Positions 1 through 64,000 of a stretch of DNA of 64,000 nt are shown one piece after another. Position numbers and translations under genes: made by a program. This stretch comes from an uncultured Burkholderiales bacterium (GTDB lineage: Bacteria; Pseudomonadota; Gammaproteobacteria; Burkholderiales; Burkholderiaceae_C): NCBI GenBank assembly GCA_903822825.1, contig CAIJQQ010000059.1, positions 1 through 64,000 on the forward strand, written 5' to 3'. The notes beneath the pieces were generated by a model, which had not been told where the DNA came from, searched no databases, and worked only from the letters and a program-made list of their open reading frames with translations. Positions within the stretch are counted from its first letter, which is position 1. Each line of letters begins with the position of its first letter.

Positions 1-1
1 G

Positions 2-520
<519 letters not shown>

Positions 521-572
521 TGCAGCCATGACATCATGTCAAGCCTCTGGCTTGGCCCCGATGCCACAATCG

Positions 573-604
573 ACCCTGCAGGCGCAAGCCTGCAGGGTTT
601 TTTT
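573..604 (+). terminator. Rho-independent terminator of groEL
   Basis: A perfect 11-bp stem (ACCCTGCAGGC / GCCTGCAGGGT) with a GCAA loop is followed by seven T residues. It sits between the groEL stop and the next start codon, so it should end the groESL transcript. The cupredoxin gene then needs its own promoter or readthrough. Confidence 0.9.
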
Positions 605-623
605 CTGCCAGAACGGGACACAC

Positions 624-1601
624 ATGAATTTCCAAATGCACCACAGCGCGATGCTCCTCAAATACGCGGGCATCAGCTTCATTTCGGGCGCGGTGAACCA
701 CGGCTTTTTCAGCGGTGAGCGCTCGCTGTGGACAGCCGCGATCGGCATGGTGCTGTTTGTGCTGGGCGCGTGGATGGAACATCGCTTGAGTGAACACAGC
801 GCAGACACCCCTCCAACGGGCCTGCTGAACACCTTGGTGCTGGGGGCCTTGCTGTCGATCGGTTTGGGCTTTTTCACCGGGGGTTTACAGCACTTTCCGG
901 ACTCGCCTGCCCGCAGCGCCTGGGTGGTGCCTTTGGGCTTTTTTGTCTCGGTGTTGGCCCTGACGCTCAGCACATCCCATGCATGGCAACGCAGCACCAC
1001 GGTGTATGCGGTTCTGGTGGGCTCCATCGTGGCAGGCGGCAGTTACGGCGCGTGGCAATGGCTGGCGCAGCACCCCGAATGGGCGGCCACAGGCCACTCG
1101 CATGGCGAAGCCCCTGCGGCCGAACACAGCCACGCCGATGGCGCGCACGATGACCGTGCGGCCACGCAAGCGCTTGCAGCCCTGCTGGTCACACGCAGTG
1201 TCGCGATCCAAATGGACGATCAGATGCGCTTCACGCCCTCCAAAGTGGCTGCGCGCGCGGGGGAAACCATCCGCTTTGTGGTGCGCAACTCAGGCAAGAC
1301 CGCCCACGAAATGGTGCTGGGCTCAGACGATGACATTCGCGAACATGCACAAGCCATGCAGCCAGGCGCTGGCCAGGCGAACGGCCACAGCCACGGCAAG
1401 GGCGCAGCCATCACGTTGGCCGCTGGGCAAACGGGTGAGCTGGTGGTGAAGTTTGACCAGGCCATCACATGGCAAATGGCTTGCCTGATTCCGGGCCATT
1501 ACGAAGCGGGCATGCGGGGCACCATCCAGGTGTCAGAAGCGGTGGCTGAGCAGGCTGCGCCCAAGGCAGCAGCGCACGACCACAGCACACACCAGCATTG
1601 A
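624..1601 (+). CDS. Membrane protein with C-terminal cupredoxin domain
   Basis: A 325-residue protein. The first ~150 residues hold several hydrophobic segments (about 10-50, 65-90, 98-118, 125-147). A His-rich linker follows (GHSHGEAPAAEHSH, about 157-170), then a plastocyanin-like domain. The type-1 copper ligands are visible: H228 in the NSGKTAHEM stretch, then C287, H292 and M297 in CLIPGHYEAGM. A second His-rich stretch (near 255) and a His-rich C-terminus (HDHSTHQH) add possible metal sites. The start at 624 has a GGGA box upstream and begins just before the first membrane segment; the same frame is open further upstream but crosses the groEL terminator. Likely role: copper binding or electron transfer at the periplasmic face, or copper tolerance. 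The exact function is not known. Confidence 0.8.
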   Translation: MNFQMHHSAMLLKYAGISFISGAVNHGFFSGERSLWTAAIGMVLFVLGAWMEHRLSEHSADTPPTGLLNTLVLGALLSIGLGFFTGGLQHFPDSPARSAWVVPLGFFVSVLALTLSTSHAWQRSTTVYAVLVGSIVAGGSYGAWQWLAQHPEWAATGHSHGEAPAAEHSHADGAHDDRAATQALAALLVTRSVAIQMDDQMRFTPSKVAARAGETIRFVVRNSGKTAHEMVLGSDDDIREHAQAMQPGAGQANGHSHGKGAAITLAAGQTGELVVKFDQAITWQMACLIPGHYEAGMRGTIQVSEAVAEQAAPKAAAHDHSTHQH

Positions 1602-1607
1602 GTGGAC

Positions 1608-1672
1608 GGCCATCGCGGCGAGGGCGCCGCTCCTACAGGCCTGTGGGAGCCCCGCCCTCGGGGCGATGCGTC
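1608..1672. repeat. REP-type palindromic doublet
   Basis: Two inverted copies of a short GC-rich repeat lie back to back: one reads ATCGCGGCGAGGGCGCCGC then TCCTACA, the other TGTGGGAGCCCCGCCCTC then GGGGCGATGC. They lie between the 3' ends of the cupredoxin gene (+) and pgi (-). The same repeat occurs in gspI and gspJ (25.1-25.7 kb). This matches bacterial REP/BIME elements, which often lie between convergent genes. Confidence 0.75.
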
Positions 1673-1688
1673 ACGACGCTACAGGTCA

Positions 1689-3221
1689 TCACCGAATGCG
1701 CTGTAACAAGGCCGCGGTCGAAGCGTCCAGGCCCGAGGTGTCGCCCGATACGATGCGCGCATGGATGTCTTTGGCCAACACCTTGCCCAGCTCCACACCC
1801 CATTGGTCAAAGCTGTTGATGCCCCAGACCGAGCCGCTGACAAACACGCGGTGTTCTTGCAGGGCGATCAATGCCCCCAGGCTGGCAGGCGTGAGTTCAT
1901 CGAGCAGCAAGAAGGTGCTGGGCCGATTGCCGCTGAAGTGCTTGTGACCGCCGTCGTCAAATTGACCCAGCATGAGCGCTTGGGCCTGTGCGATCACATT
2001 GGCCAGCAGCAGCTCATGGTGCTCTTTCAGGCTGTGCGTGGGCTTTTTCACGGCGATGAATTCCAGCGGCACCACGTCGGTGCCTTGGTGCAGCATCTGA
2101 AAGTAGGCGTGCTGGCCGTTGGTGCCCGGCTCGCCCCAAAGCACGGGCGAGGTGCCATAGGGCAGCGCAAGGCCGTTGCGGTCCACGCGTTTGCCGTTGC
2201 TCTCCATTTCGAGCTGCTGCAAATACGCAGGCACACGACGCAAAGCACTGTGGTACGGCGCAATGCTGCGGCTGGTGAAGTTCAAGAAGTTGCGATACCA
2301 AACATCGAGCAGTCCCAAGCGCACTGGCAAGTTGCGCTCCATCGGCGCGGTCTGGAAATGCTGGTCCATCTCATGCGCACCGGCCAGCAAGTCTTTGAAA
2401 CCCTGCCCTCCGATGGCAATCGCCACAGGCAATCCAATGGCCGACCACACCGAATAGCGCCCACCCACCCAGTCCCAAAAACCGAAGGTGGTGGTGATGC
2501 CCATCTCGGCCGCAGCCGCCACGTTGGTGGTGAGCGCTGCGAAGTGGCGCGCCACATCGCGGCCGCCCTGGGACTGGAACCAGCCCAGCGCCGAGCGGGC
2601 GTTGGTCATGGTCTCGATGGTGGTGAAGGTTTTGGAAGCGATAAGGAACAAGGTGTTCTCGGCCTTCAGGCCTTGGAGCACAGTGGCCAGTTCATGGCCG
2701 TCGACGTTCGATACAAAGTGGAAGCGCTTGCCCGGGATCACGAAGTCCTGCAAGGCCAACACGGCCATTTGCGGACCGAGGTCAGAGCCGCCAATGCCGA
2801 TGTTCACGACGTCAGTGATCTGTGCATCGGCGCGGACCTGTTCGGCATACGCCAGCATGGGCCGCAGGGTGTCGTGCACCAGCTTCAAGGGCGCAGCCAA
2901 ATCGCCAGAGAGTGAGCCTTCGGGCTGGCGCAGCAGCCAGTGCATAACAGCGCGGTCTTCGGTGGCATTGATGTGCTCGCCACGGAACATGGCATCGCGG
3001 TGGGCGGCCAAACCCGTTTGACGCGCCAGTTCTTGCAGCAGCGCTTCGGTGCCGGCGTCCACATGGTTTTTCGACAGATCGGCAAACACATGGGGAACCG
3101 TCTGGCTCAATCCATCGACTCGCTGCACATCAGCCGCAAAGGCAGTGCGCAAATCGAAACCGGCAAAGGCCTCAGCACGGTGATGCAAGCTCTGCCAAGC
3201 AGCGGTCTGGTCACAACGCAT
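1689..3221 (-). CDS. pgi: Glucose-6-phosphate isomerase
   Basis: Interconverts glucose-6-phosphate and fructose-6-phosphate in the cytoplasm. The 510-residue protein has the PGI signatures NIGIGGSDLGP and SVWGINSFDQWGVELGK near the C-terminus, and the substrate-phosphate stretch FVSNVDGHELA. Its length fits the short-type bacterial enzyme. Its start lies one base past the tal stop, so the two genes are translated from one mRNA. The pair is divergent from zwf-hexR, a layout that ties the upper glycolytic, pentose phosphate and Entner-Doudoroff enzymes together. Confidence 0.97.
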   Translation of the reverse strand: MRCDQTAAWQSLHHRAEAFAGFDLRTAFAADVQRVDGLSQTVPHVFADLSKNHVDAGTEALLQELARQTGLAAHRDAMFRGEHINATEDRAVMHWLLRQPEGSLSGDLAAPLKLVHDTLRPMLAYAEQVRADAQITDVVNIGIGGSDLGPQMAVLALQDFVIPGKRFHFVSNVDGHELATVLQGLKAENTLFLIASKTFTTIETMTNARSALGWFQSQGGRDVARHFAALTTNVAAAAEMGITTTFGFWDWVGGRYSVWSAIGLPVAIAIGGQGFKDLLAGAHEMDQHFQTAPMERNLPVRLGLLDVWYRNFLNFTSRSIAPYHSALRRVPAYLQQLEMESNGKRVDRNGLALPYGTSPVLWGEPGTNGQHAYFQMLHQGTDVVPLEFIAVKKPTHSLKEHHELLLANVIAQAQALMLGQFDDGGHKHFSGNRPSTFLLLDELTPASLGALIALQEHRVFVSGSVWGINSFDQWGVELGKVLAKDIHARIVSGDTSGLDASTAALLQRIR

Positions 3222-3222
3222 C

Positions 3223-4170
3223 TCAGGCTTTCTTCATCAGGTCTTCGAGTTTGACGGCATCGGCGCAGAAGGCACGGATGCCCTCGGACAGCTTCTCGGT
3301 GGCCATGGCGTCTTCGTTGAGGGCCAATCGGAAAGTGGCTTCGTCATAGACCACAGCAGGCAAGTCCAGGGCTTGGGCAGCTTGAGCATCAAGCGCCAAA
3401 CTCAGCGGCGCATCACTGGCAGCCAGTTGCGCCAGCAACTCGGGGCTGATGGTCAGCAAGTCGCAACCGGCCAGGGCGGTGATCTGGCCGATGTTGCGAA
3501 ACGATGCGCCCATGACTTCGGTTTGGATACCGTGCTTTTTGTAGTGGTTGAAGATGGCGCGCACCGATCGCACACCGGGGTCGTTGGCACCCGACTTGGC
3601 GGCTTCATCCCACGCGGCGCCAGCAGACTTTTTGGTCCAGTCGTAAATGCGGCCCACAAAGGGCGAGATCAATTGCACCTGGGCTTGGCCACACGCCACC
3701 GCTTGGCAGAACGCAAACAACAGCGTCAGGTTGCAGCGGATGCCTTCGCGCTCCAGCTCAGCGGCAGCCTGGATGCCCTCCCAGGTTGAAGCGATCTTGA
3801 TGAGCACGCGCTCGCGGGCAATGCCCTTCGCTTCGTACAAAGCCATGATGCGGCGCGCACGGGCCACGGTGGCAGTGGTGTCAAAGCTCAGGCGGGCGTC
3901 CACTTCGGTCGAGACGCGCCCGGGAATGGTGTTCAAAATTTCACAACCAAAGCGCACCAGCAGGTGGTCCATCACCACGTCCAGCGGCTGGCCACGGTGC
4001 GAAGCCACGGCGTCGTCCAGCAAAGGTGCGTATTCGGGCTTTTGCACGGACTTCAAGATCAGCGAGGGGTTGGTGGTTGCATCTTGCGGCTGGAACTGAG
4101 CCAGCTGCTTGAAGTCACCCGTGTCGGCAACCACGGTCGTGAATTGTTTGAGGGCTTCGAGTTGGTTCAT
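3223..4170 (-). CDS. tal: Transaldolase
   Basis: A 315-residue class I transaldolase of the non-oxidative pentose phosphate pathway, which moves a dihydroxyacetone unit between sugar phosphates. The N-terminal [11 protein letters not shown] motif and the Schiff-base lysine in [11 protein letters not shown] (about K125) are present, with the following CNLTLLF strand. It is the first gene of the tal-pgi transcript and starts about 95 bases from the divergent zwf start. That gap holds candidate HexR sites, so coordinated control by sugar acid intermediates is likely. Confidence 0.97.
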
Positions 4171-4210
4171 GGCGGTTTTTTGAAAATTCGGTTGAATTAT
4201 CCGTGAAACA

Positions 4211-4250
4211 AAGTTACATTACAAACGAATTTTTATGTAACTCGGTAACT
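4211..4250. promoter_or_regulatory. Candidate HexR operator between tal and zwf
   Basis: The 94-base tal/zwf gap is AT-rich and carries GTTAC at 4213-4217, GTAAC at 4237-4241 and GTAAC again at 4245-4249. The first and second form an inverted pair, inside longer TGTAA/TTACA-like arms (AGTTACATTACA, TATGTAACT). Known HexR sites are TGTAAT/ATTACA-type palindromes upstream of zwf and related genes, and hexR follows zwf here. The regulator assignment is inference. Confidence 0.45.
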
Positions 4251-4264
4251 GAAATCGATCGACC

Positions 4265-5728
4265 ATGGCTTTTGACCTCGTTTTCTTCGGCGGCACCGGT
4301 GACCTTGTGTGGCGCAAACTCATGCCTGCTTTATTTCAAGCCTACCGACACGGCACCCTGCCCGAAGGCGGGCGCATCATCGGCGTGGGCCGCGACGACC
4401 TGAGCGACGAACAATACCGCCAGCAAATCCAGTCGCGCTTTGAACAAGTCGAAGGCGACAAACGGCCCAACAGCGAAGAATTTACCCGCTTTGCCAACTT
4501 GCTGTGCTACGTCCGCATGGACTTGTCCAAGCCCGACTCCTATACCGCTTTGGCCAGCCGCATGGCCGAACGCGACACCGAACATGTGGTGATGTACCTG
4601 TCCACCGCACCCAGCTTGTTCACCACCGTGTGCGAGCAGCTCGCCGCCAGTGGGCTGAACACGCCCAAAACACGCATCGTGCTGGAAAAACCGCTGGGCC
4701 ACGACCTGGCCTCTAACCGCGCCATCAACTTGGCCGTGGGCAAGGTCTTCAAAGAGCAGCAAATCTTCCGCATCGACCACTACCTGGGCAAGCCTGCGGT
4801 GCAAAACCTGTTTGCCATGCGCTTTGGAAATGCCCTGTTCGAGCCGCTGTGGCGACGCGAGCACATCGCCAACATCCAGATCACCATGGCCGAAGAGTTG
4901 GGCGTGGAAAAGCGTGGCGGTTTTTATGAAACCACGGGCGCACTGCGCGACATGGTGCAAAACCACGCGCTGCAACTGCTGTGCGCCATCGCCATGGAGC
5001 CGCCCATCAACGCGCACGCTGATGCCATCCGCGACGAAAAACTCAAGGTGTTGCGCGCACTGAAACGCTGGACACCCGAGACTCTGAGCCAGCACGTCAT
5101 CCGTGGCCAATACGCTGCAGGCAATGTCGAAGGCCAATCTGTGCCGGCTTACCGCGACGAGCCGGGCGTGAACCCGCAAAGCAGCACCGAAACCTTTGTG
5201 GCCTTGCGCACCGAAATCGCCAACTGGCGCTGGGCGGGTGTGCCTTTTTACATCCGCACAGGCAAACGCATGGCCGCGCGCGAGGCACACATCGAAATCA
5301 ACTTCCGCCCCACGCCGCACGACATCTTCCAAACGCCAGGTGGCCAGGTCAACAAGCTGGTCATCCACCTGCAACCCAAGGACGGCTTGGAGCTGCACCT
5401 GTTCGCGCAAGGCCAGAGCAAGCGCGGCCAAGGTGCTGGCGGCCAGACCCTGAGCCCGGTGCACCTGGACCTGGACTTTGACAAACGCTTTGGCAGCGAG
5501 CGCGTGGGTGCCTACGAGCGCCTGCTGCTGGACGTGCTGGTCGGGCGCCTGAACCTGTTCGTGCGCAGTGACGAACAAGAAGAAGCCTGGCGCTGGGTGG
5601 AACCCATCTTGCAACACTGGGCCAACGACACCATCGGTCCGCGTCCTTATGCCGCTGGCACCTGGGGCCCCAGCGCGTCGAGTGCCATGATCGCGCGCGA
5701 TGGCCACTGCTGGTCCGAAGAAATTTAA
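4265..5728 (+). CDS. zwf: Glucose-6-phosphate 1-dehydrogenase
   Basis: Oxidises glucose-6-phosphate to 6-phosphogluconolactone with NAD(P)+, the entry to the pentose phosphate and Entner-Doudoroff routes. The 487-residue protein has the Rossmann motif FFGGTGDLVWRK at residues 8-18 and the active-site signature RIDHYLGK at 169-176. Its length is normal. The ATG at 4265 fits the start of the first beta strand. It is followed after 38 bases by hexR in the same direction. Confidence 0.97.
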   Translation: MAFDLVFFGGTGDLVWRKLMPALFQAYRHGTLPEGGRIIGVGRDDLSDEQYRQQIQSRFEQVEGDKRPNSEEFTRFANLLCYVRMDLSKPDSYTALASRMAERDTEHVVMYLSTAPSLFTTVCEQLAASGLNTPKTRIVLEKPLGHDLASNRAINLAVGKVFKEQQIFRIDHYLGKPAVQNLFAMRFGNALFEPLWRREHIANIQITMAEELGVEKRGGFYETTGALRDMVQNHALQLLCAIAMEPPINAHADAIRDEKLKVLRALKRWTPETLSQHVIRGQYAAGNVEGQSVPAYRDEPGVNPQSSTETFVALRTEIANWRWAGVPFYIRTGKRMAAREAHIEINFRPTPHDIFQTPGGQVNKLVIHLQPKDGLELHLFAQGQSKRGQGAGGQTLSPVHLDLDFDKRFGSERVGAYERLLLDVLVGRLNLFVRSDEQEEAWRWVEPILQHWANDTIGPRPYAAGTWGPSASSAMIARDGHCWSEEI

Positions 5729-5766
5729 ACAACACCTACCTTCAACGGCCCCAACGGAGACAAGCC

Positions 5767-6612
5767 ATGCTCGACCGAATCAAGGCCTCCCTGCCCTCTT
5801 TGGCGCCAGCGGAGCAGCGCGTGGGCAAGCTCGTGCTGGCCGACCCGCGTGCGTTTGCCAACCTGCCCATCACAGAGCTGGCGCACCGCTCGCACGTGAG
5901 CAAACCCACCGTGGTGCGCTTTTGCCGCAGCGTGGGTTACGACGGACTCTCGGACTTCAAGCTCAAGCTGGCAGGCAGTGTCAGCGAAGGCGTGCCCTTC
6001 ATCCACCGCAGCGTGGATGTGGACGACAAAACCAGCGACATCGCGGTCAAGGTGATCGACAACACCGTCGCTGCTTTTTTGAAGTACCGCAACGATGCCA
6101 GTTCTTTTGCCTTGGAACAAGCCGCCAAAGCATTGGCCGCTACCCAAACAACCAACCGCCGCATCGAGTTTTATGGCGTGGGCAACTCGGGCATCGTGGC
6201 GCAAGACGCACAGCACAAGTTCTTTCGTCTGGGCGTCAATGCGATTGCCTACAGCGACGGCCACATGCAGGTCATGAGTGCCTCGATGCTGCAACCGGGC
6301 GACTGCGTGCTCATCATCTCCAACTCGGGACGCACCCGCGACCTGATGGACGCTTGTGACATCGCGCGCAAGCGCGGGGCCACAACCATCGTCATCACCG
6401 CCAGCGGCTCGCCCCTGGCCAGCGCCGGGCACATCCACCTGACGGCCGACCACCCCGAGGGCTATGACAAATACAGCCCCATGGTCTCGCGCCTCTTGCA
6501 CCTCTTGATCATCGACATCTTGGCCACCACCGTGGCGCTGCGCATTGGCGAAGAGTTGCAGCCCGCCCTGCGCGACATGAAAAACAACCTGCGCAGCAAG
6601 CGCTACACCTGA
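5767..6612 (+). CDS. hexR: RpiR-family transcriptional regulator, HexR-like
   Basis: A 281-residue regulator with an N-terminal RpiR helix-turn-helix (LAHRSHVSKPTVVRFCRSVG, about residues 39-58) and a C-terminal SIS sugar-phosphate-binding domain (IEFYGVGNSGIVAQDAQHKF and ISNSGRTRDLMD segments). HexR represses zwf and Entner-Doudoroff genes and is released by 2-keto-3-deoxy-6-phosphogluconate. Its place directly behind zwf supports the name. The neighbouring zwf/tal control region holds candidate binding sites. Confidence 0.88.
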   Translation: MLDRIKASLPSLAPAEQRVGKLVLADPRAFANLPITELAHRSHVSKPTVVRFCRSVGYDGLSDFKLKLAGSVSEGVPFIHRSVDVDDKTSDIAVKVIDNTVAAFLKYRNDASSFALEQAAKALAATQTTNRRIEFYGVGNSGIVAQDAQHKFFRLGVNAIAYSDGHMQVMSASMLQPGDCVLIISNSGRTRDLMDACDIARKRGATTIVITASGSPLASAGHIHLTADHPEGYDKYSPMVSRLLHLLIIDILATTVALRIGEELQPALRDMKNNLRSKRYT

Positions 6613-6623
6613 ACAGCGTCAGG

Positions 6624-7598
6624 TCATTCCGGTTCGATCTTGGCGTCACGCACCACCTTGCCCCAGCGCGGCGCTTCAGCCTTGATGAGCGCAGCAAACT
6701 GCTCTGGTGTGCCACCACCCACCTCATTGCCCTGGCTCAAAATACGCTCGCGCGTCTCTGGGTCTTGCAAGGCTTTGTTGCCCGCCGCATTGAGCAGTTT
6801 GATCAGCTCCGCAGGCATGCCTTTGGGACCCACCAAGCCTTGCCAATTGAGCACTTCCACCTCGGGGTAGCCCTGTTCGGCCATGGTCGGAATGTCGGGT
6901 GCCAGCGGTGAACGTGTTTTGCTGGTGATGGCCAAGGGGCGCAGCTTGCCGCCTTTGATGGCAGGCATCGCCGAGTACATCTGCTCGAACATCATGTGCA
7001 CCTGCCCGCCCAACAAATCTGTCGTGGCCGCACCGCCGCTTTTGTAAGGGGCATGGATCATGTCGATGCCCGCCGTGTGCTCGAACAAAGCGCCACTCAG
7101 GTGGTGCGTGCCGCCAATGCCGCCCGACCCGTAACTGAGCTTGCCCGGCGCGGCCTTGGCCGCATTGACCACATCCTTGACCGACTTGAACGGTGAATCG
7201 GTGCGCACCATCAAAATCAAGGGGCCACGGTCGATCAGCATGATCGGCACCAAGTCGGTGAAGGGGTTGTAGTTGAGCTTTTTGAACAAGGCGTGGTTCA
7301 CCGCCAGTGGGGCAAAGTTGCCCATGCCAATGGTGTAGCCATCGGGCTTGGCGCGCGCAATGAATTCGGTGCCAATGTTGCCGCCCGCACCTGCCTTGTT
7401 GTCCACGACGATGGACTGACCCAACACCGACCCCATGGCCTTGGCGATCTGGCGCGAACGGCTGTCTGCGCCGCCACCGGCGGCATAGGGGCAGATCCAG
7501 ACGATGGGCTTGCTGGGGTATTTGTCTTGCGCCCAGCCCTGCAAAGGCATCACCAGCCCTGCGCTGGCCGTTTTGAGCAATGTGCGGCGATCCATCAT
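6624..7598 (-). CDS. Tripartite tricarboxylate transporter receptor (Bug family)
   Basis: A 324-residue periplasmic solute-binding protein. Its signal peptide looks Tat-like (MMDRRTLLKTASAGLVMPLQG), and the mature part has Bug family traits: YPSKPIVWICPYAAGGGADS at the start, then GNIGTEFIARAKPDGYTIG and YKSGGAATTDLLGGQVHMMF. The start at 7598 has an AGGAG box; a second ATG follows directly. No TctA/TctB membrane genes are nearby, as is common for the many orphan Bug receptors in Burkholderiales. The ligand is unknown, probably an organic acid. Its upstream promoter region runs into the broken end of the divergent porin. Confidence 0.9.
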   Translation of the reverse strand: MMDRRTLLKTASAGLVMPLQGWAQDKYPSKPIVWICPYAAGGGADSRSRQIAKAMGSVLGQSIVVDNKAGAGGNIGTEFIARAKPDGYTIGMGNFAPLAVNHALFKKLNYNPFTDLVPIMLIDRGPLILMVRTDSPFKSVKDVVNAAKAAPGKLSYGSGGIGGTHHLSGALFEHTAGIDMIHAPYKSGGAATTDLLGGQVHMMFEQMYSAMPAIKGGKLRPLAITSKTRSPLAPDIPTMAEQGYPEVEVLNWQGLVGPKGMPAELIKLLNAAGNKALQDPETRERILSQGNEVGGGTPEQFAALIKAEAPRWGKVVRDAKIEPE

Positions 7599-8748
7599 GA
7601 CTTCTCCTTGTGGGTTCTTGGCGCAAACGCTGCGCAGTGAAGCAAGAATATACCGCGCTACATTGGCAGCCACTGGCGCTTCTTACGCTCAATCTAATGT
7701 TGAGTTGTTCGGTATCCTGGACGCTGCTTACACTCACGTGACTGGCAACGGCGTCAGCGCCGACAAAATGACAACATCTTCCAACGCCTCTAGCCAACTC
7801 GGCTTCCGTGGCATCGAAGACATTGGCAGCGGCATCAAAGGCGGCTTCTGGCTTGAAGCTGGTCTGAACAATGACAGTGGTGCTGGCGCTGCCACCAACA
7901 CGAACAACCAAGTAAGCGGTAAAGCACCTGCTGCTGCCGGTGGCCAAGGTCTGACATTCAACCGCCGCTCGACCGTGAGCGTTGGTGGTTCATTTGGCGA
8001 ATTGCGTATGGGTCGTGATTACACCCCCCAGTTCTGGAACTTGACTGCTTATGATCCATTCGGCACCAATGGCGTTGGCACCAACGCAATGATGGCTGGC
8101 GCTTTTGGTTCAAACGTTGGCACTGGTGGTACCAAAGTCCGCGCATCCAACAGCTTCACCTACCTGTACAACCATGGCTTTAACGCCACCGCGGTCGCTG
8201 GTCAAAACGGTTTCCACGCCATGGCCCAGTACTTTTTGGGTGAGAACAGTTCCAACATCGCTTTGCCAGCTGGTAAAAACGATGGCAATGGTTACGGCAT
8301 CCGCGTTGGTTACAACGCTGGTCCTCTGACAATTGCAGTGGCCAACGGCAAGACAACATTGGTAAACGGCACGCTCAACGAAGAAGTCACAAACGTCGGT
8401 GGCTCCTATGACCTGGGTGTGGCCAAGCTGATGGCGCAGTACTCCGAAGACAAATATGGAACGAGCAAATTCAATGGCTATCTCCTGGCAGCCACTGTGC
8501 CAGCAGGCCCAGGCTTTATCCGCGCTTCTTACTCTGACTACAAAGCCAAAACAGATTCCGTTGGCGAAGTCGGTAAGTTTGCAGTTGGTTATGTGTACAA
8601 CCTGAGCACACGCACGGCCCTGTATGGCACCTACGCCACTGTGTCAAACAAGAACGGTTCCAAAGTCGGCATTGACTTCACCGTAACTCCTGCAGCGGTC
8701 AATGGCTCGGGTAGCGGCTTCGATCTGGGCATCAAGCACTCCTTCTAA
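7597..8748 (+). CDS. Gram-negative porin with a broken 5' end (probable pseudogene)
   Basis: From about 7654 the frame encodes a Comamonadaceae-type trimeric porin: LAATGASYAQ-SNVELFGILDAAY at the signal-peptidase site, RSTVSVGGSFGELRMGRDYTP in the middle, and a C-terminal phenylalanine (GIKHSF). The usual first 10-15 codons (MKK plus hydrophobic core) are missing. Upstream, the frame reads through the promoter and ribosome-binding site of the Bug gene on the other strand. The ATG at 7597 is only the nearest in-frame one; it would give a poor, arginine-rich signal peptide. The rest is intact, so the break is recent, or it is an assembly join at a repeated gene. A post-stop hairpin and terminator are kept. 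Confidence 0.7.
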   Translation: MTSPCGFLAQTLRSEARIYRATLAATGASYAQSNVELFGILDAAYTHVTGNGVSADKMTTSSNASSQLGFRGIEDIGSGIKGGFWLEAGLNNDSGAGAATNTNNQVSGKAPAAAGGQGLTFNRRSTVSVGGSFGELRMGRDYTPQFWNLTAYDPFGTNGVGTNAMMAGAFGSNVGTGGTKVRASNSFTYLYNHGFNATAVAGQNGFHAMAQYFLGENSSNIALPAGKNDGNGYGIRVGYNAGPLTIAVANGKTTLVNGTLNEEVTNVGGSYDLGVAKLMAQYSEDKYGTSKFNGYLLAATVPAGPGFIRASYSDYKAKTDSVGEVGKFAVGYVYNLSTRTALYGTYATVSNKNGSKVGIDFTVTPAAVNGSGSGFDLGIKHSF

Positions 8749-8754
8749 ATTGAC

Positions 8755-8770
8755 GCTGGCGCAAGTCAGC
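8755..8770 (+). promoter_or_regulatory. Post-stop 3'UTR hairpin of porin (copy A)
   Basis: Six bases after the stop codon there is a 6-bp stem GCTGGC / GTCAGC (one G-U pair) with a GCAA tetraloop. It lies before, and separate from, the terminator. The three other porin genes have an equivalent hairpin at the same distance. Confidence 0.6.
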
Positions 8771-8788
8771 TGAAAATTTAGAAAAATA

Positions 8789-8824
8789 AAAACCTCGCTG
8801 CGGCAACGCAGCGAGGTTTTTTTA
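8789..8824 (+). terminator. Rho-independent terminator of porin A
   Basis: A perfect 12-bp stem AACCTCGCTGCG / CGCAGCGAGGTT with a GCAA loop and a T tract. In gene orientation it is identical to the terminator of the porin at 19.3-20.4 kb. Confidence 0.92.
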
Positions 8825-8873
8825 TTGTGCTTAACAGTACAGATTGAAGGAGGTAAGACCTGGCTGTTCAGGA

Positions 8874-9869
8874 TCAAACCACCGCATGGCAAGCGATCTT
8901 GATCCCTTTGAAATCGCGCAGCGCTGGCCGATCGGTTTTGCAAATGTCGGTGGCCTGCGGGCAACGCGGGTGGAAGCTGCAGCCGGTGGGTGGGTTGAGC
9001 GGGTTGGGCACTTCGCCTTGTACCGGGGTGCGGGCGCGACCGGTGTCGTGCATCTTCGGAATCGCATCCAGCAGCATTTTGGTGTAGGGGTGCTGCGGGT
9101 TGGCAAACAGCGTGTGCTTGTCGGCCAGCTCCACCAATCGGCCCAAATACATCACGCCCACTTGGTCGCTCACATGGCGCACCACGGCCAAGTTGTGGCT
9201 GATGAACAAATACGTCAGGCCCCGCTCGCGCTGCAAGTCTTTCATGATGTTGAGCACCTGCGCCTGCACGCTCACATCGAGCGCCGAGGTTGGCTCGTCA
9301 CACACCAAAAACTCAGGTGCCGTGGCCAAGGCCCGGGCAATTGAAATGCGTTGACGCTGCCCGCCCGAGAACTGGTGCGGGTACTTGGGCATGTCGAGCG
9401 CCGACAGGCCCACAGATTGCAGCAATTCAGCCACACGCGCTTTGAGCTCTGCGGCGTCTTGGATCAAGCCGTGCTCTTGCAGCGGCTCGCCAATGATGGC
9501 TTCTACCGTCCAGCGGGGGTTCAGGCTGGCATAGGGGTCCTGAAAAATCATCTGGATGCGCTGGCGCATTTGTCGCGCATCGGCTGACTTGAAGGCCGCA
9601 TGCGCGTCTTGACCATCAAAGGTCAGGCCACCGCGTGTGGGTTCGTACAGGCCCACCAGCAAGCGGGCCACGGTGCTTTTGCCGCAACCCGACTCGCCCA
9701 CCAGGGCCAGGGTCTTGCCTTTTTCAATCTCGAAGCTCACGCCGTCGACCGCGTGCAGCAGTTGACGGGGCTTGCGCTCCATCACGCGGTTGAGCCAAGG
9801 CGCTGACACATCAAAACTCATGGCCAAGTCATTGGCAACCACCAGGGCTTGGGGCTTGTGCGTACTCAT
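8874..9869 (-). CDS. Peptide ABC transporter ATP-binding protein (DppF/OppF type)
   Basis: A 331-residue ATPase that powers the dipeptide/oligopeptide importer encoded upstream. It has Walker [13 protein letters not shown] signature [15 protein letters not shown], Walker [14 protein letters not shown] and the C-terminal oligopeptide-transport extension rich in Cys/Pro ([10 protein letters not shown]), which in DppD/DppF-type proteins binds an Fe-S cluster or marks the family. It overlaps the preceding ATPase gene by 4 bases. It is the last gene of the operon and is followed by the convergent porin terminator. Confidence 0.93.
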
Positions 9870-10834
9870 GTGGCACTCTGTTCATGGAGCCAGCAAGCGG
9901 CGAGGGTCGCTCCGGCGTGGGTCAATTCGGGGCGTTCATACAGGCATTGTTCGATGGCCTTCTTGCAGCGCGGGTTGAAGGCGCAGCCCTTGGGGATGGC
10001 GTTCAGGCGCGGCATGGCGCCGTCGATTTGGTTGAGGCGTTCACGGTCACTGTCCATGTCGGGGATCGAGGCCATCAGGCCTGCGGTGTAGGGGTGCGCG
10101 GGGTGGTTGATGACCTCGTGCACCGGGCCGATCTCGGCCACGCGCCCGGCGTACAGAACGGCCACGCGGTCACAGGTTTCGGCGATAACGCCCATGTCGT
10201 GGGTGATCAGCATCACGGCTGCACCTCGGTCTTTGCAGACCTTTTTGAGCAGGCCAATGATCTGCGCCTGGATCGACACATCGAGTGCCGTGGTCGGTTC
10301 GTCGGCCACGATCAACTTGGGCTCGGCGGCCAAGGCCAAAGCAATCACCACGCGCTGGCGCATGCCGCCCGAGAACTGGTGGGGGTAATGGTCAATGCGC
10401 TCTTCGGCCGCTGAAATGCCTGTGTCTTTCAGCAAAGCAATGGCGCGCTGGCGAGCCTCTTGAGGGCTCACGGGCAAGTGCGCCAGGATCGTCTCGGTCA
10501 GCTGCCGACCGATGGTGTACAGCGGGTTGAGTGACGTGAGCGGGTCTTGAAAAATCGCGCCAATCTTGCGACCACGGATGTGGCGCATTTGGTCACCATT
10601 CAAGTTGTCGATGCGCTGGCCTTCGAGCAGGATCTGCCCACTGGCAATTCGGCCGGGGGGCTCGAGCAAGCCGATGATGGACGCACCCGTGAGGGACTTG
10701 CCCGCCCCCGACTCGCCCACCACACCCAGGATTTCACCTGGGGCGATGTCGAACGAAATGTCATCGAGCGCACGCAAGGTGCCATGGCGGCTGGGAAACT
10801 CCACCACCAGATTTTTCACTTGTAAAAGACTCAT
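9866..10834 (-). CDS. Peptide ABC transporter ATP-binding protein (DppD/OppD type)
   Basis: A 322-residue ATPase that pairs with the next ATPase at the inner face of the importer. Walker A GESGAGKS, signature FSGGMRQRVVIALAL, Walker B KLIVADEPTTALD and the C-terminal CAFNPRCKKA segment of the oligopeptide subfamily are present. It overlaps both neighbours by 4 bases (ATGA-type junctions), showing tight translational coupling in the operon. Confidence 0.93.
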   Translation of the reverse strand: MSLLQVKNLVVEFPSRHGTLRALDDISFDIAPGEILGVVGESGAGKSLTGASIIGLLEPPGRIASGQILLEGQRIDNLNGDQMRHIRGRKIGAIFQDPLTSLNPLYTIGRQLTETILAHLPVSPQEARQRAIALLKDTGISAAEERIDHYPHQFSGGMRQRVVIALALAAEPKLIVADEPTTALDVSIQAQIIGLLKKVCKDRGAAVMLITHDMGVIAETCDRVAVLYAGRVAEIGPVHEVINHPAHPYTAGLMASIPDMDSDRERLNQIDGAMPRLNAIPKGCAFNPRCKKAIEQCLYERPELTHAGATLAACWLHEQSAT

Positions 10835-11754
10835 CGCAATCTCGGATTCAGCGCATCGCGCAACCAGTCACCCAGCAGGTTGACCGACAAGGCAATCAGC
10901 ACCAGCATCAGTCCGGGGAAGATGGTGATCCACCACTCGCCCGAGAACAAAAAGTCGTTGCCCACGCGGATCAGCGTGCCCAGCGATGGCGACGTGGGCG
11001 GGGCGCCCACGCCCAAGAACGACAAGGTGGCTTCGGTGATGATGGCCGTGGCCACCTGGATGGTGGCCAGCACCATGACCGGCCCGAGCACATTGGGCAG
11101 CACATGCTTGACCATGATGCGCAGCGGCGCCACACCCGTGACGCGGGCGGCTTGCACGTACTCCTTGTTGCGCTCGACCAGCGTGCTGCCACGCACCGTG
11201 CGGGCGTACTGCACCCAGCCGGTGAGCGAGATCGAAATGATCAGCACCCCAAAAGCCAGCGACTCGTTGGCGTTGGGGAACAAGGCCCGCCCCACCCCAG
11301 CGATCAACAAGGCCACCAGGATGGCCGGAAAGGACAGCATCACATCGCACAAACGCATGAGCAAAGAGTCCAGCCAGCCGCCACGAAAGCCCGCCAGCAA
11401 ACCCATGGCGACGCCAAACACCACCGACAGCGCCACCGAAGCGAGGCCCACCACCAAAGAGATGCGCGAGCCGTAGATCAGGGCCGACAAAATGTCACGC
11501 CCCTGATCGTCGGTTCCCAACAGGTATTTGGACGTGCCCCCGTCCATCCACGCGGGGGGTAAGCGGGAATCGCTCAGCTCCAGCGTGGCCAGATCAAACG
11601 GGTTGGTGGGCGACACCCACCCGGCAAAGACCGAACAAAAAAGGCAGACGAAGGCGATGAAGGCCGCCGCCATCGCCATGGGCGATTGACGGAAGCTGAA
11701 CCCCACATCGCCGTGCCACCACCGCTGCCACCAAGATTGCCGGATGCCTTGCAT
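10831..11754 (-). CDS. Peptide ABC transporter permease (DppC type)
   Basis: A membrane permease of about 307 residues with the N-terminal OppC-type segment (FRQSPMAMAAAFIAF) and the EAA loop typical of importers (EYVQAARVTGVAPLRIMVKHVLPN). The LGTDDQGRDILSALIYGSRISL stretch is characteristic of DppC/OppC. The ATG at 11754 is preferred because AAGGCG lies six bases upstream; a GTG at 11760 is in the same frame. It partners the DppB-type permease at 14.6-15.6 kb. Confidence 0.92.
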   Translation of the reverse strand: MQGIRQSWWQRWWHGDVGFSFRQSPMAMAAAFIAFVCLFCSVFAGWVSPTNPFDLATLELSDSRLPPAWMDGGTSKYLLGTDDQGRDILSALIYGSRISLVVGLASVALSVVFGVAMGLLAGFRGGWLDSLLMRLCDVMLSFPAILVALLIAGVGRALFPNANESLAFGVLIISISLTGWVQYARTVRGSTLVERNKEYVQAARVTGVAPLRIMVKHVLPNVLGPVMVLATIQVATAIITEATLSFLGVGAPPTSPSLGTLIRVGNDFLFSGEWWITIFPGLMLVLIALSVNLLGDWLRDALNPRLR

Positions 11755-11763
11755 GAACACGCC

Positions 11764-13347
11764 TTAGGGTTTGACCGTGATGAATTTCCAGGCCATGCCG
11801 TTGTCCGGAAATTGCACCAGTTCGATATTTTTCTTGGCCGCCCAGTTCAACGCTTGCTGATGCAGCGGCAAATGGCCCACATCGTCTTGGTGGATCTTCA
11901 TGGCTTCGCGGATCATCTCGTTGCGCTTTTTCTGATCTGTTTCAGAAGCCACTTTGTCGGTCAACTCGTCCACCTTGGGGTTGCTGTAAGCGCCCAGGTT
12001 GAACTGACCGCGGCCACCGTCACCGGGGGTCGACAAGATGGGGTACATCACGTTGTGAGCGTCCACCGTGCTGGCGGTCCAGCCCAGCATGTAAAAGCTG
12101 GTGTTGCGGCTCAAGATTTTGGGAAAGTAAGTGCCCTTGGTCTCGGCTTCGAGGTTGATCTTGACGCCGATCTTGGCCAGGTTGGCGGCCACGGCTTGGC
12201 AGATTTCTGCGTCGTTGACATAGCGGTCGTTCGGGCAGTTCATCTTGACTTCAAAGCCGCTGGGGTAACCGGCTTCGGCCAGCAGCTTCTTGGCCGCTTC
12301 CACGTCGTAAGGCAAACGCTTGGCCAAATCAGCAGGAAAGCCGTTGATTTGCGGCGGCAGCATCAAAGCCAGAGGGGTGGCAGCGCCACGCATCACGCGG
12401 CTCTTGATGGTCTCGATGTCGATGGCCTGGTAGAAGGCCTTGCGCACGCGGATGTCCTTGAAGGGGTTCTTGCCCTTGACGTTGGAATACAGCAGCTCGT
12501 CGCGCTTTTGGTCCATGCCCAAGAAGATGGCACGCAGCTCAGGGCCTTGCAGCACCTTGAGTTTGTCATTGCCTTTGAGGCGCTCCACGTCTTGCACAGG
12601 CACGGGCTCCATCACATCGAGTTCGCCAGACATCATGGCTGCCACGCGCGTGGCATCGTTGCCAATCACGGTGAAGATGACTTCATCCAAATTACCGTCA
12701 ATCTTGCCCCAGTAATTGGTGTTGCGCACAAAGCGGGTTTGCACGTTGGGCTGACGCTCTTTCACGATGAAAGGGCCTGTGCCATTGGCCTTGAAAGAAG
12801 CGGCGTTTTCGATGCCTTTGCGGCGATCGACCGGCTTGGTCGCCTGGTTGTCTTCACACCATTTCTTGCTCATGATGTCCCAGTGCGTGACCAGCTCTGG
12901 CACGATGGGGAACGGCGCAATGGTGATGATGTCGATGGTGTGGTCATCGACCTTCTTGATCTCTTTGAACTGGCCCACATAGCTCTTCATGTCGGAGCCG
13001 TCGCCCTTGGCGCGCTCGTAGCTGAAGATCACATCGTCAGCGGTAAAAGGTGTGCCGTCATGGAACTTGACGCCCTTGCGCAGATTGAAGCGCCACACGG
13101 TGGGCGAAGTCTGCTTCCAGCTGGTGGCCAGCAGGGGGGCAAGTTTGTAGTTGGCGTCGCGGGTCACCAAGGTCTCGTAGACGTTTTCCACCACCGAGAG
13201 TTGCAAAGACTCGTTGAGCGAGTGCGGGTCCATTGACAGGGCGTCGCCCTGGTTGCCGACGCGCAGCGTCACGGCCGAGGCCGACACCGCTGACAGGGCC
13301 AACGCAGCGGCCAGGGTGGCCGCGAGGGGGGTGAGTTTGAAAGCCAT
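11764..13347 (-). CDS. Peptide ABC transporter substrate-binding protein (SBP family 5)
   Basis: A 527-residue periplasmic receptor with an N-terminal signal peptide (MAFKLTPLAATLAAALALS, cleavage near SASA-V). The family-5 traits VENVYETLVTRD, WRFNLRKGVKFHDGTPFTADDV, and GTGPFIVKE followed by FVRNTNYWG are all present. The start at 13347 leaves six bases after GGAG; an ATG at 13353 abuts the GGAG and is less likely. It delivers di- or oligopeptides, or related compounds, to the permeases. The ligand cannot be read from sequence. Confidence 0.92.
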   Translation of the reverse strand: MAFKLTPLAATLAAALALSAVSASAVTLRVGNQGDALSMDPHSLNESLQLSVVENVYETLVTRDANYKLAPLLATSWKQTSPTVWRFNLRKGVKFHDGTPFTADDVIFSYERAKGDGSDMKSYVGQFKEIKKVDDHTIDIITIAPFPIVPELVTHWDIMSKKWCEDNQATKPVDRRKGIENAASFKANGTGPFIVKERQPNVQTRFVRNTNYWGKIDGNLDEVIFTVIGNDATRVAAMMSGELDVMEPVPVQDVERLKGNDKLKVLQGPELRAIFLGMDQKRDELLYSNVKGKNPFKDIRVRKAFYQAIDIETIKSRVMRGAATPLALMLPPQINGFPADLAKRLPYDVEAAKKLLAEAGYPSGFEVKMNCPNDRYVNDAEICQAVAANLAKIGVKINLEAETKGTYFPKILSRNTSFYMLGWTASTVDAHNVMYPILSTPGDGGRGQFNLGAYSNPKVDELTDKVASETDQKKRNEMIREAMKIHQDDVGHLPLHQQALNWAAKKNIELVQFPDNGMAWKFITVKP

Positions 13348-13382
13348 GGGCATCTCCTTGTTGAATCGAATGGATGAAAAAA

Positions 13383-14621
13383 TCAAACCTGCGGCAAGCC
13401 CAGCGCTTGCTCGACCAGACTGGCGTGCAAAGCAGCGCCCAGCGGCAGGATCTCGTCGTTGAAATCGTAACGGCTGTTGTGCAGCGGATGCGGGCCTGGA
13501 CCATGGGGCAAACCCTGACCAATGCGCAAATAAGCGCCTGGCTTGACCTGCAGCATGAAAGAGAAGTCTTCTCCGCCCATGCTGGGCATCATGTTGCGCC
13601 AGACCTTGTCTTCGCCCACCAGCGTGGTCGCCACATCGGCTGCGAAATTTGCTTCGGGCACGGTGTTGACTGTGGCGGGGTACACGCGTTCGTAAACCAC
13701 CTCGGCGGTGGCACCAAAACCATTGGCCACGCCCGAGCACAGCGACTTCAAGCGGTCTTCGATCTGTTGTTGCACGGTTTCGCTGTAGGTGCGCACCGTG
13801 CCCACCAAAGTGACGTCCCCCGGGATCACGCTCATGGCACCGGGGTGACCGCCTTGCATGGAGCAAATGCTGACCACGGCCTGGTCAAAAGCCGACAAGT
13901 TGCGCGCCACCACGCTTTGCGCGGCGGTGATGATGTGCCCAGCCACCAGCACCGGATCGACCGCCTGGTGCGGCCGCGCGCCATGCCCGCCCTTGCCGTG
14001 AATGCGGATTTCGATGCGGTCCACCGCCGCCTGCATGGGGCCGGGCGTCACGCCAATCACACCCAAAGGCACATCAGGCGCGTTGTGCTGGGCAAACACT
14101 TTCTCGCAGGGAAAGCGCTCAAACAAACCGTCTTGCATCATGGCTCGGGCACCCGCATAGCCTTCTTCACCGGGCTGAAAGATCAGCACCGCCGTGCCGT
14201 CAAAGCGGCGTGTCTCAGACAAATAACGGGCCGCGCCCATCAGCATGGCCGTGTGGCCATCGTGCCCGCAGCCGTGCATCAGGCCCGGCTTGCCCGACTT
14301 CCAGACGCAGTCGTTGTATTCGGTCATTGGCAAGGCGTCCATGTCGGCCCGAAGGCCCATCATGCGGCCTGGGTTGCTGGCCGAGCGGCCTTGCCCGTGC
14401 ACCAGTGCCACCACGCCTGTTTTGCCCAGCCCCGTGTGGACGCTGTCGACACCGCACAACTTGAGGCCTTCGGCCACGCGGGCCGAGGTGTAGACCTCTT
14501 CAAAACCCAACTCGGGGTGGGCGTGCAAATCGCGCCTGAAGGCGGTGAGCTCGGGGTGGAACTGGGCGATGTGTGCAAAAGCACGGCCATGGCCCAAGGT
14601 GGATTGCAGCGAAGCGCCCAT
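13383..14621 (-). CDS. M20-family amidohydrolase (hippurate hydrolase / aminoacylase type)
   Basis: A 412-residue zinc-dependent peptidase-like enzyme that cleaves N-acyl amino acids or related amides. It carries the M20D pattern: LRRDLHAHPELGFEE-like start (here FRRDLHAHPELGFEE), GLRADMDALPM, MHGCGHDGHTAMLMGAARYL, and the MGGEDFSFM metal-site stretch. The start at 14621 follows GGAGGG with seven bases spacing. It begins one base after the DppB-type permease stop. Lying between the permease and the receptor genes, it probably hydrolyses what the transporter imports. No signal peptide is seen, so it acts in the cytoplasm. Confidence 0.92.
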   Translation of the reverse strand: MGASLQSTLGHGRAFAHIAQFHPELTAFRRDLHAHPELGFEEVYTSARVAEGLKLCGVDSVHTGLGKTGVVALVHGQGRSASNPGRMMGLRADMDALPMTEYNDCVWKSGKPGLMHGCGHDGHTAMLMGAARYLSETRRFDGTAVLIFQPGEEGYAGARAMMQDGLFERFPCEKVFAQHNAPDVPLGVIGVTPGPMQAAVDRIEIRIHGKGGHGARPHQAVDPVLVAGHIITAAQSVVARNLSAFDQAVVSICSMQGGHPGAMSVIPGDVTLVGTVRTYSETVQQQIEDRLKSLCSGVANGFGATAEVVYERVYPATVNTVPEANFAADVATTLVGEDKVWRNMMPSMGGEDFSFMLQVKPGAYLRIGQGLPHGPGPHPLHNSRYDFNDEILPLGAALHASLVEQALGLPQV

Positions 14622-14622
14622 C

Positions 14623-15603
14623 TCAATGCCCTCCAGGCTTGCCCACGCGCAGACGCGGGTCAACGGCAAAATACAGCAAGTCCACCACCAGATTGATCAC
14701 CACAAAGATGAGCGCAATCAGGCACAGGTAAGCCGCCATGACCGGGATGTCGGCAAAGGTCACCGCCTGGATGAACAGCAAGCCCATGCCGGGCCACTGA
14801 AAAACCGTCTCGGTGATGATGGCAAAAGCAATCAGGCCACCCAGTTGCAAGCCAGTGATGGTCAGCACAGGCACCAGGGTGTTTTTGAGCGCATGGCCAA
14901 AGTGGATGGTCCGGTTGGACAGCCCCCTGGCCCGCGCGAACTTGATGTAATCGGTGCGCAACACTTCGAGCATCTCTGCACGCACCAGCCGCATGATGAG
15001 CGTCAGCTGAAAAATCGCCAGTGTCACGGCTGGCAGCACGATGTGATGCCATCCTTTGGCGGTGAGCAGCCCCGTGCTCCACCAGCCCAGCTTGACCACT
15101 TCTCCCCGGCCAAAACTGGGGAACCAATGCAGCCAGACTGCGAAGGTGAGGATCAGCAATATGCCAATCAGGAAAGTGGGCAAAGACACGCCCAGCAGCG
15201 ACACTGTCATGAGCAGCTGGCTGAAAAAAGAGCCTCTGCGCAAGGCGGCGTAAACCCCCATCGGGATGCCAATGACCAGCGCAAGGGTCGCCGCCACCAG
15301 CGCCAGCTCCAGCGTGGCCGGAAAGCGCTCTGAGATCAAACGCGAGACTTTGGCGCCTTGGCGCAGGCTCAGACCAAACTCGCCTTGAACAGCGTTCTGC
15401 AAGAAATGCCAAAACTGCACGAAAAAAGGTTGGTTCAGGCCCAGGTCCTTGCGCAACTGGCTGATTTGATCGGGCGTGGCGTCTTGCCCCAGCAAGAAAA
15501 CCACAGGGTCACCCACGTACTGAAACAGCAAAAACGAAATGAAAGCCACCGCGACCATGACGATCGCAGCTTGAATCAGTCGTTGAAGGATGAAAGCAAA
15601 CAT
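14623..15603 (-). CDS. Peptide ABC transporter permease (DppB type)
   Basis: A 326-residue permease, first gene of the transport operon. It shows the OppB N-terminus (FILQRLIQAAIVMVAVAFISF), the LGLNQPFFVQFWHFL stretch, and the EAA motif (DYIKFARARGLSNRTIHFGHALKN). The 129-base gap to the upstream DUF3047 gene should hold the operon promoter, though no clear boxes were recognised. Confidence 0.93.
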   Translation of the reverse strand: MFAFILQRLIQAAIVMVAVAFISFLLFQYVGDPVVFLLGQDATPDQISQLRKDLGLNQPFFVQFWHFLQNAVQGEFGLSLRQGAKVSRLISERFPATLELALVAATLALVIGIPMGVYAALRRGSFFSQLLMTVSLLGVSLPTFLIGILLILTFAVWLHWFPSFGRGEVVKLGWWSTGLLTAKGWHHIVLPAVTLAIFQLTLIMRLVRAEMLEVLRTDYIKFARARGLSNRTIHFGHALKNTLVPVLTITGLQLGGLIAFAIITETVFQWPGMGLLFIQAVTFADIPVMAAYLCLIALIFVVINLVVDLLYFAVDPRLRVGKPGGH

Positions 15604-15732
15604 CGGTGCCCTTTGAACAAGCTTGAACTATGCAACATTCGAGCCCGATTCAGGTAGAGGGAATTCCCCCAAATGGGCTGCCACGCTCAGAAAGGCAGTG
15701 AATGTATCACGCGGCCAGGCCCACCTTACAGC

Positions 15733-16494
15733 TCAGTCCAATCGAATTTCGCCATACCAAGCGCGGGCCTGGCCTTGGGTGTTGTCGCTGTCGGTCATGA
15801 TGGCCAGTCCTTGCAATGCCCCGGGGGCTTCACCAAACGCTTTTTCGAAATCCACCTTGATCTGCCGCTCATAGCGTCGCCATTGCTTCAGATGATCGGC
15901 GCCCGATTCCACCACGATTTTGCGCACGCGGTCTGTCCGTGGATTCACAATCACAGTGCCCACGGGCAGCTGATTGCTCCAGACATACATCAAGGTGGCA
16001 TAGGGCAAGTCCTCACCAGTGAGGGCGCGCGTCAGTTCGCTGAGCATCGCATTTTTGGCAGAGAACTTTTGGCGATCTCCATCGAAGGCCAAGATCAGCC
16101 GCACGGGTGAGTCTTCGGTTTCGCGTTGGCGCATGTCGGCATCGGCAATGAGCGCATCGACTTGCCATTCAAAAACCAAGCGGCCCAATTGCTCTGGTGG
16201 GATGTTGAGTCTCTGGCGCAGCATGCTTGCAGAGCGCTCCGCATCGGCCCGCAGGCTCTGCCGACCCTGGTGTTTTTCAAGCCGAAATGCGGTGCGCAGC
16301 TTGCCTGGCAACAACACCGGCTCCCATTGCGACTTGTCTTTCGCCGTAAAGATGAGTGGCAAACTGTTCGGTACTGCCATGGTGATTGAAGGTCGATCAT
16401 GCTCATCTGTCGGCACAGATAAGCACCCCGCCAAGCTGCTCAGCAAACACAAGACACCCCCACATCTAAGGAAGCCCCAGTCAAATGAATGCAT
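15733..16494 (-). CDS. DUF3047 lipoprotein
   Basis: A 253-residue protein of the DUF3047 family, function unknown. The N-terminus has a hydrophobic stretch ending in a lipobox (LLSSLAGC, Cys about 24), so it is probably a lipoprotein. Family landmarks are LVFEWQVD, LPYATLMYVWSNQLPVGTVI, and NPRTDRVRKIVVESG followed by RYERQIKVDFEKAFGEAP. The start at 16494 has GAGGG eight bases upstream; the frame runs further but into the terminator of the next porin. It stands alone between the porins and the peptide transporter. Confidence 0.82.
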   Translation of the reverse strand: MHSFDWGFLRCGGVLCLLSSLAGCLSVPTDEHDRPSITMAVPNSLPLIFTAKDKSQWEPVLLPGKLRTAFRLEKHQGRQSLRADAERSASMLRQRLNIPPEQLGRLVFEWQVDALIADADMRQRETEDSPVRLILAFDGDRQKFSAKNAMLSELTRALTGEDLPYATLMYVWSNQLPVGTVIVNPRTDRVRKIVVESGADHLKQWRRYERQIKVDFEKAFGEAPGALQGLAIMTDSDNTQGQARAWYGEIRLD

Positions 16495-16548
16495 GCAAAT
16501 CGCCCTCAACCATTGCAGACCTTGAGTCAGATATCGCCATATCTGCCA

Positions 16549-16590
16549 TCCAAAAAAAACCCGCGCCAGTTTAAACTGGTGCGGGTTTCG
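16549..16590 (-). terminator. Rho-independent terminator of porin C
   Basis: Stem AACCCGCGCCAGTTT / AAACTGGTGCGGGTT (one mismatch) with an eight-base T tract on the minus strand, downstream of the porin at 16.6-17.7 kb. Confidence 0.9.
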
Positions 16591-16597
16591 GAGTACC

Positions 16598-16615
16598 AAC
16601 TGGCGTAAGCCAGTT
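16598..16615 (-). promoter_or_regulatory. Post-stop 3'UTR hairpin of porin C
   Basis: Five bases after the stop codon there is a 7-bp perfect stem AACTGGC / GCCAGTT with a four-base loop (TTAC on the minus strand). It lies before the terminator and matches the position of the hairpins after the other porins. Confidence 0.6.
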
Positions 16616-16620
16616 TCACA

Positions 16621-17706
16621 TCAGAACGAGTGAAGAATGCCGAACTCGTAACCGGTGCTGTTGCCGCCAGCTGTCGTTACAGCATTGCCGCCACCCACAG
16701 CGAACTTGCTGCCAGTGCCTTTGTTGTCCACCACAGAATAGTTGGTGAACAGCGCGGTGCGCTTAGACAAGTTGTGCACATAGCCAATGACGGCTTGCGA
16801 CGCATCTTCAACACCTGCCGTAGCGGCAAAACCGGCGGCACTCAACACAGTGTAGCCAGCGCGGATTTCACCAGTTTCAGACATCTTGTACTGAACACCA
16901 ACCATGTTACTGGTGGTTTTGGTCACGCCAACCTTGTTCTCACCCCAGAGATACATCAATTTGGCATCACCCAATTGGTAGTTGGCAGCAAAGTTGCTTT
17001 GGGTGTAATCGCCTGTGGCGTACTTGGTCTTGGCAGTGGCCAATGCCACGTTCAATGGACCGTTGCCGTAAGAAATGCGGCCACCCGTGTACTTGCCATC
17101 GTCACCCACTGCGCCCAGGTTGTCCGGCTGGTTGTTGGTGGCGTACATCAAGTTGACTTGAACACCCGAGAAGTTGGGTGAAAAGTAGTTGATGCCGTTG
17201 GATGCACGCACTTGCGTGCGAGGGGTTGTACCGCCTGCAGCCACAGGGTAGTACATCTGACCAGAGTTGCCCACGCCATTGGTGCCGAAGGGGTGGTGTG
17301 CCACGGTCAAGTTGGTGAACGTGGGGGTGTAATCCCGACCCAGGCGAACTTCACCAAAGCTGCCAGACAGCTCAACAGTCGAGCGACGAGCAAAAGTCAG
17401 ACCGCCAGAATTCAAGGAGTCTTTGTTGGTCGTGCTTGTCGAACCACCTGCACCACTTTGAGGAGTCATGGCCGCTTCAAACCAGAAGCTGGCCTTCATG
17501 CCACCACCGAGGTCTTCAGCGCCACGAAAACCCAGGCGGCTGGATGTGTTCAAGTCGTTCGTGATTTGTTGCTGCGTGACACCTGAAGCAGAGGTGCTCA
17601 GGTAGCCAATGTCGACCACGCCAAAGACGGTCACGTTGGACTGGGCTTGTGCTTGACCCGTGATCAAAGCAGCGGCAGCGACAGCTGCAAATGCGAAGTT
17701 TTTCAA
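16621..17706 (-). CDS. Gram-negative porin (copy C), TTG start
   Basis: A 361-residue outer-membrane porin for small hydrophilic solutes. The signal peptide ends AQAQ-SNVTVFGVVDIGYLS. The RSTVELSGSFGEVRLGRDYTP motif and the C-terminal GILHSF (terminal Phe for BAM recognition) place it in the Comamonadaceae porin family. The only good start is TTG at 17706: GGAG lies six bases upstream and the next codons encode KNFAFAAVAA, a normal signal start. It is the last of three tandem porins on this strand, each with its own terminator. Confidence 0.9.
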   Translation of the reverse strand: MKNFAFAAVAAAALITGQAQAQSNVTVFGVVDIGYLSTSASGVTQQQITNDLNTSSRLGFRGAEDLGGGMKASFWFEAAMTPQSGAGGSTSTTNKDSLNSGGLTFARRSTVELSGSFGEVRLGRDYTPTFTNLTVAHHPFGTNGVGNSGQMYYPVAAGGTTPRTQVRASNGINYFSPNFSGVQVNLMYATNNQPDNLGAVGDDGKYTGGRISYGNGPLNVALATAKTKYATGDYTQSNFAANYQLGDAKLMYLWGENKVGVTKTTSNMVGVQYKMSETGEIRAGYTVLSAAGFAATAGVEDASQAVIGYVHNLSKRTALFTNYSVVDNKGTGSKFAVGGGNAVTTAGGNSTGYEFGILHSF

Positions 17707-17839
17707 AATAAACTCCGAATTATCAAAAAAGGTAAATTCAACATGCGCTTGTGAGGAATCGATGGCACTTGCCCTTATTGGATGTGCGGTTTTGGCATCA
17801 ATGCAACAGGTCAGTTCAATTCCTCAAGGAAAAAAGAAA

Positions 17840-17872
17840 CAAAAACCCCTTCGCATCGCTGCGAAAGGGCTT
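17840..17872 (-). terminator. Rho-independent terminator of porin D
   Basis: Hairpin GCCCTTTCGC / GCGAAGGGG-type stem with a one-base bulge and AGCGAT loop, then five T residues on the minus strand. Confidence 0.85.
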
Positions 17873-17891
17873 TTTCAAATCCACTTGTTCA

Positions 17892-17907
17892 GCTGGCCTG
17901 CGCCAGC
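17892..17907 (-). promoter_or_regulatory. Post-stop 3'UTR hairpin of porin D
   Basis: Six bases after the stop codon: a perfect 6-bp stem GCTGGC / GCCAGC with a GCAG loop, separate from the terminator. Equivalent to the hairpins of porins A, B and C. Confidence 0.6.
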
Positions 17908-17913
17908 GTCCCA

Positions 17914-18978
17914 TCAGAACTTGTGACGGATACCCACGCCAAAGCTGGTGCCGGTGCTCAGATTGGTGATCTGGTCGTTCATGAGCATGGCGTACACATC
18001 GGTGCGCTTGGACAAATCGTAGTCATAGCCCACGGTGGTGGTGGTGCGGGCGGTCGAACCCGCTTTGACTGCGTTGGTGTCGATGGTGGTGCGGGCATAA
18101 GCTGCCACGATCTTGCCAGCGCCAACGGGCGAAGACAGACCCAAAGAAGTCGTCTTGCCGGAGTTGTTGGTGGCTTCGTTCTTGGCACCACCGTAGGTGC
18201 CAAACAACTTCACGACTTTCATGTCGTAAGAGCCGCCGACCATCCAATCGGTCTTGGCCGCAGCGAAAGGCGCAGGCGCAGCACCGGGGTTGGCCACTTG
18301 GTCTTTTTCATAGAAAGCGGTCAAAGCCAATGGACCATTGAAGTACAAGACGTTCAAACCAATGTTCTTCGCACCAGGATTGGTCGATGTGCTGGACTGG
18401 TTGCCCAGTTGGTAATGCACGTTGGCAGTCAAACCACCAAAGTTGGGCGTGCTGTACAGCACTTCGCTGTTCCAGCCTGTGTCGGATGGGGAACTGCGGG
18501 CAGGCGAATCAGCCCAACCAGAACCATTGAACAGTGGCACGTTCATGTGCAGGACCAAAGGCGAGAAAGTGAAAGAATCGCCCAGTGGGTTAAAGATGAT
18601 TGAGGGCAAAAAGTTGGGGGCCAAACCACGGCCCACTTGCACACGGCCAAAACCACCGGCCAAGGCCACGTTGGCATCGCGTGAAAAAGACGTGTCGCCA
18701 GGGAAGCGGTTACCCATCGTGCCGTTGCTGGGGTTGATGAAGGCGGTGTAAGCGACCTCGGCCTTCAAGCCATTGCCCAGGTCTTCAGAGCCCTTGAAAC
18801 CGAACCAGGAAGTGGTCATGCCACCGCCGTCCAACTTGCTTGTGCTTGCTTTGTCGCCAGCCATTTGGATGGAGCCCACGTAAACGTCAGCCGTGCCCAT
18901 GACTTGCACATTGCTCTGGGCTTGTGCACCAACAGCCAAAGCCAGCAAAGCTGCGCCTGCGATCAGATTCTTTTTCAT
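17914..18978 (-). CDS. Gram-negative porin (copy D)
   Basis: A 354-residue outer-membrane porin. The signal peptide is MKKNLIAGAALLALAVGAQAQ; the mature start SNVQVMGTADVYVGS is more divergent than in the other three copies. NVALAGGFGRVQVGRGLAP replaces the usual GRDY motif, and the protein ends in GIRHKF. It keeps the terminal phenylalanine. Pore loops differ strongly from its neighbours, so it probably has a different solute range. Confidence 0.9.
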   Translation of the reverse strand: MKKNLIAGAALLALAVGAQAQSNVQVMGTADVYVGSIQMAGDKASTSKLDGGGMTTSWFGFKGSEDLGNGLKAEVAYTAFINPSNGTMGNRFPGDTSFSRDANVALAGGFGRVQVGRGLAPNFLPSIIFNPLGDSFTFSPLVLHMNVPLFNGSGWADSPARSSPSDTGWNSEVLYSTPNFGGLTANVHYQLGNQSSTSTNPGAKNIGLNVLYFNGPLALTAFYEKDQVANPGAAPAPFAAAKTDWMVGGSYDMKVVKLFGTYGGAKNEATNNSGKTTSLGLSSPVGAGKIVAAYARTTIDTNAVKAGSTARTTTTVGYDYDLSKRTDVYAMLMNDQITNLSTGTSFGVGIRHKF

Positions 18979-19202
18979 TTCAGTTCCTCAAGTTTGAATC
19001 GGTCAATGCCGATTGGGTTATATAAACGGACTCACCGCTGCAATATGCATTCAGGTTTTTCTGAACTAGGCATTTTCAATGGCTAACACATGATTGTGAC
19101 AAATTAATCGGTCAGTTTCCAGCGATAGGCCTTATACAGGCTTGCACCTTGGCATATTTGCAACACATTCGAAATTGCAAGATTCGCGCCAATAAAAATG
19201 CA
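18979..19202. other. Intergenic stretch upstream of porin D
   Basis: About 220 AT-richer bases between the start of porin D and the terminator of porin B. It must hold the porin D promoter on the minus strand. No confident -35/-10 pair, operator or small ORF was recognised. Confidence 0.4.
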
Positions 19203-19240
19203 CCAAAAAAAACCTCGCTGCGTTGCCGCAGCGAGGTTTT
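19203..19240 (-). terminator. Rho-independent terminator of porin B
   Basis: In gene orientation the 28-base stem-loop is identical to that of porin A: AACCTCGCTGCG / CGCAGCGAGGTT with a GCAA loop, then a T tract. Confidence 0.92.
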
Positions 19241-19259
19241 TTCATTATCTAAATGATCA

Positions 19260-19275
19260 GCTGACTTTCGTCAGC
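19260..19275 (-). promoter_or_regulatory. Post-stop 3'UTR hairpin of porin B
   Basis: Six bases after the stop codon: a perfect 6-bp stem GCTGAC / GTCAGC with a GAAA (GNRA) loop on the minus strand. The flanks up to the terminator are closely similar to those of porin A. Confidence 0.6.
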
Positions 19276-19281
19276 GTCAAA

Positions 19282-20367
19282 TCAGAAGGAGTGGCGAACG
19301 CCGATGTCTGTACCAGAAGAGCTGGTACCAGCAGCAGTCGTTGTGCCGCCAACTGCAACAGCGGACAAGCCTTTGTTGCTGATGTTGGAGTAAGTGGCGT
19401 ACAACGCAGTGCGTGGCGACAGGTTGTAGACGTAGCCGATAGAAGCTTGGTCGAAGCTGTTTGTTGCAGTCACGCCGTCTTTGGTGATCTTACGTGACAC
19501 GTAAGAAGCACGCAGAACACCGCTGCCCATAGGAGCGGTCAGGCCGATCAAAGAACCATCAATTTTCTGGTTCAGAGCAGCTGCGCCGAATTTGTCAGAG
19601 CTGAGTTCACCAGACAACTTGACCATGCCCAGATCGTAAGAAGCACCAAAGCTGGTGGTTGTCACGTCACCAGCAGCCACCAACTTGTAGGTCGATGTAC
19701 CAACGTGAGCGCTGACGGGGCCGTTTGCGTAACCAACGTTACCGCCGGTGTACTTGCCGTCGTTAGGGTTGGTGGCATTGGAGGCAGCGTTGTTCGTGCC
19801 CATCATCAATTGACCAGAGAAACCACCCAGGTTGCCTGGCAAGAAGTAGCTGACAGAGTTGGAAACGCGCAGGTGGTTGATGCTGTTGCCGTTGCCGTTG
19901 CCGAAGATGGCGTTGGTGCCCACACCGTTCACGCCGAACGGATCGTAAACAGCGTCAATGTAGAAAGTAGGCGAGTAGTCACGGCCCAGACGGACTTCAC
20001 CGAAGCCACCAGCAACTGCAACGGTTGCTTGACGGTTGAAAGTGAAACCACCGGATGTACCCACAACAGTGGTGTTGTTTCCGCTGGCGTTGGCTGCTGG
20101 TGCGCCAGACACAGAACCTGTACCGGTTTGGGGCTGAACGTCGCCTTCGAACACGAATTTAGCAGACATGCCGCTGCCCAAATCTTCAGTGCCCTTGAAA
20201 CCCAGGCGGGAAGAGTTGATGTTGCCAGAAGTGATCTTTGTGATGCTGTTCACGCTACCGGAAGCGTTTGTCACGCCCAGGTCGGCAACGCCGTACATGG
20301 TCACAGAGGATTGAGCGAAAGCGCCTGTGGCAGCCAGAGCAGCCAGAGCAATCAGGGATTTTTTCAT
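19282..20367 (-). CDS. Gram-negative porin (copy B)
   Basis: A 361-residue outer-membrane porin with the signal peptide MKKSLIALAALAATGAFAQ and mature start SSVTMYGVADLGV. The RQATVAVAGGFGEVRLGRDYSP motif and the C-terminal GVRHSF are present. The ATG at 20367 follows GGAG with normal spacing; a TTG at 20382 is in frame but overlaps that box. Its N-terminus and 3' flank are the closest match in the window to the truncated porin at 7.6-8.7 kb, which lies in inverted orientation. Confidence 0.92.
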   Translation of the reverse strand: MKKSLIALAALAATGAFAQSSVTMYGVADLGVTNASGSVNSITKITSGNINSSRLGFKGTEDLGSGMSAKFVFEGDVQPQTGTGSVSGAPAANASGNNTTVVGTSGGFTFNRQATVAVAGGFGEVRLGRDYSPTFYIDAVYDPFGVNGVGTNAIFGNGNGNSINHLRVSNSVSYFLPGNLGGFSGQLMMGTNNAASNATNPNDGKYTGGNVGYANGPVSAHVGTSTYKLVAAGDVTTTSFGASYDLGMVKLSGELSSDKFGAAALNQKIDGSLIGLTAPMGSGVLRASYVSRKITKDGVTATNSFDQASIGYVYNLSPRTALYATYSNISNKGLSAVAVGGTTTAAGTSSSGTDIGVRHSF

Positions 20368-20697
20368 TGCAAATTTCTCCAAGGTTTAAGAAGGGCTCCG
20401 GCTTCAAGAGAGGAAGTCTCTGTAGACCGCGCCAAACTCCCAGTTAGGAAGTTGGGGCTATTGCACCAGACAGAGGCCGCTTCGCCAAGCAAAGGCTTAG
20501 AAAAATGATGTTTTCGTTGCATCCATGCAACATAACCAAGGGTTGACCCTTAATTCTTGACGATAGAGTTCCATTTTTTCCTTTTACTTCAAGTACTTAT
20601 GTCGATATTTTTAATATTTACATTGCATGATTGATTCAGGTCACAAGGCTGCCAAAGTCATGTTTTTGTCATATTCAGCAGTCGTACACTTGCACCC
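20368..20697. other. Divergent porin B / coq7 control region
   Basis: About 330 bases between divergent starts. The part near coq7 is AT-rich (20560-20660). A perfect inverted repeat, GTTGCAT-CC-ATGCAAC, lies at 20516-20531 and could be an operator for porin B. The porin leader is over 100 bases long. No promoter boxes could be assigned with confidence, and there is no small ORF worth calling. Confidence 0.4.
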
Positions 20698-21324
20698 ATG
20701 AACACCGATGCCCTGATCCTGGCCGCTGACAGCGCATTGCGCACACTGTGGGCCGAACCGCGTGCCAGTAGGCCCTGCCCAACCCCAGCAGTGGCCGCGA
20801 AGCCGCTTGGCGAAAGCGAACGCCGGAAAGCCGCAGCCATGATGCGTGTGAACCATGTGGGGGAAGTCTGCGCCCAGGCACTCTATACAGGCCAAGCGCT
20901 CGCTTGCACTGACCCGGCTTTGCGCCACAAATTGGCGCAGGCCAGCCGCGAGGAGGCGGACCACCTGGCCTGGACGCGCCAGCGCCTGAGCGAACTGAAC
21001 GACCGCCCCTCGCTGTTGAACCCCCTTTGGTATGCCGGTGCATTGGCCATCGGTTTCGCCGCAGGCAAACTGGGTGGTGACCGTGTCAGTCTAGGTTTCG
21101 TGGTCGAGACCGAACAACAGGTCGAAGCCCACTTGAACGGCCACATGGAAAAGTTGCCCGAGGGCGACACGGCTTCCAGGGCCATCGTTGCTCAAATGAA
21201 GGCCGACGAGATCGCACACGCCCAAATGGCCCAAAGCGAAGGCGCTGTGGATCTGCCCGCCCCCATCAAGGTACTGATGAAGGCCGCAGCCAAGGTGATG
21301 ACCACCGTGGCGCACCGCATATGA
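20698..21324 (+). CDS. coq7: 2-polyprenyl-3-methyl-6-methoxy-1,4-benzoquinol hydroxylase (Coq7)
   Basis: A 208-residue di-iron monooxygenase that adds the last hydroxyl group in ubiquinone synthesis. The diiron ligands fall in [17 protein letters not shown] (E56), EEADHL (E86, H89), [12 protein letters not shown] (E137) and ADEIAHA (E171, H174). It is the bacterial long form found in betaproteobacteria. It is transcribed alone, divergent from porin B and convergent with the OsmC-type gene. Confidence 0.95.
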
Positions 21325-21351
21325 GTCAGAGGCCTGTTTTTTGTGGTCCGA

Positions 21352-21807
21352 TCAAGCCGCCACTTCCACCAAATCAAAACCCGTGGTGATTTCGGCGGTC
21401 TTGCCCAGCATGATGCTGGCCGAGCAGTATTTGTCGTGGCTCATGGCGATGGCCCGCTCCACAGCAGACGCGGGGATATCTTTGCCTGTGACGGTGAATT
21501 GCATGTGGATTTTGGTGAACACTTTGGGGTCGACGTCGGCACGCTCGCTGCTGAGCTTGACGCTGCAGCCACGCACATCGTGACGGCCGCGCTTGAGGAT
21601 GAGCACCACGTCGTAGGCGGTGCATCCGCCCGTGCCGGCCAGCAGGGCTTCCATGGGGCGAGGCGCGAGGTTTTGCCCGCCGTTTTCAGGTTTGGCAGCG
21701 TCTGGGGCACCGTCCATCGCGATGACATGGCCGCTGCCGGTTTCGGCCAAAAAACCCATCCCAGATCGGGTGCCTGCGGCGCCGGTCCAGCTGACTGTGC
21801 ATTCCAT
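21352..21807 (-). CDS. OsmC-family protein
   Basis: A 151-residue OsmC/Ohr-like protein. The two peroxidatic cysteines of the family are visible: C62 in AGTGGCTAYDVV and C128 in HDKYCSASI. Members reduce organic hydroperoxides or remove reactive acyl compounds. The sequence is nearer the YhfA-like group than classical Ohr, so the substrate is uncertain. It lies tail to tail with coq7. Confidence 0.88.
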   Translation of the reverse strand: MECTVSWTGAAGTRSGMGFLAETGSGHVIAMDGAPDAAKPENGGQNLAPRPMEALLAGTGGCTAYDVVLILKRGRHDVRGCSVKLSSERADVDPKVFTKIHMQFTVTGKDIPASAVERAIAMSHDKYCSASIMLGKTAEITTGFDLVEVAA

Positions 21808-21955
21808 TGTCTTGTTCCTTTGTTGCGAAGCGCCAGCGCACGGGGCCCGCTTGTGCGATCCAAGCCACCGACTTTACAAGTTTTTTCATTTTGAAACACC
21901 GCAACTGCTGCATTGCAGCAATCGAGCCCTTACAATTGCGAACAGTCGTGCTTTT

Positions 21956-21988
21956 ATGTACGAACCGATTGTCTCCTCCACCCTCTGA
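21956..21988 (+). CDS. Candidate 10-codon leader peptide upstream of ilvA
   Basis: A short frame encoding MYEPIVSSTL and a stop. It holds one codon each for Ile, Val, Thr and Leu. Its last codons form one arm of a hairpin (TCCACC 21977-21982 with GGTGGA 21992-21997), and a terminator-like hairpin follows. No good ribosome-binding site is seen, so translation is unproven. Confidence 0.3.
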   Translation: MYEPIVSSTL

Positions 21989-22000
21989 AAAGGTGGATTT

Positions 22001-22032
22001 GCCCCGATCCGCAAGGTTCGGGGCATTTTTTT
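22001..22032 (+). terminator. Terminator or attenuator hairpin ahead of ilvA
   Basis: Stem GCCCCGA / TCGGGGC with a ten-base loop and a run of seven T. It sits 50 bases before the ilvA start and after no complete gene on this strand. It therefore ends either a small RNA started near 21940 (TACAAT at 21931-21936 is a possible -10) or an attenuated ilvA leader. Confidence 0.7.
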
Positions 22033-22083
22033 CGCCCGTTATCATCGTGATCAACCCTATTTGATGCTGCGGCACGCCCGCGC

Positions 22084-23643
22084 ATGGCTTTGCCAATGAC
22101 CACAACCCAACTCAAACCCGCCGATTACCTCAAGAAAATCCTCAACGCCCGCGTCTACGACGTGGCCACCGAGTCGGCGTTCGAGCCAGCCAAAATCTTG
22201 TCGCGCCGACTGCACAACAAAGTGCTGCTCAAGCGGGAAGACCAGCAGCCCGTGTTCAGCTTCAAACTGCGCGGGGCCTACAACAAGCTCGCACAACTGA
22301 CGCCCGAGCAGCTCAAAAAAGGCGTGATCTGCGCCTCGGCCGGTAACCACGCCCAAGGGGTGGCGCTGGGTGCGAGCAAGCTGGGCGCCCGCGCCGTGAT
22401 CGTGATGCCCACCACCACACCGCAGGTCAAAATCGACGCGGTCAGGGGCCTGGGCGGCGAGGTGTTGCTGGTGGGGGACAGTTACTCGGACGCCTACAAC
22501 CACGCGGTCACACTCGAAAAGAAACAAGGCCTGACCTTTGTGCACCCGTTCGACGATCCGGACGTGATCGCAGGTCAAGGCACCATCGCCATGGAAATGC
22601 TGCGCCAGCATCAAGGGCCGCTGGACGCCGTGTTTGTCGCCATTGGCGGGGGCGGCCTCATCAGCGGCGTGGCCAACTACATCAAGGCCGTGCGCCCCGA
22701 GGTCAAGGTCATCGGTGTGCAGATGAACGACTCGGACGCCATGATCCAATCCGTCAACGCCAAAAAGCGCGTCAATTTGGCCGATGTGGGTTTGTTCTCT
22801 GACGGCACCGCAGTCAAGTTGGTGGGCGAAGAAACTTTCCGCATCACCCGCAACCTGGTGGACGAGTACATGACGGTCGACACCGATTCGGTGTGCGCGG
22901 CCATCAAGGACATCTTTGTGGACACCCGTTCCATCGTGGAGCCTGCGGGTGCCTTGGCGGTCGCGGCCATCAAGCAGTACGTGGCCAAGCACAAGACCAA
23001 AGGCCAGACCTACGCGGCCATTTTATGTGGTGCCAACATGAACTTCGACCGCCTTCGCTTTGTGGCCGAGCGGGCCGATGTGGGCGAAGAAAAAGAAGCC
23101 CTGTTCGCCGTCACCATCCCCGAAGAACGCGGCAGCTTCAAACGCTTTCTGGAGCTGATCGGCAACCTGCCCGGCGGCCCCCGCAACGTGACCGAGTTCA
23201 ACTACCGCATGAGCGACTCAGACCAGGCCCATGTGTTTTTGGGCTTGACCACATCGGCCAAGGGCGAGAGCACCAAGATCACGGTCAACTTCAACAAACA
23301 CAAGTTCAAGGCGCTGGATCTGACGCATGACGAGCTGGCCAAAGAGCACATTCGGCACATGGTGGGCGGGCATTCATCTCTGTCGCAAGACGAACGACTT
23401 TTGCGCTTTGTGTTTCCGGAACGCCCTGGCGCTTTGCTGAAGTTTTTGAGCCTGATGCGTCCGGGTTGGAACATCTCTTTGTTCCACTACCGCAACCAGG
23501 GGGCCGATTACGGCCGCATTCTGGTGGGCTTGCAGGTGCCTGCCCAAGACGACAAAGCGTTTGCCAAGTTCCTGGACACTTTGGGCTACCCGCACATCGA
23601 AGAAACCCACAACCCGGTTTACAAGCTGTTCTTGCGCCAATGA
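22084..23643 (+). CDS. ilvA: Threonine ammonia-lyase, biosynthetic
   Basis: A 519-residue PLP enzyme that deaminates threonine to 2-oxobutanoate, the first step of isoleucine synthesis. The PLP lysine lies in FSFKLRGAYNKL, the phosphate-binding glycines in IGGGGLISG, and SAGNHAQGVALGA is typical. The C-terminal ~190 residues form two ACT-like regulatory modules (EERGSFKRFLELIG and FPERPGALLKFLSLM), as in isoleucine-inhibited IlvA. An in-frame ATG at 22096 is an alternative start. The leader with two hairpins upstream suggests attenuation. Confidence 0.96.
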   Translation: MALPMTTTQLKPADYLKKILNARVYDVATESAFEPAKILSRRLHNKVLLKREDQQPVFSFKLRGAYNKLAQLTPEQLKKGVICASAGNHAQGVALGASKLGARAVIVMPTTTPQVKIDAVRGLGGEVLLVGDSYSDAYNHAVTLEKKQGLTFVHPFDDPDVIAGQGTIAMEMLRQHQGPLDAVFVAIGGGGLISGVANYIKAVRPEVKVIGVQMNDSDAMIQSVNAKKRVNLADVGLFSDGTAVKLVGEETFRITRNLVDEYMTVDTDSVCAAIKDIFVDTRSIVEPAGALAVAAIKQYVAKHKTKGQTYAAILCGANMNFDRLRFVAERADVGEEKEALFAVTIPEERGSFKRFLELIGNLPGGPRNVTEFNYRMSDSDQAHVFLGLTTSAKGESTKITVNFNKHKFKALDLTHDELAKEHIRHMVGGHSSLSQDERLLRFVFPERPGALLKFLSLMRPGWNISLFHYRNQGADYGRILVGLQVPAQDDKAFAKFLDTLGYPHIEETHNPVYKLFLRQ

Positions 23644-23659
23644 GCGCTTGGGGCGGCCT

Positions 23660-24127
23660 TCAGGGCGTGTTGGCGGGGCCCGCCATCTGCAATTCCCATT
23701 GCGCAGGGCCGCTCAAGCTCTGCCCCAACCAAGCTTGGCGCGGGGCCAGTTTTTGCAGGTAGACACCTTCTTCCAAGGCTTGTCCCACGCGCCAAGCCTT
23801 GGGGGGCTGGCCATCGGTGGCAATAAGTGCGCTGCCCCGCCCCGAGGTCGAAGCGATCACCCCCAGCAACTGGAATCGGCTGGTTTCGGCAAGCACCACG
23901 GCTTTGGTTTGTGTTTGGCCAAGCACACGCCCCATGTGGCTTGTGTCGGCGGCCTGTGCGGGGGCGGCAGTGGTCACGGCCGGCAGCACAACCGGGTTTT
24001 CGCGCGGGAAATGCATCACCCAATAAGCCAAGCCAGCGGCCAAAGCAAACCACAGCAAGGCACTCACGAGCGCTGGCCCGGATTGGGCGAGCGGTGTGGA
24101 TCTGAAAACGACTTGGGAACGCAACAT
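23660..24127 (-). CDS. gspC: Type II secretion protein GspC (short)
   Basis: A 155-residue inner-membrane protein with one membrane helix (about 18-38) and a single periplasmic homology region (RFQLLGVIASTSGRGSALIA, then AWRVGQALEEGVYLQKL). It links the inner-membrane platform to the secretin GspD. There is no C-terminal PDZ or coiled-coil domain; it stops after the HR domain. It is divergent from gspG and separated from the rest of the operon, so it needs its own promoter in the gap of fewer than 80 bases. Confidence 0.82.
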   Translation of the reverse strand: MLRSQVVFRSTPLAQSGPALVSALLWFALAAGLAYWVMHFPRENPVVLPAVTTAAPAQAADTSHMGRVLGQTQTKAVVLAETSRFQLLGVIASTSGRGSALIATDGQPPKAWRVGQALEEGVYLQKLAPRQAWLGQSLSGPAQWELQMAGPANTP

Positions 24128-24203
24128 GCAAAGATTATGATCGAACAGAAGGCTTCATCGCCTGCAGTCGGTCTTGACCGGCTCCCGTCCACTGAAAGAA
24201 CCC

Positions 24204-24641
24204 ATGCGTGCATTGAAAACCCCAAGCCCAAGCCGGCAACGCGGCTTCACCCTGATCGAGTTGATGGTCGTTCTGGCCATCATTGGCGTGCTCGCCGCCA
24301 TGATCGTGCCCAATGTACTGGGCCGTGCCGACGACGCCCGCGTAACGGCTGCACGCACCGACGTGAGCAACCTGATGCAGGCGCTCAAGCTCTACAAACT
24401 CGACAACCAGCGCTACCCCAGCCCCGAGCAAGGCCTGCAAGCCCTGGTCACCAAGCCTGTCAGTGAGCCCGTACCCGTCAACTGGAAGCCCTACCTCGAC
24501 AAACTGCCAGGCGACCCATGGGGCCGTCCCTACCAGTACATGAGCCCCGGCATCAAGGGCGAAGTGGATGTGTTGTCCTTTGGCGCAGACGGTCAGTCCG
24601 GCGGCGAGGGCCGCAATGCCGACATTGGCAGCTGGCAATAA
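24204..24641 (+). CDS. gspG: Type II secretion major pseudopilin GspG
   Basis: A 145-residue prepilin. The leader is 14 residues ending in RG, then FTLIELMVVLAIIGVLAAM, with Glu5 present for filament assembly. The DPWGRPYQYMSPG loop and C-terminal GEVDVLSFGADG stretch are the calcium-binding GspG hallmarks. Start 24204 gives a normal leader; a TTG at 24174 would lengthen it. It is first in the gspGHIJKLMNDE run and overlaps gspH. Confidence 0.95.
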   Translation: MRALKTPSPSRQRGFTLIELMVVLAIIGVLAAMIVPNVLGRADDARVTAARTDVSNLMQALKLYKLDNQRYPSPEQGLQALVTKPVSEPVPVNWKPYLDKLPGDPWGRPYQYMSPGIKGEVDVLSFGADGQSGGEGRNADIGSWQ

Positions 24642-25098
24642 ACCAGCGCGAGGCCCGTGGCGGGCCAAGCCAGCGCGCGGCTTCACCTTGCTGGAGCTGC
24701 TGGTGGTGATCGCCTTGATCGCGATCGCCACCGCCGGGGCCAGCTTGGCCTTGCGTGACAGCGCCGACAGTGCACTGGACCGTGACGCCCAGCGCCTGGC
24801 CGCCCTGCTTGAAACCGCCCGCGCCCAGGCGCGTGCCAGCGAACTCACGGTGGTCTGGCGCTCACAAGCATCCGGCTTTGTGTTCGATGGCCTGCCCACT
24901 CCCGGCCTGCCCCGCCAGTGGCTGGCAACCACGACGCAAGCGAGCGCAACCCCGATTGTGTTGGGGCCAGAACCTTTGATCCCGCCTCAGTCGATTGCCT
25001 TGTCGAGCAGCACGCGGCCCGATCGGCGGCTGTGGGTGGTGACCGACGGGCTGCGTCCCTTTGCTGTGCAAAACAGCCCCAGCATGGAGCAGCGCTGA
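24616..25098 (+). CDS. gspH: Type II secretion minor pseudopilin GspH
   Basis: A 160-residue minor pseudopilin. A 22-residue leader ends in ARG before FTLLELLVVIALIAIA. The start ATG lies inside the 3' end of gspG (26-base overlap), giving translational coupling. The rest matches GspH (LDRDAQRLAALLETARAQAR after the helix, then WVVTDGLRPF near the end). It ends in a TGATG junction with gspI. Confidence 0.9.
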   Translation: MPTLAAGNKPARGPWRAKPARGFTLLELLVVIALIAIATAGASLALRDSADSALDRDAQRLAALLETARAQARASELTVVWRSQASGFVFDGLPTPGLPRQWLATTTQASATPIVLGPEPLIPPQSIALSSSTRPDRRLWVVTDGLRPFAVQNSPSMEQR

Positions 25099-25586
25099 TG
25101 CGGTGGCCCCCTGTAGGCGCAACGCCCCCGTCGCGATGCTCCCCGCATGCCACCGCCCCATCGCCGCGAGGGCGCGGCTCCCACACGGACCAGGCCAAAG
25201 CGGCCCCTGTAGGAGCGACGCCCCCGTCGCGATGCACTGCACAAGGCTTCACCCTGATCGAGGTGCTGGTCGCGCTCAGCATCGTGGCTGTGGCCTTGAT
25301 GGCCGGGCTCAAAGCCACGGGCTCGCTCAGCACCAATGCCGAGCGGCAAAACACCAGCATGCTGGGCCAAATTTGCGCCGAAAACGAACTCATCCGCCTG
25401 CGGCTGCGCAGGCAACTGCCTGACACGGGCACCAACCTGATCGACTGCCCTCAGGGCGAACGCACCCTGCAAGTGAACCTGTCGGTGCGCCCCACGCCCA
25501 ACCCCAATTTCCGCCGGGTGGACGCACGGGTGCTCGACCAAGGCCAGTACGTCTTGCAACTGTCCACCGTCATGGGGCGCAACTGA
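25098..25586 (+). CDS. gspI: Type II secretion minor pseudopilin GspI with REP-extended leader
   Basis: A 162-residue minor pseudopilin. The mature part begins FTLIEVLVALSIVAVALMAG and continues like GspI (GQICAENELIRLRLRRQLPDTG). The leader is abnormal: from the only in-frame start (ATG 25098, overlapping the gspH stop) to the cleavage-site Gly there are 50 residues, and most are encoded by three REP copies (VGATPPSRC twice, SPRGRGSH once). No other ATG, GTG or TTG occurs in frame before FTLIE, so the repeat-coded residues should be translated. Function is probably kept, since the prepilin peptidase removes the leader. Confidence 0.9.
   Translation: MRWPPVGATPPSRCSPHATAPSPRGRGSHTDQAKAAPVGATPPSRCTAQGFTLIEVLVALSIVAVALMAGLKATGSLSTNAERQNTSMLGQICAENELIRLRLRRQLPDTGTNLIDCPQGERTLQVNLSVRPTPNPNFRRVDARVLDQGQYVLQLSTVMGRN
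25110..25235. repeat. Three REP-type repeats inside the gspI leader
   Basis: Copies at about 25110-25138 (forward), 25159-25186 (reverse) and 25206-25235 (forward). Forward copies read TGTAGGAGCGACGCCCCCGT then CGCGATGC; the reverse copy reads ATCGCCGCGAGGGCGCGGCT then CCCACA. Same family as 1608-1672 and 25606-25679. Confidence 0.85.
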
Positions 25587-26353
25587 TGAAGCGCTTCACT
25601 TTTTTTGTAGGAGCCGCGCCCTCGCGGCGATGCAGCGCCTCCACCACAGCCCCATCGCCGTGGGGGCGCGGCTCCCACAAAGCGCAAGCCAAGGGGTTCA
25701 CCCTGATCGAGGTCTTGGTCGCCATCAGCATCATGGCGCTCATGGCGCTCATGGCCTGGCGCGGCATCGACAGCATGTTGCGCACCCAATCGGGCCTGCA
25801 GCAAAGGGCCGACCAGATCCGCACCTTGCAAGCGGGCCTGGCGCAGTGGCAAACCGACCTCAACCAGATGGCCGAACTGCCAGGCACGCCCAGCTGGGAC
25901 TGGGACGGCAAAGTGCTGCGCCTCACGCGCCGGGCAGTGCAGCCCGCAGACGGCGTGCTGGTGGTCGGCTGGACCTGGCGCAGCAACCCGGCCCGGCCCG
26001 GCGGGGGCGACTGGCAGCGCTGGCAATCGGCGCCTTTGCAAACCGTTTTGGCCTGGCAAAACGCTTGGCAACTGGCCCAGGTCTGGAGCCAGACACCGAC
26101 GGCGGAGGCCCTTGTTGGCCAAGTGCAGATCCACCCGCTGTCGGGTTGGCAATTGTTTGTGCACCGGGGCGGCAACTGGACCAACCCCTTGTCGAACGAC
26201 GCTGTCAGCGCCGCGCCAACGCCTCCAGCAGCAGCAGCCGCCACCATCCCCGACGGCGTCAGGCTCATCCTGACTTTGCCCGCCGTCACACCCGTGGCTG
26301 GCCCGCTCACACTCGACTGGGTTCGCCCCAGCCTCTCGGGAGCCCCGGGATGA
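25586..26353 (+). CDS. gspJ: Type II secretion minor pseudopilin GspJ with REP-extended leader
   Basis: A 255-residue minor pseudopilin; mature start FTLIEVLVAISIMALMALMA, then the GspJ landmark WRGIDSMLRTQ. The C-terminal LTLDWVRPSL stretch also fits. The leader is 37 residues because a REP doublet (VGAAPSRRC forward, SPWGRGSH reverse) is inserted between MKRFTFF and KAQAKG. There is no start codon after the repeats in this frame. It overlaps gspI by one base (TGATG) and gspK by four. Confidence 0.92.
   Translation: MKRFTFFVGAAPSRRCSASTTAPSPWGRGSHKAQAKGFTLIEVLVAISIMALMALMAWRGIDSMLRTQSGLQQRADQIRTLQAGLAQWQTDLNQMAELPGTPSWDWDGKVLRLTRRAVQPADGVLVVGWTWRSNPARPGGGDWQRWQSAPLQTVLAWQNAWQLAQVWSQTPTAEALVGQVQIHPLSGWQLFVHRGGNWTNPLSNDAVSAAPTPPAAAAATIPDGVRLILTLPAVTPVAGPLTLDWVRPSLSGAPG
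25606..25679. repeat. REP doublet inside the gspJ leader
   Basis: A forward copy (TGTAGGAGCCGCGCCCTCGC then GGCGATGC, 25606-25633) and a reverse copy (CATCGCCGTGGGGGCGCGGC then TCCCACA, 25653-25679) lie in the coding frame of gspJ without adding a stop codon. Confidence 0.85.
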
Positions 26354-27390
26354 AGCGCCAGAACCCAAGGCAGCAAGGTGCCGCCTTGCTCAGCGCCATG
26401 GTCGTGGTGGCGCTGGTGGCCACCATCGCTTCGGCCGCGCTTTGGCAACAGTGGCGACAGGTTGAAATCGAAGCTGCCGAACGCGGGCGCAGCCAGACGC
26501 AGTGGATGATGACGGGGGCGCTCGACTGGACGCGCCTCATCCTGCGCGAAGACGCTTTGTCAGGGCAAGGCGGCAACGCCGACCACCTGGGCGAGCCTTG
26601 GGCATTGCCCGTGCAGGAGTCCAAGCTCTCCACCTTTTTGTCGCAAGACCAACAGTGGCACGAGGGCGATTCGGAGGTCTTTTTGTCTGGCCAAATCACC
26701 GATGCGCAGTCGCGCATGAACGTGATGACCCTGCTTGAAAACGGCCGCGTCTCGCCCGAGGCGCTGGCCCGATTTGCCAAACTTTTTCAGCGCCTGGACC
26801 TGCCCTTGGCGCAGGTGCCAGTGCTGGCCGCCCGACTGCAGCAGGCGGCTGCGCGCAGCGCGCCAGCCAATGCCACAGCGCCAGCCAGTGGCAGCAGCAG
26901 CACGCAGAGCAGCGCCCTCGCGGCTGACGCGCCACTGATGCCCCAGCAAACCCGCCAATTGGTCTGGTTGGGCCTGAGCGCAGACAGCTTGTCGGTGCTC
27001 ACGCCTTACATCACCTTGTTGCCCGTGCCCACGCCCGTGAACCTCAACACCGCGTCCGCCGCCGTGCTGGAAGCCATGGTGCCGGGGCTGGACGCAGCCG
27101 GGGCCAGCCAGTGGGTCAGCCAGCGTGAGCGGGGGCACTGGGCCTCGCTGGACGCGGCACGCCTTGCCCTGGGACCTGCAGGCAAAGGCATCGACGACAA
27201 ACTGCACTCGGTCAACAGCGCCTTTTTTGAGGTGCGCGGCCGCATGCGGATTGACCAAGTGGTGCAAGAAGAGTTGGCCCTGGTGCAGCGCGATGGCGGG
27301 CAAGTGCGGATGCTTTGGCGCGTTCGCAATGTCTCACGCGGTGCATCGCGCGAACCCACCCTGACCACAGACCCACGCCCCCTACAATGA
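26350..27390 (+). CDS. gspK: Type II secretion minor pseudopilin GspK
   Basis: A 346-residue pseudopilin, the largest of the tip complex (GspH-I-J-K). The leader is 10 residues (MKRQNPRQQG) before AALLSAMVVVALVATIASAA. As expected for GspK, Glu5 is absent. The large globular insert and a helix-hairpin-like segment (NLNTASAAVLEAMVPGLD) follow. A low-complexity Ala/Ser/Pro stretch lies near residues 175-195. The start overlaps the gspJ stop (ATGA). Confidence 0.92.
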   Translation: MKRQNPRQQGAALLSAMVVVALVATIASAALWQQWRQVEIEAAERGRSQTQWMMTGALDWTRLILREDALSGQGGNADHLGEPWALPVQESKLSTFLSQDQQWHEGDSEVFLSGQITDAQSRMNVMTLLENGRVSPEALARFAKLFQRLDLPLAQVPVLAARLQQAAARSAPANATAPASGSSSTQSSALAADAPLMPQQTRQLVWLGLSADSLSVLTPYITLLPVPTPVNLNTASAAVLEAMVPGLDAAGASQWVSQRERGHWASLDAARLALGPAGKGIDDKLHSVNSAFFEVRGRMRIDQVVQEELALVQRDGGQVRMLWRVRNVSRGASREPTLTTDPRPLQ

Positions 27391-27397
27391 ATCTCTG

Positions 27398-28654
27398 ATG
27401 CGCACCCTGATCGTTCAACTGCCCTTTTCACCCGCCAACCCGGCGGTGGCGTATCCGCACGCCTGGGTCACCCCAGGGGCGCCCGCCGATCGCCTGACGG
27501 TGCAGTGGGCCCAAGCGGATTTGCTGCCTGCGGCCTCAAGCCAAAGTGAGGTCGTGCTGATGGTGCCTGCCCAGGCTTTGTCGTGGCAGCAAGCCGCGCT
27601 GCCCGCCGGGCTGCAAAAACAAGGCACGCGTGTGCCCGCTGCCCTGCAAGGCTTGCTTGAAGAACGCTTGTTGGCCGACCCGGCCAGCTTGCACCTGGCG
27701 CTGCAGCCCGAATGGCAGCGCAGCGCCCAAGCCTGGGTTGCAGCCTGCGACAAGGCTTGGCTGTCGGGGCACTTGCAAGCGCTCGAAGCTGCTGGTCTTC
27801 CGGTGCACCGCATCGTGCCCGAAGTTGCACCACAGACGCCCCATTTGCAAATTCTGGCGCTGGGAGACACCGAATCGGGTTGGCTTTGGTTCAGCCACTT
27901 TGAGCGGGGTGTCTGGGGCTGTCCAGTGACGTCGGCTCAAAACCTCAGCGCATGGCCAGCGTGGCTCGGTCATGCCAAAGACGCTGCGCCTGTGCAAGCC
28001 ATGGCCGAGCCGGCCCTGGCCGCGTGGTTGAGTGAGCGCTTGGGCGAACACTCAGGGGCAGCCGTGCAAATGCAGCAACCCCACGAACATTGGCTTGGAG
28101 CCCTGGTCAGCGATTGGGATTTGGCGCAATTCGATTTACAGACCCACAAGCAGGCGCGGCAACTCAAGTCCTTGCAAAAATTCGTCAACGCGCTGTGGAC
28201 AGCCACCGCTTGGCGCCCCGCCCGCTGGGGCCTGGCCCTTTTGGTGATCACCCAGTTGGCCGGGCTCAACGCCTGGGCCTGGAAAACACACGCCGACTGG
28301 CAAAGCCAGCGGCAAAACTTGACGCGCATCTTGCAAGAGACTTTCCCGGCCACCACGGTGGTGGTCGACGCGCCCTTACAAATGGCCCGTGAAGTGAGCC
28401 GACTGCGCCAAGGCTCCGGGCAACTCGCGCCCCACGATCTGGAAAGCTTGCTGATCGCATTGGGCCAGGCTTTGCCACAGGGCACGCCCGCCCCCACCCA
28501 GCTGGCGTTCCAAACCGGGCAGTTGCAAGTGCAAGGCCTGACACTCACCGCCGTGCAACAGCAAGGCATCGAACAAGCCCTGCAGCGCCAAGGCTACCGC
28601 TGGCGGGCCGAAGATGGCGGCGGCGTGATCACCGTCTCAGGGGGCCAGCCATGA
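27398..28654 (+). CDS. gspL: Type II secretion protein GspL
   Basis: A 418-residue inner-membrane platform protein that recruits the ATPase GspE. The N-terminal ~250 residues form the cytoplasmic actin-like domain, one membrane helix follows (WGLALLVITQLAGLNAWAW, about 277-295), then a small periplasmic ferredoxin-like domain. Length and layout match GspL. It overlaps gspM by four bases. Confidence 0.9.
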   Translation: MRTLIVQLPFSPANPAVAYPHAWVTPGAPADRLTVQWAQADLLPAASSQSEVVLMVPAQALSWQQAALPAGLQKQGTRVPAALQGLLEERLLADPASLHLALQPEWQRSAQAWVAACDKAWLSGHLQALEAAGLPVHRIVPEVAPQTPHLQILALGDTESGWLWFSHFERGVWGCPVTSAQNLSAWPAWLGHAKDAAPVQAMAEPALAAWLSERLGEHSGAAVQMQQPHEHWLGALVSDWDLAQFDLQTHKQARQLKSLQKFVNALWTATAWRPARWGLALLVITQLAGLNAWAWKTHADWQSQRQNLTRILQETFPATTVVVDAPLQMAREVSRLRQGSGQLAPHDLESLLIALGQALPQGTPAPTQLAFQTGQLQVQGLTLTAVQQQGIEQALQRQGYRWRAEDGGGVITVSGGQP

Positions 28655-29250
28655 AGCGCACGGCGTCTGCGTCACCTTCTGCCAGTGCATCCCATCCGGT
28701 GCTGGCCGCATTCAACGCCTTCTGGGCCGCACGCCAACCGCGCGAACGCAGCTTGATCGGCTTGGCCGCTGCGGTCATGGGCACCACCCTGACTTGGCAA
28801 ATCGCCATCGCGCCCGCCCTGCAAACCTGGCAAGAAGCGCCGGCCCGACAAGCTGCACTGGATGCACAAACGGGGCAAATGCTGCAGTTGCAAGCGCAGG
28901 CCAAAGGCCTGCGGACCACGGCCCCCATGTCGCGCACAGCAGCACTGCAACTGCTGGAAAGCAGCGCTGCCCAATGGCTGGGAGCCGAGACCAAGGTGAG
29001 CTTGCAAGGCGAGCAAGTGCGCATCACGCTCAAGGCTGCACCCGCCGAGGGCCTGTCGCGCTGGCTGGCTCAAGCCCGCAGCCAGGCGCAAGCCCTGCCC
29101 GTGCAAGCGCAACTGCAAAAAACCACAGCGGCCGCAACACCGCCCAGCCTTGCTGCGCCAGCCTCTGCCCCCAACCCGGTGACAGCCACACCCCCCAACA
29201 CCAGCGCGCAAGCCTTGTGGAGCGGTACGCTGGTGTTGAACTTGCGCTGA
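28651..29250 (+). CDS. gspM: Type II secretion protein GspM
   Basis: A 199-residue inner-membrane protein that dimerises with GspL. There is a short cytoplasmic N-terminus, one membrane helix (LIGLAAAVMGTTLTWQIAIA, about 35-54), then a periplasmic helix and a ferredoxin-like fold. The WLGAETKVSLQGEQVRITLK strand region is typical. The Ala/Pro/Thr-rich region near 150-190 is a low-complexity linker. Confidence 0.88.
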   Translation: MKRTASASPSASASHPVLAAFNAFWAARQPRERSLIGLAAAVMGTTLTWQIAIAPALQTWQEAPARQAALDAQTGQMLQLQAQAKGLRTTAPMSRTAALQLLESSAAQWLGAETKVSLQGEQVRITLKAAPAEGLSRWLAQARSQAQALPVQAQLQKTTAAATPPSLAAPASAPNPVTATPPNTSAQALWSGTLVLNLR

Positions 29251-29263
29251 TCTGTCACTCCCC

Positions 29264-30085
29264 ATGCCAATGCAACGCCCAACCACCTCCGCTCATGACA
29301 AGCCGCGTCCCTGGTTTGGGGCTGCCATGGGCGCACTGCTCGGTGCTCTGACGGCCACGCTTTGCTGGGCTCCCGCACAGTGGCTTGTGTGGGGACTGAA
29401 CGCGGCAAGCCAAGGCCGTGTGGTGCTGCAAACGCCGCGTGGCACCGTCTGGCAAGGCTCGGCCCAATTGGGTTTGAGCGGCGGCGCGGGCAGCCGCGAC
29501 CTGCAAGCCTTGCCTGGGCGATTGAACTGGGCGCTGAGCGCAAGCAAACAAGGCCTTGAGCTGTCACTGCACGCCGACTGCTGCATGACCACCCCCCTGT
29601 TGCTGCGCGTCAGCGCTGGCCTGGGGCAATGGGGCCTGCACCTGAACAACCACCAATCGCAGTGGCCCGCAGGTCTGCTCACGGGACTGGGCGCGCCTTG
29701 GAACACCTTGCAGCCCGAGGGCCAATTGCAGCTGCGCACCGATGCCCTGCAATGGCAGTGGTCTGCAGGACGCTTGCAGTGGCAAGGCCTGGCCGAACTC
29801 ACCGCACGCGACATGTCTTCGCGCCTGTCTACCCTGCGCCCCATGGGCAGCTACCAGGTCAAGGTCACGGGCGCTGCAGACGGCATTTTCACCGCCACGC
29901 CACAGGTGCAGCTGAGCACCTTGTCTGGCGCACTGAAGCTGACCGGGCAGGGCCAGTGGCTGGGTGAGCGACTGCGTTTTGCGGGCGAAGCCTCGGCTGC
30001 CGAAGGGCAAGAAGACAACCTGTCCAATTTGTTGAACATCATTGGTCGCCGTGATGGCACGCGCAGCCTTCTTTCTCTGGGATGA
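29264..30085 (+). CDS. gspN: Type II secretion protein GspN
   Basis: A 273-residue protein with one N-terminal membrane segment (about 19-45) and a periplasmic beta-rich part (LQTPRGTVWQGSAQLGLSGG is the family hallmark). GspN is present in only some type II systems. It ends five bases before the gspD start. Confidence 0.88.
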   Translation: MPMQRPTTSAHDKPRPWFGAAMGALLGALTATLCWAPAQWLVWGLNAASQGRVVLQTPRGTVWQGSAQLGLSGGAGSRDLQALPGRLNWALSASKQGLELSLHADCCMTTPLLLRVSAGLGQWGLHLNNHQSQWPAGLLTGLGAPWNTLQPEGQLQLRTDALQWQWSAGRLQWQGLAELTARDMSSRLSTLRPMGSYQVKVTGAADGIFTATPQVQLSTLSGALKLTGQGQWLGERLRFAGEASAAEGQEDNLSNLLNIIGRRDGTRSLLSLG

Positions 30086-30089
30086 ACCC

Positions 30090-32201
30090 ATGCACACTTT
30101 TCGCCTTCACCCCAATGCGCCCTTGAGCGCCCTGGCCCTGACCATCGCTTTGGCGCTGGGCGCTGTTGCAGCCAACGCGCAAACCGCCGCGGATGGTAAA
30201 ACCGCCGTTCGTGCCGGCGAACAGGTCGTGCTCAATTTTGTCAATGCCGACATCGAGGCCGTGGCCCGCACCGTGGCCACCTTGTCGGGGCACAACGTGG
30301 TGGTGGACCCCCGCGTCAAAGGCAGCATGACGCTTTCAAGCACTGTGGCCGTGGCACCCTCGCAGGCCCTGCGCCTCTTTGGCGCGCAGCTGCGGGCGCA
30401 AGGCTTTGCGCTGGTGGAGTCTTCTGGCCTGTACACCGTGGTGCCCGAAGCTGAAGCCAAACTGCAAAGCGGCCCGGTCTCGGCCGGGGCCGTGCCCTCA
30501 GGCAGCGGACAGGTCGTCACGCAAATTTTTCGCCTCAACCACGAGTCCGCCAGCAACCTGGTGCCCGTGTTGCGCCCACTCATCAGTCCCAACAACACCA
30601 TCAACATCACGCCCGGCACCAACGCGCTGGTGATCACCGACTACGCCGACAACCTGCAGCGGCTCGCACGCATCGTGGCAGCGCTCGACGTGTCCAACGC
30701 CAGTGGGGTCGAGGTCATCCGGCTCAAACACGCCATTGCCAATGACATGGCGGCCATGGTTCAGCGTTTGGTGGACTCTGGAGCCGCAGCAGCAGCGGCG
30801 ACGCCAGGCCAGACCGACAGTGGTTTCAGAACCACCGTGCTGGCCGAGGTGCGCACCAATTCACTGATCCTGCGCGCAGCCAACCCGGCGCGCACGGCGC
30901 TGGTGCGCTCTCTTGTGGAACAGCTCGACCAACCCAGCGCCACAGGCACGGGCGCGGCCAGTGGCAACATCCATGTGGTTTACCTGAAAAACGCAGACGC
31001 CACCAAGTTGGCGACCACGCTGCGCGCAGCCATGTCGGCCAGCGGCGGCACGGCCAACAGCGCGCTCACGGGCGCCACGGGCTTGAACAGCACCCCCACG
31101 ACCGGCGCAGCCCCTGGCACCAACATGGGGACCAGCGCTTCTGCCCAGCCCTCCACAGGTGGGCAAATCCAAGCCGATCCGGCCACCAATGCCTTGATCA
31201 TCACCGCCCCCGAGCCGCAGTACCGCCAATTGCGCGAAGTCATCGACAAGCTCGACCAGCGCCGTGCACAGGTCTACGTGGAAAGCCTGATCGCCGAAGT
31301 CAGCGCAGACAAAGCCGCCGAGTTTGGTGTGCAATGGATGAGCGGCACGGGCACCGGCAACGGCAACGGCACCGTGGGCTTGTTGGGCACCAACTTTGGT
31401 GTGGGGGGCAGCAATTTGCTGACACTCGGCGCAGCGGCAGCCAAAGGCGCGGTGACCGCATCCACAGGCTTGAACATCGCCATTGGCCAGCAAAACAATG
31501 GGGCGCTGGCCCTTGGGGCACTCGCTCGATTTTTGCAGTCCAGCGGCGACGGCAATGTGCTGTCCACGCCCAACTTGCTGACACTGGACAACGAAGAGGC
31601 GAAGATCGTGATTGGCCAGAACGTGCCTTTTGTCACTGGCCAGTACACCGCCAACAACAACACCAATGGTGCGGTCAACCCGTTCCAGACCATCGAGCGC
31701 AAGGACGTGGGCCTGACGCTGCGCGTCAAACCGCAGATCAGCGAAAACGGGACAGTGAAGCTGCAGATTTTTCAGGAGGTCAGCAGCATCGACAGCAAAA
31801 GCTCGTCCACCTCGGGCCTGATCACCAACAAGCGCTCTATCGAGTCGAGCGTGCTGGTCGATGACGGCTCCATCGTCGTGCTGGGCGGCTTGCTGCAAGA
31901 CGACACCACGGCCAGCCAGGAAAAAGTGCCCGGCCTGGGCGACATTCCGCTGTTTGGCAACCTGTTCAAGGCCGAGACCCGCAGCCGCAAAAAAACCAAC
32001 CTGATGGTCTTCTTGCGCCCGGTGGTGGTGCGCGACAGTGCCGCCACCGAGGCCTTGTCGATGGGCCGTTACGAGCAGATGCGATTGACCCAGCAAGCCA
32101 GTCAGCCTGCGAGCAATGCCGCACTGCCGGTGCAGGGCGCGCCCGTGCTGCCCGAGCTCAAGCTCAAGCCATCCAACTCACCCCCTGCGGCCAAGCCCTG
32201 A
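30090..32201 (+). CDS. gspD: Type II secretion secretin GspD
   Basis: A 703-residue outer-membrane channel protein. Signal peptide MHTFRLHPNAPLSALALTIA with cleavage near ANAQ, then the N0 domain (VVLNFVNADIEAVARTVATL), the N1-N3 ring domains (VFRL-type repeats such as IFRLNHESASNLVPVLRPLI), a Gly/Ser/Thr-rich insert near residues 330-365, and the secretin core (VLSTPNLLTLDNEEAKIVIGQ followed by VPFVTGQY). The C-terminal segment ESSVLVDDGSIVVLGGLLQD and VPGLGDIPLFGNLFK are secretin signatures. Exported folded proteins leave through it. Confidence 0.96.
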   Translation: MHTFRLHPNAPLSALALTIALALGAVAANAQTAADGKTAVRAGEQVVLNFVNADIEAVARTVATLSGHNVVVDPRVKGSMTLSSTVAVAPSQALRLFGAQLRAQGFALVESSGLYTVVPEAEAKLQSGPVSAGAVPSGSGQVVTQIFRLNHESASNLVPVLRPLISPNNTINITPGTNALVITDYADNLQRLARIVAALDVSNASGVEVIRLKHAIANDMAAMVQRLVDSGAAAAAATPGQTDSGFRTTVLAEVRTNSLILRAANPARTALVRSLVEQLDQPSATGTGAASGNIHVVYLKNADATKLATTLRAAMSASGGTANSALTGATGLNSTPTTGAAPGTNMGTSASAQPSTGGQIQADPATNALIITAPEPQYRQLREVIDKLDQRRAQVYVESLIAEVSADKAAEFGVQWMSGTGTGNGNGTVGLLGTNFGVGGSNLLTLGAAAAKGAVTASTGLNIAIGQQNNGALALGALARFLQSSGDGNVLSTPNLLTLDNEEAKIVIGQNVPFVTGQYTANNNTNGAVNPFQTIERKDVGLTLRVKPQISENGTVKLQIFQEVSSIDSKSSSTSGLITNKRSIESSVLVDDGSIVVLGGLLQDDTTASQEKVPGLGDIPLFGNLFKAETRSRKKTNLMVFLRPVVVRDSAATEALSMGRYEQMRLTQQASQPASNAALPVQGAPVLPELKLKPSNSPPAAKP

Positions 32202-32213
32202 AGGCACTGCACA

Positions 32214-33632
32214 ATGCGTTACCCCCTGCCCTATGCGTTTGCCCGTGACCACGGCCTGCTGCTGGAGGACGACGGCCAACAACTGAGCCTTTGGCTGAGC
32301 CCGGACAGCCAGCGCCAGGCGCTGTCCGAAGTCACGCGCCAATACACCCACCTGCACCCCGAACTGCACCTGAACTGGCTCACCCAAGACACCGACGGGC
32401 TGCGCCAGCGCATCCAAGAGGCCTATTCAGGCAGCCAAGCCCAAGGCGGCTCCAGCGCTGCCGATGTGGTCAATGCGGTGGAGTCCGAAGCCGACCTCTC
32501 GCGCATGATGCAAGAGCTGCCCGCGGTCGAGGATTTGCTCGAAGCCAGCGACGACGCACCCATCATCCGCATGCTCAATGCCTTGCTGACGCAGGCCACA
32601 CGAGACGGGGCCAGCGACATCCACATCGAGCCCTATGAACGTCATTCGAGTGTGCGCTTTCGCATAGATGGCGGCTTGCGCGAGGTGGTACAACCGAACC
32701 GGGCGCTGCATGCCGCACTGATCTCGCGCCTGAAGATCATGGCCGAACTCGACATTGCTGAAAAACGTTTGCCACAAGACGGCCGCATCAGCCTGCGCTT
32801 GGGCAGCCGCGCTGTCGATGTGCGCGTGTCCACTTTGCCCAGCGCTCACGGCGAGCGCGCCGTGCTGCGTTTGCTCGACAAGAGCGAAACGCGTCTGACC
32901 CTCGAAGCCGTGGGCATGCAAGGGCGTGTGCTGCAGCAGGTCGACCAGCTGATCGCCCAGCCCCACGGCATCTTGCTCGTGACCGGGCCCACGGGCTCGG
33001 GCAAAACCACCAGCCTGTATGCAGCGCTGCAGCGCCTGGACGCCGGGCGCAGCAACATCATGACGGTGGAAGACCCGATCGAATACGAGCTGTCGGGCGT
33101 GGGCCAAACGCAGGTCAACGCCAAGATCGACCTGACTTTTGCCAAAGCGCTGCGCGCCATTTTGAGGCAAGACCCGGACGTCATCATGATTGGCGAAATC
33201 CGTGACTATGAGACCGCGCAGATTGCCATCCAGGCCTCGCTCACAGGCCACCTGGTGCTGGCCACGCTGCACACCAACGACGCCGCCAGCGCCGTGACGC
33301 GCCTGACCGACATGGGCGTAGAGCCCTTCTTGCTGAGTTCTTCGCTTTTGGGTGTGCTGGCGCAACGTCTGGTGCGCAAACGCTGCACCGACTGCGGTGG
33401 TGCAGGTTGCGCGCACTGCGGCCACACCGGCTACGCAGGCCGCACGGGCATTTTTGAACTGTTGGTGGCCAGCGATGACATCCGCAGTCAGATCCACAAC
33501 CGCGCCGCCGAGTCCGAGCTGCGTGTCACAGCCCTGGCGCAGGGCATGGTGCTGATGCGCGACGATGGCCAGCGGCTGGTGGATGCGGGCATCACAAGCG
33601 CCGAAGAGCTGCTGCGCGTGACACGAGACTGA
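32214..33632 (+). CDS. gspE: Type II secretion ATPase GspE
   Basis: A 472-residue cytoplasmic ATPase that drives pseudopilus assembly. Walker A GPTGSGKT is at 258-265; the Asp box (TVEDPIEY), Walker B (RQDPDVIMIGEIRD) and His box (TGHLVLATLHTNDA) follow. A four-Cys zinc site has the compact spacing C-x2-C-x5-C-x2-C (CTDCGGAGCAHC). The N-terminal domain is shorter than in Vibrio EpsE. It ends four bases before the barrel-like gene. Confidence 0.96.
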   Translation: MRYPLPYAFARDHGLLLEDDGQQLSLWLSPDSQRQALSEVTRQYTHLHPELHLNWLTQDTDGLRQRIQEAYSGSQAQGGSSAADVVNAVESEADLSRMMQELPAVEDLLEASDDAPIIRMLNALLTQATRDGASDIHIEPYERHSSVRFRIDGGLREVVQPNRALHAALISRLKIMAELDIAEKRLPQDGRISLRLGSRAVDVRVSTLPSAHGERAVLRLLDKSETRLTLEAVGMQGRVLQQVDQLIAQPHGILLVTGPTGSGKTTSLYAALQRLDAGRSNIMTVEDPIEYELSGVGQTQVNAKIDLTFAKALRAILRQDPDVIMIGEIRDYETAQIAIQASLTGHLVLATLHTNDAASAVTRLTDMGVEPFLLSSSLLGVLAQRLVRKRCTDCGGAGCAHCGHTGYAGRTGIFELLVASDDIRSQIHNRAAESELRVTALAQGMVLMRDDGQRLVDAGITSAEELLRVTRD

Positions 33633-33636
33633 CCCG

Positions 33637-34440
33637 ATGCACACACCCCAAGCGCCCAAACTGCGGACCAGCGCCTGGGTTTGCCTCGGCATGATGCCTG
33701 GCATGGTGCTGGCCCAGGAAACGCCCCCCGCGACGCCGGTGACGCCGCCTGTGTCGGTCTGGGACTACAGCTTGGGCATGCGCTGGCAAGCCAACGACTT
33801 GCGTCACCCGGGCTTGGGCCTGCGCCCACAATTGGGTCTGCAATTCGGGCGCTGGCGACTGGGGCCCGTTGATGGTGAAAACTGGCACCGCTTTGGCCAA
33901 GTGCAGCAAGACAACAGCCTGACTTACGATTGGTTGCGCCTGAGCCACTTGCGCACCTCGCTGTCCGCCAGCATCCAGAATCTGGACCAAGACAGCACCT
34001 TGGACGCCATCCGATCTGGTCGCAAAACCGTGCGCGGAAAAGCCAGCGCTGATTATTTTTTGCCCAACCGCTGGAGCATTGGGATGGTGGTGACGCATGA
34101 CCTGATGCAGCGCGGGGGGGGGACCACCCTGTCTCCCAACTGGACTTACCGGCACCCCTTGAGTGACAACAGCACATTGCTGCTGAGCCAGTCGGTCACC
34201 TGGGGCAGCCATGCTTACTGGCAAGCGGGTCACCACCTTCACCCCGAAACACCTTCTCACGAAGGTCAAGGTTGGGGCAACTGGGACACGCAATTGACCT
34301 ACCGCCACCGCTTCAAACCTCACTGGGTGTTCTTCAGCCAAATCGGAGCGAGCCGTCCACTCGGCCCGACCTATGCGTCAGCGCCCCCTCTTGAGACCCT
34401 GTACAGCGCCCAAATGGGCGTGCTTTATTTCAGCCGCTGA
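33637..34440 (+). CDS. MipA/OmpV-like outer-membrane protein within the gsp operon
   Basis: A 267-residue protein with a signal peptide (to about VLAQ, residue 27) and alternating beta-strand pattern. WGSHAYWQAG, WDTQLTYRHRFKPHWVFFSQ and the terminal FSR resemble MipA/OmpV family barrels, which elsewhere interact with murein hydrolases or act as outer-membrane proteins. The match is judged by eye only. It lies between gspE (4-base gap) and gspF (6-base gap), so it is co-expressed with the secretion machine and may help it at the cell envelope. Confidence 0.65.
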   Translation: MHTPQAPKLRTSAWVCLGMMPGMVLAQETPPATPVTPPVSVWDYSLGMRWQANDLRHPGLGLRPQLGLQFGRWRLGPVDGENWHRFGQVQQDNSLTYDWLRLSHLRTSLSASIQNLDQDSTLDAIRSGRKTVRGKASADYFLPNRWSIGMVVTHDLMQRGGGTTLSPNWTYRHPLSDNSTLLLSQSVTWGSHAYWQAGHHLHPETPSHEGQGWGNWDTQLTYRHRFKPHWVFFSQIGASRPLGPTYASAPPLETLYSAQMGVLYFSR

Positions 34441-34446
34441 CCCGCC

Positions 34447-35682
34447 ATGCCCGCATACCGATTTGAAGCCCTGCAGACCGATGGCCAAACCCGCAAAGGG
34501 GTGGTCGAAGCGGACAGCCAAAAAAGCGCGCGCACCCAATTGCGCACGCAAAGCCTGGTGCCCTTGTCGCTCGAGCCCCTGGGCGCGACCGACCCCAGCG
34601 CTACCGATGCATTGCCCTGGTGGCAAAGACCAATTGGCGCATCGCGGGCTTTCAGTGGCAGTGAGCGCGCCGTCTGGACGCGGCAGCTGGCTGGGCTTGT
34701 GGGCAGTGGCCTGCCCTTGGAGCGCGCGCTGTCCGCCTTGGCCGATGAGGCGTCTGTCGAGCGGCAGCGCCACCTGATGGCAGCGATCCGCGCCGAGGTC
34801 AACGCAGGCAGCAGCCTGGGGCGGGCTTTGGGCCAACATCCCCACGAATTTCCGTCCATTGATTTGGCCGTGATCAGTGCAGGCGAGCAAAGCGGTCACC
34901 TCGCGGCCGTGTTGGAGCAACTGGCCACGGACCTCGAAGACCAGCAAACCCTCAAGGCCAAACTGGTGGGCGCGGCCCTGTACCCGGCCATCGTCACCTT
35001 GGTCGCGCTGGCGATTGTGGTGTTCCTGCTGACCTCGGTGGTGCCCCAAGTCGCTGGCGTGTTTGCGGGCAGCCACCAGCAACTGCCTTTTTTGACGATG
35101 GCCATGCTCGCGCTCAGCGACGGTGTGCGGCAATGGGGCTGGCTGATGCTGATGATGGGCTTGGCTGGGGGCATGGCGCTGCGCATGGCGCTGCGACAAG
35201 CGCCTTTTCGTTTGCGCTGGGACGCCGCCTGGCTTCGCCTGCCTGTGATTGGCCAACTGGCACTGGGCTACAACAGCGCCCGTTTTGCGTCCACCTTGGC
35301 CATGCTCACATCCGCAGGCGTGCCCATCCTCAAAGCACTGCAGTCTGCCGCCGACACGCTGTCCAACCAAGCACTGCGCGCCGATGCGCTCGAAGCCTTG
35401 GTGCGGGTGCGCGAAGGCGCGCCGCTCGGCCTGGCTTTGTCGCAACACGCCCGCTTTCCGGGCCTGCTGTCGATGTTTGCCAAGCTGGGCGAGCAGACCG
35501 GGCAGCTGCCCGTGATGCTTCAACGCGCGGCGCAGCAACTGTCTGGCCAAGTGCAGCGCCGCGCCATGGCGCTGGCCACCGTGCTCGAGCCCTTGCTGAT
35601 CGTGGCCATGGGCGGCATGGTCATGCTGATCGTGCTGGCTGTGCTGATGCCGATCATGGAGTTGAACCAATGGGTGAAATGA
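34447..35682 (+). CDS. gspF: Type II secretion inner-membrane protein GspF
   Basis: A 411-residue polytopic platform protein at the base of the pseudopilus. It starts MPAYRFEALQTDGQTRKGVV (family hallmark), has two repeated cytoplasmic helical domains (LAGLVGSGLPLERALSALAD and LAMLTSAGVPILKALQSAAD) and three membrane helices (about 180-200, 228-245, 378-400). It ends the secretion block; the 5'-nucleotidase starts nine bases later. Confidence 0.95.
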   Translation: MPAYRFEALQTDGQTRKGVVEADSQKSARTQLRTQSLVPLSLEPLGATDPSATDALPWWQRPIGASRAFSGSERAVWTRQLAGLVGSGLPLERALSALADEASVERQRHLMAAIRAEVNAGSSLGRALGQHPHEFPSIDLAVISAGEQSGHLAAVLEQLATDLEDQQTLKAKLVGAALYPAIVTLVALAIVVFLLTSVVPQVAGVFAGSHQQLPFLTMAMLALSDGVRQWGWLMLMMGLAGGMALRMALRQAPFRLRWDAAWLRLPVIGQLALGYNSARFASTLAMLTSAGVPILKALQSAADTLSNQALRADALEALVRVREGAPLGLALSQHARFPGLLSMFAKLGEQTGQLPVMLQRAAQQLSGQVQRRAMALATVLEPLLIVAMGGMVMLIVLAVLMPIMELNQWVK

Positions 35683-35691
35683 GGAGCGATC

Positions 35692-36591
35692 ATGGCTGCA
35701 ACGCTTGAGGGCCAATTGGTGGTCGCGATTTCGTCGCGCGCCTTGTTCGATTTTGAAGAAGAAAACCAAGTTTTCGAGCAAGGCGATGACCGCGCCTACA
35801 TGCAGCTGCAACTCGGTCGGCTGGAAGAACCCGCCAAACCCGGCGTGGCGTTTTCCCTGGTGCGCAAGTTGCTGGCCTTCAACGATGCCAACACCCAACG
35901 CGTGGAGGTGGTGATCCTGTCTCGCAACGACCCGGTCTCGGGCATGCGCGTTTTCCGCTCGGCGCAGCACTACGGCCTGCCCATCCAGCGCGGCAGCTTC
36001 ACGCGCGGACAACCACCTTGGCGTTACCTCAAACCACTCAACGCCAACCTGTTTTTGTCAGCCCACTTGACCGATGTGCGTGCAGCGCTCGACGCGGGTG
36101 TGCCCGCGGCGCAGGTCTACCCCCATTCGGCCCACGCCTCAGAAGACCACCCGCACGAAGTGCGCATCGCCTTTGACGGTGACGCGGTCCTGTTTTCAGA
36201 CGAAGCCGAACGGGTGTTCCAAGCCGAAGGCCTCTCGGCTTTCCAAAAACACGAAAGCGACAAAGCCTCATTGCCCTTGTTGGCCGGTCCCTTCAAGCCC
36301 CTGCTGTCGGCGCTTCAGCGCCTCCAACAAGAAGGCACACCCAACATGCGCATCCGCACCGCACTGGTCACGGCCCGCAGTGCACCGGCCCACGAGCGCG
36401 CCATCCGTACATTGATGGACTGGAACATCGAGGTGGACGAAGCGATGTTTTTGGGCGGCCTGGCCAAGGGCGAGTTTTTGCGCGAGTTCGAACCCGACTT
36501 CTTTTTTGACGACCAAACCGGGCACATCGAATCGGCTGCCCGGCACGTCCCCTCAGGCCATGTGGCCTCAGGCGTGTCCAACAAGCCCTGA
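35692..36591 (+). CDS. 5'-nucleotidase (PF06189 family)
   Basis: A 299-residue cytoplasmic enzyme of the bacterial 5'-nucleotidase family. Family landmarks: VVAISSRALFDFEEENQVFE at the start, VEVVILSRNDPVSGMRVFRS, NLFLSAHLTDVRAALDAGVP, and IAFDGDAVLFSDEAERVFQ, which carries the DGD-type acidic cluster. It would dephosphorylate nucleoside monophosphates. A strong GAGGAG box precedes the start. It may be read through from gspF but has no link to secretion. Confidence 0.9.
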   Translation: MAATLEGQLVVAISSRALFDFEEENQVFEQGDDRAYMQLQLGRLEEPAKPGVAFSLVRKLLAFNDANTQRVEVVILSRNDPVSGMRVFRSAQHYGLPIQRGSFTRGQPPWRYLKPLNANLFLSAHLTDVRAALDAGVPAAQVYPHSAHASEDHPHEVRIAFDGDAVLFSDEAERVFQAEGLSAFQKHESDKASLPLLAGPFKPLLSALQRLQQEGTPNMRIRTALVTARSAPAHERAIRTLMDWNIEVDEAMFLGGLAKGEFLREFEPDFFFDDQTGHIESAARHVPSGHVASGVSNKP

Positions 36592-36598
36592 CGACGAC

Positions 36599-37477
36599 TC
36601 AATCGCTCACTGCGGGGGCAGGTCTGCGCCCTTCGCGCCGGGCGATCCAGACCGTGGCGCCCAAAATGACCAGCGCGCCCACCCAGGTCCATTGGCTCGG
36701 CACATCGCCAAACACGAGCCAGCCCGCCACAGAGGCCCAAACCAGATCCAGGAAACGCAGCGACTGTGTGGCCGAAATGTCGGCCGTGTGAAAAGCCCGC
36801 GTCAAGCAATAGTGGGCCAAGGTGCCCAAGATGCCTGTCATGGCAAAGGCCCCCCACTGCATCAGCGTAGGCGTTTGCCAGTGCGGCAGGGCCATGGGCA
36901 AACTGAAAATGGTCACCGTGATGGCTTGCCACAGCACAATGACGCCGGCCTTTTCATAGCGCGTGAGCGCCTTGGTGATGAGGAAAGACGCCGCAAACAC
37001 CGGCGACGAAGCCAGCATGACCAGGTTGTACCAGCCGCCTGACCCCGAGAGTTTGGGCAAGACCACCACCAGCACGCCCGCAAACCCGATGAGCGCAGCC
37101 ACCCAACGGTCGCGGTGCATGGGTTCGCCCAAAAACCAGGCCGCACCCAGCATGATGAAAATCGGCCCCGTGAAGCCAATGGCCGTCATGTCAGCGAGCG
37201 GGATGTTGGGCAAGGCCGTGAACCACAAAATCAGGCCCAGTGTATGAACGCCTCCCCGCCAGAACTGGCCCCCGATGTTGACGGGACGGTAGGCTTGCCA
37301 ACCATGGTGCAGCACCAGCGGCAACATGACCAACAGGCCAAAGAGGTAGCGCAAAAACTGGGTTTCATACACGTCCAGTTGCATGGTCAGGCCGCGCGCC
37401 AGGGTGTTGAGGCAGGTGAAAAGAATGCCCCCCAGCACCATCCACACCATGCCCCGCACAGGGGCGGGCCAAGTCAT
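36599..37477 (-). CDS. DMT-superfamily (EamA) transporter
   Basis: A ~292-residue inner-membrane protein with two EamA repeats, about ten membrane segments (for example MVWMVLGGILFTCLNTLARG and GILGTLAHYCLTRAFHTADI). Such proteins export amino acids or other metabolites; the substrate is unknown. I chose ATG 37477. The frame is open to an ATG at 37555, but that codon lies inside the terminator stem of htpX and the added residues are only Arg-rich. It follows htpX on the same strand but behind that terminator. Confidence 0.85.
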   Translation of the reverse strand: MTWPAPVRGMVWMVLGGILFTCLNTLARGLTMQLDVYETQFLRYLFGLLVMLPLVLHHGWQAYRPVNIGGQFWRGGVHTLGLILWFTALPNIPLADMTAIGFTGPIFIMLGAAWFLGEPMHRDRWVAALIGFAGVLVVVLPKLSGSGGWYNLVMLASSPVFAASFLITKALTRYEKAGVIVLWQAITVTIFSLPMALPHWQTPTLMQWGAFAMTGILGTLAHYCLTRAFHTADISATQSLRFLDLVWASVAGWLVFGDVPSQWTWVGALVILGATVWIARREGRRPAPAVSD

Positions 37478-37531
37478 CAACTCGCGTCGGGTACGGCGCC
37501 GGGCCAGCGCTGCACGCCGCAAGGGCCTATG

Positions 37532-37563
37532 AAAAAAGGGCTTGCGTGAATTCATGCAAGCCC
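37532..37563 (-). terminator. Rho-independent terminator of htpX
   Basis: Stem GGGCTTGC / GCAAGCCC with a ten-base loop, followed by six T on the minus strand. It lies after the htpX stop and before the DMT transporter. Confidence 0.85.
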
Positions 37564-37639
37564 TTGGGATTCGATCAGTTTCACCTGACCAATGTAGGTG
37601 TTTCGCCGCGACCTGTCAGTCGCTTGCGTTACCGGTGAT

Positions 37640-38509
37640 TCAGCTGTTTTGCAAAGCCGCAATGCGCTCTTCGATGGGCGGGTGGGTGCTGAACAGCTGG
37701 CCTATGCCCCCTGCAATGCCCATGGCGGCCATGCTCTTGGGCAGCTCGGCGGTGTGCACGCCTCCCAAACGGGCCAGCGCGTTGATCATGGGCTGCTTGC
37801 GGCCCATGAGTTGCGCAGCCCCGGCATCTGCGCGGAACTCGCGCTGACGGCTGAACCAGGCCACCACCATGGCCGCAGCAAAACCCAGCAAAATGTCCAT
37901 GACAATCGTGGTCACAAAATAGCCGATGCCCGGACCGCTGTTTTCTTCGTCGTTCTTGCGCAAAAAACTGTCGACCGCGTAACCGACCACGCGGGAAATG
38001 AACACCACAAAGGTGTTCATCACCCCTTGAATCAAAGTCATGGTCACCATGTCGCCGTTCGCAATGTGCGCAATTTCATGGCCGATCACAGCTTCTACTT
38101 CTTCACGCGTCATGTTGTAAAGCAGGCCGGTGGACACGGCGACCAAAGCCGAATCGCGGAATGCACCCGTGGCAAAGGCGTTGGGGTCACCTTCAAAAAT
38201 GCCGACCTCGGGCATGCCGATGCCTGACTGGTCGGCAAATTTGCGCACGGTCTCGACAATCCAAGCCTCGTCGGCATTGGCGGGTTGGTTGATGACCCGC
38301 ACCCCCGAAGACATCTTGGCGAGCCACTTGCTCATGAGCAAAGAAATGATCGCGCCGCCAAAACCCATGATCAAGGCATAACCGAGCAAGGCGCCCAGGT
38401 TCAGGCCATTGGAGGTCAAAAAGCGATTGACCCCCAGCAAGCTGGCCACGATGCCCAGTACCACGACTACGGCGATGTTGGTCAAGACAAACAGAAAAAT
38501 ACGTTTCAT
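37640..38509 (-). CDS. htpX: Membrane metalloprotease HtpX
   Basis: A 289-residue inner-membrane zinc protease for quality control of membrane proteins. HEIAH at residues 144-148 is the zinc site; two N-terminal membrane segments ([20 protein letters not shown] and [20 protein letters not shown]) precede it and two more follow. A GTG 18 bases upstream is in frame, but ATG 38509 gives the standard MKRIFLF start and length. Confidence 0.95.
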
Positions 38510-38617
38510 GACGGATTTCAATTTCACCCGAAAGACGCGGGCTCGTTGCGACGGATGTTAGAGGCTGGCCTGGCAAAATCAAGCGCAGCTCAGGATTTCC
38601 TGAAATGCGTACGGTTT

Positions 38618-39373
38618 TTAGAACGCGGCCTTGGCCCGAGGTGGACGAAAAACGCTGGCGTCATCGTAAAAAGCCGGGGCTCGGTTGCCCCCCCACCAAC
38701 CGGGCACCCCCAGCACAGGCAAAGGGCTAAAGGGTTTGAGCGCCAGCTTGTTGGCGGTCAGGTCTTGCGCCAGCCAAGCGTCGATGTCAGCAGGTGCGAC
38801 CGACTGGGGCACGCGCCACAGATGCACGGTGATGGACTTGTAGGGTTGCACCAGCTTTTCAAGCGCAGCATGGCCAAAAGCCCACAGGCGGGTGTTCTCC
38901 CATTCCTGGCGCAGGTCCAAGAAGGCGTCTTTCCAGCGGTGCTCGGTGAGGGCAGACCACAAGGTGTCTGAAGGCTGGATCAGCCAAGCGTTCTCATCGA
39001 AGACCGTGGCCGCATCCCGCACAGGGCCACGCGGCTGACCAACACCTTGGCGTGCAATTTCGGTCGCCTGGATGCGGTTGAGTTGGCGCTTGGCTTGAGG
39101 AAAATGCATCCAACACAGGGCGTTGAAAAAATCGTGCAGCCCTTCTCGGGTGGGCACTTGGCCCTTGGCAAAGATGAAGTCTTCATAAGCTTGGCCATCG
39201 GGCAGTTCGGTTTGCGGTACAAAGTCCACCGGGGCCAGACCGACCTCGCTCAGGGCTTGAGATTGCAAGCACCCCGCCGCCACACGCCTTGCAATCGGCA
39301 CGCCCACAGCGCGCCAGTCGGCCAGCCAGGGGGCCGACCAGTCGATGTCGGCCACGCCCAGAGGGCATGCCAT
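38618..39373 (-). CDS. DUF3025 protein
   Basis: A 251-residue protein of the DUF3025 family, function unknown. Family landmarks are FFNALCWMHFPQAKRQLNRI, TVFDENAWLI, FGHAALEKLVQPYKSITVHL and PLPVLGVPGWW. Start 39373 avoids overlap with pyrC; a GTG at 39424 inside the pyrC end is an alternative. It lies directly downstream of pyrC, probably in one transcript. Confidence 0.82.
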   Translation of the reverse strand: MACPLGVADIDWSAPWLADWRAVGVPIARRVAAGCLQSQALSEVGLAPVDFVPQTELPDGQAYEDFIFAKGQVPTREGLHDFFNALCWMHFPQAKRQLNRIQATEIARQGVGQPRGPVRDAATVFDENAWLIQPSDTLWSALTEHRWKDAFLDLRQEWENTRLWAFGHAALEKLVQPYKSITVHLWRVPQSVAPADIDAWLAQDLTANKLALKPFSPLPVLGVPGWWGGNRAPAFYDDASVFRPPRAKAAF

Positions 39374-39402
39374 TTCGCACCGGTGCCCGGGGCGGTTGGG
39401 GT

Positions 39403-40440
39403 TCAGGCCGACACCAGTCGCCACGGCAAGCTCTCGCCCGAGCGCAGAGGTTTGAGTTCGGCTTCGCCAAACGCAAAGCTCTCGGCAGGCGTCCAGCTTT
39501 CGCGGCGCAGGGTGATGGTGCTGCTGTTGCGCGGCAGGCCGTAAAAGTCAGCGCCGTTGAAACTGGCAAATGATTCGAGTCGATCGAGCGCACCAGCTTG
39601 GTCAAAGGCTTCGGCGTACATCTCGATGGCCGCGTGTGCGGTGTAGCAGCCCGCGCAACCGGTGGCGTGTTCTTTCAGGTGCGCCGGGTGCGGTGCGCTG
39701 TCGGTGCCCAAAAAGAACTTTCGGTTGCCCCCTGTCGCGGCCTGCACCAGCGCCAGACGGTGCGTCTCTCGCTTGAGCACGGGCAGGCAATAGTAGTGCG
39801 GGCGGATACCCCCGGTGAAGATGGCGTTGCGGTTGTAGAGCAGGTGGTGCGCGGTGATGGTTGCGCCCAGGTTTGAATCGCCTGCGGCCACGTATTGCGC
39901 GGCTTCTTTGGTGGTGATGTGTTCCATCACGATCTTGAGGCCCGGAAAATCGCGGCGCAGCGGAATCAGCTGCTGTTCGATGAACACCGCTTCGCGGTCG
40001 AACAGGTCAATGTCTTGCGAGGTCACTTCGCCGTGCACCAGCAGCAGCACGCCTTCGCGTTGCATGGCTTCAAGCACGGGGTAAATCTCGCGCAGGTCGG
40101 TCACGCCCGCATCGCTGTTGGTGGTGGCACCCGCCGGGTAGAGTTTGCAGGCCACCACGCCCGCTGCCTTGGCACGGGCAATCTCTTGTGGGGCCAGGTT
40201 GTCGGTGAGGTACAACGTCATCAAGGGCTCAAAGGTCATGCTTTGGGGCACGGCAGCCTGGATGCGCGCCTTGTAGGCCAGCGCCTGCTCCGCGGTGGTG
40301 ACCGGCGGCTTGAGGTTGGGCATGATGATCGCGCGGCCAAACTGCGCAGCCGTGTGGGGCACCACCACATTCAGGGCGGCGCCATCGCGCACATGCAGAT
40401 GCCAGTCGTCTGGGCGTGTGAGGGTGATTTCTTGGGTCAT
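39403..40440 (-). CDS. pyrC: Dihydroorotase
   Basis: A 345-residue zinc enzyme (class II, E. coli PyrC type) that makes dihydroorotate in pyrimidine synthesis. Zinc ligands H14 and H16 in WHLHVRDG, the ARVIMPN-like stretch (here [13 protein letters not shown]), the [12 protein letters not shown] stretch (here [13 protein letters not shown]) with the carbamylated lysine, and DSAPHP near the C-terminus are present. A repeat-rich gap lies upstream. Confidence 0.95.
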
Positions 40441-40745
40441 GGGGCGTATTGTCTCAAACCTCAGACCGGGGCGAGCGCAGCAATGCCCTGCAGTGGCTTC
40501 ACGCCGTTCTGGCAGGGCTGAGCAGCGCAGCAGCGGGCGGATCAGGGCGGGTGCTTGTTTGAGCGAAGCGAGTTTGCACCCGACCCCGACCGATGCGAGC
40601 AGCGCAAGGCACCCGAAGGGCCTTGACTGCGGCTCGCCATTCTTTGCTTACTTTCTTTGGCGAAGCAAAGAAAGTGAGCGCGCCGCCGGGCGCAATCCTG
40701 GCCAACGAACTTCAAACCAAAGCGATCACTCCGAACACAATCCAA
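40441..40745. other. pyrC upstream region with a family-type interspersed repeat
   Basis: A 305-base gap between the pyrC start and the gltL end. Its right half holds a conspicuous repeat-like block (next entry). Nothing that looks like a gene was seen. The pyrC promoter must lie near 40441-40520. Confidence 0.5.
40540..40700. repeat. Interspersed intergenic repeat with long hairpin
   Basis: The block contains GAGCGAAGCGAGTTTGCACC, the segment GGCTCGCCATTCTTTGCTTA and a perfect 10-bp stem, ACTTTCTTTG / CAAAGAAAGT (40650-40659 with 40666-40675, loop GCGAAG). From memory, near-identical blocks occur many times in Comamonadaceae genomes; only one copy lies in this window, so the repeat status is knowledge-based and unchecked. 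Confidence 0.55.
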
Positions 40746-41483
40746 TCAGTGCTGCAAGATCTTGTTCAAAAAGTCCTTGGTCCGAGGCTGGCGATTCTCC
40801 GGATGGTTGAAGAACTCGTCTTTTGAGCAATCTTCCAGAATCCGCCCACCCACATCAATGAAGATCACGCGGTTGGCCACCTTGCGTGCAAAGCCCATCT
40901 CGTGCGTGACCACCATCATGGTCATGCCTTCGTGGGCCAGCTGCACCATCACGTCCAGCACCTCGCCCACCATCTCGGGGTCGAGCGCCGAAGTCGGCTC
41001 GTCAAACAACATGACGATCGGGTCCATCGACAAGGCACGGGCAATCGCCACGCGCTGCTGCTGACCGCCCGAGAGCTGTCCCGGAAACTTGTCTTTGTGC
41101 GCCAAGAGGCCCACGCGGTCGAGCATCTTGAGGCCACGCTCTCGTGCTTCGTCTTCCGTGCGGCCCAGCACCTTGACTTGGGCGATCGTCAGGTTCTCGG
41201 TCACCGACAGGTGCGGGAAGAGTTCAAAACTCTGAAATACCATGCCCACGCGCGAGCGCAGTTGGGGCAAGTCGGTGCCCGCATCCATCAGTGAAACGCC
41301 ATCCACATGGATGCTGCCTTGCTGCACTGGCTCCAGGCCGTTGACAGTTTTGATCAGGGTGGACTTGCCTGAGCCCGAGGGGCCGCACACCACCACCACA
41401 TCACCCTTGTTGATGCTCACCGAGCAGTCGTTGAGCACCTGCACCGGGCCGTACCACTTGGACACATTTTTGATTTCAATCAT
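40746..41483 (-). CDS. gltL: Glutamate/aspartate-type ABC transporter ATP-binding protein
   Basis: A 245-residue polar amino acid importer ATPase. Start [19 protein letters not shown] follows GAGGG. Walker [10 protein letters not shown], signature [15 protein letters not shown], Walker [14 protein letters not shown], and the C-terminal [20 protein letters not shown] of the GlnQ/GltL family are visible. It is the last gene of gltIJKL. Confidence 0.92.
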
Positions 41484-41511
41484 TTTCAATCCCTCAATTT
41501 CAGCGCGTGCT

Positions 41512-42180
41512 TCAGCGCACGATGGCAATCCTGGCCTGCAGGCGCTTGACGCTCCAGGACAGTGCAAAACAGATCACGAAATACACGGCCGCCGCCATGA
41601 TGTAGGCCTCTTCCGGGCGGCCATAAATCTTGCCCGCATTGGTGAAACCTTTGAGCAGGTCATAAGCGCCGATGGCATAAACCAGCGATGTGTCCTGGAA
41701 CAAAATGATGGTCTGCGTGAGCAAGACCGGCAGCATGTTTCGAAAGGCCTGCGGCAAAATCACCAGACGCATGTTTTGCCCATAGGTCATGCCCAGGGCC
41801 TGTCCGGCGAACACCTGGCCGCGCGGGATCGACTGGATGCCTGCGCGCATGATTTCACTGAAATAAGCGGCCTCGAAGGCCACAAAGGTGATGATGGCAG
41901 ACCACTCAGCACCGATCGGACGACCGATCAAAAATGGCATGAGCAAGTAAAACCACAAAATGACCATCACCAGCGGCACAGAGCGCATACCGTTGACGTA
42001 AAAGGTGGCTGGCGCCGCCAGCCAGCGCGAACCTGACAAGCGCATGAGCGCCAAAAGCGTGCCAAAAACCACGCCACCGATGGTGGCCGTGATGGTCAGC
42101 TGCACACTGAAGATCAGGCCGCTCAAGACGAATTTGCGCAGCATCTCCAGGTCGAAAAAGGACAGATCGAGTCCGAACAT
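41512..42180 (-). CDS. gltK: Glutamate/aspartate-type ABC transporter permease GltK
   Basis: A 222-residue permease of the His/Glu/Gln family with the EAA-type loop [20 protein letters not shown] and [17 protein letters not shown]. It pairs with GltJ. The ATG at 42180 lies one base after the gltJ stop; the longer frame start inside gltJ is unlikely. Confidence 0.9.
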
Positions 42181-42181
42181 C

Positions 42182-42901
42182 TCAGTGCCCTCCCGTTCCG
42201 CCAGACACAATGAAACCGGGCACGCGCATCTTCTTTTCGATCAGCGCAAACACGCGGTTCACCGCAAAGGCCGACAAGGCATACAAGCCCGTCACGGCCA
42301 GGTACACCTCGATGCCGCGCGAAGTCTCTTCCTGCACCTGCATGGCGTACATGGTCAGCTCGGCAATCGACACGGCAAACGCCACCGAAGAGTTTTTCAA
42401 AAGGTTCATCGACTCGCTGGTGAGCGGCGGCAAGATGATGCGAAAGGCCATCGGCAAAATCACATAGCGGTAAGACTGCGCCGTGGTGAAGCCCATGGCC
42501 ATGGCCGCATAGCGCTGGCCTTTGGGCAAGGCCTGAATGCCCGCACGGACCTGCTCAGCGATCCGCGCCGAAGTGAAAAAACCCAAAGCAAACACCACCA
42601 GCAAAAAGCCGGGGACTTGCTTGAAAGCCGGAAATATTTTGGGCACCACGAAGTACCACAAGAAGATCTGCACCAAGAGCGGAATGTTGCGAAACAACTC
42701 CACCCAGGCGTTGGCCAGCGCCGTGACCACGGGCCGCCCGGGCAAGGTGCGCAAAGTGCCCACCACAGCACCCACCCCCATCGCCACCAGCCAAGAGCTG
42801 CCGGCTACGGCCAGCGTCCAACGCCAGGCGTCGAGCATCCATTCAAGATAAGTGCGGCCACTGCCGTCATCGGCCAAGAAAAACTGCCAATCCCATGTCA
42901 T
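42182..42901 (-). CDS. gltJ: Glutamate/aspartate-type ABC transporter permease GltJ
   Basis: A 239-residue permease: start MTWDWQFFLADDGSGRTYLE is close to the GltJ family, and VELFRNIPLLVQIFLWYFVV is a family motif. GGGAG lies eight bases before the start. The GQRYAAMAMGFTTAQSYRYV loop contacts the ATPase. Confidence 0.92.
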   Translation of the reverse strand: MTWDWQFFLADDGSGRTYLEWMLDAWRWTLAVAGSSWLVAMGVGAVVGTLRTLPGRPVVTALANAWVELFRNIPLLVQIFLWYFVVPKIFPAFKQVPGFLLVVFALGFFTSARIAEQVRAGIQALPKGQRYAAMAMGFTTAQSYRYVILPMAFRIILPPLTSESMNLLKNSSVAFAVSIAELTMYAMQVQEETSRGIEVYLAVTGLYALSAFAVNRVFALIEKKMRVPGFIVSGGTGGH

Positions 42902-42934
42902 TTTTTTTACTCCCTTCACTGACCATGCCATTGC

Positions 42935-42974
42935 CAAAAAGAAACCCCGCCCAAGTCATCCCCGGCGGGGTTTT
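42935..42974 (-). terminator. Partial terminator between gltI and gltJ
   Basis: Stem AACCCCGCC / GGCGGGGTT with a 12-base loop and a T-rich tail on the minus strand. Its position after the receptor gene and before the membrane genes suggests it lets only part of transcription pass, keeping the receptor in excess. Confidence 0.7.
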
Positions 42975-42992
42975 CTCAGCGCTCAAGAAGCA

Positions 42993-43883
42993 TCACTTCT
43001 TGGCGTATTCTTCAGCGGGCTTGTCGTTCAGGTTCGCCCAAGCCGCCTTGGTCGCATCGCTGGCAGGCAGGCCTACGCGGGTGTTCTTGGGTGGGATGGG
43101 CTGCACGAACCACTTGTCATAGGCCTTGGCCATGTCGCCGCTCTTGACCATGTCACGCACTGTGTCGTCAGCCAGTTTCTTGAAAGCGGCATCGTCCTTG
43201 CGGACCATGATGGCGATGGGCTCGACGTTGAGCACTTCACCCACAATCTTGAAGTCGGCTGGTGCCTTGGCCGTAGCGATGTTGCCGGCCAAGATCTGAC
43301 CGTCCATCACGAAAGCGTCAGCACGACCCGACTCGAGCAGCAAGAAACTGTCGGCGTGGTCCTTGCCAAAGACTTCCTTGAAATCGATGCCGTTGGCCCG
43401 CTCGTGCTTGCGCAGCAATTGCACCGAGGTGGTGCCGGTGGTGGTGGCCACATTGCGGTCTTTCAGTTGCGAAATCGAGGTGATGCCAGAGTTGGCTTTC
43501 ACGGCGATGCGCACTTCTTCCACATAGGTGGTCATGACAAAGGCCACGTCTTTTTGGCGTGCAGCGTTGTTGGTGGTCGAACCGCACTCGATGTCCACGG
43601 TGCCGTTTTGCACCAAAGGGATGCGGTTTTGCGAAGTCACGGACTGGAATTTCACTTCCAGCTTTTTGCCCACGGCTTTTTCAAGGTTGCCAATGATGCG
43701 TTGGCAAATTTCGTAATGAAAACCGGCGTACTTGCCGTCGCCCAGGGTGTAGGACAGCGCGCCCGATGAGTCGCGCACGCCCATGGTGATGGTGCCGGAG
43801 GCCTTGACCTTCTCCAGCGTGTCCGCCTGAACGCCGACCACCGACAAGCCCAAGACGGCCAATGCGAGCAAATGTTTTTTCAT
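42993..43883 (-). CDS. gltI: Glutamate/aspartate-type ABC transporter substrate-binding protein
   Basis: A 296-residue periplasmic receptor with signal peptide MKKHLLALAVLGLSVVGVQA. Family 3 SBP pattern: VKASGTITMGVRDSSGALSY, FHYEICQRI, GTVDIECGSTTNN (GltI hallmark), AFVMDGQILAG. The GTVDIECGSTTNN stretch favours dicarboxylic amino acids. It is first in the operon. A LysR gene lies upstream on the same strand. Confidence 0.92.
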   Translation of the reverse strand: MKKHLLALAVLGLSVVGVQADTLEKVKASGTITMGVRDSSGALSYTLGDGKYAGFHYEICQRIIGNLEKAVGKKLEVKFQSVTSQNRIPLVQNGTVDIECGSTTNNAARQKDVAFVMTTYVEEVRIAVKANSGITSISQLKDRNVATTTGTTSVQLLRKHERANGIDFKEVFGKDHADSFLLLESGRADAFVMDGQILAGNIATAKAPADFKIVGEVLNVEPIAIMVRKDDAAFKKLADDTVRDMVKSGDMAKAYDKWFVQPIPPKNTRVGLPASDATKAAWANLNDKPAEEYAKK

Positions 43884-44085
43884 ATCCAACTCCAAAAAAA
43901 GTCCGCCATGGGCGGGTTCACATCATTGACAGCAGATGCTGCTGCACCGGAATGGCTCAGAAGCATCCAAGATACATCACAACAGCAGAAAACATGCCTG
44001 TTTTCCAACACCTTTGACTATAGTCAGTGGAGGGTGAGGCCAGCATCAGGGTGTTCCCCAAGAGTCATGCAAAAAATGCATGGGC

Positions 44086-45021
44086 TTATCCATTGGAAGT
44101 TGGTGAAGGCTGCAGGTATTGCCAAAAATCCTGGGCAATGCGTTTGTTCACTTGGCGATGCCCCGATTTGGCCCGGTACGCACGCACCTCCATGCTCAGC
44201 TCCAATGACAAAAATTTCTCCGCCGTGGCACGCACCAACTGCCCGGACTGCAGTTCTTTTTTGACCGCACTGCTGGGCAAAAACGCGACACCGTGCCCCT
44301 CGACCGCCATCACCTTCAAGCCTTCAGCCATGTCTGTTTCGTAAACCCGGTCAAGGTGAATCGGCGTGCGGGCTTGTTTGATGATCCAATCCGTGACCGC
44401 CCCGAGATAGGCCCCCGGGGCATACCCCAGATAAGGCAAAGCCCGGTTCACATGCCCAGGCAAACTGAAGAGCGGCGCACCATCAGACCCGGGTTTGACG
44501 TAGGGCGCAATCACTTCGTGACCCAGCACCACCATGTCATAGCGCTCGGTGTCCAGTTGCAGGGGTTGGGAGGGGTGGTGGTAGGCGATCAGCAGGTCGC
44601 AGCCTCCTTCCACCAAACGCATGGCTGCGTCATGCACGTTCAGCGCCATCAAGCGGCTTTTGATCGGCCCAAAACCTTCGCGCAATCCTGCGATCCAAGA
44701 GGGGAAGAAGGTGAAGGCCAATGTGTGCGGGACTGCAAACTCGATGAAATCCTGTGCCGCAGTATCGTGCCCACGCAACATGGCTCGGGTGTTTTGCAGG
44801 GACTGCAGCAACTCCAAGGCTTGGGCATGGAGCGTCTCGCCCGCAGGCGTCAAGGTGGTAGGGTAAGAGCTGCGGTCCACCAGATCGGCCCCTGCCCAAG
44901 CCTCCAGTGATTGAATTCGCCGCGAAAACGCGGGCTGCGTCACATGGCGCAGTTGCGCCGAGCGGCTGAAACTGCGCGTCTCTGCCAGGCTCACAAAGTC
45001 TTCAAGCCATTTGGTTTCCAT
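44086..45021 (-). CDS. LysR-family transcriptional regulator
   Basis: A 311-residue regulator with the winged helix at residues 1-60 (FVSLAETRSFSRSAQLRHVT then QPAFSRRIQSLEAWAGADLV) and a C-terminal effector domain (PHTLAFTFFPSWIAGLREGF). Its target is not shown by sequence. It lies 200 bases upstream of gltI in the same direction and may control it; the effector could be an amino acid or organic acid. Confidence 0.9.
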   Translation of the reverse strand: METKWLEDFVSLAETRSFSRSAQLRHVTQPAFSRRIQSLEAWAGADLVDRSSYPTTLTPAGETLHAQALELLQSLQNTRAMLRGHDTAAQDFIEFAVPHTLAFTFFPSWIAGLREGFGPIKSRLMALNVHDAAMRLVEGGCDLLIAYHHPSQPLQLDTERYDMVVLGHEVIAPYVKPGSDGAPLFSLPGHVNRALPYLGYAPGAYLGAVTDWIIKQARTPIHLDRVYETDMAEGLKVMAVEGHGVAFLPSSAVKKELQSGQLVRATAEKFLSLELSMEVRAYRAKSGHRQVNKRIAQDFWQYLQPSPTSNG

Positions 45022-45031
45022 GCGTGAATTA

Positions 45032-46849
45032 TCAAGTCATTGATGAAGCCTCGCCGCTTTGCTGCAGCGCCCACATCTGGGCATAGCGCCCTTGGGCTGC
45101 CAGCAGCTGCGTGTGCGTGCCGCGCTCCAGGACCTCGCCCGCCTCCAACACCAAAATTTCATGGGCATCTACCACTGTGGACAAACGGTGCGCGATCACC
45201 AGCGTGGTTTTGTTCTGCGCCACGGTGGCCAGCTCGGCCTGGATGGCGCGCTCGTTGGCCGAGTCCAGCGCCGAGGTGGCTTCGTCAAACACCAAAATGG
45301 GCGGGTCTTTCAGCAAGGTGCGGGCAATCGCCACACGCTGCTTTTCGCCACCGGACAATTTGAGGCCGCGCTCGCCTACTGAGGTTTGGTAGCCCTTGGG
45401 GGTAGACGCAATGAAGTCGTGGATGCGCGCGGAGCGGGCGGCGTCTTCGATCTCGGCTTGGCTTGCCCCGGGGCGACCATAAGCGATGTTGTAGGCCACC
45501 GAGTCATTGAAGAGCACCGTGTCCTGCGGCACGATCCCCAAGGCAAGCCTCACGCTCGCTTGGGTCACAGCGCGGATGTCTTGGCCCGCCATGCGGATGG
45601 TGCCTTGCTGCACGTCATAAAAACGGAACATCAAACGTGCCAAGGTGGACTTGCCCGAACCAGAGGGCCCGACCACGGCCACGGTCTTACCCGCCGGGAT
45701 TTCGAAGCTGATGTCTTTCAGAATCGGGCGATCACTCTCATAGGCGAACGAAACATGGTCAAACACCACAGAAGGCGCACCTTGCAAGGCCAGCGGTTGC
45801 GCGCCCGGCACGTCGGCCACTTCACGTTCCCGGTCCATCAAGGTGAACATCTTGTCCAGATCGGTGAGGCTCTGCTTGATCTCACGGTACAGCACACCCA
45901 GGAAGTTGAGCGGGATGTACAGCTGGATCATGAAGGCATTGATCATCACCAAATCACCCAGGGTCATGCGGCCATCGACCACACCTTGCGTCGCGCGCCA
46001 GAGCATGCCCACCAGTGCGGTGGCAATGATGAGCTGTTGGCCCGTGTTGAGCAGGCTGAGCGAGGTTTGCGCTTTCAGGCGCGAACGGCGCAAGCGCTCC
46101 AGACTCTCGTCGTAGCGCTGCGCCTCAAATGCTTCGTTGCCAAAGTACTTGACGGTCTCGTAGTTGAGCAGCGAGTCGACAGCCTTGGTGTGCGCCGCCG
46201 AGTCGAACTCGTTGGCCTGACGGCGAAACTGCGTGCGCCACTCGGTGATGCGCACCGTGAAGAAAATGTAAAAAACCAATGCAGAGAGGGTGATCCAGGC
46301 GAACATGGCATCGAACTTGACTGCCAGGATCGACAACACCAAGCCCACCTCGATCAATGTGGGCACGATGGAGTAAAGCGAATAAGAAATCAGCGACTCG
46401 ATGCCGCGCACGCCGCGTTCGATGTCGCGCGTCATACCGCCCGTCTGGCGCGCCAGATGAAAGCGCAAGCTGAGCGCGTGCAGATGCTCAAAGGTTTGCA
46501 GTGCAATGGCGCGGGCCGCGCCCTGTGTGGCCTTGGCGAACACCAACTCACGCAGCTCGGTGAAAGCCGATGTGGACAAACGCAAAGCGCCATAGGTCAG
46601 GAGCAAACCCACCGGCACCACCAAGACCGCCCGGGCATCGCCCGGCTGCAGGTTCATGGTGTCGATCAACTGCTTGAGCAACAGGGGCACGCTGACATTG
46701 GCCAGTTTGGCCCCCACCATGAACAGCAAGGCAAAGCCCACCCGCCATTTGTATTGCCAGAGGTAAGGAAAAAGACGCGACAGCGTGTGCCAGTCACCGC
46801 TGCGGGCGCCGGGGGTCGGTGGGGGTGAGGTTTCGCCGTGGTGGCGCAT
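45032..46849 (-). CDS. Atm1-type ABC exporter
   Basis: A 605-residue half-transporter with an N-terminal six-helix membrane domain and a C-terminal ATPase (Walker [10 protein letters not shown], signature LSGGEKQRVAIART, Walker B ILVFDEATSALD). NYETVKYFGNEAFEAQRYDE is the hallmark of the Atm1/HMT1 group, whose bacterial members export glutathione-bound metals or sulfur species. ATG 46849 gives the usual length. It lies 39 bases from the divergent thioesterase start. Confidence 0.92.
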   Translation of the reverse strand: MRHHGETSPPPTPGARSGDWHTLSRLFPYLWQYKWRVGFALLFMVGAKLANVSVPLLLKQLIDTMNLQPGDARAVLVVPVGLLLTYGALRLSTSAFTELRELVFAKATQGAARAIALQTFEHLHALSLRFHLARQTGGMTRDIERGVRGIESLISYSLYSIVPTLIEVGLVLSILAVKFDAMFAWITLSALVFYIFFTVRITEWRTQFRRQANEFDSAAHTKAVDSLLNYETVKYFGNEAFEAQRYDESLERLRRSRLKAQTSLSLLNTGQQLIIATALVGMLWRATQGVVDGRMTLGDLVMINAFMIQLYIPLNFLGVLYREIKQSLTDLDKMFTLMDREREVADVPGAQPLALQGAPSVVFDHVSFAYESDRPILKDISFEIPAGKTVAVVGPSGSGKSTLARLMFRFYDVQQGTIRMAGQDIRAVTQASVRLALGIVPQDTVLFNDSVAYNIAYGRPGASQAEIEDAARSARIHDFIASTPKGYQTSVGERGLKLSGGEKQRVAIARTLLKDPPILVFDEATSALDSANERAIQAELATVAQNKTTLVIAHRLSTVVDAHEILVLEAGEVLERGTHTQLLAAQGRYAQMWALQQSGEASSMT

Positions 46850-46888
46850 GAGGGACAATCCTGTGAAAACTACCCACCGATTGTGCCC

Positions 46889-47293
46889 ATGTCCGAAAAC
46901 ATCCGCCCCAGTGTTGATTTGCCAACCGACCAAGAATTGGTGCTCAAGGTCATCCCCATGCCCGCCGACTGCAATGCCAATGGCGACATCTTTGGCGGCT
47001 GGGTCATGGCCCAGGTGGACTTGGCCGGTTCGGTCTTGCCAGCCAGGCAAGTGCGTGGGCGCATGGCCACGGTGGCGGTGAACGAGTTCATCTTCAAGCA
47101 ACCCGTGCGGGTGGGTGACATCCTCTCGTTCTTCGCCAGAATCATCAAAGTGGGCCGCACCTCGGTCACCGTGAAGGTCGAAGTGTTTGCCGAGCGCTTT
47201 CGCTCGCAAGGCGATTTCATCAAAGTGACCGAAGCCTCGCTGACCTATGTGGCCATCGACGAAAGCGGCAAGCCCAGGCCGATTGTTGCCTGA
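46889..47293 (+). CDS. Acyl-CoA thioesterase (YciA type)
   Basis: A 134-residue hotdog-fold thioesterase. Motifs ANGDIFGGWVMAQVDLAG (with the catalytic Asp) and VGDILSFFARIIKVGRTSV are typical of YciA/acyl-CoA hydrolase. Start MSENIRPSVDLPTDQELVLK is normal. It is convergent with the PaaI-type thioesterase and one base apart from it. Confidence 0.92.
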   Translation: MSENIRPSVDLPTDQELVLKVIPMPADCNANGDIFGGWVMAQVDLAGSVLPARQVRGRMATVAVNEFIFKQPVRVGDILSFFARIIKVGRTSVTVKVEVFAERFRSQGDFIKVTEASLTYVAIDESGKPRPIVA

Positions 47294-47776
47294 TCAAGAC
47301 ACGATGTAGGCGGCAGCGCCGGCCGACATCAAGGTGCCGTCGGGGCCACGGAACTCCATGCGCGACGTGCCCACGCGCGAGCCCACGCGCAGCGCTTGGG
47401 CATGGATGGTGAAAAACTCGCCGATGCCTGGTCGCAAGTAGTCGATGCGCAAATCGATCGTGCCCAGCTTGGCAAAGCGCTCGAGGCGCTTGGCCGGGGC
47501 TTCGTCCATGTGCTTGGCCGCCAGCGCCGCCATGACAGCGGCGCTGCCGATGGCGTCCAGCGCGGCGCTGATGACGCCACCGTGGATGCGGTTGTAGGCA
47601 AAGTGCCCCACCAAATCGGGCCGCATCTCGATGCGGGCTTCAACACCCTCGGGCGTCACACTCACCAGCTTGAGACCGATCGTTTGGTTGAAGACGATTT
47701 TCTCTTCGTAGATTTGGCGAAAGCCCTCGATGTATTCAGGCTCGAGGGCGACGGGAATTGCAGAACGATGGGGCAT
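47294..47776 (-). CDS. PaaI-family hotdog thioesterase
   Basis: A 160-residue thioesterase with the YNRIHGGVISAALDAIGSAA helix motif and the C-terminal SRVGTSRMEFRGPDG strand. It probably hydrolyses small acyl-CoA esters. It is the last gene of the TetR / acyl-CoA dehydrogenase run. Confidence 0.88.
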   Translation of the reverse strand: MPHRSAIPVALEPEYIEGFRQIYEEKIVFNQTIGLKLVSVTPEGVEARIEMRPDLVGHFAYNRIHGGVISAALDAIGSAAVMAALAAKHMDEAPAKRLERFAKLGTIDLRIDYLRPGIGEFFTIHAQALRVGSRVGTSRMEFRGPDGTLMSAGAAAYIVS

Positions 47777-47816
47777 GCAAGGATTCTATTGAATGACCGA
47801 TGCAGCCCCTGCCAGA

Positions 47817-48581
47817 TCACACCTTGGAAAAGTCAGGCTTGCGCTTGTCCATGAACGCAGCAAAAGCTTCGCGTGCAGCAGGTTCGCGCAGCATGCGGCC
47901 AAAGCTTTGCCCCTCTTCGTCCATCTTTTGCAGCACTTCCTGCTGGTAGCTGCCCTTCATCAAGCGCTTGGTCTCGATCAGTGACGACAGTGGTTTGACG
48001 GCCAGCTTGCGGGCTTGCGCCTGCACATAGCCGTTGACCTCGGTCGGTGGCACCACGCGGTTGACCAAGCCGACTTCTTGCGCCGCCTCGGCATAGAAGG
48101 GCTCGCCCAGCAGCAACGCTTCGGCAGCGCGGTGGTAACCGAACATGCGCGGGGCCAGCAAGCTCGACGCAGCCTCTGGGCACAGGCCCAAGTTCACAAA
48201 AGGCATGGAAAACACCGCGTTGTCACCGGCGTACACCATGTCACAGTGGAACAGCATGGTGGTACCAATGCCCACCGCAGGCCCGGCCACAGCTGCCAGC
48301 ACGATCTTTTCAAGGGTGGCGATGCCGCGCAAAAAGCGGAATACCGGTGACTCTTGGGTGGATGGCGGCTGGTTCAGAAAGTCGCCAATGTCGTTGCCGG
48401 CGCTGAAGATGGTTTCGTGCCCTTGAAAAACCAAGACCTTGACCGACGCATCGGTGCGGGCTTGTTCGACCGCATCGGCCATGGCCGCGTACATGGTGGA
48501 GGTGATGGAGTTTTTCTTGTCCAGGCGATTGAAGGTGACGGTCATCACCCCCGCGTCGGTGTGGGTCAGGATGTCAGACAT
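47817..48581 (-). CDS. Enoyl-CoA hydratase/isomerase family protein
   Basis: A 254-residue crotonase-fold enzyme: FSAGNDIGDF (oxyanion-hole stretch), VAGPAVGIGTTMLFHCDMVY and FVNLGLCPEAASSLL are typical. The pattern Pro-Glu in place of the usual second catalytic Glu favours an isomerase/hydratase of uncertain substrate. An AAGGA box precedes the start. Confidence 0.9.
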   Translation of the reverse strand: MSDILTHTDAGVMTVTFNRLDKKNSITSTMYAAMADAVEQARTDASVKVLVFQGHETIFSAGNDIGDFLNQPPSTQESPVFRFLRGIATLEKIVLAAVAGPAVGIGTTMLFHCDMVYAGDNAVFSMPFVNLGLCPEAASSLLAPRMFGYHRAAEALLLGEPFYAEAAQEVGLVNRVVPPTEVNGYVQAQARKLAVKPLSSLIETKRLMKGSYQQEVLQKMDEEGQSFGRMLREPAAREAFAAFMDKRKPDFSKV

Positions 48582-48617
48582 GGTGGTCCTTGAAGTGTGT
48601 CTTGGCAGAGAGAAGGC

Positions 48618-49061
48618 TTACTGAACCCGAATCCAGGTTTGTGTGCGCCCCAGCAAGGGGGCGCCAATATAGCCCCGAACCTCCAACTTTTTGCCGTCCT
48701 CAATTGGGGTCAGGCGCAGGCTGTAGTTTTTGCCGTTCTCGGGATCCAAGATTTTCCCACCTTCCCACACGGCCTTGCCGTCACCTTGTTGACCGCCCCG
48801 GATGATCTCCAGCCCAATTTTGGGCTTGCCTTTGCGGTCATCGGTGCACAGGTTGCAGTTGGGGTCGGTGTTGGGGTTGTTTTGCAACCCTTTCTCGACC
48901 ACTCCCGACAAACCGCCGGCCGCATTATGGGTGATGCGGATTTCAGCCTTGGGCTGTTTGGTTTCATCATCGATGCTGCGCCACAAGCCCAGCGGGCTCA
49001 TCTGGGCTTGCGCTGCGAAGGCCAGCAAGGAAGCGGCCAATGTCCATGTGTGTTTGATCAT
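48618..49061 (-). CDS. DUF2147 secreted protein
   Basis: A 147-residue protein with a signal peptide (to about AQAQ) and the DUF2147 pattern: SPLGLWRSIDDETKQPKAEI at the mature start, a CNLC pair, and GGKILDPENGKNYSLRLTP. Function unknown; members are small periplasmic beta proteins. It sits between the acyl-CoA dehydrogenase and the crotonase genes. Confidence 0.85.
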   Translation of the reverse strand: MIKHTWTLAASLLAFAAQAQMSPLGLWRSIDDETKQPKAEIRITHNAAGGLSGVVEKGLQNNPNTDPNCNLCTDDRKGKPKIGLEIIRGGQQGDGKAVWEGGKILDPENGKNYSLRLTPIEDGKKLEVRGYIGAPLLGRTQTWIRVQ

Positions 49062-49087
49062 GAAATTGTCTTCGTGTTTTATCGGGT

Positions 49088-50899
49088 TCAGGCCAGCGCA
49101 GCGCCAGTGTCCATCAGCACGTCGCTGCCTGCGCGGATGCGGCGCATCAGGCTCGACGTTTCGGGCATCAGCCGCGTGAAGTAAAAGCGCGCAGTCTGAA
49201 TTTTGGCCTGGTAGAACGGGTCGGGGCGTTGCGCTTGTTCTTCGGCCTCGGCCAGTTTCTTGAGGGCTATTTGCGCCGAGCGGGCCCAAAAGTAACCCAC
49301 CACCAAGTGCCCGACCACGCGCAGGTAATCCACAGCGGCCGCGCCCACTTCGTCAGCGTTGCTCATGGCTTTCATGCCCACTTCGCCCGTGAGTTGCGTG
49401 AGTTTTTGGCCCAAGTCGGCCAGCGGTTTGATGAATTCGCTCATGGCTTCATTGCCCATTTCGGCCTTGACCAGTTTTTCAATCAACTTGCCAAACTTTT
49501 GCAGAGACGCGCCTTGGTTGCCCAACACCTTGCGGCCCAACAGGTCCAGAGACTGGATGGTGTTGGTGCCCTCGTAGATCATGTTGATGCGGGCATCGCG
49601 CACGTACTGCTCCATGCCCCATTCCTTGATGTAGCCGTGCCCGCCAAACACTTGCATGCAGGCCGATGTGGCCTCCCAAGCGTTGTCGGTGGTGAAGGCC
49701 TTGACGATGGGCGTGAGCAAAGCCACCAACTCGGCCGATTCTTGTCGCACCGCTTCGTCTGGGTGGTTGAACTCTTTGTCGAGCAGCAAGGCGCAATAGC
49801 AGGCCAGCGCCCGACCACCCTCGGCATAAGCCTTGGCTGTCATCAACATGCGGCGCACATCGGGGTGCACGATGATCGGATCGGCCGGTTTGCCAGGCGC
49901 TTTCACACCGGTGAGCGAGCGCATTTGCACGCGGTCTTTGGCGTAAGCCAGGGCATTTTGGTAAGCCACTTCGGTCAGACCCAGCGACTGGTTACCGACA
50001 CCCAAGCGTGCAGCGTTCATCATCACAAACATCGCGGCCAAGCCTTTGTTGGGCTGCCCGACCAAGGAGCCAACGGCTTCTTCCAAAACCATTTGGCAAG
50101 TGGCATTGCCGTGGATGCCCATCTTGTGCTCGAGGCCACCACAGTAAATGCCGTTGCGCTCACCGATGGCCCCATCGGCTGCAACCTTGAATTTGGGCAC
50201 CAAAAACAAACTGATGCCTTTGTTGCCGGGAGGGGCATCGGGCAAGCGGGCCAGCACCAGGTGCACGATGTTGGGGGCCAAGTCGTGTTCGCCTGCGCTG
50301 ATGAAAATCTTTTGACCAGTGATGCGGTAGCTGCCATCGGCTTGGGGCTCGGCCTTGGAGCGCAGCAGCCCCAAGTCGGTGCCGCAATGCGGCTCGGTCA
50401 AGCACATGGTGCCGGTCCACTCACCGCTGGTGAGCTTGGGCAGGTAAAGGGCTTTTTGTTCGGGCGTGCCGTGCGCGTGCAAGGCTTCGTAGGCGCCGTG
50501 AGACAGACCGGGGTACATGGTCCAAGCCTGATTGGCCGAGTTGAGCATTTCGTAAAAACACTGGTTGACCACGAACGGCAGGCCTTGACCACCGTATTCA
50601 GGATCGCAGCTGAGTGCTGGCCAGCCCCCCGCCACAAATTGCGCATAGGCAGCTTTGAAGCCATCCGGTGCCGTCACGGCATGGGTGTCCCGGTTCAATG
50701 TGCAGCCTTGGGTATCGCCCGAAATATTGATCGGAAAGACCACCTCTGAGGCGAACTTGCCACCCTCTTCAAGCACCGCATTGATGGTGTCCGCATCGGT
50801 GTCGGCATGCTTGGGCAGAACCTTGAATTCGTCGCTCACGTTGAGCAACTCGTGCAACACAAACTGCATTTCGCGAAGAGGCGGGGTGTAGACGGGCAT
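49088..50899 (-). CDS. Acyl-CoA dehydrogenase (DmdC-like, long type)
   Basis: A 603-residue FAD enzyme. The N-terminal cap (YTPPLREMQFVLHELLN), the flavin stretches MCLTEPHCGTDLGLLRSKAE and GQKIFISAGEHDLAPNIVHL, and the C-terminal extension place it in the long acyl-CoA dehydrogenase group that includes methylthiopropanoyl-CoA dehydrogenase DmdC. MIYEGTNTIQSLDL carries the catalytic-Glu region of the family. The exact substrate is unclear. Confidence 0.92.
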   Translation of the reverse strand: MPVYTPPLREMQFVLHELLNVSDEFKVLPKHADTDADTINAVLEEGGKFASEVVFPINISGDTQGCTLNRDTHAVTAPDGFKAAYAQFVAGGWPALSCDPEYGGQGLPFVVNQCFYEMLNSANQAWTMYPGLSHGAYEALHAHGTPEQKALYLPKLTSGEWTGTMCLTEPHCGTDLGLLRSKAEPQADGSYRITGQKIFISAGEHDLAPNIVHLVLARLPDAPPGNKGISLFLVPKFKVAADGAIGERNGIYCGGLEHKMGIHGNATCQMVLEEAVGSLVGQPNKGLAAMFVMMNAARLGVGNQSLGLTEVAYQNALAYAKDRVQMRSLTGVKAPGKPADPIIVHPDVRRMLMTAKAYAEGGRALACYCALLLDKEFNHPDEAVRQESAELVALLTPIVKAFTTDNAWEATSACMQVFGGHGYIKEWGMEQYVRDARINMIYEGTNTIQSLDLLGRKVLGNQGASLQKFGKLIEKLVKAEMGNEAMSEFIKPLADLGQKLTQLTGEVGMKAMSNADEVGAAAVDYLRVVGHLVVGYFWARSAQIALKKLAEAEEQAQRPDPFYQAKIQTARFYFTRLMPETSSLMRRIRAGSDVLMDTGAALA

Positions 50900-50945
50900 G
50901 GTGTTTCCTGGGATCGGTGGAGATGAAAAGAAAAAGGATCGGGCT

Positions 50946-51623
50946 TTATGCCGACGGTGCAACGCTCAGCAGTCGGTAGCGTTCCAGGATGCGTGCAAAA
51001 CCCTGACGGGCACGGTCTGCCGCACCCGGCACCTTGAGGAATCGCGCCTCATAGTGCAGCGCCAGGATCAGACCATGCACTTCAAACGCCACTTGCAAAG
51101 GTTCGACTTCCCGCATGAGGTGGCCCGCCTCTTGCGACTGCTGCACTGCCCGGCGCAAAGCGGCTTGCCAACTGGTCACTGAAGACGCGAGGGCCTCGCG
51201 CACGGGGCCAGCGCGGTCATCGAACTCCACCGCGCCACTGATGTAGATGCACCCCGAGTCAATTTCGTTGGAGGTCTGCACCATCCAGTTGTCAAACATC
51301 GCTTGCAAGCGGGGCACGCCACGGTCATGTTGCATCGCAGGGTAAAAGACTTCCGATTCGAAGCGGTCGTGGTACTCACGGATCACAGAGATTTGCAATT
51401 CTTCGCGCGAACCAAAATGCGCGAATACGCCCGACTTGCTCATGCCGGTGACTTCGGCCAACGCACCGATCGACAGCCCTTCGAGTCCAATCTGGGAAGC
51501 CAGTCCCAGGGCCGCATCGATGATGGCGGCTTTGGTCTGCTGCCCTTTGAGCATGACGCGTTTGCCAGGCTCTGTGGGTTCCAGTGCAGGTTTGGGCAGC
51601 GGGGTGATTTTTAGAAGGTTCAT
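50946..51623 (-). CDS. TetR-family regulator
   Basis: A 225-residue repressor with the TetR helix-turn-helix (LSIGALAEVTGMSKSGVFAH then FGSREELQISVI) and a C-terminal ligand domain (TetR_C of the CDC-like group). It is first in the acyl-CoA run. A 28-base near-perfect palindrome sits six bases before its start, so it probably represses itself and the downstream genes until an acyl-CoA ligand binds. Confidence 0.9.
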   Translation of the reverse strand: MNLLKITPLPKPALEPTEPGKRVMLKGQQTKAAIIDAALGLASQIGLEGLSIGALAEVTGMSKSGVFAHFGSREELQISVIREYHDRFESEVFYPAMQHDRGVPRLQAMFDNWMVQTSNEIDSGCIYISGAVEFDDRAGPVREALASSVTSWQAALRRAVQQSQEAGHLMREVEPLQVAFEVHGLILALHYEARFLKVPGAADRARQGFARILERYRLLSVAPSA

Positions 51624-51628
51624 AAGCT

Positions 51629-51656
51629 GCAAAATAGAACGATCGTGCTATTTTGC
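51629..51656. promoter_or_regulatory. TetR operator palindrome
   Basis: Perfect arms GCAAAATAG (51629-51637) and CTATTTTGC (51648-51656) flank an ACGATCGT core that is itself palindromic. It lies six bases upstream of the TetR start. Being this close, it may overlap the ribosome-binding site or -10 region. Confidence 0.8.
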
Positions 51657-51776
51657 ACGAATTCCGATATGGCGCACCATGTCCCTGCACGTTTGAGGGT
51701 CAATCCTGAGGAAAAGCTGCTCGGGCGCCATGCCGTCAACCCGCCCTTGCAGCGGCTGGCGGCATGGGGCCGGCGA

Positions 51777-52640
51777 TCAGGCCTTGAAAGCGACCACTTT
51801 TTGGGTTTGTTCGCCCAAGCCATCGATGCCCAGGTGCATGACATCGCCGCGCTTCAAGAACACGGGTGCTGGCTTGCCATCGACTTTCACACCCATGCCC
51901 ACCCCTGGAGGTGTGCCAGTGGTGATGATGTCGCCAGGCTCGAGCGTCATGAACTGACTCACATAGCTCACCAGTTTGGCCACGCCAAAGATCATGGTCT
52001 TGGTGTTGCCGGTTTGGTAACGCACGCCGTTCACGTCGAGCCACATGCCCAGAGCTTGCGGGTTGGGCACTTCGTCGCGCGTGACCAGCCAAGGGCCGAC
52101 AGGGCCGAAGGTGTCGCAACCCTTGCCCTTGTCCCAGCTGCCACCCAGCTCCAGCTGGTATTCGCGCTCGCTCACGTCATTGACAAGGCAGTAACCCGCC
52201 ACGTGGCTGATCGCGTCTTTTTGCGTGACATATCTCGTTCGGGTGCCGATCACGATGCCCAATTCCACTTCCCAATCGGATTTTTTGGAACCCTTGGGCA
52301 GCATGACATCGTCGTCAGCGCCTTGAATGCAAGAGATGGTCTTGGTGAACACAATGGGCTCTTTGGGGATGGGCATGCCCGACTCGGCCGCGTGGTCGGC
52401 GTAGTTCAGACCAATGGCAATGAACTTGCTGGTGTACGAAATGGGCGTTCCAAAACGCTTTTTGCCGCGCACCAAGGGCAGCTTGTCGGTCTTGACCTTG
52501 GCCAACTTGGCCAGAGCCTTGTCGTTCAGCAGATCGGGCGTGATGTCCTTGACCACGCCGCTTAAGTCGCGCAAGCGGCCATCGGCGTCGATCAGACCAG
52601 GTTTTTCTTTGCCGGGTTGGCCATAGCGAACGAGTTTCAT
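51777..52640 (-). CDS. FAH-family hydrolase (diketo sugar acid hydrolase type)
   Basis: A 287-residue fumarylacetoacetate-hydrolase fold enzyme. Metal-binding stretch SDWEVELGIVIG, then YCLVNDVSEREYQLELGG and IITTGTPPGVGMG, are close to the 2,4-diketo-3-deoxy-L-fuconate hydrolase / ureidoglycolate lyase group. Context supports cleavage of a diketo-deoxy sugar acid to pyruvate and a hydroxy acid. It is last in the minus-strand half of the sugar-acid locus. Confidence 0.88.
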   Translation of the reverse strand: MKLVRYGQPGKEKPGLIDADGRLRDLSGVVKDITPDLLNDKALAKLAKVKTDKLPLVRGKKRFGTPISYTSKFIAIGLNYADHAAESGMPIPKEPIVFTKTISCIQGADDDVMLPKGSKKSDWEVELGIVIGTRTRYVTQKDAISHVAGYCLVNDVSEREYQLELGGSWDKGKGCDTFGPVGPWLVTRDEVPNPQALGMWLDVNGVRYQTGNTKTMIFGVAKLVSYVSQFMTLEPGDIITTGTPPGVGMGVKVDGKPAPVFLKRGDVMHLGIDGLGEQTQKVVAFKA

Positions 52641-52665
52641 ATTTGCCTTTCAGTTTTCAAAACAA

Positions 52666-53424
52666 TCAATACGTGGAACGACCACCGGACAAATCAAAGA
52701 CCGCGCCGGTAGAGAAGGAACATTCTTCGGTGCTCAGCCAGGTGACCATGGCGGCGACTTCTTCGGGCTCGCCAAAGCGGGCCATCGGAATCTTGGAGAG
52801 CATGAACTGGATGTGCTCGGGCGTCATTTGATCAAAAATCGCCGTCTTCACAGCCGCCGGGGTGACACAGTTCACACGCACCCCCGTGTCGGCCAGTTCT
52901 TTGCCCAGCGATTTGGTCAGACCAATCACGGCCGCTTTGCTCGCACTGTAGGCGCTGGCGTTGGGGTTGCCGTCCTTGCCCGCCACTGAAGCGATGTTGA
53001 CAATGCGCCCGTAGTTGCGCGTTTTCATGTGCGCACTGAGTTCGCGGCAGCAATGGAACAAGCCGTGCACGTTCACATCGAACACTTGCTTCCAGGCATC
53101 GACCGGGTAGTCCCACACTTTCACGTTGGGGCCGGTGATGCCGGCGCTGTTGACCAGCACATCGACATCGGCCAGGGCCGTGGTCTGCGCCGTGGCTTGC
53201 ACCACAGACGTGTGCTCGGCCACATCGACCTCGACCGTGTGGACCACTGCACCCGGCTTTGCGGCTCTCAGTTGTTCGGCGGCGGCGCCCATCGCGGCCG
53301 CGTCGCGGTCCCAAATCGTCACCCGCGCGCCCGACGCCAGCATGCGCTGCGCAATGGCGTACCCCAAACCGGTGGCCGCACCGGTGATGACCGCGTGGCG
53401 GCCTTTCATGTCGAGCAAATTCAT
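52666..53424 (-). CDS. SDR-family oxidoreductase
   Basis: A 252-residue short-chain dehydrogenase: TGAATGLG cofactor motif at residues 14-21, NSAG, and the YSASK catalytic pair. It ends with the SFSTGAVFDLSGGRSTY segment. Either it oxidises the sugar or a later keto acid of the locus. The exact step is unknown. Confidence 0.9.
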   Translation of the reverse strand: MNLLDMKGRHAVITGAATGLGYAIAQRMLASGARVTIWDRDAAAMGAAAEQLRAAKPGAVVHTVEVDVAEHTSVVQATAQTTALADVDVLVNSAGITGPNVKVWDYPVDAWKQVFDVNVHGLFHCCRELSAHMKTRNYGRIVNIASVAGKDGNPNASAYSASKAAVIGLTKSLGKELADTGVRVNCVTPAAVKTAIFDQMTPEHIQFMLSKIPMARFGEPEEVAAMVTWLSTEECSFSTGAVFDLSGGRSTY

Positions 53425-53453
53425 GCGTTCTTTCTGCAGTTAAATTGCGGGCA

Positions 53454-54203
53454 TCAAATGGTCATGCCACCATCGACCATGTAGGCATTGCCCGTGGCGA
53501 AGATGGATTCGTCGGATGCGAGGAAAGTCACGATGGGCGCGATCTCAGCCGCCTGCGCCAGGCGTCCCATGGGCTGGCGATTGATGAAGTCTTTGCGCGC
53601 CTGCACCGGGTCGGCATAGCTGTTGATGCGGTCTTGCAGCGAAGGCGTGTCCACGGTGCCGGGGCAGATGCAATTGCATCGGATGCCCTGGCGCACATAG
53701 TCGGCTGCGACGCTTTTGGTGAGGCCAATCACCGCCGCCTTGCTGGTGCCGTAAATGAATCGGTTGGGCAAGCCGCGCACGCTGGAGCAGACGCTGGCCA
53801 TGTTGATGATGCTGCCGCCGTGTCCGTCTTTTTCAAACTGCGCCAGCATTTTGGGAATGACCGCCTGGATCATCCAGAACTGCGACCGCACGTTGAGGTT
53901 GAAGGCGAATTCCCAGTCCTCGTCGGTGGCCACTTGAATGTTGCCGTTGTGCACAAAGCCCGCGCAGTTGAAGACGATGTCAATGCGGTCCATGCTGGCC
54001 ACTTGGGCGGCAATGGCGGTTTTATCGAGCACGTTCAGCACCGCGGTGTGCACGTTCGCCACGCTCTGGTAGCTCTTGAGCAACTCGGCATTCACATCGG
54101 TCGCATAAACCGTGGCACCTTCAGCCGCCATGGCCAACGCAGCCGCATGGCCAATGCCCTGTCCGGCGGCGGTCACCAGCGCAGTTTTTCCTTTGAGTCT
54201 CAT
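53454..54203 (-). CDS. SDR-family dehydrogenase, 2-keto-3-deoxy-L-fuconate dehydrogenase-like
   Basis: A 249-residue SDR: start MRLKGKTALVTAAGQGIGHA with the glycine motif TAAGQGIG, NCAG, and YGTSK catalytic pair. The AAGQGIG motif and NCICPGTVDTPSLQDRI stretch resemble KDF dehydrogenase and the related BDH2-type enzymes. In that route it would oxidise C4 of a 2-keto-3-deoxy acid, making the substrate for the FAH-type hydrolase. It overlaps the dehydratase stop by four bases. Confidence 0.88.
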   Translation of the reverse strand: MRLKGKTALVTAAGQGIGHAAALAMAAEGATVYATDVNAELLKSYQSVANVHTAVLNVLDKTAIAAQVASMDRIDIVFNCAGFVHNGNIQVATDEDWEFAFNLNVRSQFWMIQAVIPKMLAQFEKDGHGGSIINMASVCSSVRGLPNRFIYGTSKAAVIGLTKSVAADYVRQGIRCNCICPGTVDTPSLQDRINSYADPVQARKDFINRQPMGRLAQAAEIAPIVTFLASDESIFATGNAYMVDGGMTI

Positions 54204-55315
54204 GATGCTTTGATCTCCATGTGGGTTGTCTGTCGCAGTTGAATCGCCGCCCAGTCCCAGGCAATGCCCAGACCCGGGATTTCGGGTGGATGGGCAAAGC
54301 CATCCTTCAGCTGCATGCGCGAAGTGGTGATGTCGTCGAGCTGAGGGATGTACTCGACCCATGTGGCATTTGGCACTGCGGCACACAGGCTCACATGCAG
54401 CTCCATCAAAAAGTGCGGGCACACCGCCACATCAAATGTTTCAGCCAAATGAGCTGTCTTGATCCAGGGCGTGATGCCGCCGATGCGCGCCACATCGGGC
54501 TGCACGATCGAGCAGGCTCCCTGCTCGAGGACTTCACGAAACTGCATCGGGTGGTACATGGACTCGCCCACCGCCACGGGAATGGTGGTGTGCTCGCGCA
54601 ACTGGCGGTGGCCCGACACGTCTTCGGCAGGCAGGGGTTCTTCCATCCAAGCGAGGCCCAGGCCATCGAAAGCCCGCGCCCGACGCACGGCTTCTGCGCG
54701 GTTAAAGCCCTGGTTGGCATCGGTCATCAACTCAAAGGCAGGCCCTACCGCATCGCGCACCGCACTCAGTCGGGCCACGTCTTCGCTCACATGGGGTCTG
54801 CCGATCTTGATCTTGGCGCCTTTGAAGCCTTGCGCTTGCGCCTCAAGCGTCTGGTCCACCAGTGCCTCAGGCGATAAATGCAACCAGCCGCCTTCGGTGG
54901 TGTACAGCGGCACACGCGCTTGCGCGCCGCCCAGCAAACGCCACAGCGGCAGACCCTGACTTTGCGCACGCCAGTCCCACAAGGCCGTGTCTACGCAGGC
55001 CAGCGCCAGGCTGGTCATGGCCCCCACAGCGGTGGCGTGGGTGTGAAAAAACAAATCTTTCCAGATCGACTCGACCCTGACCGGCTCGCGTCCGATCAGT
55101 TTCGGGGCCAAGTGGTCCTTGAGCAAGGCCATGACAGAAGAGCCTCCGGTGCCAATCGTGTAGGCGTAACCCGTGGCGTCGATGCCGTCGCTGCAGTGCA
55201 GCGTGAGCAACAAGGTTTCTTGCGTGACAAAGGATTGGATGGCGTCGGTTCGCAGCACCTTGGGCGGCAAGTTGACTTGCCGCAGGCTCACGCGGTCAAT
55301 GGTGACGTGGGGCAT
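54200..55315 (-). CDS. Enolase-superfamily sugar acid dehydratase (mandelate racemase group)
   Basis: A 371-residue enzyme of the mandelate racemase/muconate lactonizing group. Catalytic residues can be placed: K168-x-K170, metal ligands D199, E225 and E251, and a D274/H301 pair. This set abstracts the proton next to the carboxylate of an acid sugar. Substrate not assignable; it is shorter than L-fuconate dehydratase (usually ~430 residues). It is first in the minus-strand half, divergent from the regulator. Confidence 0.88.
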   Translation of the reverse strand: MPHVTIDRVSLRQVNLPPKVLRTDAIQSFVTQETLLLTLHCSDGIDATGYAYTIGTGGSSVMALLKDHLAPKLIGREPVRVESIWKDLFFHTHATAVGAMTSLALACVDTALWDWRAQSQGLPLWRLLGGAQARVPLYTTEGGWLHLSPEALVDQTLEAQAQGFKGAKIKIGRPHVSEDVARLSAVRDAVGPAFELMTDANQGFNRAEAVRRARAFDGLGLAWMEEPLPAEDVSGHRQLREHTTIPVAVGESMYHPMQFREVLEQGACSIVQPDVARIGGITPWIKTAHLAETFDVAVCPHFLMELHVSLCAAVPNATWVEYIPQLDDITTSRMQLKDGFAHPPEIPGLGIAWDWAAIQLRQTTHMEIKAS

Positions 55316-55455
55316 AAAGAGCGAACGCGCTGGGCAAAACGATCAGTGGGCATTGAACGAAAAAGAAGATCACATCGCATGCGGGTCTCAGCCCCAGCGA
55401 CACATCATTTTTGCGACACAGACCCTACGGGTTTGTGCGGAGTTGCAGGGGTGAT

Positions 55456-55500
55456 TCATCATGTGATGATTGTGCAATTGGTCTGACCACTTGTCCAATT
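55456..55500. promoter_or_regulatory. Candidate FadR-type operators between the divergent halves
   Basis: TGGT-CTG-ACCA (55479-55489) matches the FadR subfamily site shape (TGGTnnnACCA). It is framed by AATTGG (55476-55481) and CCAATT (55495-55500). A second palindrome, TCATCA-TG-TGATGA, lies at 55456-55469. Both are in the 206-base divergent gap, just before the regulator gene. Confidence 0.6.
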
Positions 55501-55521
55501 CACGTTATCCCTGATATTTTC

Positions 55522-56259
55522 ATGCCCTTGCAAATTGTTGCGCCGCAGCGCCTTTACCGCCAGATTGCCGAGCAAGTTCGACAAATGATGGCGACGGGTG
55601 AGTTTGCGCCGGGCACCCGTTTGCCCGCTGAACGCGACCTGGCCACGCAACTGGGCGTGAGTCGGCCTTCGGTTCGCGAGGCGCTGATTGCACTCGAAGT
55701 CGAAGGCATGATTGAAGTGCGCACCGGCTCGGGCATTTATGTGCAACACGCCCTGCCCAACAGCGGGCCGCGCATGGCCGTGTTGAATGCAGAAATCGAA
55801 GCAGACACTCCGTCCAATTGGGGTCCGCTGGAGGTGATGAGTGCCCGCATTTTGGTAGAGGCAGAAGTGGCCGCGTTGGCAGCTGCAAATGCTCAAAAGT
55901 CACATATCAAAGCCATCCACAGCGGCCTGAAACAAATGCAGCGCGAAGCTGCCCGTGACGAAGTGCCCCGACAAGGGGACGAAGTCTTTCACCAGGCCAT
56001 CGCACAGGCTTGCGGCAACAGCGTTTTACTCGACACGGTGCAACGCTACTGGCAAGCGCGCAATGGCCCCTTGTTTGAACGCTTGGGCGATTACTTTGAA
56101 CGTCCCGAGTCTTGGCAAGTGGCCATTGCCGAACACCAAACGGTGTTGCGCGCGATCGAAGTGCACGACAGCAGCGCCGCCCGCAAGGCCATGCAAAAAC
56201 ATCTGAAACAAGCCCACAAAAGATACAGCGCGAGCTGGCGCCGCGCACCCGCCCGTTAG
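55522..56259 (+). CDS. GntR-family regulator (FadR subfamily)
   Basis: A 245-residue regulator: winged helix at about residues 10-70 (QIAEQVRQMMATGEFAPGTR then LPAERDLATQLGVSRPSVRE), C-terminal FCD domain (D/H residues in GDEVFHQAIAQACGN and IAEHQTVLRAIEVHD). FadR-type members such as UxuR and ExuR sense sugar acid catabolites. It controls the divergent halves of the locus, probably as a repressor. Confidence 0.92.
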   Translation: MPLQIVAPQRLYRQIAEQVRQMMATGEFAPGTRLPAERDLATQLGVSRPSVREALIALEVEGMIEVRTGSGIYVQHALPNSGPRMAVLNAEIEADTPSNWGPLEVMSARILVEAEVAALAAANAQKSHIKAIHSGLKQMQREAARDEVPRQGDEVFHQAIAQACGNSVLLDTVQRYWQARNGPLFERLGDYFERPESWQVAIAEHQTVLRAIEVHDSSAARKAMQKHLKQAHKRYSASWRRAPAR

Positions 56260-56314
56260 GGTGGTTTTTCTGTTCCCGCGTCAGCAAATTTCAAAACCCA
56301 ACAAGGAGACAAAG

Positions 56315-57304
56315 ATGAGCAAACGATTCACCCTGAGAACTCTGGCCGCCTTCAGCGCCATGGCCATGGGCACACTTCTGGTCAGCACCAGTGCCATGGC
56401 CCAGCAAAAACTGAAATGGGCCCACGTCTACGAGACCGCTGAGCCTTACCACGTCGACTCGGTCTGGGCTGCCGAGGAGATCAAAAAACGCAGCAATGGC
56501 AAGTTCGACATCCAGGTCTTTCCCGCCTCCACACTCGGCAAAGAAACCGACATCAACCAAGGCCTGACCCTGGGCACGGTCGACATGATCATCAGCGGCA
56601 CATCGTTTGCAGCGCGCACCTACCCTCGCTTCAACATCGCGTACTACCCTTTCATTTTCCGAGATGGCGACCACCTGATCGCTTACTCCAAGAGCCCCAT
56701 TTTTCAGGAGATGGTCAAGGAGTTCCGCGAGAAGACCGGCATCCAAGTGACCGCCTACACCTACTATGGTGCGAGGCACACCACGGCCCAAAAGCCCTTC
56801 ACCACCTGTGAAGGCATGAAAGGACTGAAGATTCGCGTGCCCGATGTGCCCGCTTACACCGCCACGCCCAAGTCATGCGGCGCCAATCCCACACCCATTG
56901 CTTTTGCCGAGGTTTATCTGGCTTTGCAAAACGGCACTGTGGATGCACAAGAAAATCCCTTGACCACGATCGAGGCCAAGAAGTTCTATGAAGTGCAAAA
57001 AGCCATCATGCTGACCGGCCATATTGTGGATGGTCTGACCACACAGGTTGCCCCGCACCTTTGGAACAAACTCAGCGACGCCGAAAAAAAGATGTTCACT
57101 GAAGTAACGCAAGAAGCGGCCAACCGATCGACCGCCAAGATCAAAAAACGTGAAGCCGAGCTGGTCGACGAGTTCAAGAAAAAAGGCTTGCAGATCGTGC
57201 AGGTTGATCGCAAGACGTTCCAAGATGCCGTGTTGAAGAATGCACCGTTGGAGTCGATGGGGCACACCCGCGCCGACTACGACAAGATCCAGGCCGCCAA
57301 ATAA
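56315..57304 (+). CDS. TRAP transporter substrate-binding protein DctP
   Basis: A 329-residue periplasmic receptor. Signal peptide to about residue 29 (STSAMAQ), then KLKWAHVYETAEPYHVDSVW. The carboxylate-binding arginine lies in the GLKIRVPDVP loop, and the FAEVYLALQNGTVDAQENPL stretch marks the DctP family. In this locus the ligand should be an aldonate, aldarate or uronate. AAGGAGAC precedes the start. Confidence 0.94.
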   Translation: MSKRFTLRTLAAFSAMAMGTLLVSTSAMAQQKLKWAHVYETAEPYHVDSVWAAEEIKKRSNGKFDIQVFPASTLGKETDINQGLTLGTVDMIISGTSFAARTYPRFNIAYYPFIFRDGDHLIAYSKSPIFQEMVKEFREKTGIQVTAYTYYGARHTTAQKPFTTCEGMKGLKIRVPDVPAYTATPKSCGANPTPIAFAEVYLALQNGTVDAQENPLTTIEAKKFYEVQKAIMLTGHIVDGLTTQVAPHLWNKLSDAEKKMFTEVTQEAANRSTAKIKKREAELVDEFKKKGLQIVQVDRKTFQDAVLKNAPLESMGHTRADYDKIQAAK

Positions 57305-57321
57305 GCCTGCGCCTGCACGCC

Positions 57322-57350
57322 GGCCAGGCCCAAGCCTGGCTGGCTTTTTT
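57322..57350 (+). terminator. Partial terminator between dctP and dctQ genes
   Basis: Stem GCCAGGC / GCCTGGC with a CCAA loop and six T. Its place after the receptor gene suggests receptor-biased expression, as with gltI. Confidence 0.75.
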
Positions 57351-57370
57351 CCTGAATTCAAGGACACACG

Positions 57371-57946
57371 ATGAGCGACCTTCCCGATCTGGATGCCATG
57401 CCCAAAGTCATGGGTGACGATGGCCAGTTCCATGCCACCGATGCCGAAGTCGATCTGTCCGGCACCCCTGTCGAAGCTTGGGTGGCCTTGGCATTTTTCT
57501 GGGCACTTGGCATCACGGTGTTCTACCAATTTTTCACGCGCTATGTGATGAACAACTCGGCCTCGTGGACCGAGGAGATTGCGCGCTACATGTTGATCGC
57601 CACCGTGTTCACCGGCGCCACCATCGGCGTGGCCAAAAACAACCACATTCAGGTCGATTTCTTTTACCGCTTCATGCCCGAGGGGCTCAGCCGCGTCATG
57701 GGCACGGTGGTCGATGTGATGCGCGTCGCATTCTTTGCCGCAGCCACTGTGCTGACGGGCCAGATGATGGAAAAACTCGGCAGCTACAAGATGACCATCA
57801 TCGACTTGCCCATGAACCTCGTCTATGGCGTGGTCATGGCCGGTTTTGCCGCCATGTGTCTGCGCGCCCTTTGGGTGGCCAAGGTGCATTGGCAACGCGG
57901 CTACTCCGTGCTGCAACGCCCCGAATCTGAAATGACCGACCGCTGA
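57371..57946 (+). CDS. TRAP transporter small permease DctQ
   Basis: A 191-residue membrane protein with four predicted helices. The N-terminal ~35 residues are acidic and unusual in length. It joins the large permease. VFYQFFTRYVMNNSASWTEE is the family motif. Confidence 0.92.
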   Translation: MSDLPDLDAMPKVMGDDGQFHATDAEVDLSGTPVEAWVALAFFWALGITVFYQFFTRYVMNNSASWTEEIARYMLIATVFTGATIGVAKNNHIQVDFFYRFMPEGLSRVMGTVVDVMRVAFFAAATVLTGQMMEKLGSYKMTIIDLPMNLVYGVVMAGFAAMCLRALWVAKVHWQRGYSVLQRPESEMTDR

Positions 57947-57967
57947 AACGCCTCTAGAAAGTTCTCC

Positions 57968-59362
57968 ATGCTGAAGATCCTTTTCCTCATCCTCATGAGC
58001 GGCGGTATCCCGGTGGCCATTGCCATGGCGGGCGCGTCCTTGCTGTATTTGTTTTTTGTTGAAAGCTCTCCACCCTTTGTGGTCATCCATCGCATGGTCT
58101 CGGGCATTGACAGCTTTCCCTTGTTGGCCGTGCCGTTTTTCATCCTGGCTGGCAATCTGATGAACAACGCGGGCATCACCAACCGGATTTACAACTACGC
58201 ACTGGCTCTGGTGGGATGGCTCAAGGGGGGCCTTGGTCACGTCAACGTGGTGGGCTCGGTGGTGTTTGCAGGCATGAGCGGCACAGCGATTGCCGACGCG
58301 GCGGGCCTGGGCACCATTGAAATCAAGGCCATGAAAGACCATGGCTACAGCACCGAATTTGCCGTGGGCGTTACGGCCGCTTCGGCCACACTCGGCCCCA
58401 TCATTCCACCCAGCTTGCCCTTTGTGATCTACGGCATGATGGCCAACGTGTCCGTGGGGGCCTTGTTCCTCGCAGGCATTTTGCCGGGCATCTTGATGGC
58501 CCTGTTGATGATGCTCACCGTGGCCTTCTTCGCCCACAAAAACGGCTGGGGCTCGGATGTGAAATTCGAGTGGCCCAAGGTCATCAAAGCCTTGGTCGAA
58601 ACGGCTGTGGTCGTGGGCTGGCCTTTGTCCATCTGGTGGCTGGTCACGGCCATGGGCACACCACCTCAAATCACCGTTTTTGCCGCTTTGTTCGTGTTGT
58701 TTGCAGCTGACAAGTTCTTCAACTTCCAGGCCGTTCTGCCCATCATGACGCCCGTGATCCTGATTGGCGGCATGACCACTGGCGTGTTCACTCCGACCGA
58801 AGGCGCGATCGCCGCTTGCGTCTGGTCCATTGTGCTGGGCTTCTTTTGGTACCGCACGCTCAACTTCAAGATGTTCGTGAAGGTCTGCCTCGACACGGTG
58901 GAAACCACCGCCACCGTTCTGTTCATTGTGGCCGCCGCCAGCATTTTTGGCTGGATGCTCACTGCAACCGGTGTGACCTCAGCGATCAGCGAGTGGGTGC
59001 TGGGATTCACCAAAGAGCCTTGGGTTTTTTTGCTGCTGGCCAATTTGCTGATGCTGTTTGTCGGCTGTTTTCTGGAGCCCACAGCGGCCATCACGATCCT
59101 GGTGCCGATTTTGGTGCCGATTTGCCAGAAATTGGGCATTGACCTGGTGCACTTTGGTTTGGTCATGGTACTGAACCTGATGATTGGTTTGCTGCACCCC
59201 CCCATGGGCATGGTGCTGTTTGTGCTGGCCCGCGTGGCCAAACTCAGCGTCGAACGCACCACCATGGCCATTCTCCCTTGGCTGTTTCCCTTGCTGGGGA
59301 GCCTGGCCATCATCACCTACGTGCCCAGCGTGGTGCTGTGGTTACCCAAGCAATTTTATTGA
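57968..59362 (+). CDS. TRAP transporter large permease DctM
   Basis: A 464-residue polytopic symporter subunit that imports the receptor's acid ligand with sodium. GSVVFAGMSGTAIADAAGLG and ATLGPIIPPSLPFVIYGMMA are DctM hallmarks. It follows dctQ by 21 bases. A 45-base gap leads to the dehydratase gene. Confidence 0.95.
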   Translation: MLKILFLILMSGGIPVAIAMAGASLLYLFFVESSPPFVVIHRMVSGIDSFPLLAVPFFILAGNLMNNAGITNRIYNYALALVGWLKGGLGHVNVVGSVVFAGMSGTAIADAAGLGTIEIKAMKDHGYSTEFAVGVTAASATLGPIIPPSLPFVIYGMMANVSVGALFLAGILPGILMALLMMLTVAFFAHKNGWGSDVKFEWPKVIKALVETAVVVGWPLSIWWLVTAMGTPPQITVFAALFVLFAADKFFNFQAVLPIMTPVILIGGMTTGVFTPTEGAIAACVWSIVLGFFWYRTLNFKMFVKVCLDTVETTATVLFIVAAASIFGWMLTATGVTSAISEWVLGFTKEPWVFLLLANLLMLFVGCFLEPTAAITILVPILVPICQKLGIDLVHFGLVMVLNLMIGLLHPPMGMVLFVLARVAKLSVERTTMAILPWLFPLLGSLAIITYVPSVVLWLPKQFY

Positions 59363-59407
59363 CCTTGAGGGACAGTTCTTCAGCGCTTTCCCTAATTGAT
59401 TGACAAC

Positions 59408-60937
59408 ATGAACAAATCATTCATTCGACTGCACCCCGCCGATGACGTGGTCATTGCCCGCAGCCAACTCATGAGCGGCAGCGCCGTGGACGGCGTATCC
59501 GTGCGCGGCTTGATTCCGCCAGGCCACAAAATCGCCACCCGCGCCATCGCCACAGGCGAGCCGGTGCGCCGCTACAACCAGATCATTGGTTTTGCATCTC
59601 AAGCCATAGTCCCCGGTGAGCATGTGCACACGCACAACCTGAACATGGGCGCCCAAAAAGGGAACTTCGAGCGCGACTATGCCATCGGGCAAGACGTCAA
59701 GCCCGAGCCCGTTCGCAAGCAGGCCAGCTTCATGGGCTACAAGCGCGCGGATGGTCGGGTGGCCACACGCAACTACATCGGCGTGCTGTCGAGCGTGAAC
59801 TGTTCGGCCACTGCCGCGCGTGCCATTGCCGACCATTTCTCCAAGCGCAACAACCCCGCTGCGCTGGCCAATTTTCCCAACGTGGACGGCGTGGTCGCTT
59901 TGACCCACGGCACCGGCTGCGGCATGGACACCGAGGGTCTGGGTATTCAGCTGCTGGAGCGCACGCTGGCCGGTTACGCCACGCATGCCAACTTCTGGGG
60001 CGTGGTCGTGGTAGGCCTGGGTTGCGAGGCCAACCAACTGGGCACCTGGTTGGCGCACAGCAGCTTGCGCGAAGGCGACACGCTCAAGGTCTTCAACATC
60101 CAGGACACGGGTGGAACGCGCCTCACGGTGGAAAAGGGCATCCAACTGATCCAGGAAATGCTGCCCCGCGCCAACGCCATCTCGCGCGAACCATGCAGCG
60201 CCGAACACATCACAGTCGGTCTGCAGTGCGGCGGCTCGGACGGTTATTCGGGCATCAGCGCCAACCCGGCGCTGGGCGCGGCTGTGGACTTGCTGGTGCA
60301 GCACGGTGGCACCGCGATCCTGAGCGAAACGCCCGAGATTTATGGCGCCGAGCATTTGCTAACGCGCCGCGCGGTCAAACCAGAGGTGGCGCACAAACTG
60401 ATCGAGCGCATCCGCTGGTGGGAGAACTACACCGCCATCAATGGCGGCGAGATGAACAACAACCCATCCCCCGGCAACAAAGCCGGCGGCCTGACCACCA
60501 TCCTGGAGAAATCATTGGGCGCAGTGGCCAAGGGCGGTACCAGCAACTTGCAAGCCGTCTACGAATATGCCGAGCCCGTCACGGCCAAAGGCTTTGTCTA
60601 CATGGACACGCCCGGCTACGACCCCGTCAGCGCCACAGGGCAAGTGGCAGGTGGGGCGAACTTGATCTGCTTCACTACCGGGCGAGGCAGTGCTTATGGC
60701 TGTGCCCCCTCGCCCAGCTTGAAGTTTTCGACCAACACGGCTCTTTGGAAAAAGCAGGAAGAAGACATGGACCTGAACTGCGGCGAAATCGTGGACGGCG
60801 GTGTGGGCATCGCCGACATGGGTCAGCGCATTTTTGAAATGATGTTGGCCGCTGCGTCAGGCGAGCCGACCAAGAGCGAGCGTCACGGCTACGGCCAAAA
60901 CGAGTTCGTGCCGTGGCAAGTCGGCGCGGTCATGTGA
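59408..60937 (+). CDS. Altronate/galactarate dehydratase family protein (UxaA type)
   Basis: A 509-residue dehydratase with an N-terminal SAF domain (about 1-95) and the C-terminal UxaA/GarD domain. Family stretches: YKRADGRVATRNYIGVLSSV, NVDGVVALTHGTGCGM, TVGLQCGGSDGYSGISANPA, FTTGRGSAYG. Cysteines in GTGCGM, GLGCEAN and LQCGGSD are those of the iron-dependent site. It dehydrates an aldonate or aldarate. The locus thus has two dehydratase types. Confidence 0.92.
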   Translation: MNKSFIRLHPADDVVIARSQLMSGSAVDGVSVRGLIPPGHKIATRAIATGEPVRRYNQIIGFASQAIVPGEHVHTHNLNMGAQKGNFERDYAIGQDVKPEPVRKQASFMGYKRADGRVATRNYIGVLSSVNCSATAARAIADHFSKRNNPAALANFPNVDGVVALTHGTGCGMDTEGLGIQLLERTLAGYATHANFWGVVVVGLGCEANQLGTWLAHSSLREGDTLKVFNIQDTGGTRLTVEKGIQLIQEMLPRANAISREPCSAEHITVGLQCGGSDGYSGISANPALGAAVDLLVQHGGTAILSETPEIYGAEHLLTRRAVKPEVAHKLIERIRWWENYTAINGGEMNNNPSPGNKAGGLTTILEKSLGAVAKGGTSNLQAVYEYAEPVTAKGFVYMDTPGYDPVSATGQVAGGANLICFTTGRGSAYGCAPSPSLKFSTNTALWKKQEEDMDLNCGEIVDGGVGIADMGQRIFEMMLAAASGEPTKSERHGYGQNEFVPWQVGAVM

Positions 60938-60947
60938 GGACAGTGCC

Positions 60948-62000
60948 ATGAGCCACACCATATCTGCCAAGGACCTGCGCGCCAAAGTCGCCCGCATCAT
61001 TGAACAAGCGGGCAGCACGCCTGTCGAAGCCGCGCAGGTCGCCGACAACCTGGTCATGGCCAACCTGAGCGGGCACGACTCGCATGGCGTTGGCATGGTG
61101 CCGCGCTATGTGGACGCGGTGCTCGAAGGAGGCCTGTCTCCCAACACGGGCGTGAAAGTGCTGCTCGACACCGGACCGTTGCTGAACCTGGACGGCCAGC
61201 GCGGCTACGGGCAAATCACTGGCGTTCAGGCCATGCAAATGGGCATTGAGCGCGCCAAGCAACACGGCGTGTGCACCGTGGCCCTGAGCCGCTCGCACCA
61301 CCTGGGCCGCATCGGCCACTTTGCCGAAATGGCCGTGGCCCAAGGCCTGGTGTCGATGCACTTTGTCAACGTGCTCTCGCGCCCTGTGGTCGCGCCTTTT
61401 GGTGGGGGCGACGGCCGCTTTGGCACCAACCCCTGCTGCATCGGCGTGCCCATGGGCAGCCGCGCCCCCTTTGTGCTGGACTTTGCCACCAGCCGCGTCG
61501 CGCAAGGCAAGATGCGCGTGGCCCACAACAAGGGCGAGCAAGTGCCTCCCGGCTATTTGATTGACGAGCACGGCCACCCCACCACCGACCCCGGCGTGGT
61601 GGTGGTGCCGCAGTCCAACGGCTTGTTTGGCGCACTCATGACCTTTGGCGATCACAAAGGCTTTGGCATGGCCATGGCCTGCGAACTGCTGGGCGGAGCG
61701 CTGACGGGCAGCGGCACCTGGCACCGCGAAGCGGACCAGCAACGCGCCGTGCTCAACGGCATGCTGACCATGCTGATCGACCCAGTGCGCTTGGGCACGC
61801 AAGCCCTGTTCGAGCAAGAAGCCCTGGCCTTTGACGACTGGCTGCGCCAAAGCCCCGATGCGCCCGGCAGCGATGGCGTGCGCATGGCGGGCGAACCCGA
61901 ACGTGCCGCCCGCGCTGACCGCGAGCAAAACGGCATCTGGATCGATGACACGACCTGGGCGGAAATTGAAGCGTCTGAACACAAACTTCAACAGCGCTGA
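60948..62000 (+). CDS. Ldh-family (malate/L-lactate dehydrogenase type) oxidoreductase
   Basis: A 350-residue NAD(P)H-dependent 2-keto/2-hydroxy acid oxidoreductase of the YlbC/AllD/ComC group (PF02615). GHDSHGVGMVPRYVDAVLEG and SHHLGRIGHFAEMA hold the catalytic His; FGTNPCCIGVP follows. It lies ten bases after the dehydratase and should reduce or oxidise a 2-keto acid from the pathway, such as the hydroxy acid released by the hydrolase. Confidence 0.92.
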   Translation: MSHTISAKDLRAKVARIIEQAGSTPVEAAQVADNLVMANLSGHDSHGVGMVPRYVDAVLEGGLSPNTGVKVLLDTGPLLNLDGQRGYGQITGVQAMQMGIERAKQHGVCTVALSRSHHLGRIGHFAEMAVAQGLVSMHFVNVLSRPVVAPFGGGDGRFGTNPCCIGVPMGSRAPFVLDFATSRVAQGKMRVAHNKGEQVPPGYLIDEHGHPTTDPGVVVVPQSNGLFGALMTFGDHKGFGMAMACELLGGALTGSGTWHREADQQRAVLNGMLTMLIDPVRLGTQALFEQEALAFDDWLRQSPDAPGSDGVRMAGEPERAARADREQNGIWIDDTTWAEIEASEHKLQQR

Positions 62001-62558
62001 GCACCACTGCATCCCACGCATTTGCAATCCTCACCATGGACCTGTCTGCCACCTCGCTGGACTCTTTGCCCTGTGCAATCGTGCACCCGATGTGTGACCG
62101 CACAGCCTACGCGTCCGGCCTGGTGCATTTGGGCTTATTTGCCGGTGCACCGATTGCAGCATGATGGGGTGCTGTGGAACGGGTGTGGGGATTGGGATAC
62201 CAAGAGCAGCCTTGCAGCGAGTCCGGAGATCAACGCACACAAAAGGTTATTTGCCCCCGGTTTAACCCTTCATTGTGCAAGCTGAGCATGCAACTCTTGA
62301 AGCTTTTGGCACCATCGCCATAAATTGAAGTTGCAAACACACAGATAAGCTAAAACAGTCCAAGCAAAAGCGATGGACATTCGATTGGAATGTTCAAAGC
62401 CAAGTCCTTGTGCGTTGGCTGCCAGGAAGGGAATACCCCAGTTGTAGACGACCGGTCTAATACTAAACTGACCCCCATGATTTTGTGTTGAGAGCGATCT
62501 CATCTGCACAAAAGAACATTCAGGAACTTCAAGTGCAACCGGGAAAGACACAGTTCAA
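62001..62558. other. Long gap and composition boundary
   Basis: About 560 bases without a convincing gene. The first half is GC-rich like the sugar-acid locus. From about 62260 the sequence is AT-richer, as are the ABC genes beyond. A 93-codon minus-strand frame (62270-62551) has no recognisable domain and no good start, so it is not called. No IS end or integration site was recognised. Confidence 0.4.
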
Positions 62559-63332
62559 ATGTCTGAACAAGTGCGACTGCTAACTTTGAATCAAGTCAGT
62601 AAGAATTTTGGTGGTGTACAAGCCGTTAAAAATTTGAGCTTTGATGTGAATTCAAACGAGATTGTGGGATTGATTGGACCCAACGGCTCTGGGAAGTCCA
62701 CATCGGTGAATTTGATTTCAGGCGCTGTACCACCAAGCTCCGGAGATATTGTTTGGCGAACCCAAAATGTCAACAAACTTCCCATCAGTCAGCGTGTACC
62801 ACTGGGCTTGGCGAGAACATTTCAAACCACGAGTCTGCTTTCAGAGTTCAGTGTGCACGAGCAAGTTTTGACAGCCTGCCATACAAGCTACCGCGTCTCA
62901 CCTTGGCGCTCCGTTCTAAGACTCAAAGACGCAAGAGCTCAAGACGCTGAACAAAGAGCCAAGGCACAAGAGTTGGTTGAATTTGTTGGTTTGGGTCATG
63001 TAAGAAACGATCCAACTTCAACTATTTCATCGGCTCACCAGCGGCTACTGATGATCGCAACCGCGATGGCAGCAGATCCCAAACTGATCTTGCTGGATGA
63101 ACCCGCGGCTGGCATGGTGGCAAAAGAACGAAAAGAACTGGCCGAAGTCATCATGCGTATTCGCAAAAAAGGGTTGGCCGTTTTGGTCATCGAGCATCAC
63201 ATGGGACTGATCATGGAAGTGTGTGATCGCATTGTGGTGCTGAATTTTGGTGAAAAAATAGCAGAAGGTAAGCCTGAGGAAATTCAGCGTGACTCGGCCG
63301 TCATTGAAGCTTATCTGGGTGGGGTGCATTGA
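62559..63332 (+). CDS. Branched-chain amino acid-type ABC transporter ATPase (LivG type)
   Basis: A 257-residue ATPase: Walker A GPNGSGKST (40-48), Q-loop ARTFQTTSLL, Walker B LILLDEPAAGM (176-186), H-loop VIEHHMGLIMEVCDRI, and the C-terminal LivG helix (PEEIQRDSAVIEAYLGG). The ABC signature is degenerate: SSAHQ at 157-161 in place of the LSGGQ/SYGQQ type. GGGAAAGA precedes the start. The codons are richer in A/T than in the rest of the window. It overlaps the next gene by one base. Confidence 0.9.
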   Translation: MSEQVRLLTLNQVSKNFGGVQAVKNLSFDVNSNEIVGLIGPNGSGKSTSVNLISGAVPPSSGDIVWRTQNVNKLPISQRVPLGLARTFQTTSLLSEFSVHEQVLTACHTSYRVSPWRSVLRLKDARAQDAEQRAKAQELVEFVGLGHVRNDPTSTISSAHQRLLMIATAMAADPKLILLDEPAAGMVAKERKELAEVIMRIRKKGLAVLVIEHHMGLIMEVCDRIVVLNFGEKIAEGKPEEIQRDSAVIEAYLGGVH

Positions 63333-64000
63333 TGCTACACGTTAAAAATCTCACAGCAGGCTATGGGAAAGTGAATGTTTTGCACGGGGTCAACCTCGAT
63401 GTGAAAGAGCGTGAATGTGTTGCACTGATTGGCGCAAATGGTGCGGGGAAAAGTACCACCTTGCGCTGCATCTGTGGTCTTAACGAAGTTCGTTCTGGAA
63501 GCATTGAGTTTCTAGGACAACGTTTGGATGGCTTGAGCGGCCACGCAATTGTCCGAAAAGGCATCACCATGTGTCCTGAAGGACGACAAGTATTTGCAGA
63601 AATGTCTGTTGTCGAGAATTTAGAAATGGGTGCACACACGCGCAGCGATAACGAACAAAAAAATGATGTCGAAAAAATGCTCGATCTCTTTCCTGTTTTG
63701 CGACAACGCGCCAAACAAAGGGCAGGAACTCTTTCAGGCGGTGAACAAGAGATGCTAGCCATAGCTCGCGCACTGATGGCGAGACCTAAGCTTTGTATTT
63801 TTGATGAGCCTTCGTTAGGCTTGGCTCCAAAAATAGTCGAGGAAGTTGAGCAAATTTTGGTGCGCATCAAAGCAATGGGAACGACCATCGTTCTGGTTGA
63901 GCAAAACGCGGCTATGGCTTTGCGCTTGGCCGATCGTGCCTATGTATTGGAAGCGGGCGAGGTGGTATTGCATGGCACCGGCCAGGAACTCAAAAACGAT
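63332..64000 (+). CDS. Branched-chain amino acid-type ABC transporter ATPase (LivF type), 3' end outside window
   Basis: An open frame of 223 codons that runs off the window. It starts MLHVKNLTAGYGKVNVLHGV and has Walker A GANGAGKST, the LivF stretch MCPEGRQVFAEMSVVENL, an intact signature LSGGEQEMLAIARAL, Walker B LCIFDEPSLGLAP and the switch VLVEQNAAMAL. It pairs with the LivG-type ATPase. The permeases and receptor should follow beyond the window. A+T-rich codon use matches its neighbour. Confidence 0.92.
   Translation, partial: MLHVKNLTAGYGKVNVLHGVNLDVKERECVALIGANGAGKSTTLRCICGLNEVRSGSIEFLGQRLDGLSGHAIVRKGITMCPEGRQVFAEMSVVENLEMGAHTRSDNEQKNDVEKMLDLFPVLRQRAKQRAGTLSGGEQEMLAIARALMARPKLCIFDEPSLGLAPKIVEEVEQILVRIKAMGTTIVLVEQNAAMALRLADRAYVLEAGEVVLHGTGQELKND

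Follow-up and report, generated by a model that had tools for sequence, protein, structure and literature searches.

REPs are named for their extragenic position, and REPs that seem to encode the N-terminus of a protein are usually ascribed to wrong start calls. The stretch of DNA analysed here (the window, 64,000 nucleotides long) raises the question of whether such repeats can be genuine coding sequence and, if so, why they are found in one particular place. Profile matches and the sequence itself identify a gspG-H-I-J-K block in the window, and an earlier note had described three REP copies in the leader of gspI and two in that of gspJ, all in frame and free of stop codons. Both statements were confirmed from the sequence and by consensus matching. 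Below, G-numbers denote genomes, L-numbers denote loci, and the genome that contains the window, that of a freshwater bacterium, is called the study genome. The genes and the copies of the repeat, REP-A, are as follows (mismatches are to the REP-A consensus):

24204..24641, + strand: gspG, major pseudopilin with an ordinary 14-residue leader (TIGR01710, 183 bits; PF08334)
24616..25098, + strand: gspH, minor pseudopilin with a leader of 22 residues (N_methyl; TIGR01708, 64 bits, cut-off of 80 not reached)
25098..25586, + strand: gspI, minor pseudopilin (TIGR01707, 48.9 bits; PF02501; N_methyl)
25112..25138, + strand: REP-A copy 1 in the gspI leader, 1 mismatch
25159..25185, - strand: REP-A copy 2 in the gspI leader, inverted, in a BIME-like pair with copy 1, 0 mismatches
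25208..25234, + strand: REP-A copy 3 in the gspI leader, 13 nt upstream of the mature coding sequence, 0 mismatches
25586..26353, + strand: gspJ, minor pseudopilin (TIGR01711, 43 bits, below the cut-off of 64.85; N_methyl; position)
25606..25632, + strand: REP-A copy 1 in the gspJ leader, 0 mismatches
25653..25679, - strand: REP-A copy 2 in the gspJ leader, inverted, in a BIME-like pair with copy 1, 1 mismatch
26350..27390, + strand: gspK, with a 10-residue leader without repeats in the study genome (NF037980, 232 bits)

Repeats inside two pseudopilin leaders

The ATG codons of gspI and gspJ overlap or abut the preceding stop codon (TGATG), the gspI ATG being overlapped by the TGA of gspH. The gspI leader occupies positions 25098-25247 (50 residues) and mature GspI begins at 25248; the gspJ leader occupies 25586-25696 (37 residues) and mature GspJ begins at 25697. 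These lengths, and the 10-22 residues of the other leaders in the block, agree with those given before. Neither frame meets a stop on its way from the upstream ATG through the repeats to FTLIE, where the context G↓FTLIEVL, with Gly(-1), a hydrophobic stretch, Glu5 and a PF07963 match above its cut-off, is that of a class III signal peptide. The long leaders are probably translated from the top and cleaved.

The inverted pairs of the two genes have the same spacing of 59 nt (25112/25171 in gspI and 25606/25665 in gspJ). As had been claimed, there is no in-frame ATG, GTG or TTG within or past the repeats before the cleavage site of either gene, and in the forward copies the ATG within REP-A itself (GCGATG) does not fall in the coding frame. 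We consider downstream initiation in these two genes unlikely. Each copy lies whole within an ORF, in frame and in an intact gene, as is expected of an intragenic REP in the sense of Di Nocera and colleagues. It is also true that the copies read in one frame, but this is weak evidence by itself, because the gspI leader is open in five of the six frames and the gspJ leader in four of the six.

REP-A in the study genome

The REP-A consensus, TGTRGGAGCNNCGCCCYCGNNGCGATG, consists of a GTAG head followed by an imperfect palindrome within the 20-40 bp that are typical of REPs and BIMEs. In the window, a 15-mer search allowing 3 mismatches gave 23 matches against 23.5 expected, which is not significant, and the valid control is therefore the exact genome-wide count. 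The pattern TGTRGGAGCNNCGCC has 77+70 exact matches, 147 in total, in the 2.92 Mb assembly (89% complete), and the same pattern read backward has 0+0. Hence, REP-A is a dispersed repeat with the high copy number of RAYT-associated REPs and BIMEs. Inverted pairs are frequent and regularly spaced, mostly 55-66 nt apart from start to start (among the matches listed, 100 of 147). One such pair, at 1609-1670 of the window, is apparently intergenic. One contig of the assembly (G000:C20:2-72) opens with a REP pair, which suggests that REPs break this assembly and that their copy number is underestimated.

The surroundings of REP-A were read at 64 clusters with 104 copies by the exact pattern, or 106 by a looser one, among the matches listed (100 of 147), with genes called by codon statistics. 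Most of these clusters look extragenic and the five gsp copies are intragenic, so that the latter depart from RAYT-associated REPs in location and not in repeat identity. By the same codon heuristic, gspI and gspJ are the only clear cases in this sample in which no start codon follows the repeat.

Several other clusters touch genes in different ways. Nine, among the matches listed, lie upstream of a coding frame whose start is 8-68 nt past the repeat. L143 is one possible case of a REP coding for a C-terminus, the REPs at L158 and L160 extend 25 and 42 nt into the 3' end of a gene, L168 has a weak internal coding signal, and L022 was flagged at 2319. In four of the 64 clusters (L004, L005 twice and L151), the TGTAG head of REP-A apparently gives the upstream gene its TAG stop.

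Leaders of relatives and the age of the inserts

Relatives without an insert, which the earlier note had proposed to look for, do exist, and their leaders are mostly short. The named near relatives include Limnohabitans, and many members of the genus have leaders such as MKQRG↓FTLIE; the median distance from the upstream stop to the gspI motif is 32 nt over 73 genus rows, which are loci and not species, G087 (L034, L065) and G150 (L103, L104) being counted twice. All of the seven longest gspI distances in the genus (149-659 nt, 73 rows) contain dispersed palindromes, as do five of the six longest gspJ distances (110-275 nt, 75 rows), the sixth being L104. G150 has two GspI loci, and the gspJ of one of them (L104/L267) has a long leader. 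The leader contains an 11-bp hairpin without mismatches, GTGGTCGCTCA/TGAGCGACCAC, which may belong to a further repeat family.

Another locus set (L035-L062, L181-L260) includes a few genus members, for example L181. Some very long distances outside the genus (gspI of L055, L199 and L259, gspJ of L207) were products of the heuristic, and none was counted. At L199 and L055 the gspI distance included the gspH gene itself, and at L207 there were stops in the gspJ frame. Two records, L208 and L251, are titled as MAGs of Rickettsia typhi and Bordetella parapertussis; their gspI resembles that of comamonads and other Burkholderiales, and the species labels look wrong.

REP-A itself is present in gsp leaders of the study genome and of G221, which has 139 REP-A copies genome-wide, and in decayed form in G087. 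None of 2000 Markov controls matched the score of the remnant in the gspI leader of G087, and none of 5000 matched that of a half copy in its gspH leader, with a pattern picked after the copy had been sighted; gspJ of G087 also contains a putative remnant. Because the inserts are common to the sister G221 and remnants survive in G087, the REP-A inserts are old insertions in one clade. The tree behind this statement has several weak forks, and the G221 sequence in it is short (45% of columns). The claim that insertion had happened twice in adjacent genes counts one species, whereas the insertions belong to the clade.

Other repeat families in the same slot

Within the genus, four repeat families occupy the leader slot of gspI, gspJ or gspK: REP-A, REP-B, a dRS3-like repeat and REP-C. 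By reading of their consensus sequences, REP-A and REP-B belong to the GTAG class, REP-C to its GTGG form and the dRS3-like repeat to the CGTC class. REP-B (GTAGGTCGG...) is present in 7 of 90 genomes, with 1158 exact matches in G152, 95 in G156 and 541 in G164. It lies in gspI of all three, in gspJ of G152 and G164, and as arrays in gspK of G152 (5 copies) and G164 (10 copies). G171 falls inside the REP-B clade and has no insert, which indicates that an insert was lost. The dRS3-like repeat is found in gspI of G172 and G191 (5 and 17 exact matches genome-wide) and REP-C in gspJ of G161 (79 matches).

A fifth repeat, the CCCCCGAGGGGG-type (D-type), lies near the starts of gspH, gspJ and gspK at other loci and is partly untranslated. 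It precedes the motif in gspJ of L035, L057, L202 and L245, in gspK of L037, L052 and L188, and in gspH of seven loci. The frame is open and no start follows in L035 gspJ, L037 and L188 gspK and L192 gspH; a later start is present in L057, L202 and L245 gspJ and in L052 gspK. At gspH, three of the seven copies lie in a closed frame, and L192 alone combines an open frame with the lack of a later start. Exact copies of the 15-mer number 47 in G070 (L057), 37 in G238 (L202) and 0 in the backward control. L035, L037, L052 and L245 match a 12-mer only, and these assignments, like those of L188 and L192, are tentative.

Several of the genomes also contain candidate mobilisers. REP-A flanks RAYT-type transposase genes in G221, G156, G171, G163 and G192, and REP-B flanks such genes in G164 and G152. 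Two of the latter, L305 (G164) and L315 (G152), sit within long REP-B arrays and are likely the mobilisers of REP-B in these genomes. The 89% complete assembly of the study genome has a single Y1_Tnp match, without REP flanks. The flanked genes make it plausible that RAYT enzymes drive the insertion.

Open frames and start codons under REP-B arrays

The REP-B arrays produce leaders that are far longer than those in the window. In G164, a leader of 221 residues precedes a mature GspI of about 112 residues, and the gspJ leader has 47 residues from the ATG at the gspI stop. In GspK, 13 residues precede RGAALL in G156, 20 in G171, 135 in G152 and 250 in G164. The leader arrays of 405-750 nt (G164 gspI and gspK, G152 gspK) have no stop in the coding frame and 0-9 stops in the other frames; each of the G164 leaders has one further open frame. 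Nine REP-B arrays of 390 nt or more were sampled elsewhere in those genomes, and just one of them has an open frame at all. Only long arrays discriminate on frame, because shorter ones (125-357 nt) are often open, five of seven having at least one open frame. Copies in the leader arrays recur every 135 or 138 nt, except for a final gap of 143 nt in one case, and 5 of 16 arrays elsewhere have a period that is a multiple of three. As a single event probably gave rise to the gspK arrays of both G152 and G164, the frame evidence amounts to about three independent arrays. This pattern is what would be expected if selection acts on the frame, and it indirectly favours translation of the residues encoded by the REPs.

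A different possibility is that translation begins within or past the repeats, at an internal ATG, GTG or TTG, at a non-standard codon or by bypassing, and that the repeats are mostly untranslated. Many N-terminal REPs are indeed held to be misannotated starts by Di Nocera and colleagues (PMC3733652, consulted in part). With REP-B, five in-frame ATG codons have entered gspK of G152 and six that of G164. Starts are also present within the gspI arrays and inside several other arrays, so that later initiation is possible in the relatives. Past the last repeat, gspI of G152 and G156 has a GTG 21 codons before the motif, gspI of G172 has a TTG 4 codons before it, and several of the CCCCCGAGGGGG-type cases listed above have such a start as well. 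No in-frame start follows the last repeat in gspI and gspJ of G221, gspI, gspJ and gspK of G164, gspJ and gspK of G152, gspI of G191 or gspJ of G161. The internal gspK ATGs lack GGAG, AGGA or GAGG at 5-16 nt upstream, whereas the top ATGs have one, although this is a simple test that the top ATGs of G152 and G164 gspI fail too. The context of the upstream ATG is the same in species without inserts, most clearly for gspJ, and the frame is kept over long arrays. Together with the absence of any start within or past the repeats of gspI and gspJ in the window, these observations make initiation downstream of the repeats a quite improbable general explanation.

Divergence and folding

A comparison of the study genome with G221 shows how the leaders change. 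Leader lengths are equal and there are no stops. The differences at the first, second and third codon positions number 3, 5 and 4 in the gspI leader and 7, 8 and 11 in the gspJ leader, against 4, 6 and 22 in mature gspI and 10, 0 and 27 in gspH. Mature gspI and gspH are thus under purifying selection, whereas the leader peptide sequence appears to drift freely with frame and length kept. Since the gspI leader has diverged no more than the mature gene (92% identity versus 91%), the lack of leader constraint rests on 12 and 26 changes.

The same data bear on whether the repeats simply mark relaxed selection on the dying genes of a decaying T2SS. GspI was matched in 76 of the 90 genus genomes and is without a match in 14, including 6 of the 56 good-quality ones, as might be expected of a system on its way out. 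However, the substitution pattern, with changes in mature gspI and gspH mostly at third positions and open frames, already contradicts decay, and the gspG-K family matches in the window are intact. We regard decay as highly improbable.

The earlier note had further suggested that folding of the repeats in the mRNA lowers tip-pseudopilin levels. The predicted accessibility of the SD-ATG region is 0.40-0.45 in the study genome and G221, which falls inside the range of five comparison starts (0.21-0.59). Lower start-codon accessibility was rejected on these grounds, and the suggestion is unsupported at the start codon. In a broader form, the repeats might be kept as junction RNA elements that tune mRNA stability or tip-pseudopilin stoichiometry, their coding being incidental. 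The repeats would be hairpins in the transcript, and an RNA function is ascribed to REPs at gene junctions (PMC3733652, in the part consulted). The start regions of gspI and gspJ fold more strongly in the study genome (-92.6 and -102.5 kcal/mol) than do the five used for comparison (-70.6 to -86.3 kcal/mol), with -88.7 and -86.1 kcal/mol in G221, which has inserts, and the closed frames of three of the seven D-type copies at gspH point the same way. A purely RNA role would, however, have no need of an open frame across 750 nt, and it agrees poorly with the fast turnover of families, copy numbers and lengths (GspK leaders of 13-250 residues, loss in G171), with unreduced SD-ATG accessibility and with the empty junctions described below. 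On balance, a role as junction RNA elements is rather improbable.

Where repeats are absent

The gspK/L, L/M and M/N junctions were free of the scanned repeats wherever they were readable in 12 operons (the window, G152, G164, G191, G161, G087, G150, G163, G192, G162, G160 and G171; the contig of G156 was too short). The K/L junction was likewise free of them in 63 further loci (family and named). A scan of 900 nt upstream of prepilin genes in G152, G164 and G163 gave 29 rows, of which 12 were gspG-J and one, L347, was dropped as it has no motif; REP-A or REP-B was present in 0 of the 16 leaders outside the gsp operon. The idea that any prepilin leader is a niche was rejected on this result. 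REP-A was also absent from gspG-gspN of the REP-rich G163 (1004 copies), G192 (565), G162 (84) and G160 (57), and from the leaders read in G203 (322 copies). In G163, three REP-A copies lie 580-667 nt upstream of the gspG motif.

Taken together, the empty K/L, L/M and M/N junctions, the empty leaders outside the operon and the REP-rich operons without inserts indicate that the slot seems to need both a start codon at the preceding stop and a disposable N-terminus. The view of the leader as a permissive niche for REP spread, put forward in the earlier note, is thereby strengthened by the four families and the extension to gspK, and narrowed by the 16 empty leaders elsewhere.

A discarded leader as a probable slot for repeats

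The inserts, their frames, families, copy numbers and distribution, and the substitution pattern are read directly from the DNA. The probable explanation for them is a tolerated, frame-filtered insertion of repeats into a cleaved class III leader. REPs would settle preferentially just behind stop codons, and because the start codons from gspH to gspK overlap or abut the preceding stops, a REP that lands there would enter the 5' coding sequence of the next gene. Such an insertion may survive where that gene begins with a class III leader, since the hydrophilic stretch would stay in the cytoplasm and be removed by the prepilin peptidase after Gly(-1). All that is still demanded would be that the frame stays open and that the start and the G↓FTLIE junction are preserved. 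With so few demands, the slot would gather whichever repeat family is active in a lineage, at times as arrays, and then lose it. Independent insertion events are few, as events inside one clade are not independent.

A bolder version, which we think unlikely, sees in the leaders of GspI, GspJ and GspK, the tip pseudopilins, an evolutionary sink where unrelated families of palindromic repeats have repeatedly become coding sequence. The resulting cytosolic leader would in some lineages have gained a role, such as a delay of tip assembly or a titration of the prepilin peptidase.

Genes without a start in or past the repeats, combined with different families in the relatives, are an experiment of nature on the needs of a prepilin leader, which are apparently only the frame and the G↓F junction. 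The leaders also allow a direct assay of how much length is accepted by the prepilin peptidase and by the SRP/Sec route, and selfish repeats could be recruited as coding sequence under a 'discarded product' rule.

Comparison with known systems

Among openly licensed literature screened by title, no report of REPs in prepilin or pseudopilin leaders came up; one may exist in other sources, Additional file 3 of PMC3733652 among them. The words 'pilin' and 'signal peptide' are absent from the main text of that paper, as far as consulted.

Class III leaders of type 4 pilins are hydrophilic, end in Gly or Ala and are cut by the prepilin peptidase; their length varies and is greater in type IVb pilins (PMC10191384, in the part consulted). 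The leaders of S. sanguinis have 8-18 residues (PMC6497953, in the part consulted), compared with 37-250 residues here.

The repeats themselves resemble RAYT-associated REPs and BIMEs in having a GTAG or GTGG head, a palindrome, inverted pairs, more than 100 copies and, in relatives, a REP-flanked transposase gene, and the described elements are normally extragenic (PMC2817692, in the part consulted). Rickettsial palindromic elements (RPE) are likewise palindromic DNA in frame in protein genes, some of the N-terminal copies being expressed, according to work that PMC3733652 cites. They differ in families and hosts and are spread over many genes, whereas the gsp repeats focus on a cleaved leader. 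RPE-4 and RPE-6 of Rickettsia conorii belong, with the neisserial dRS3, to the CGTC class, in contrast to the GTAG heads of REP-A and REP-B, a comparison made by description only (PMC3733652, in the part consulted).

The closest parallel are the intragenic GTAG and CGTC REPs, which come from the same superfamilies and lie in frame within genes as dimers and clusters. According to the consulted part of PMC3733652, REPs prefer sites just behind stops, and their GTAG ends provide stop codons; intragenic copies occur in repair and other genes, the larger REP-coded stretches have 43-82 residues, and related genes are mostly hit at different sites, Xanthomonas recB excepted. Here, in contrast, several families enter one discarded segment of adjacent genes, the open leaders reach up to 250 residues, and the genes of the study genome have no later start. 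In summary, intragenic REPs are known, and what appear to be new are the recurrent use of a leader slot and the size of the leaders that result.
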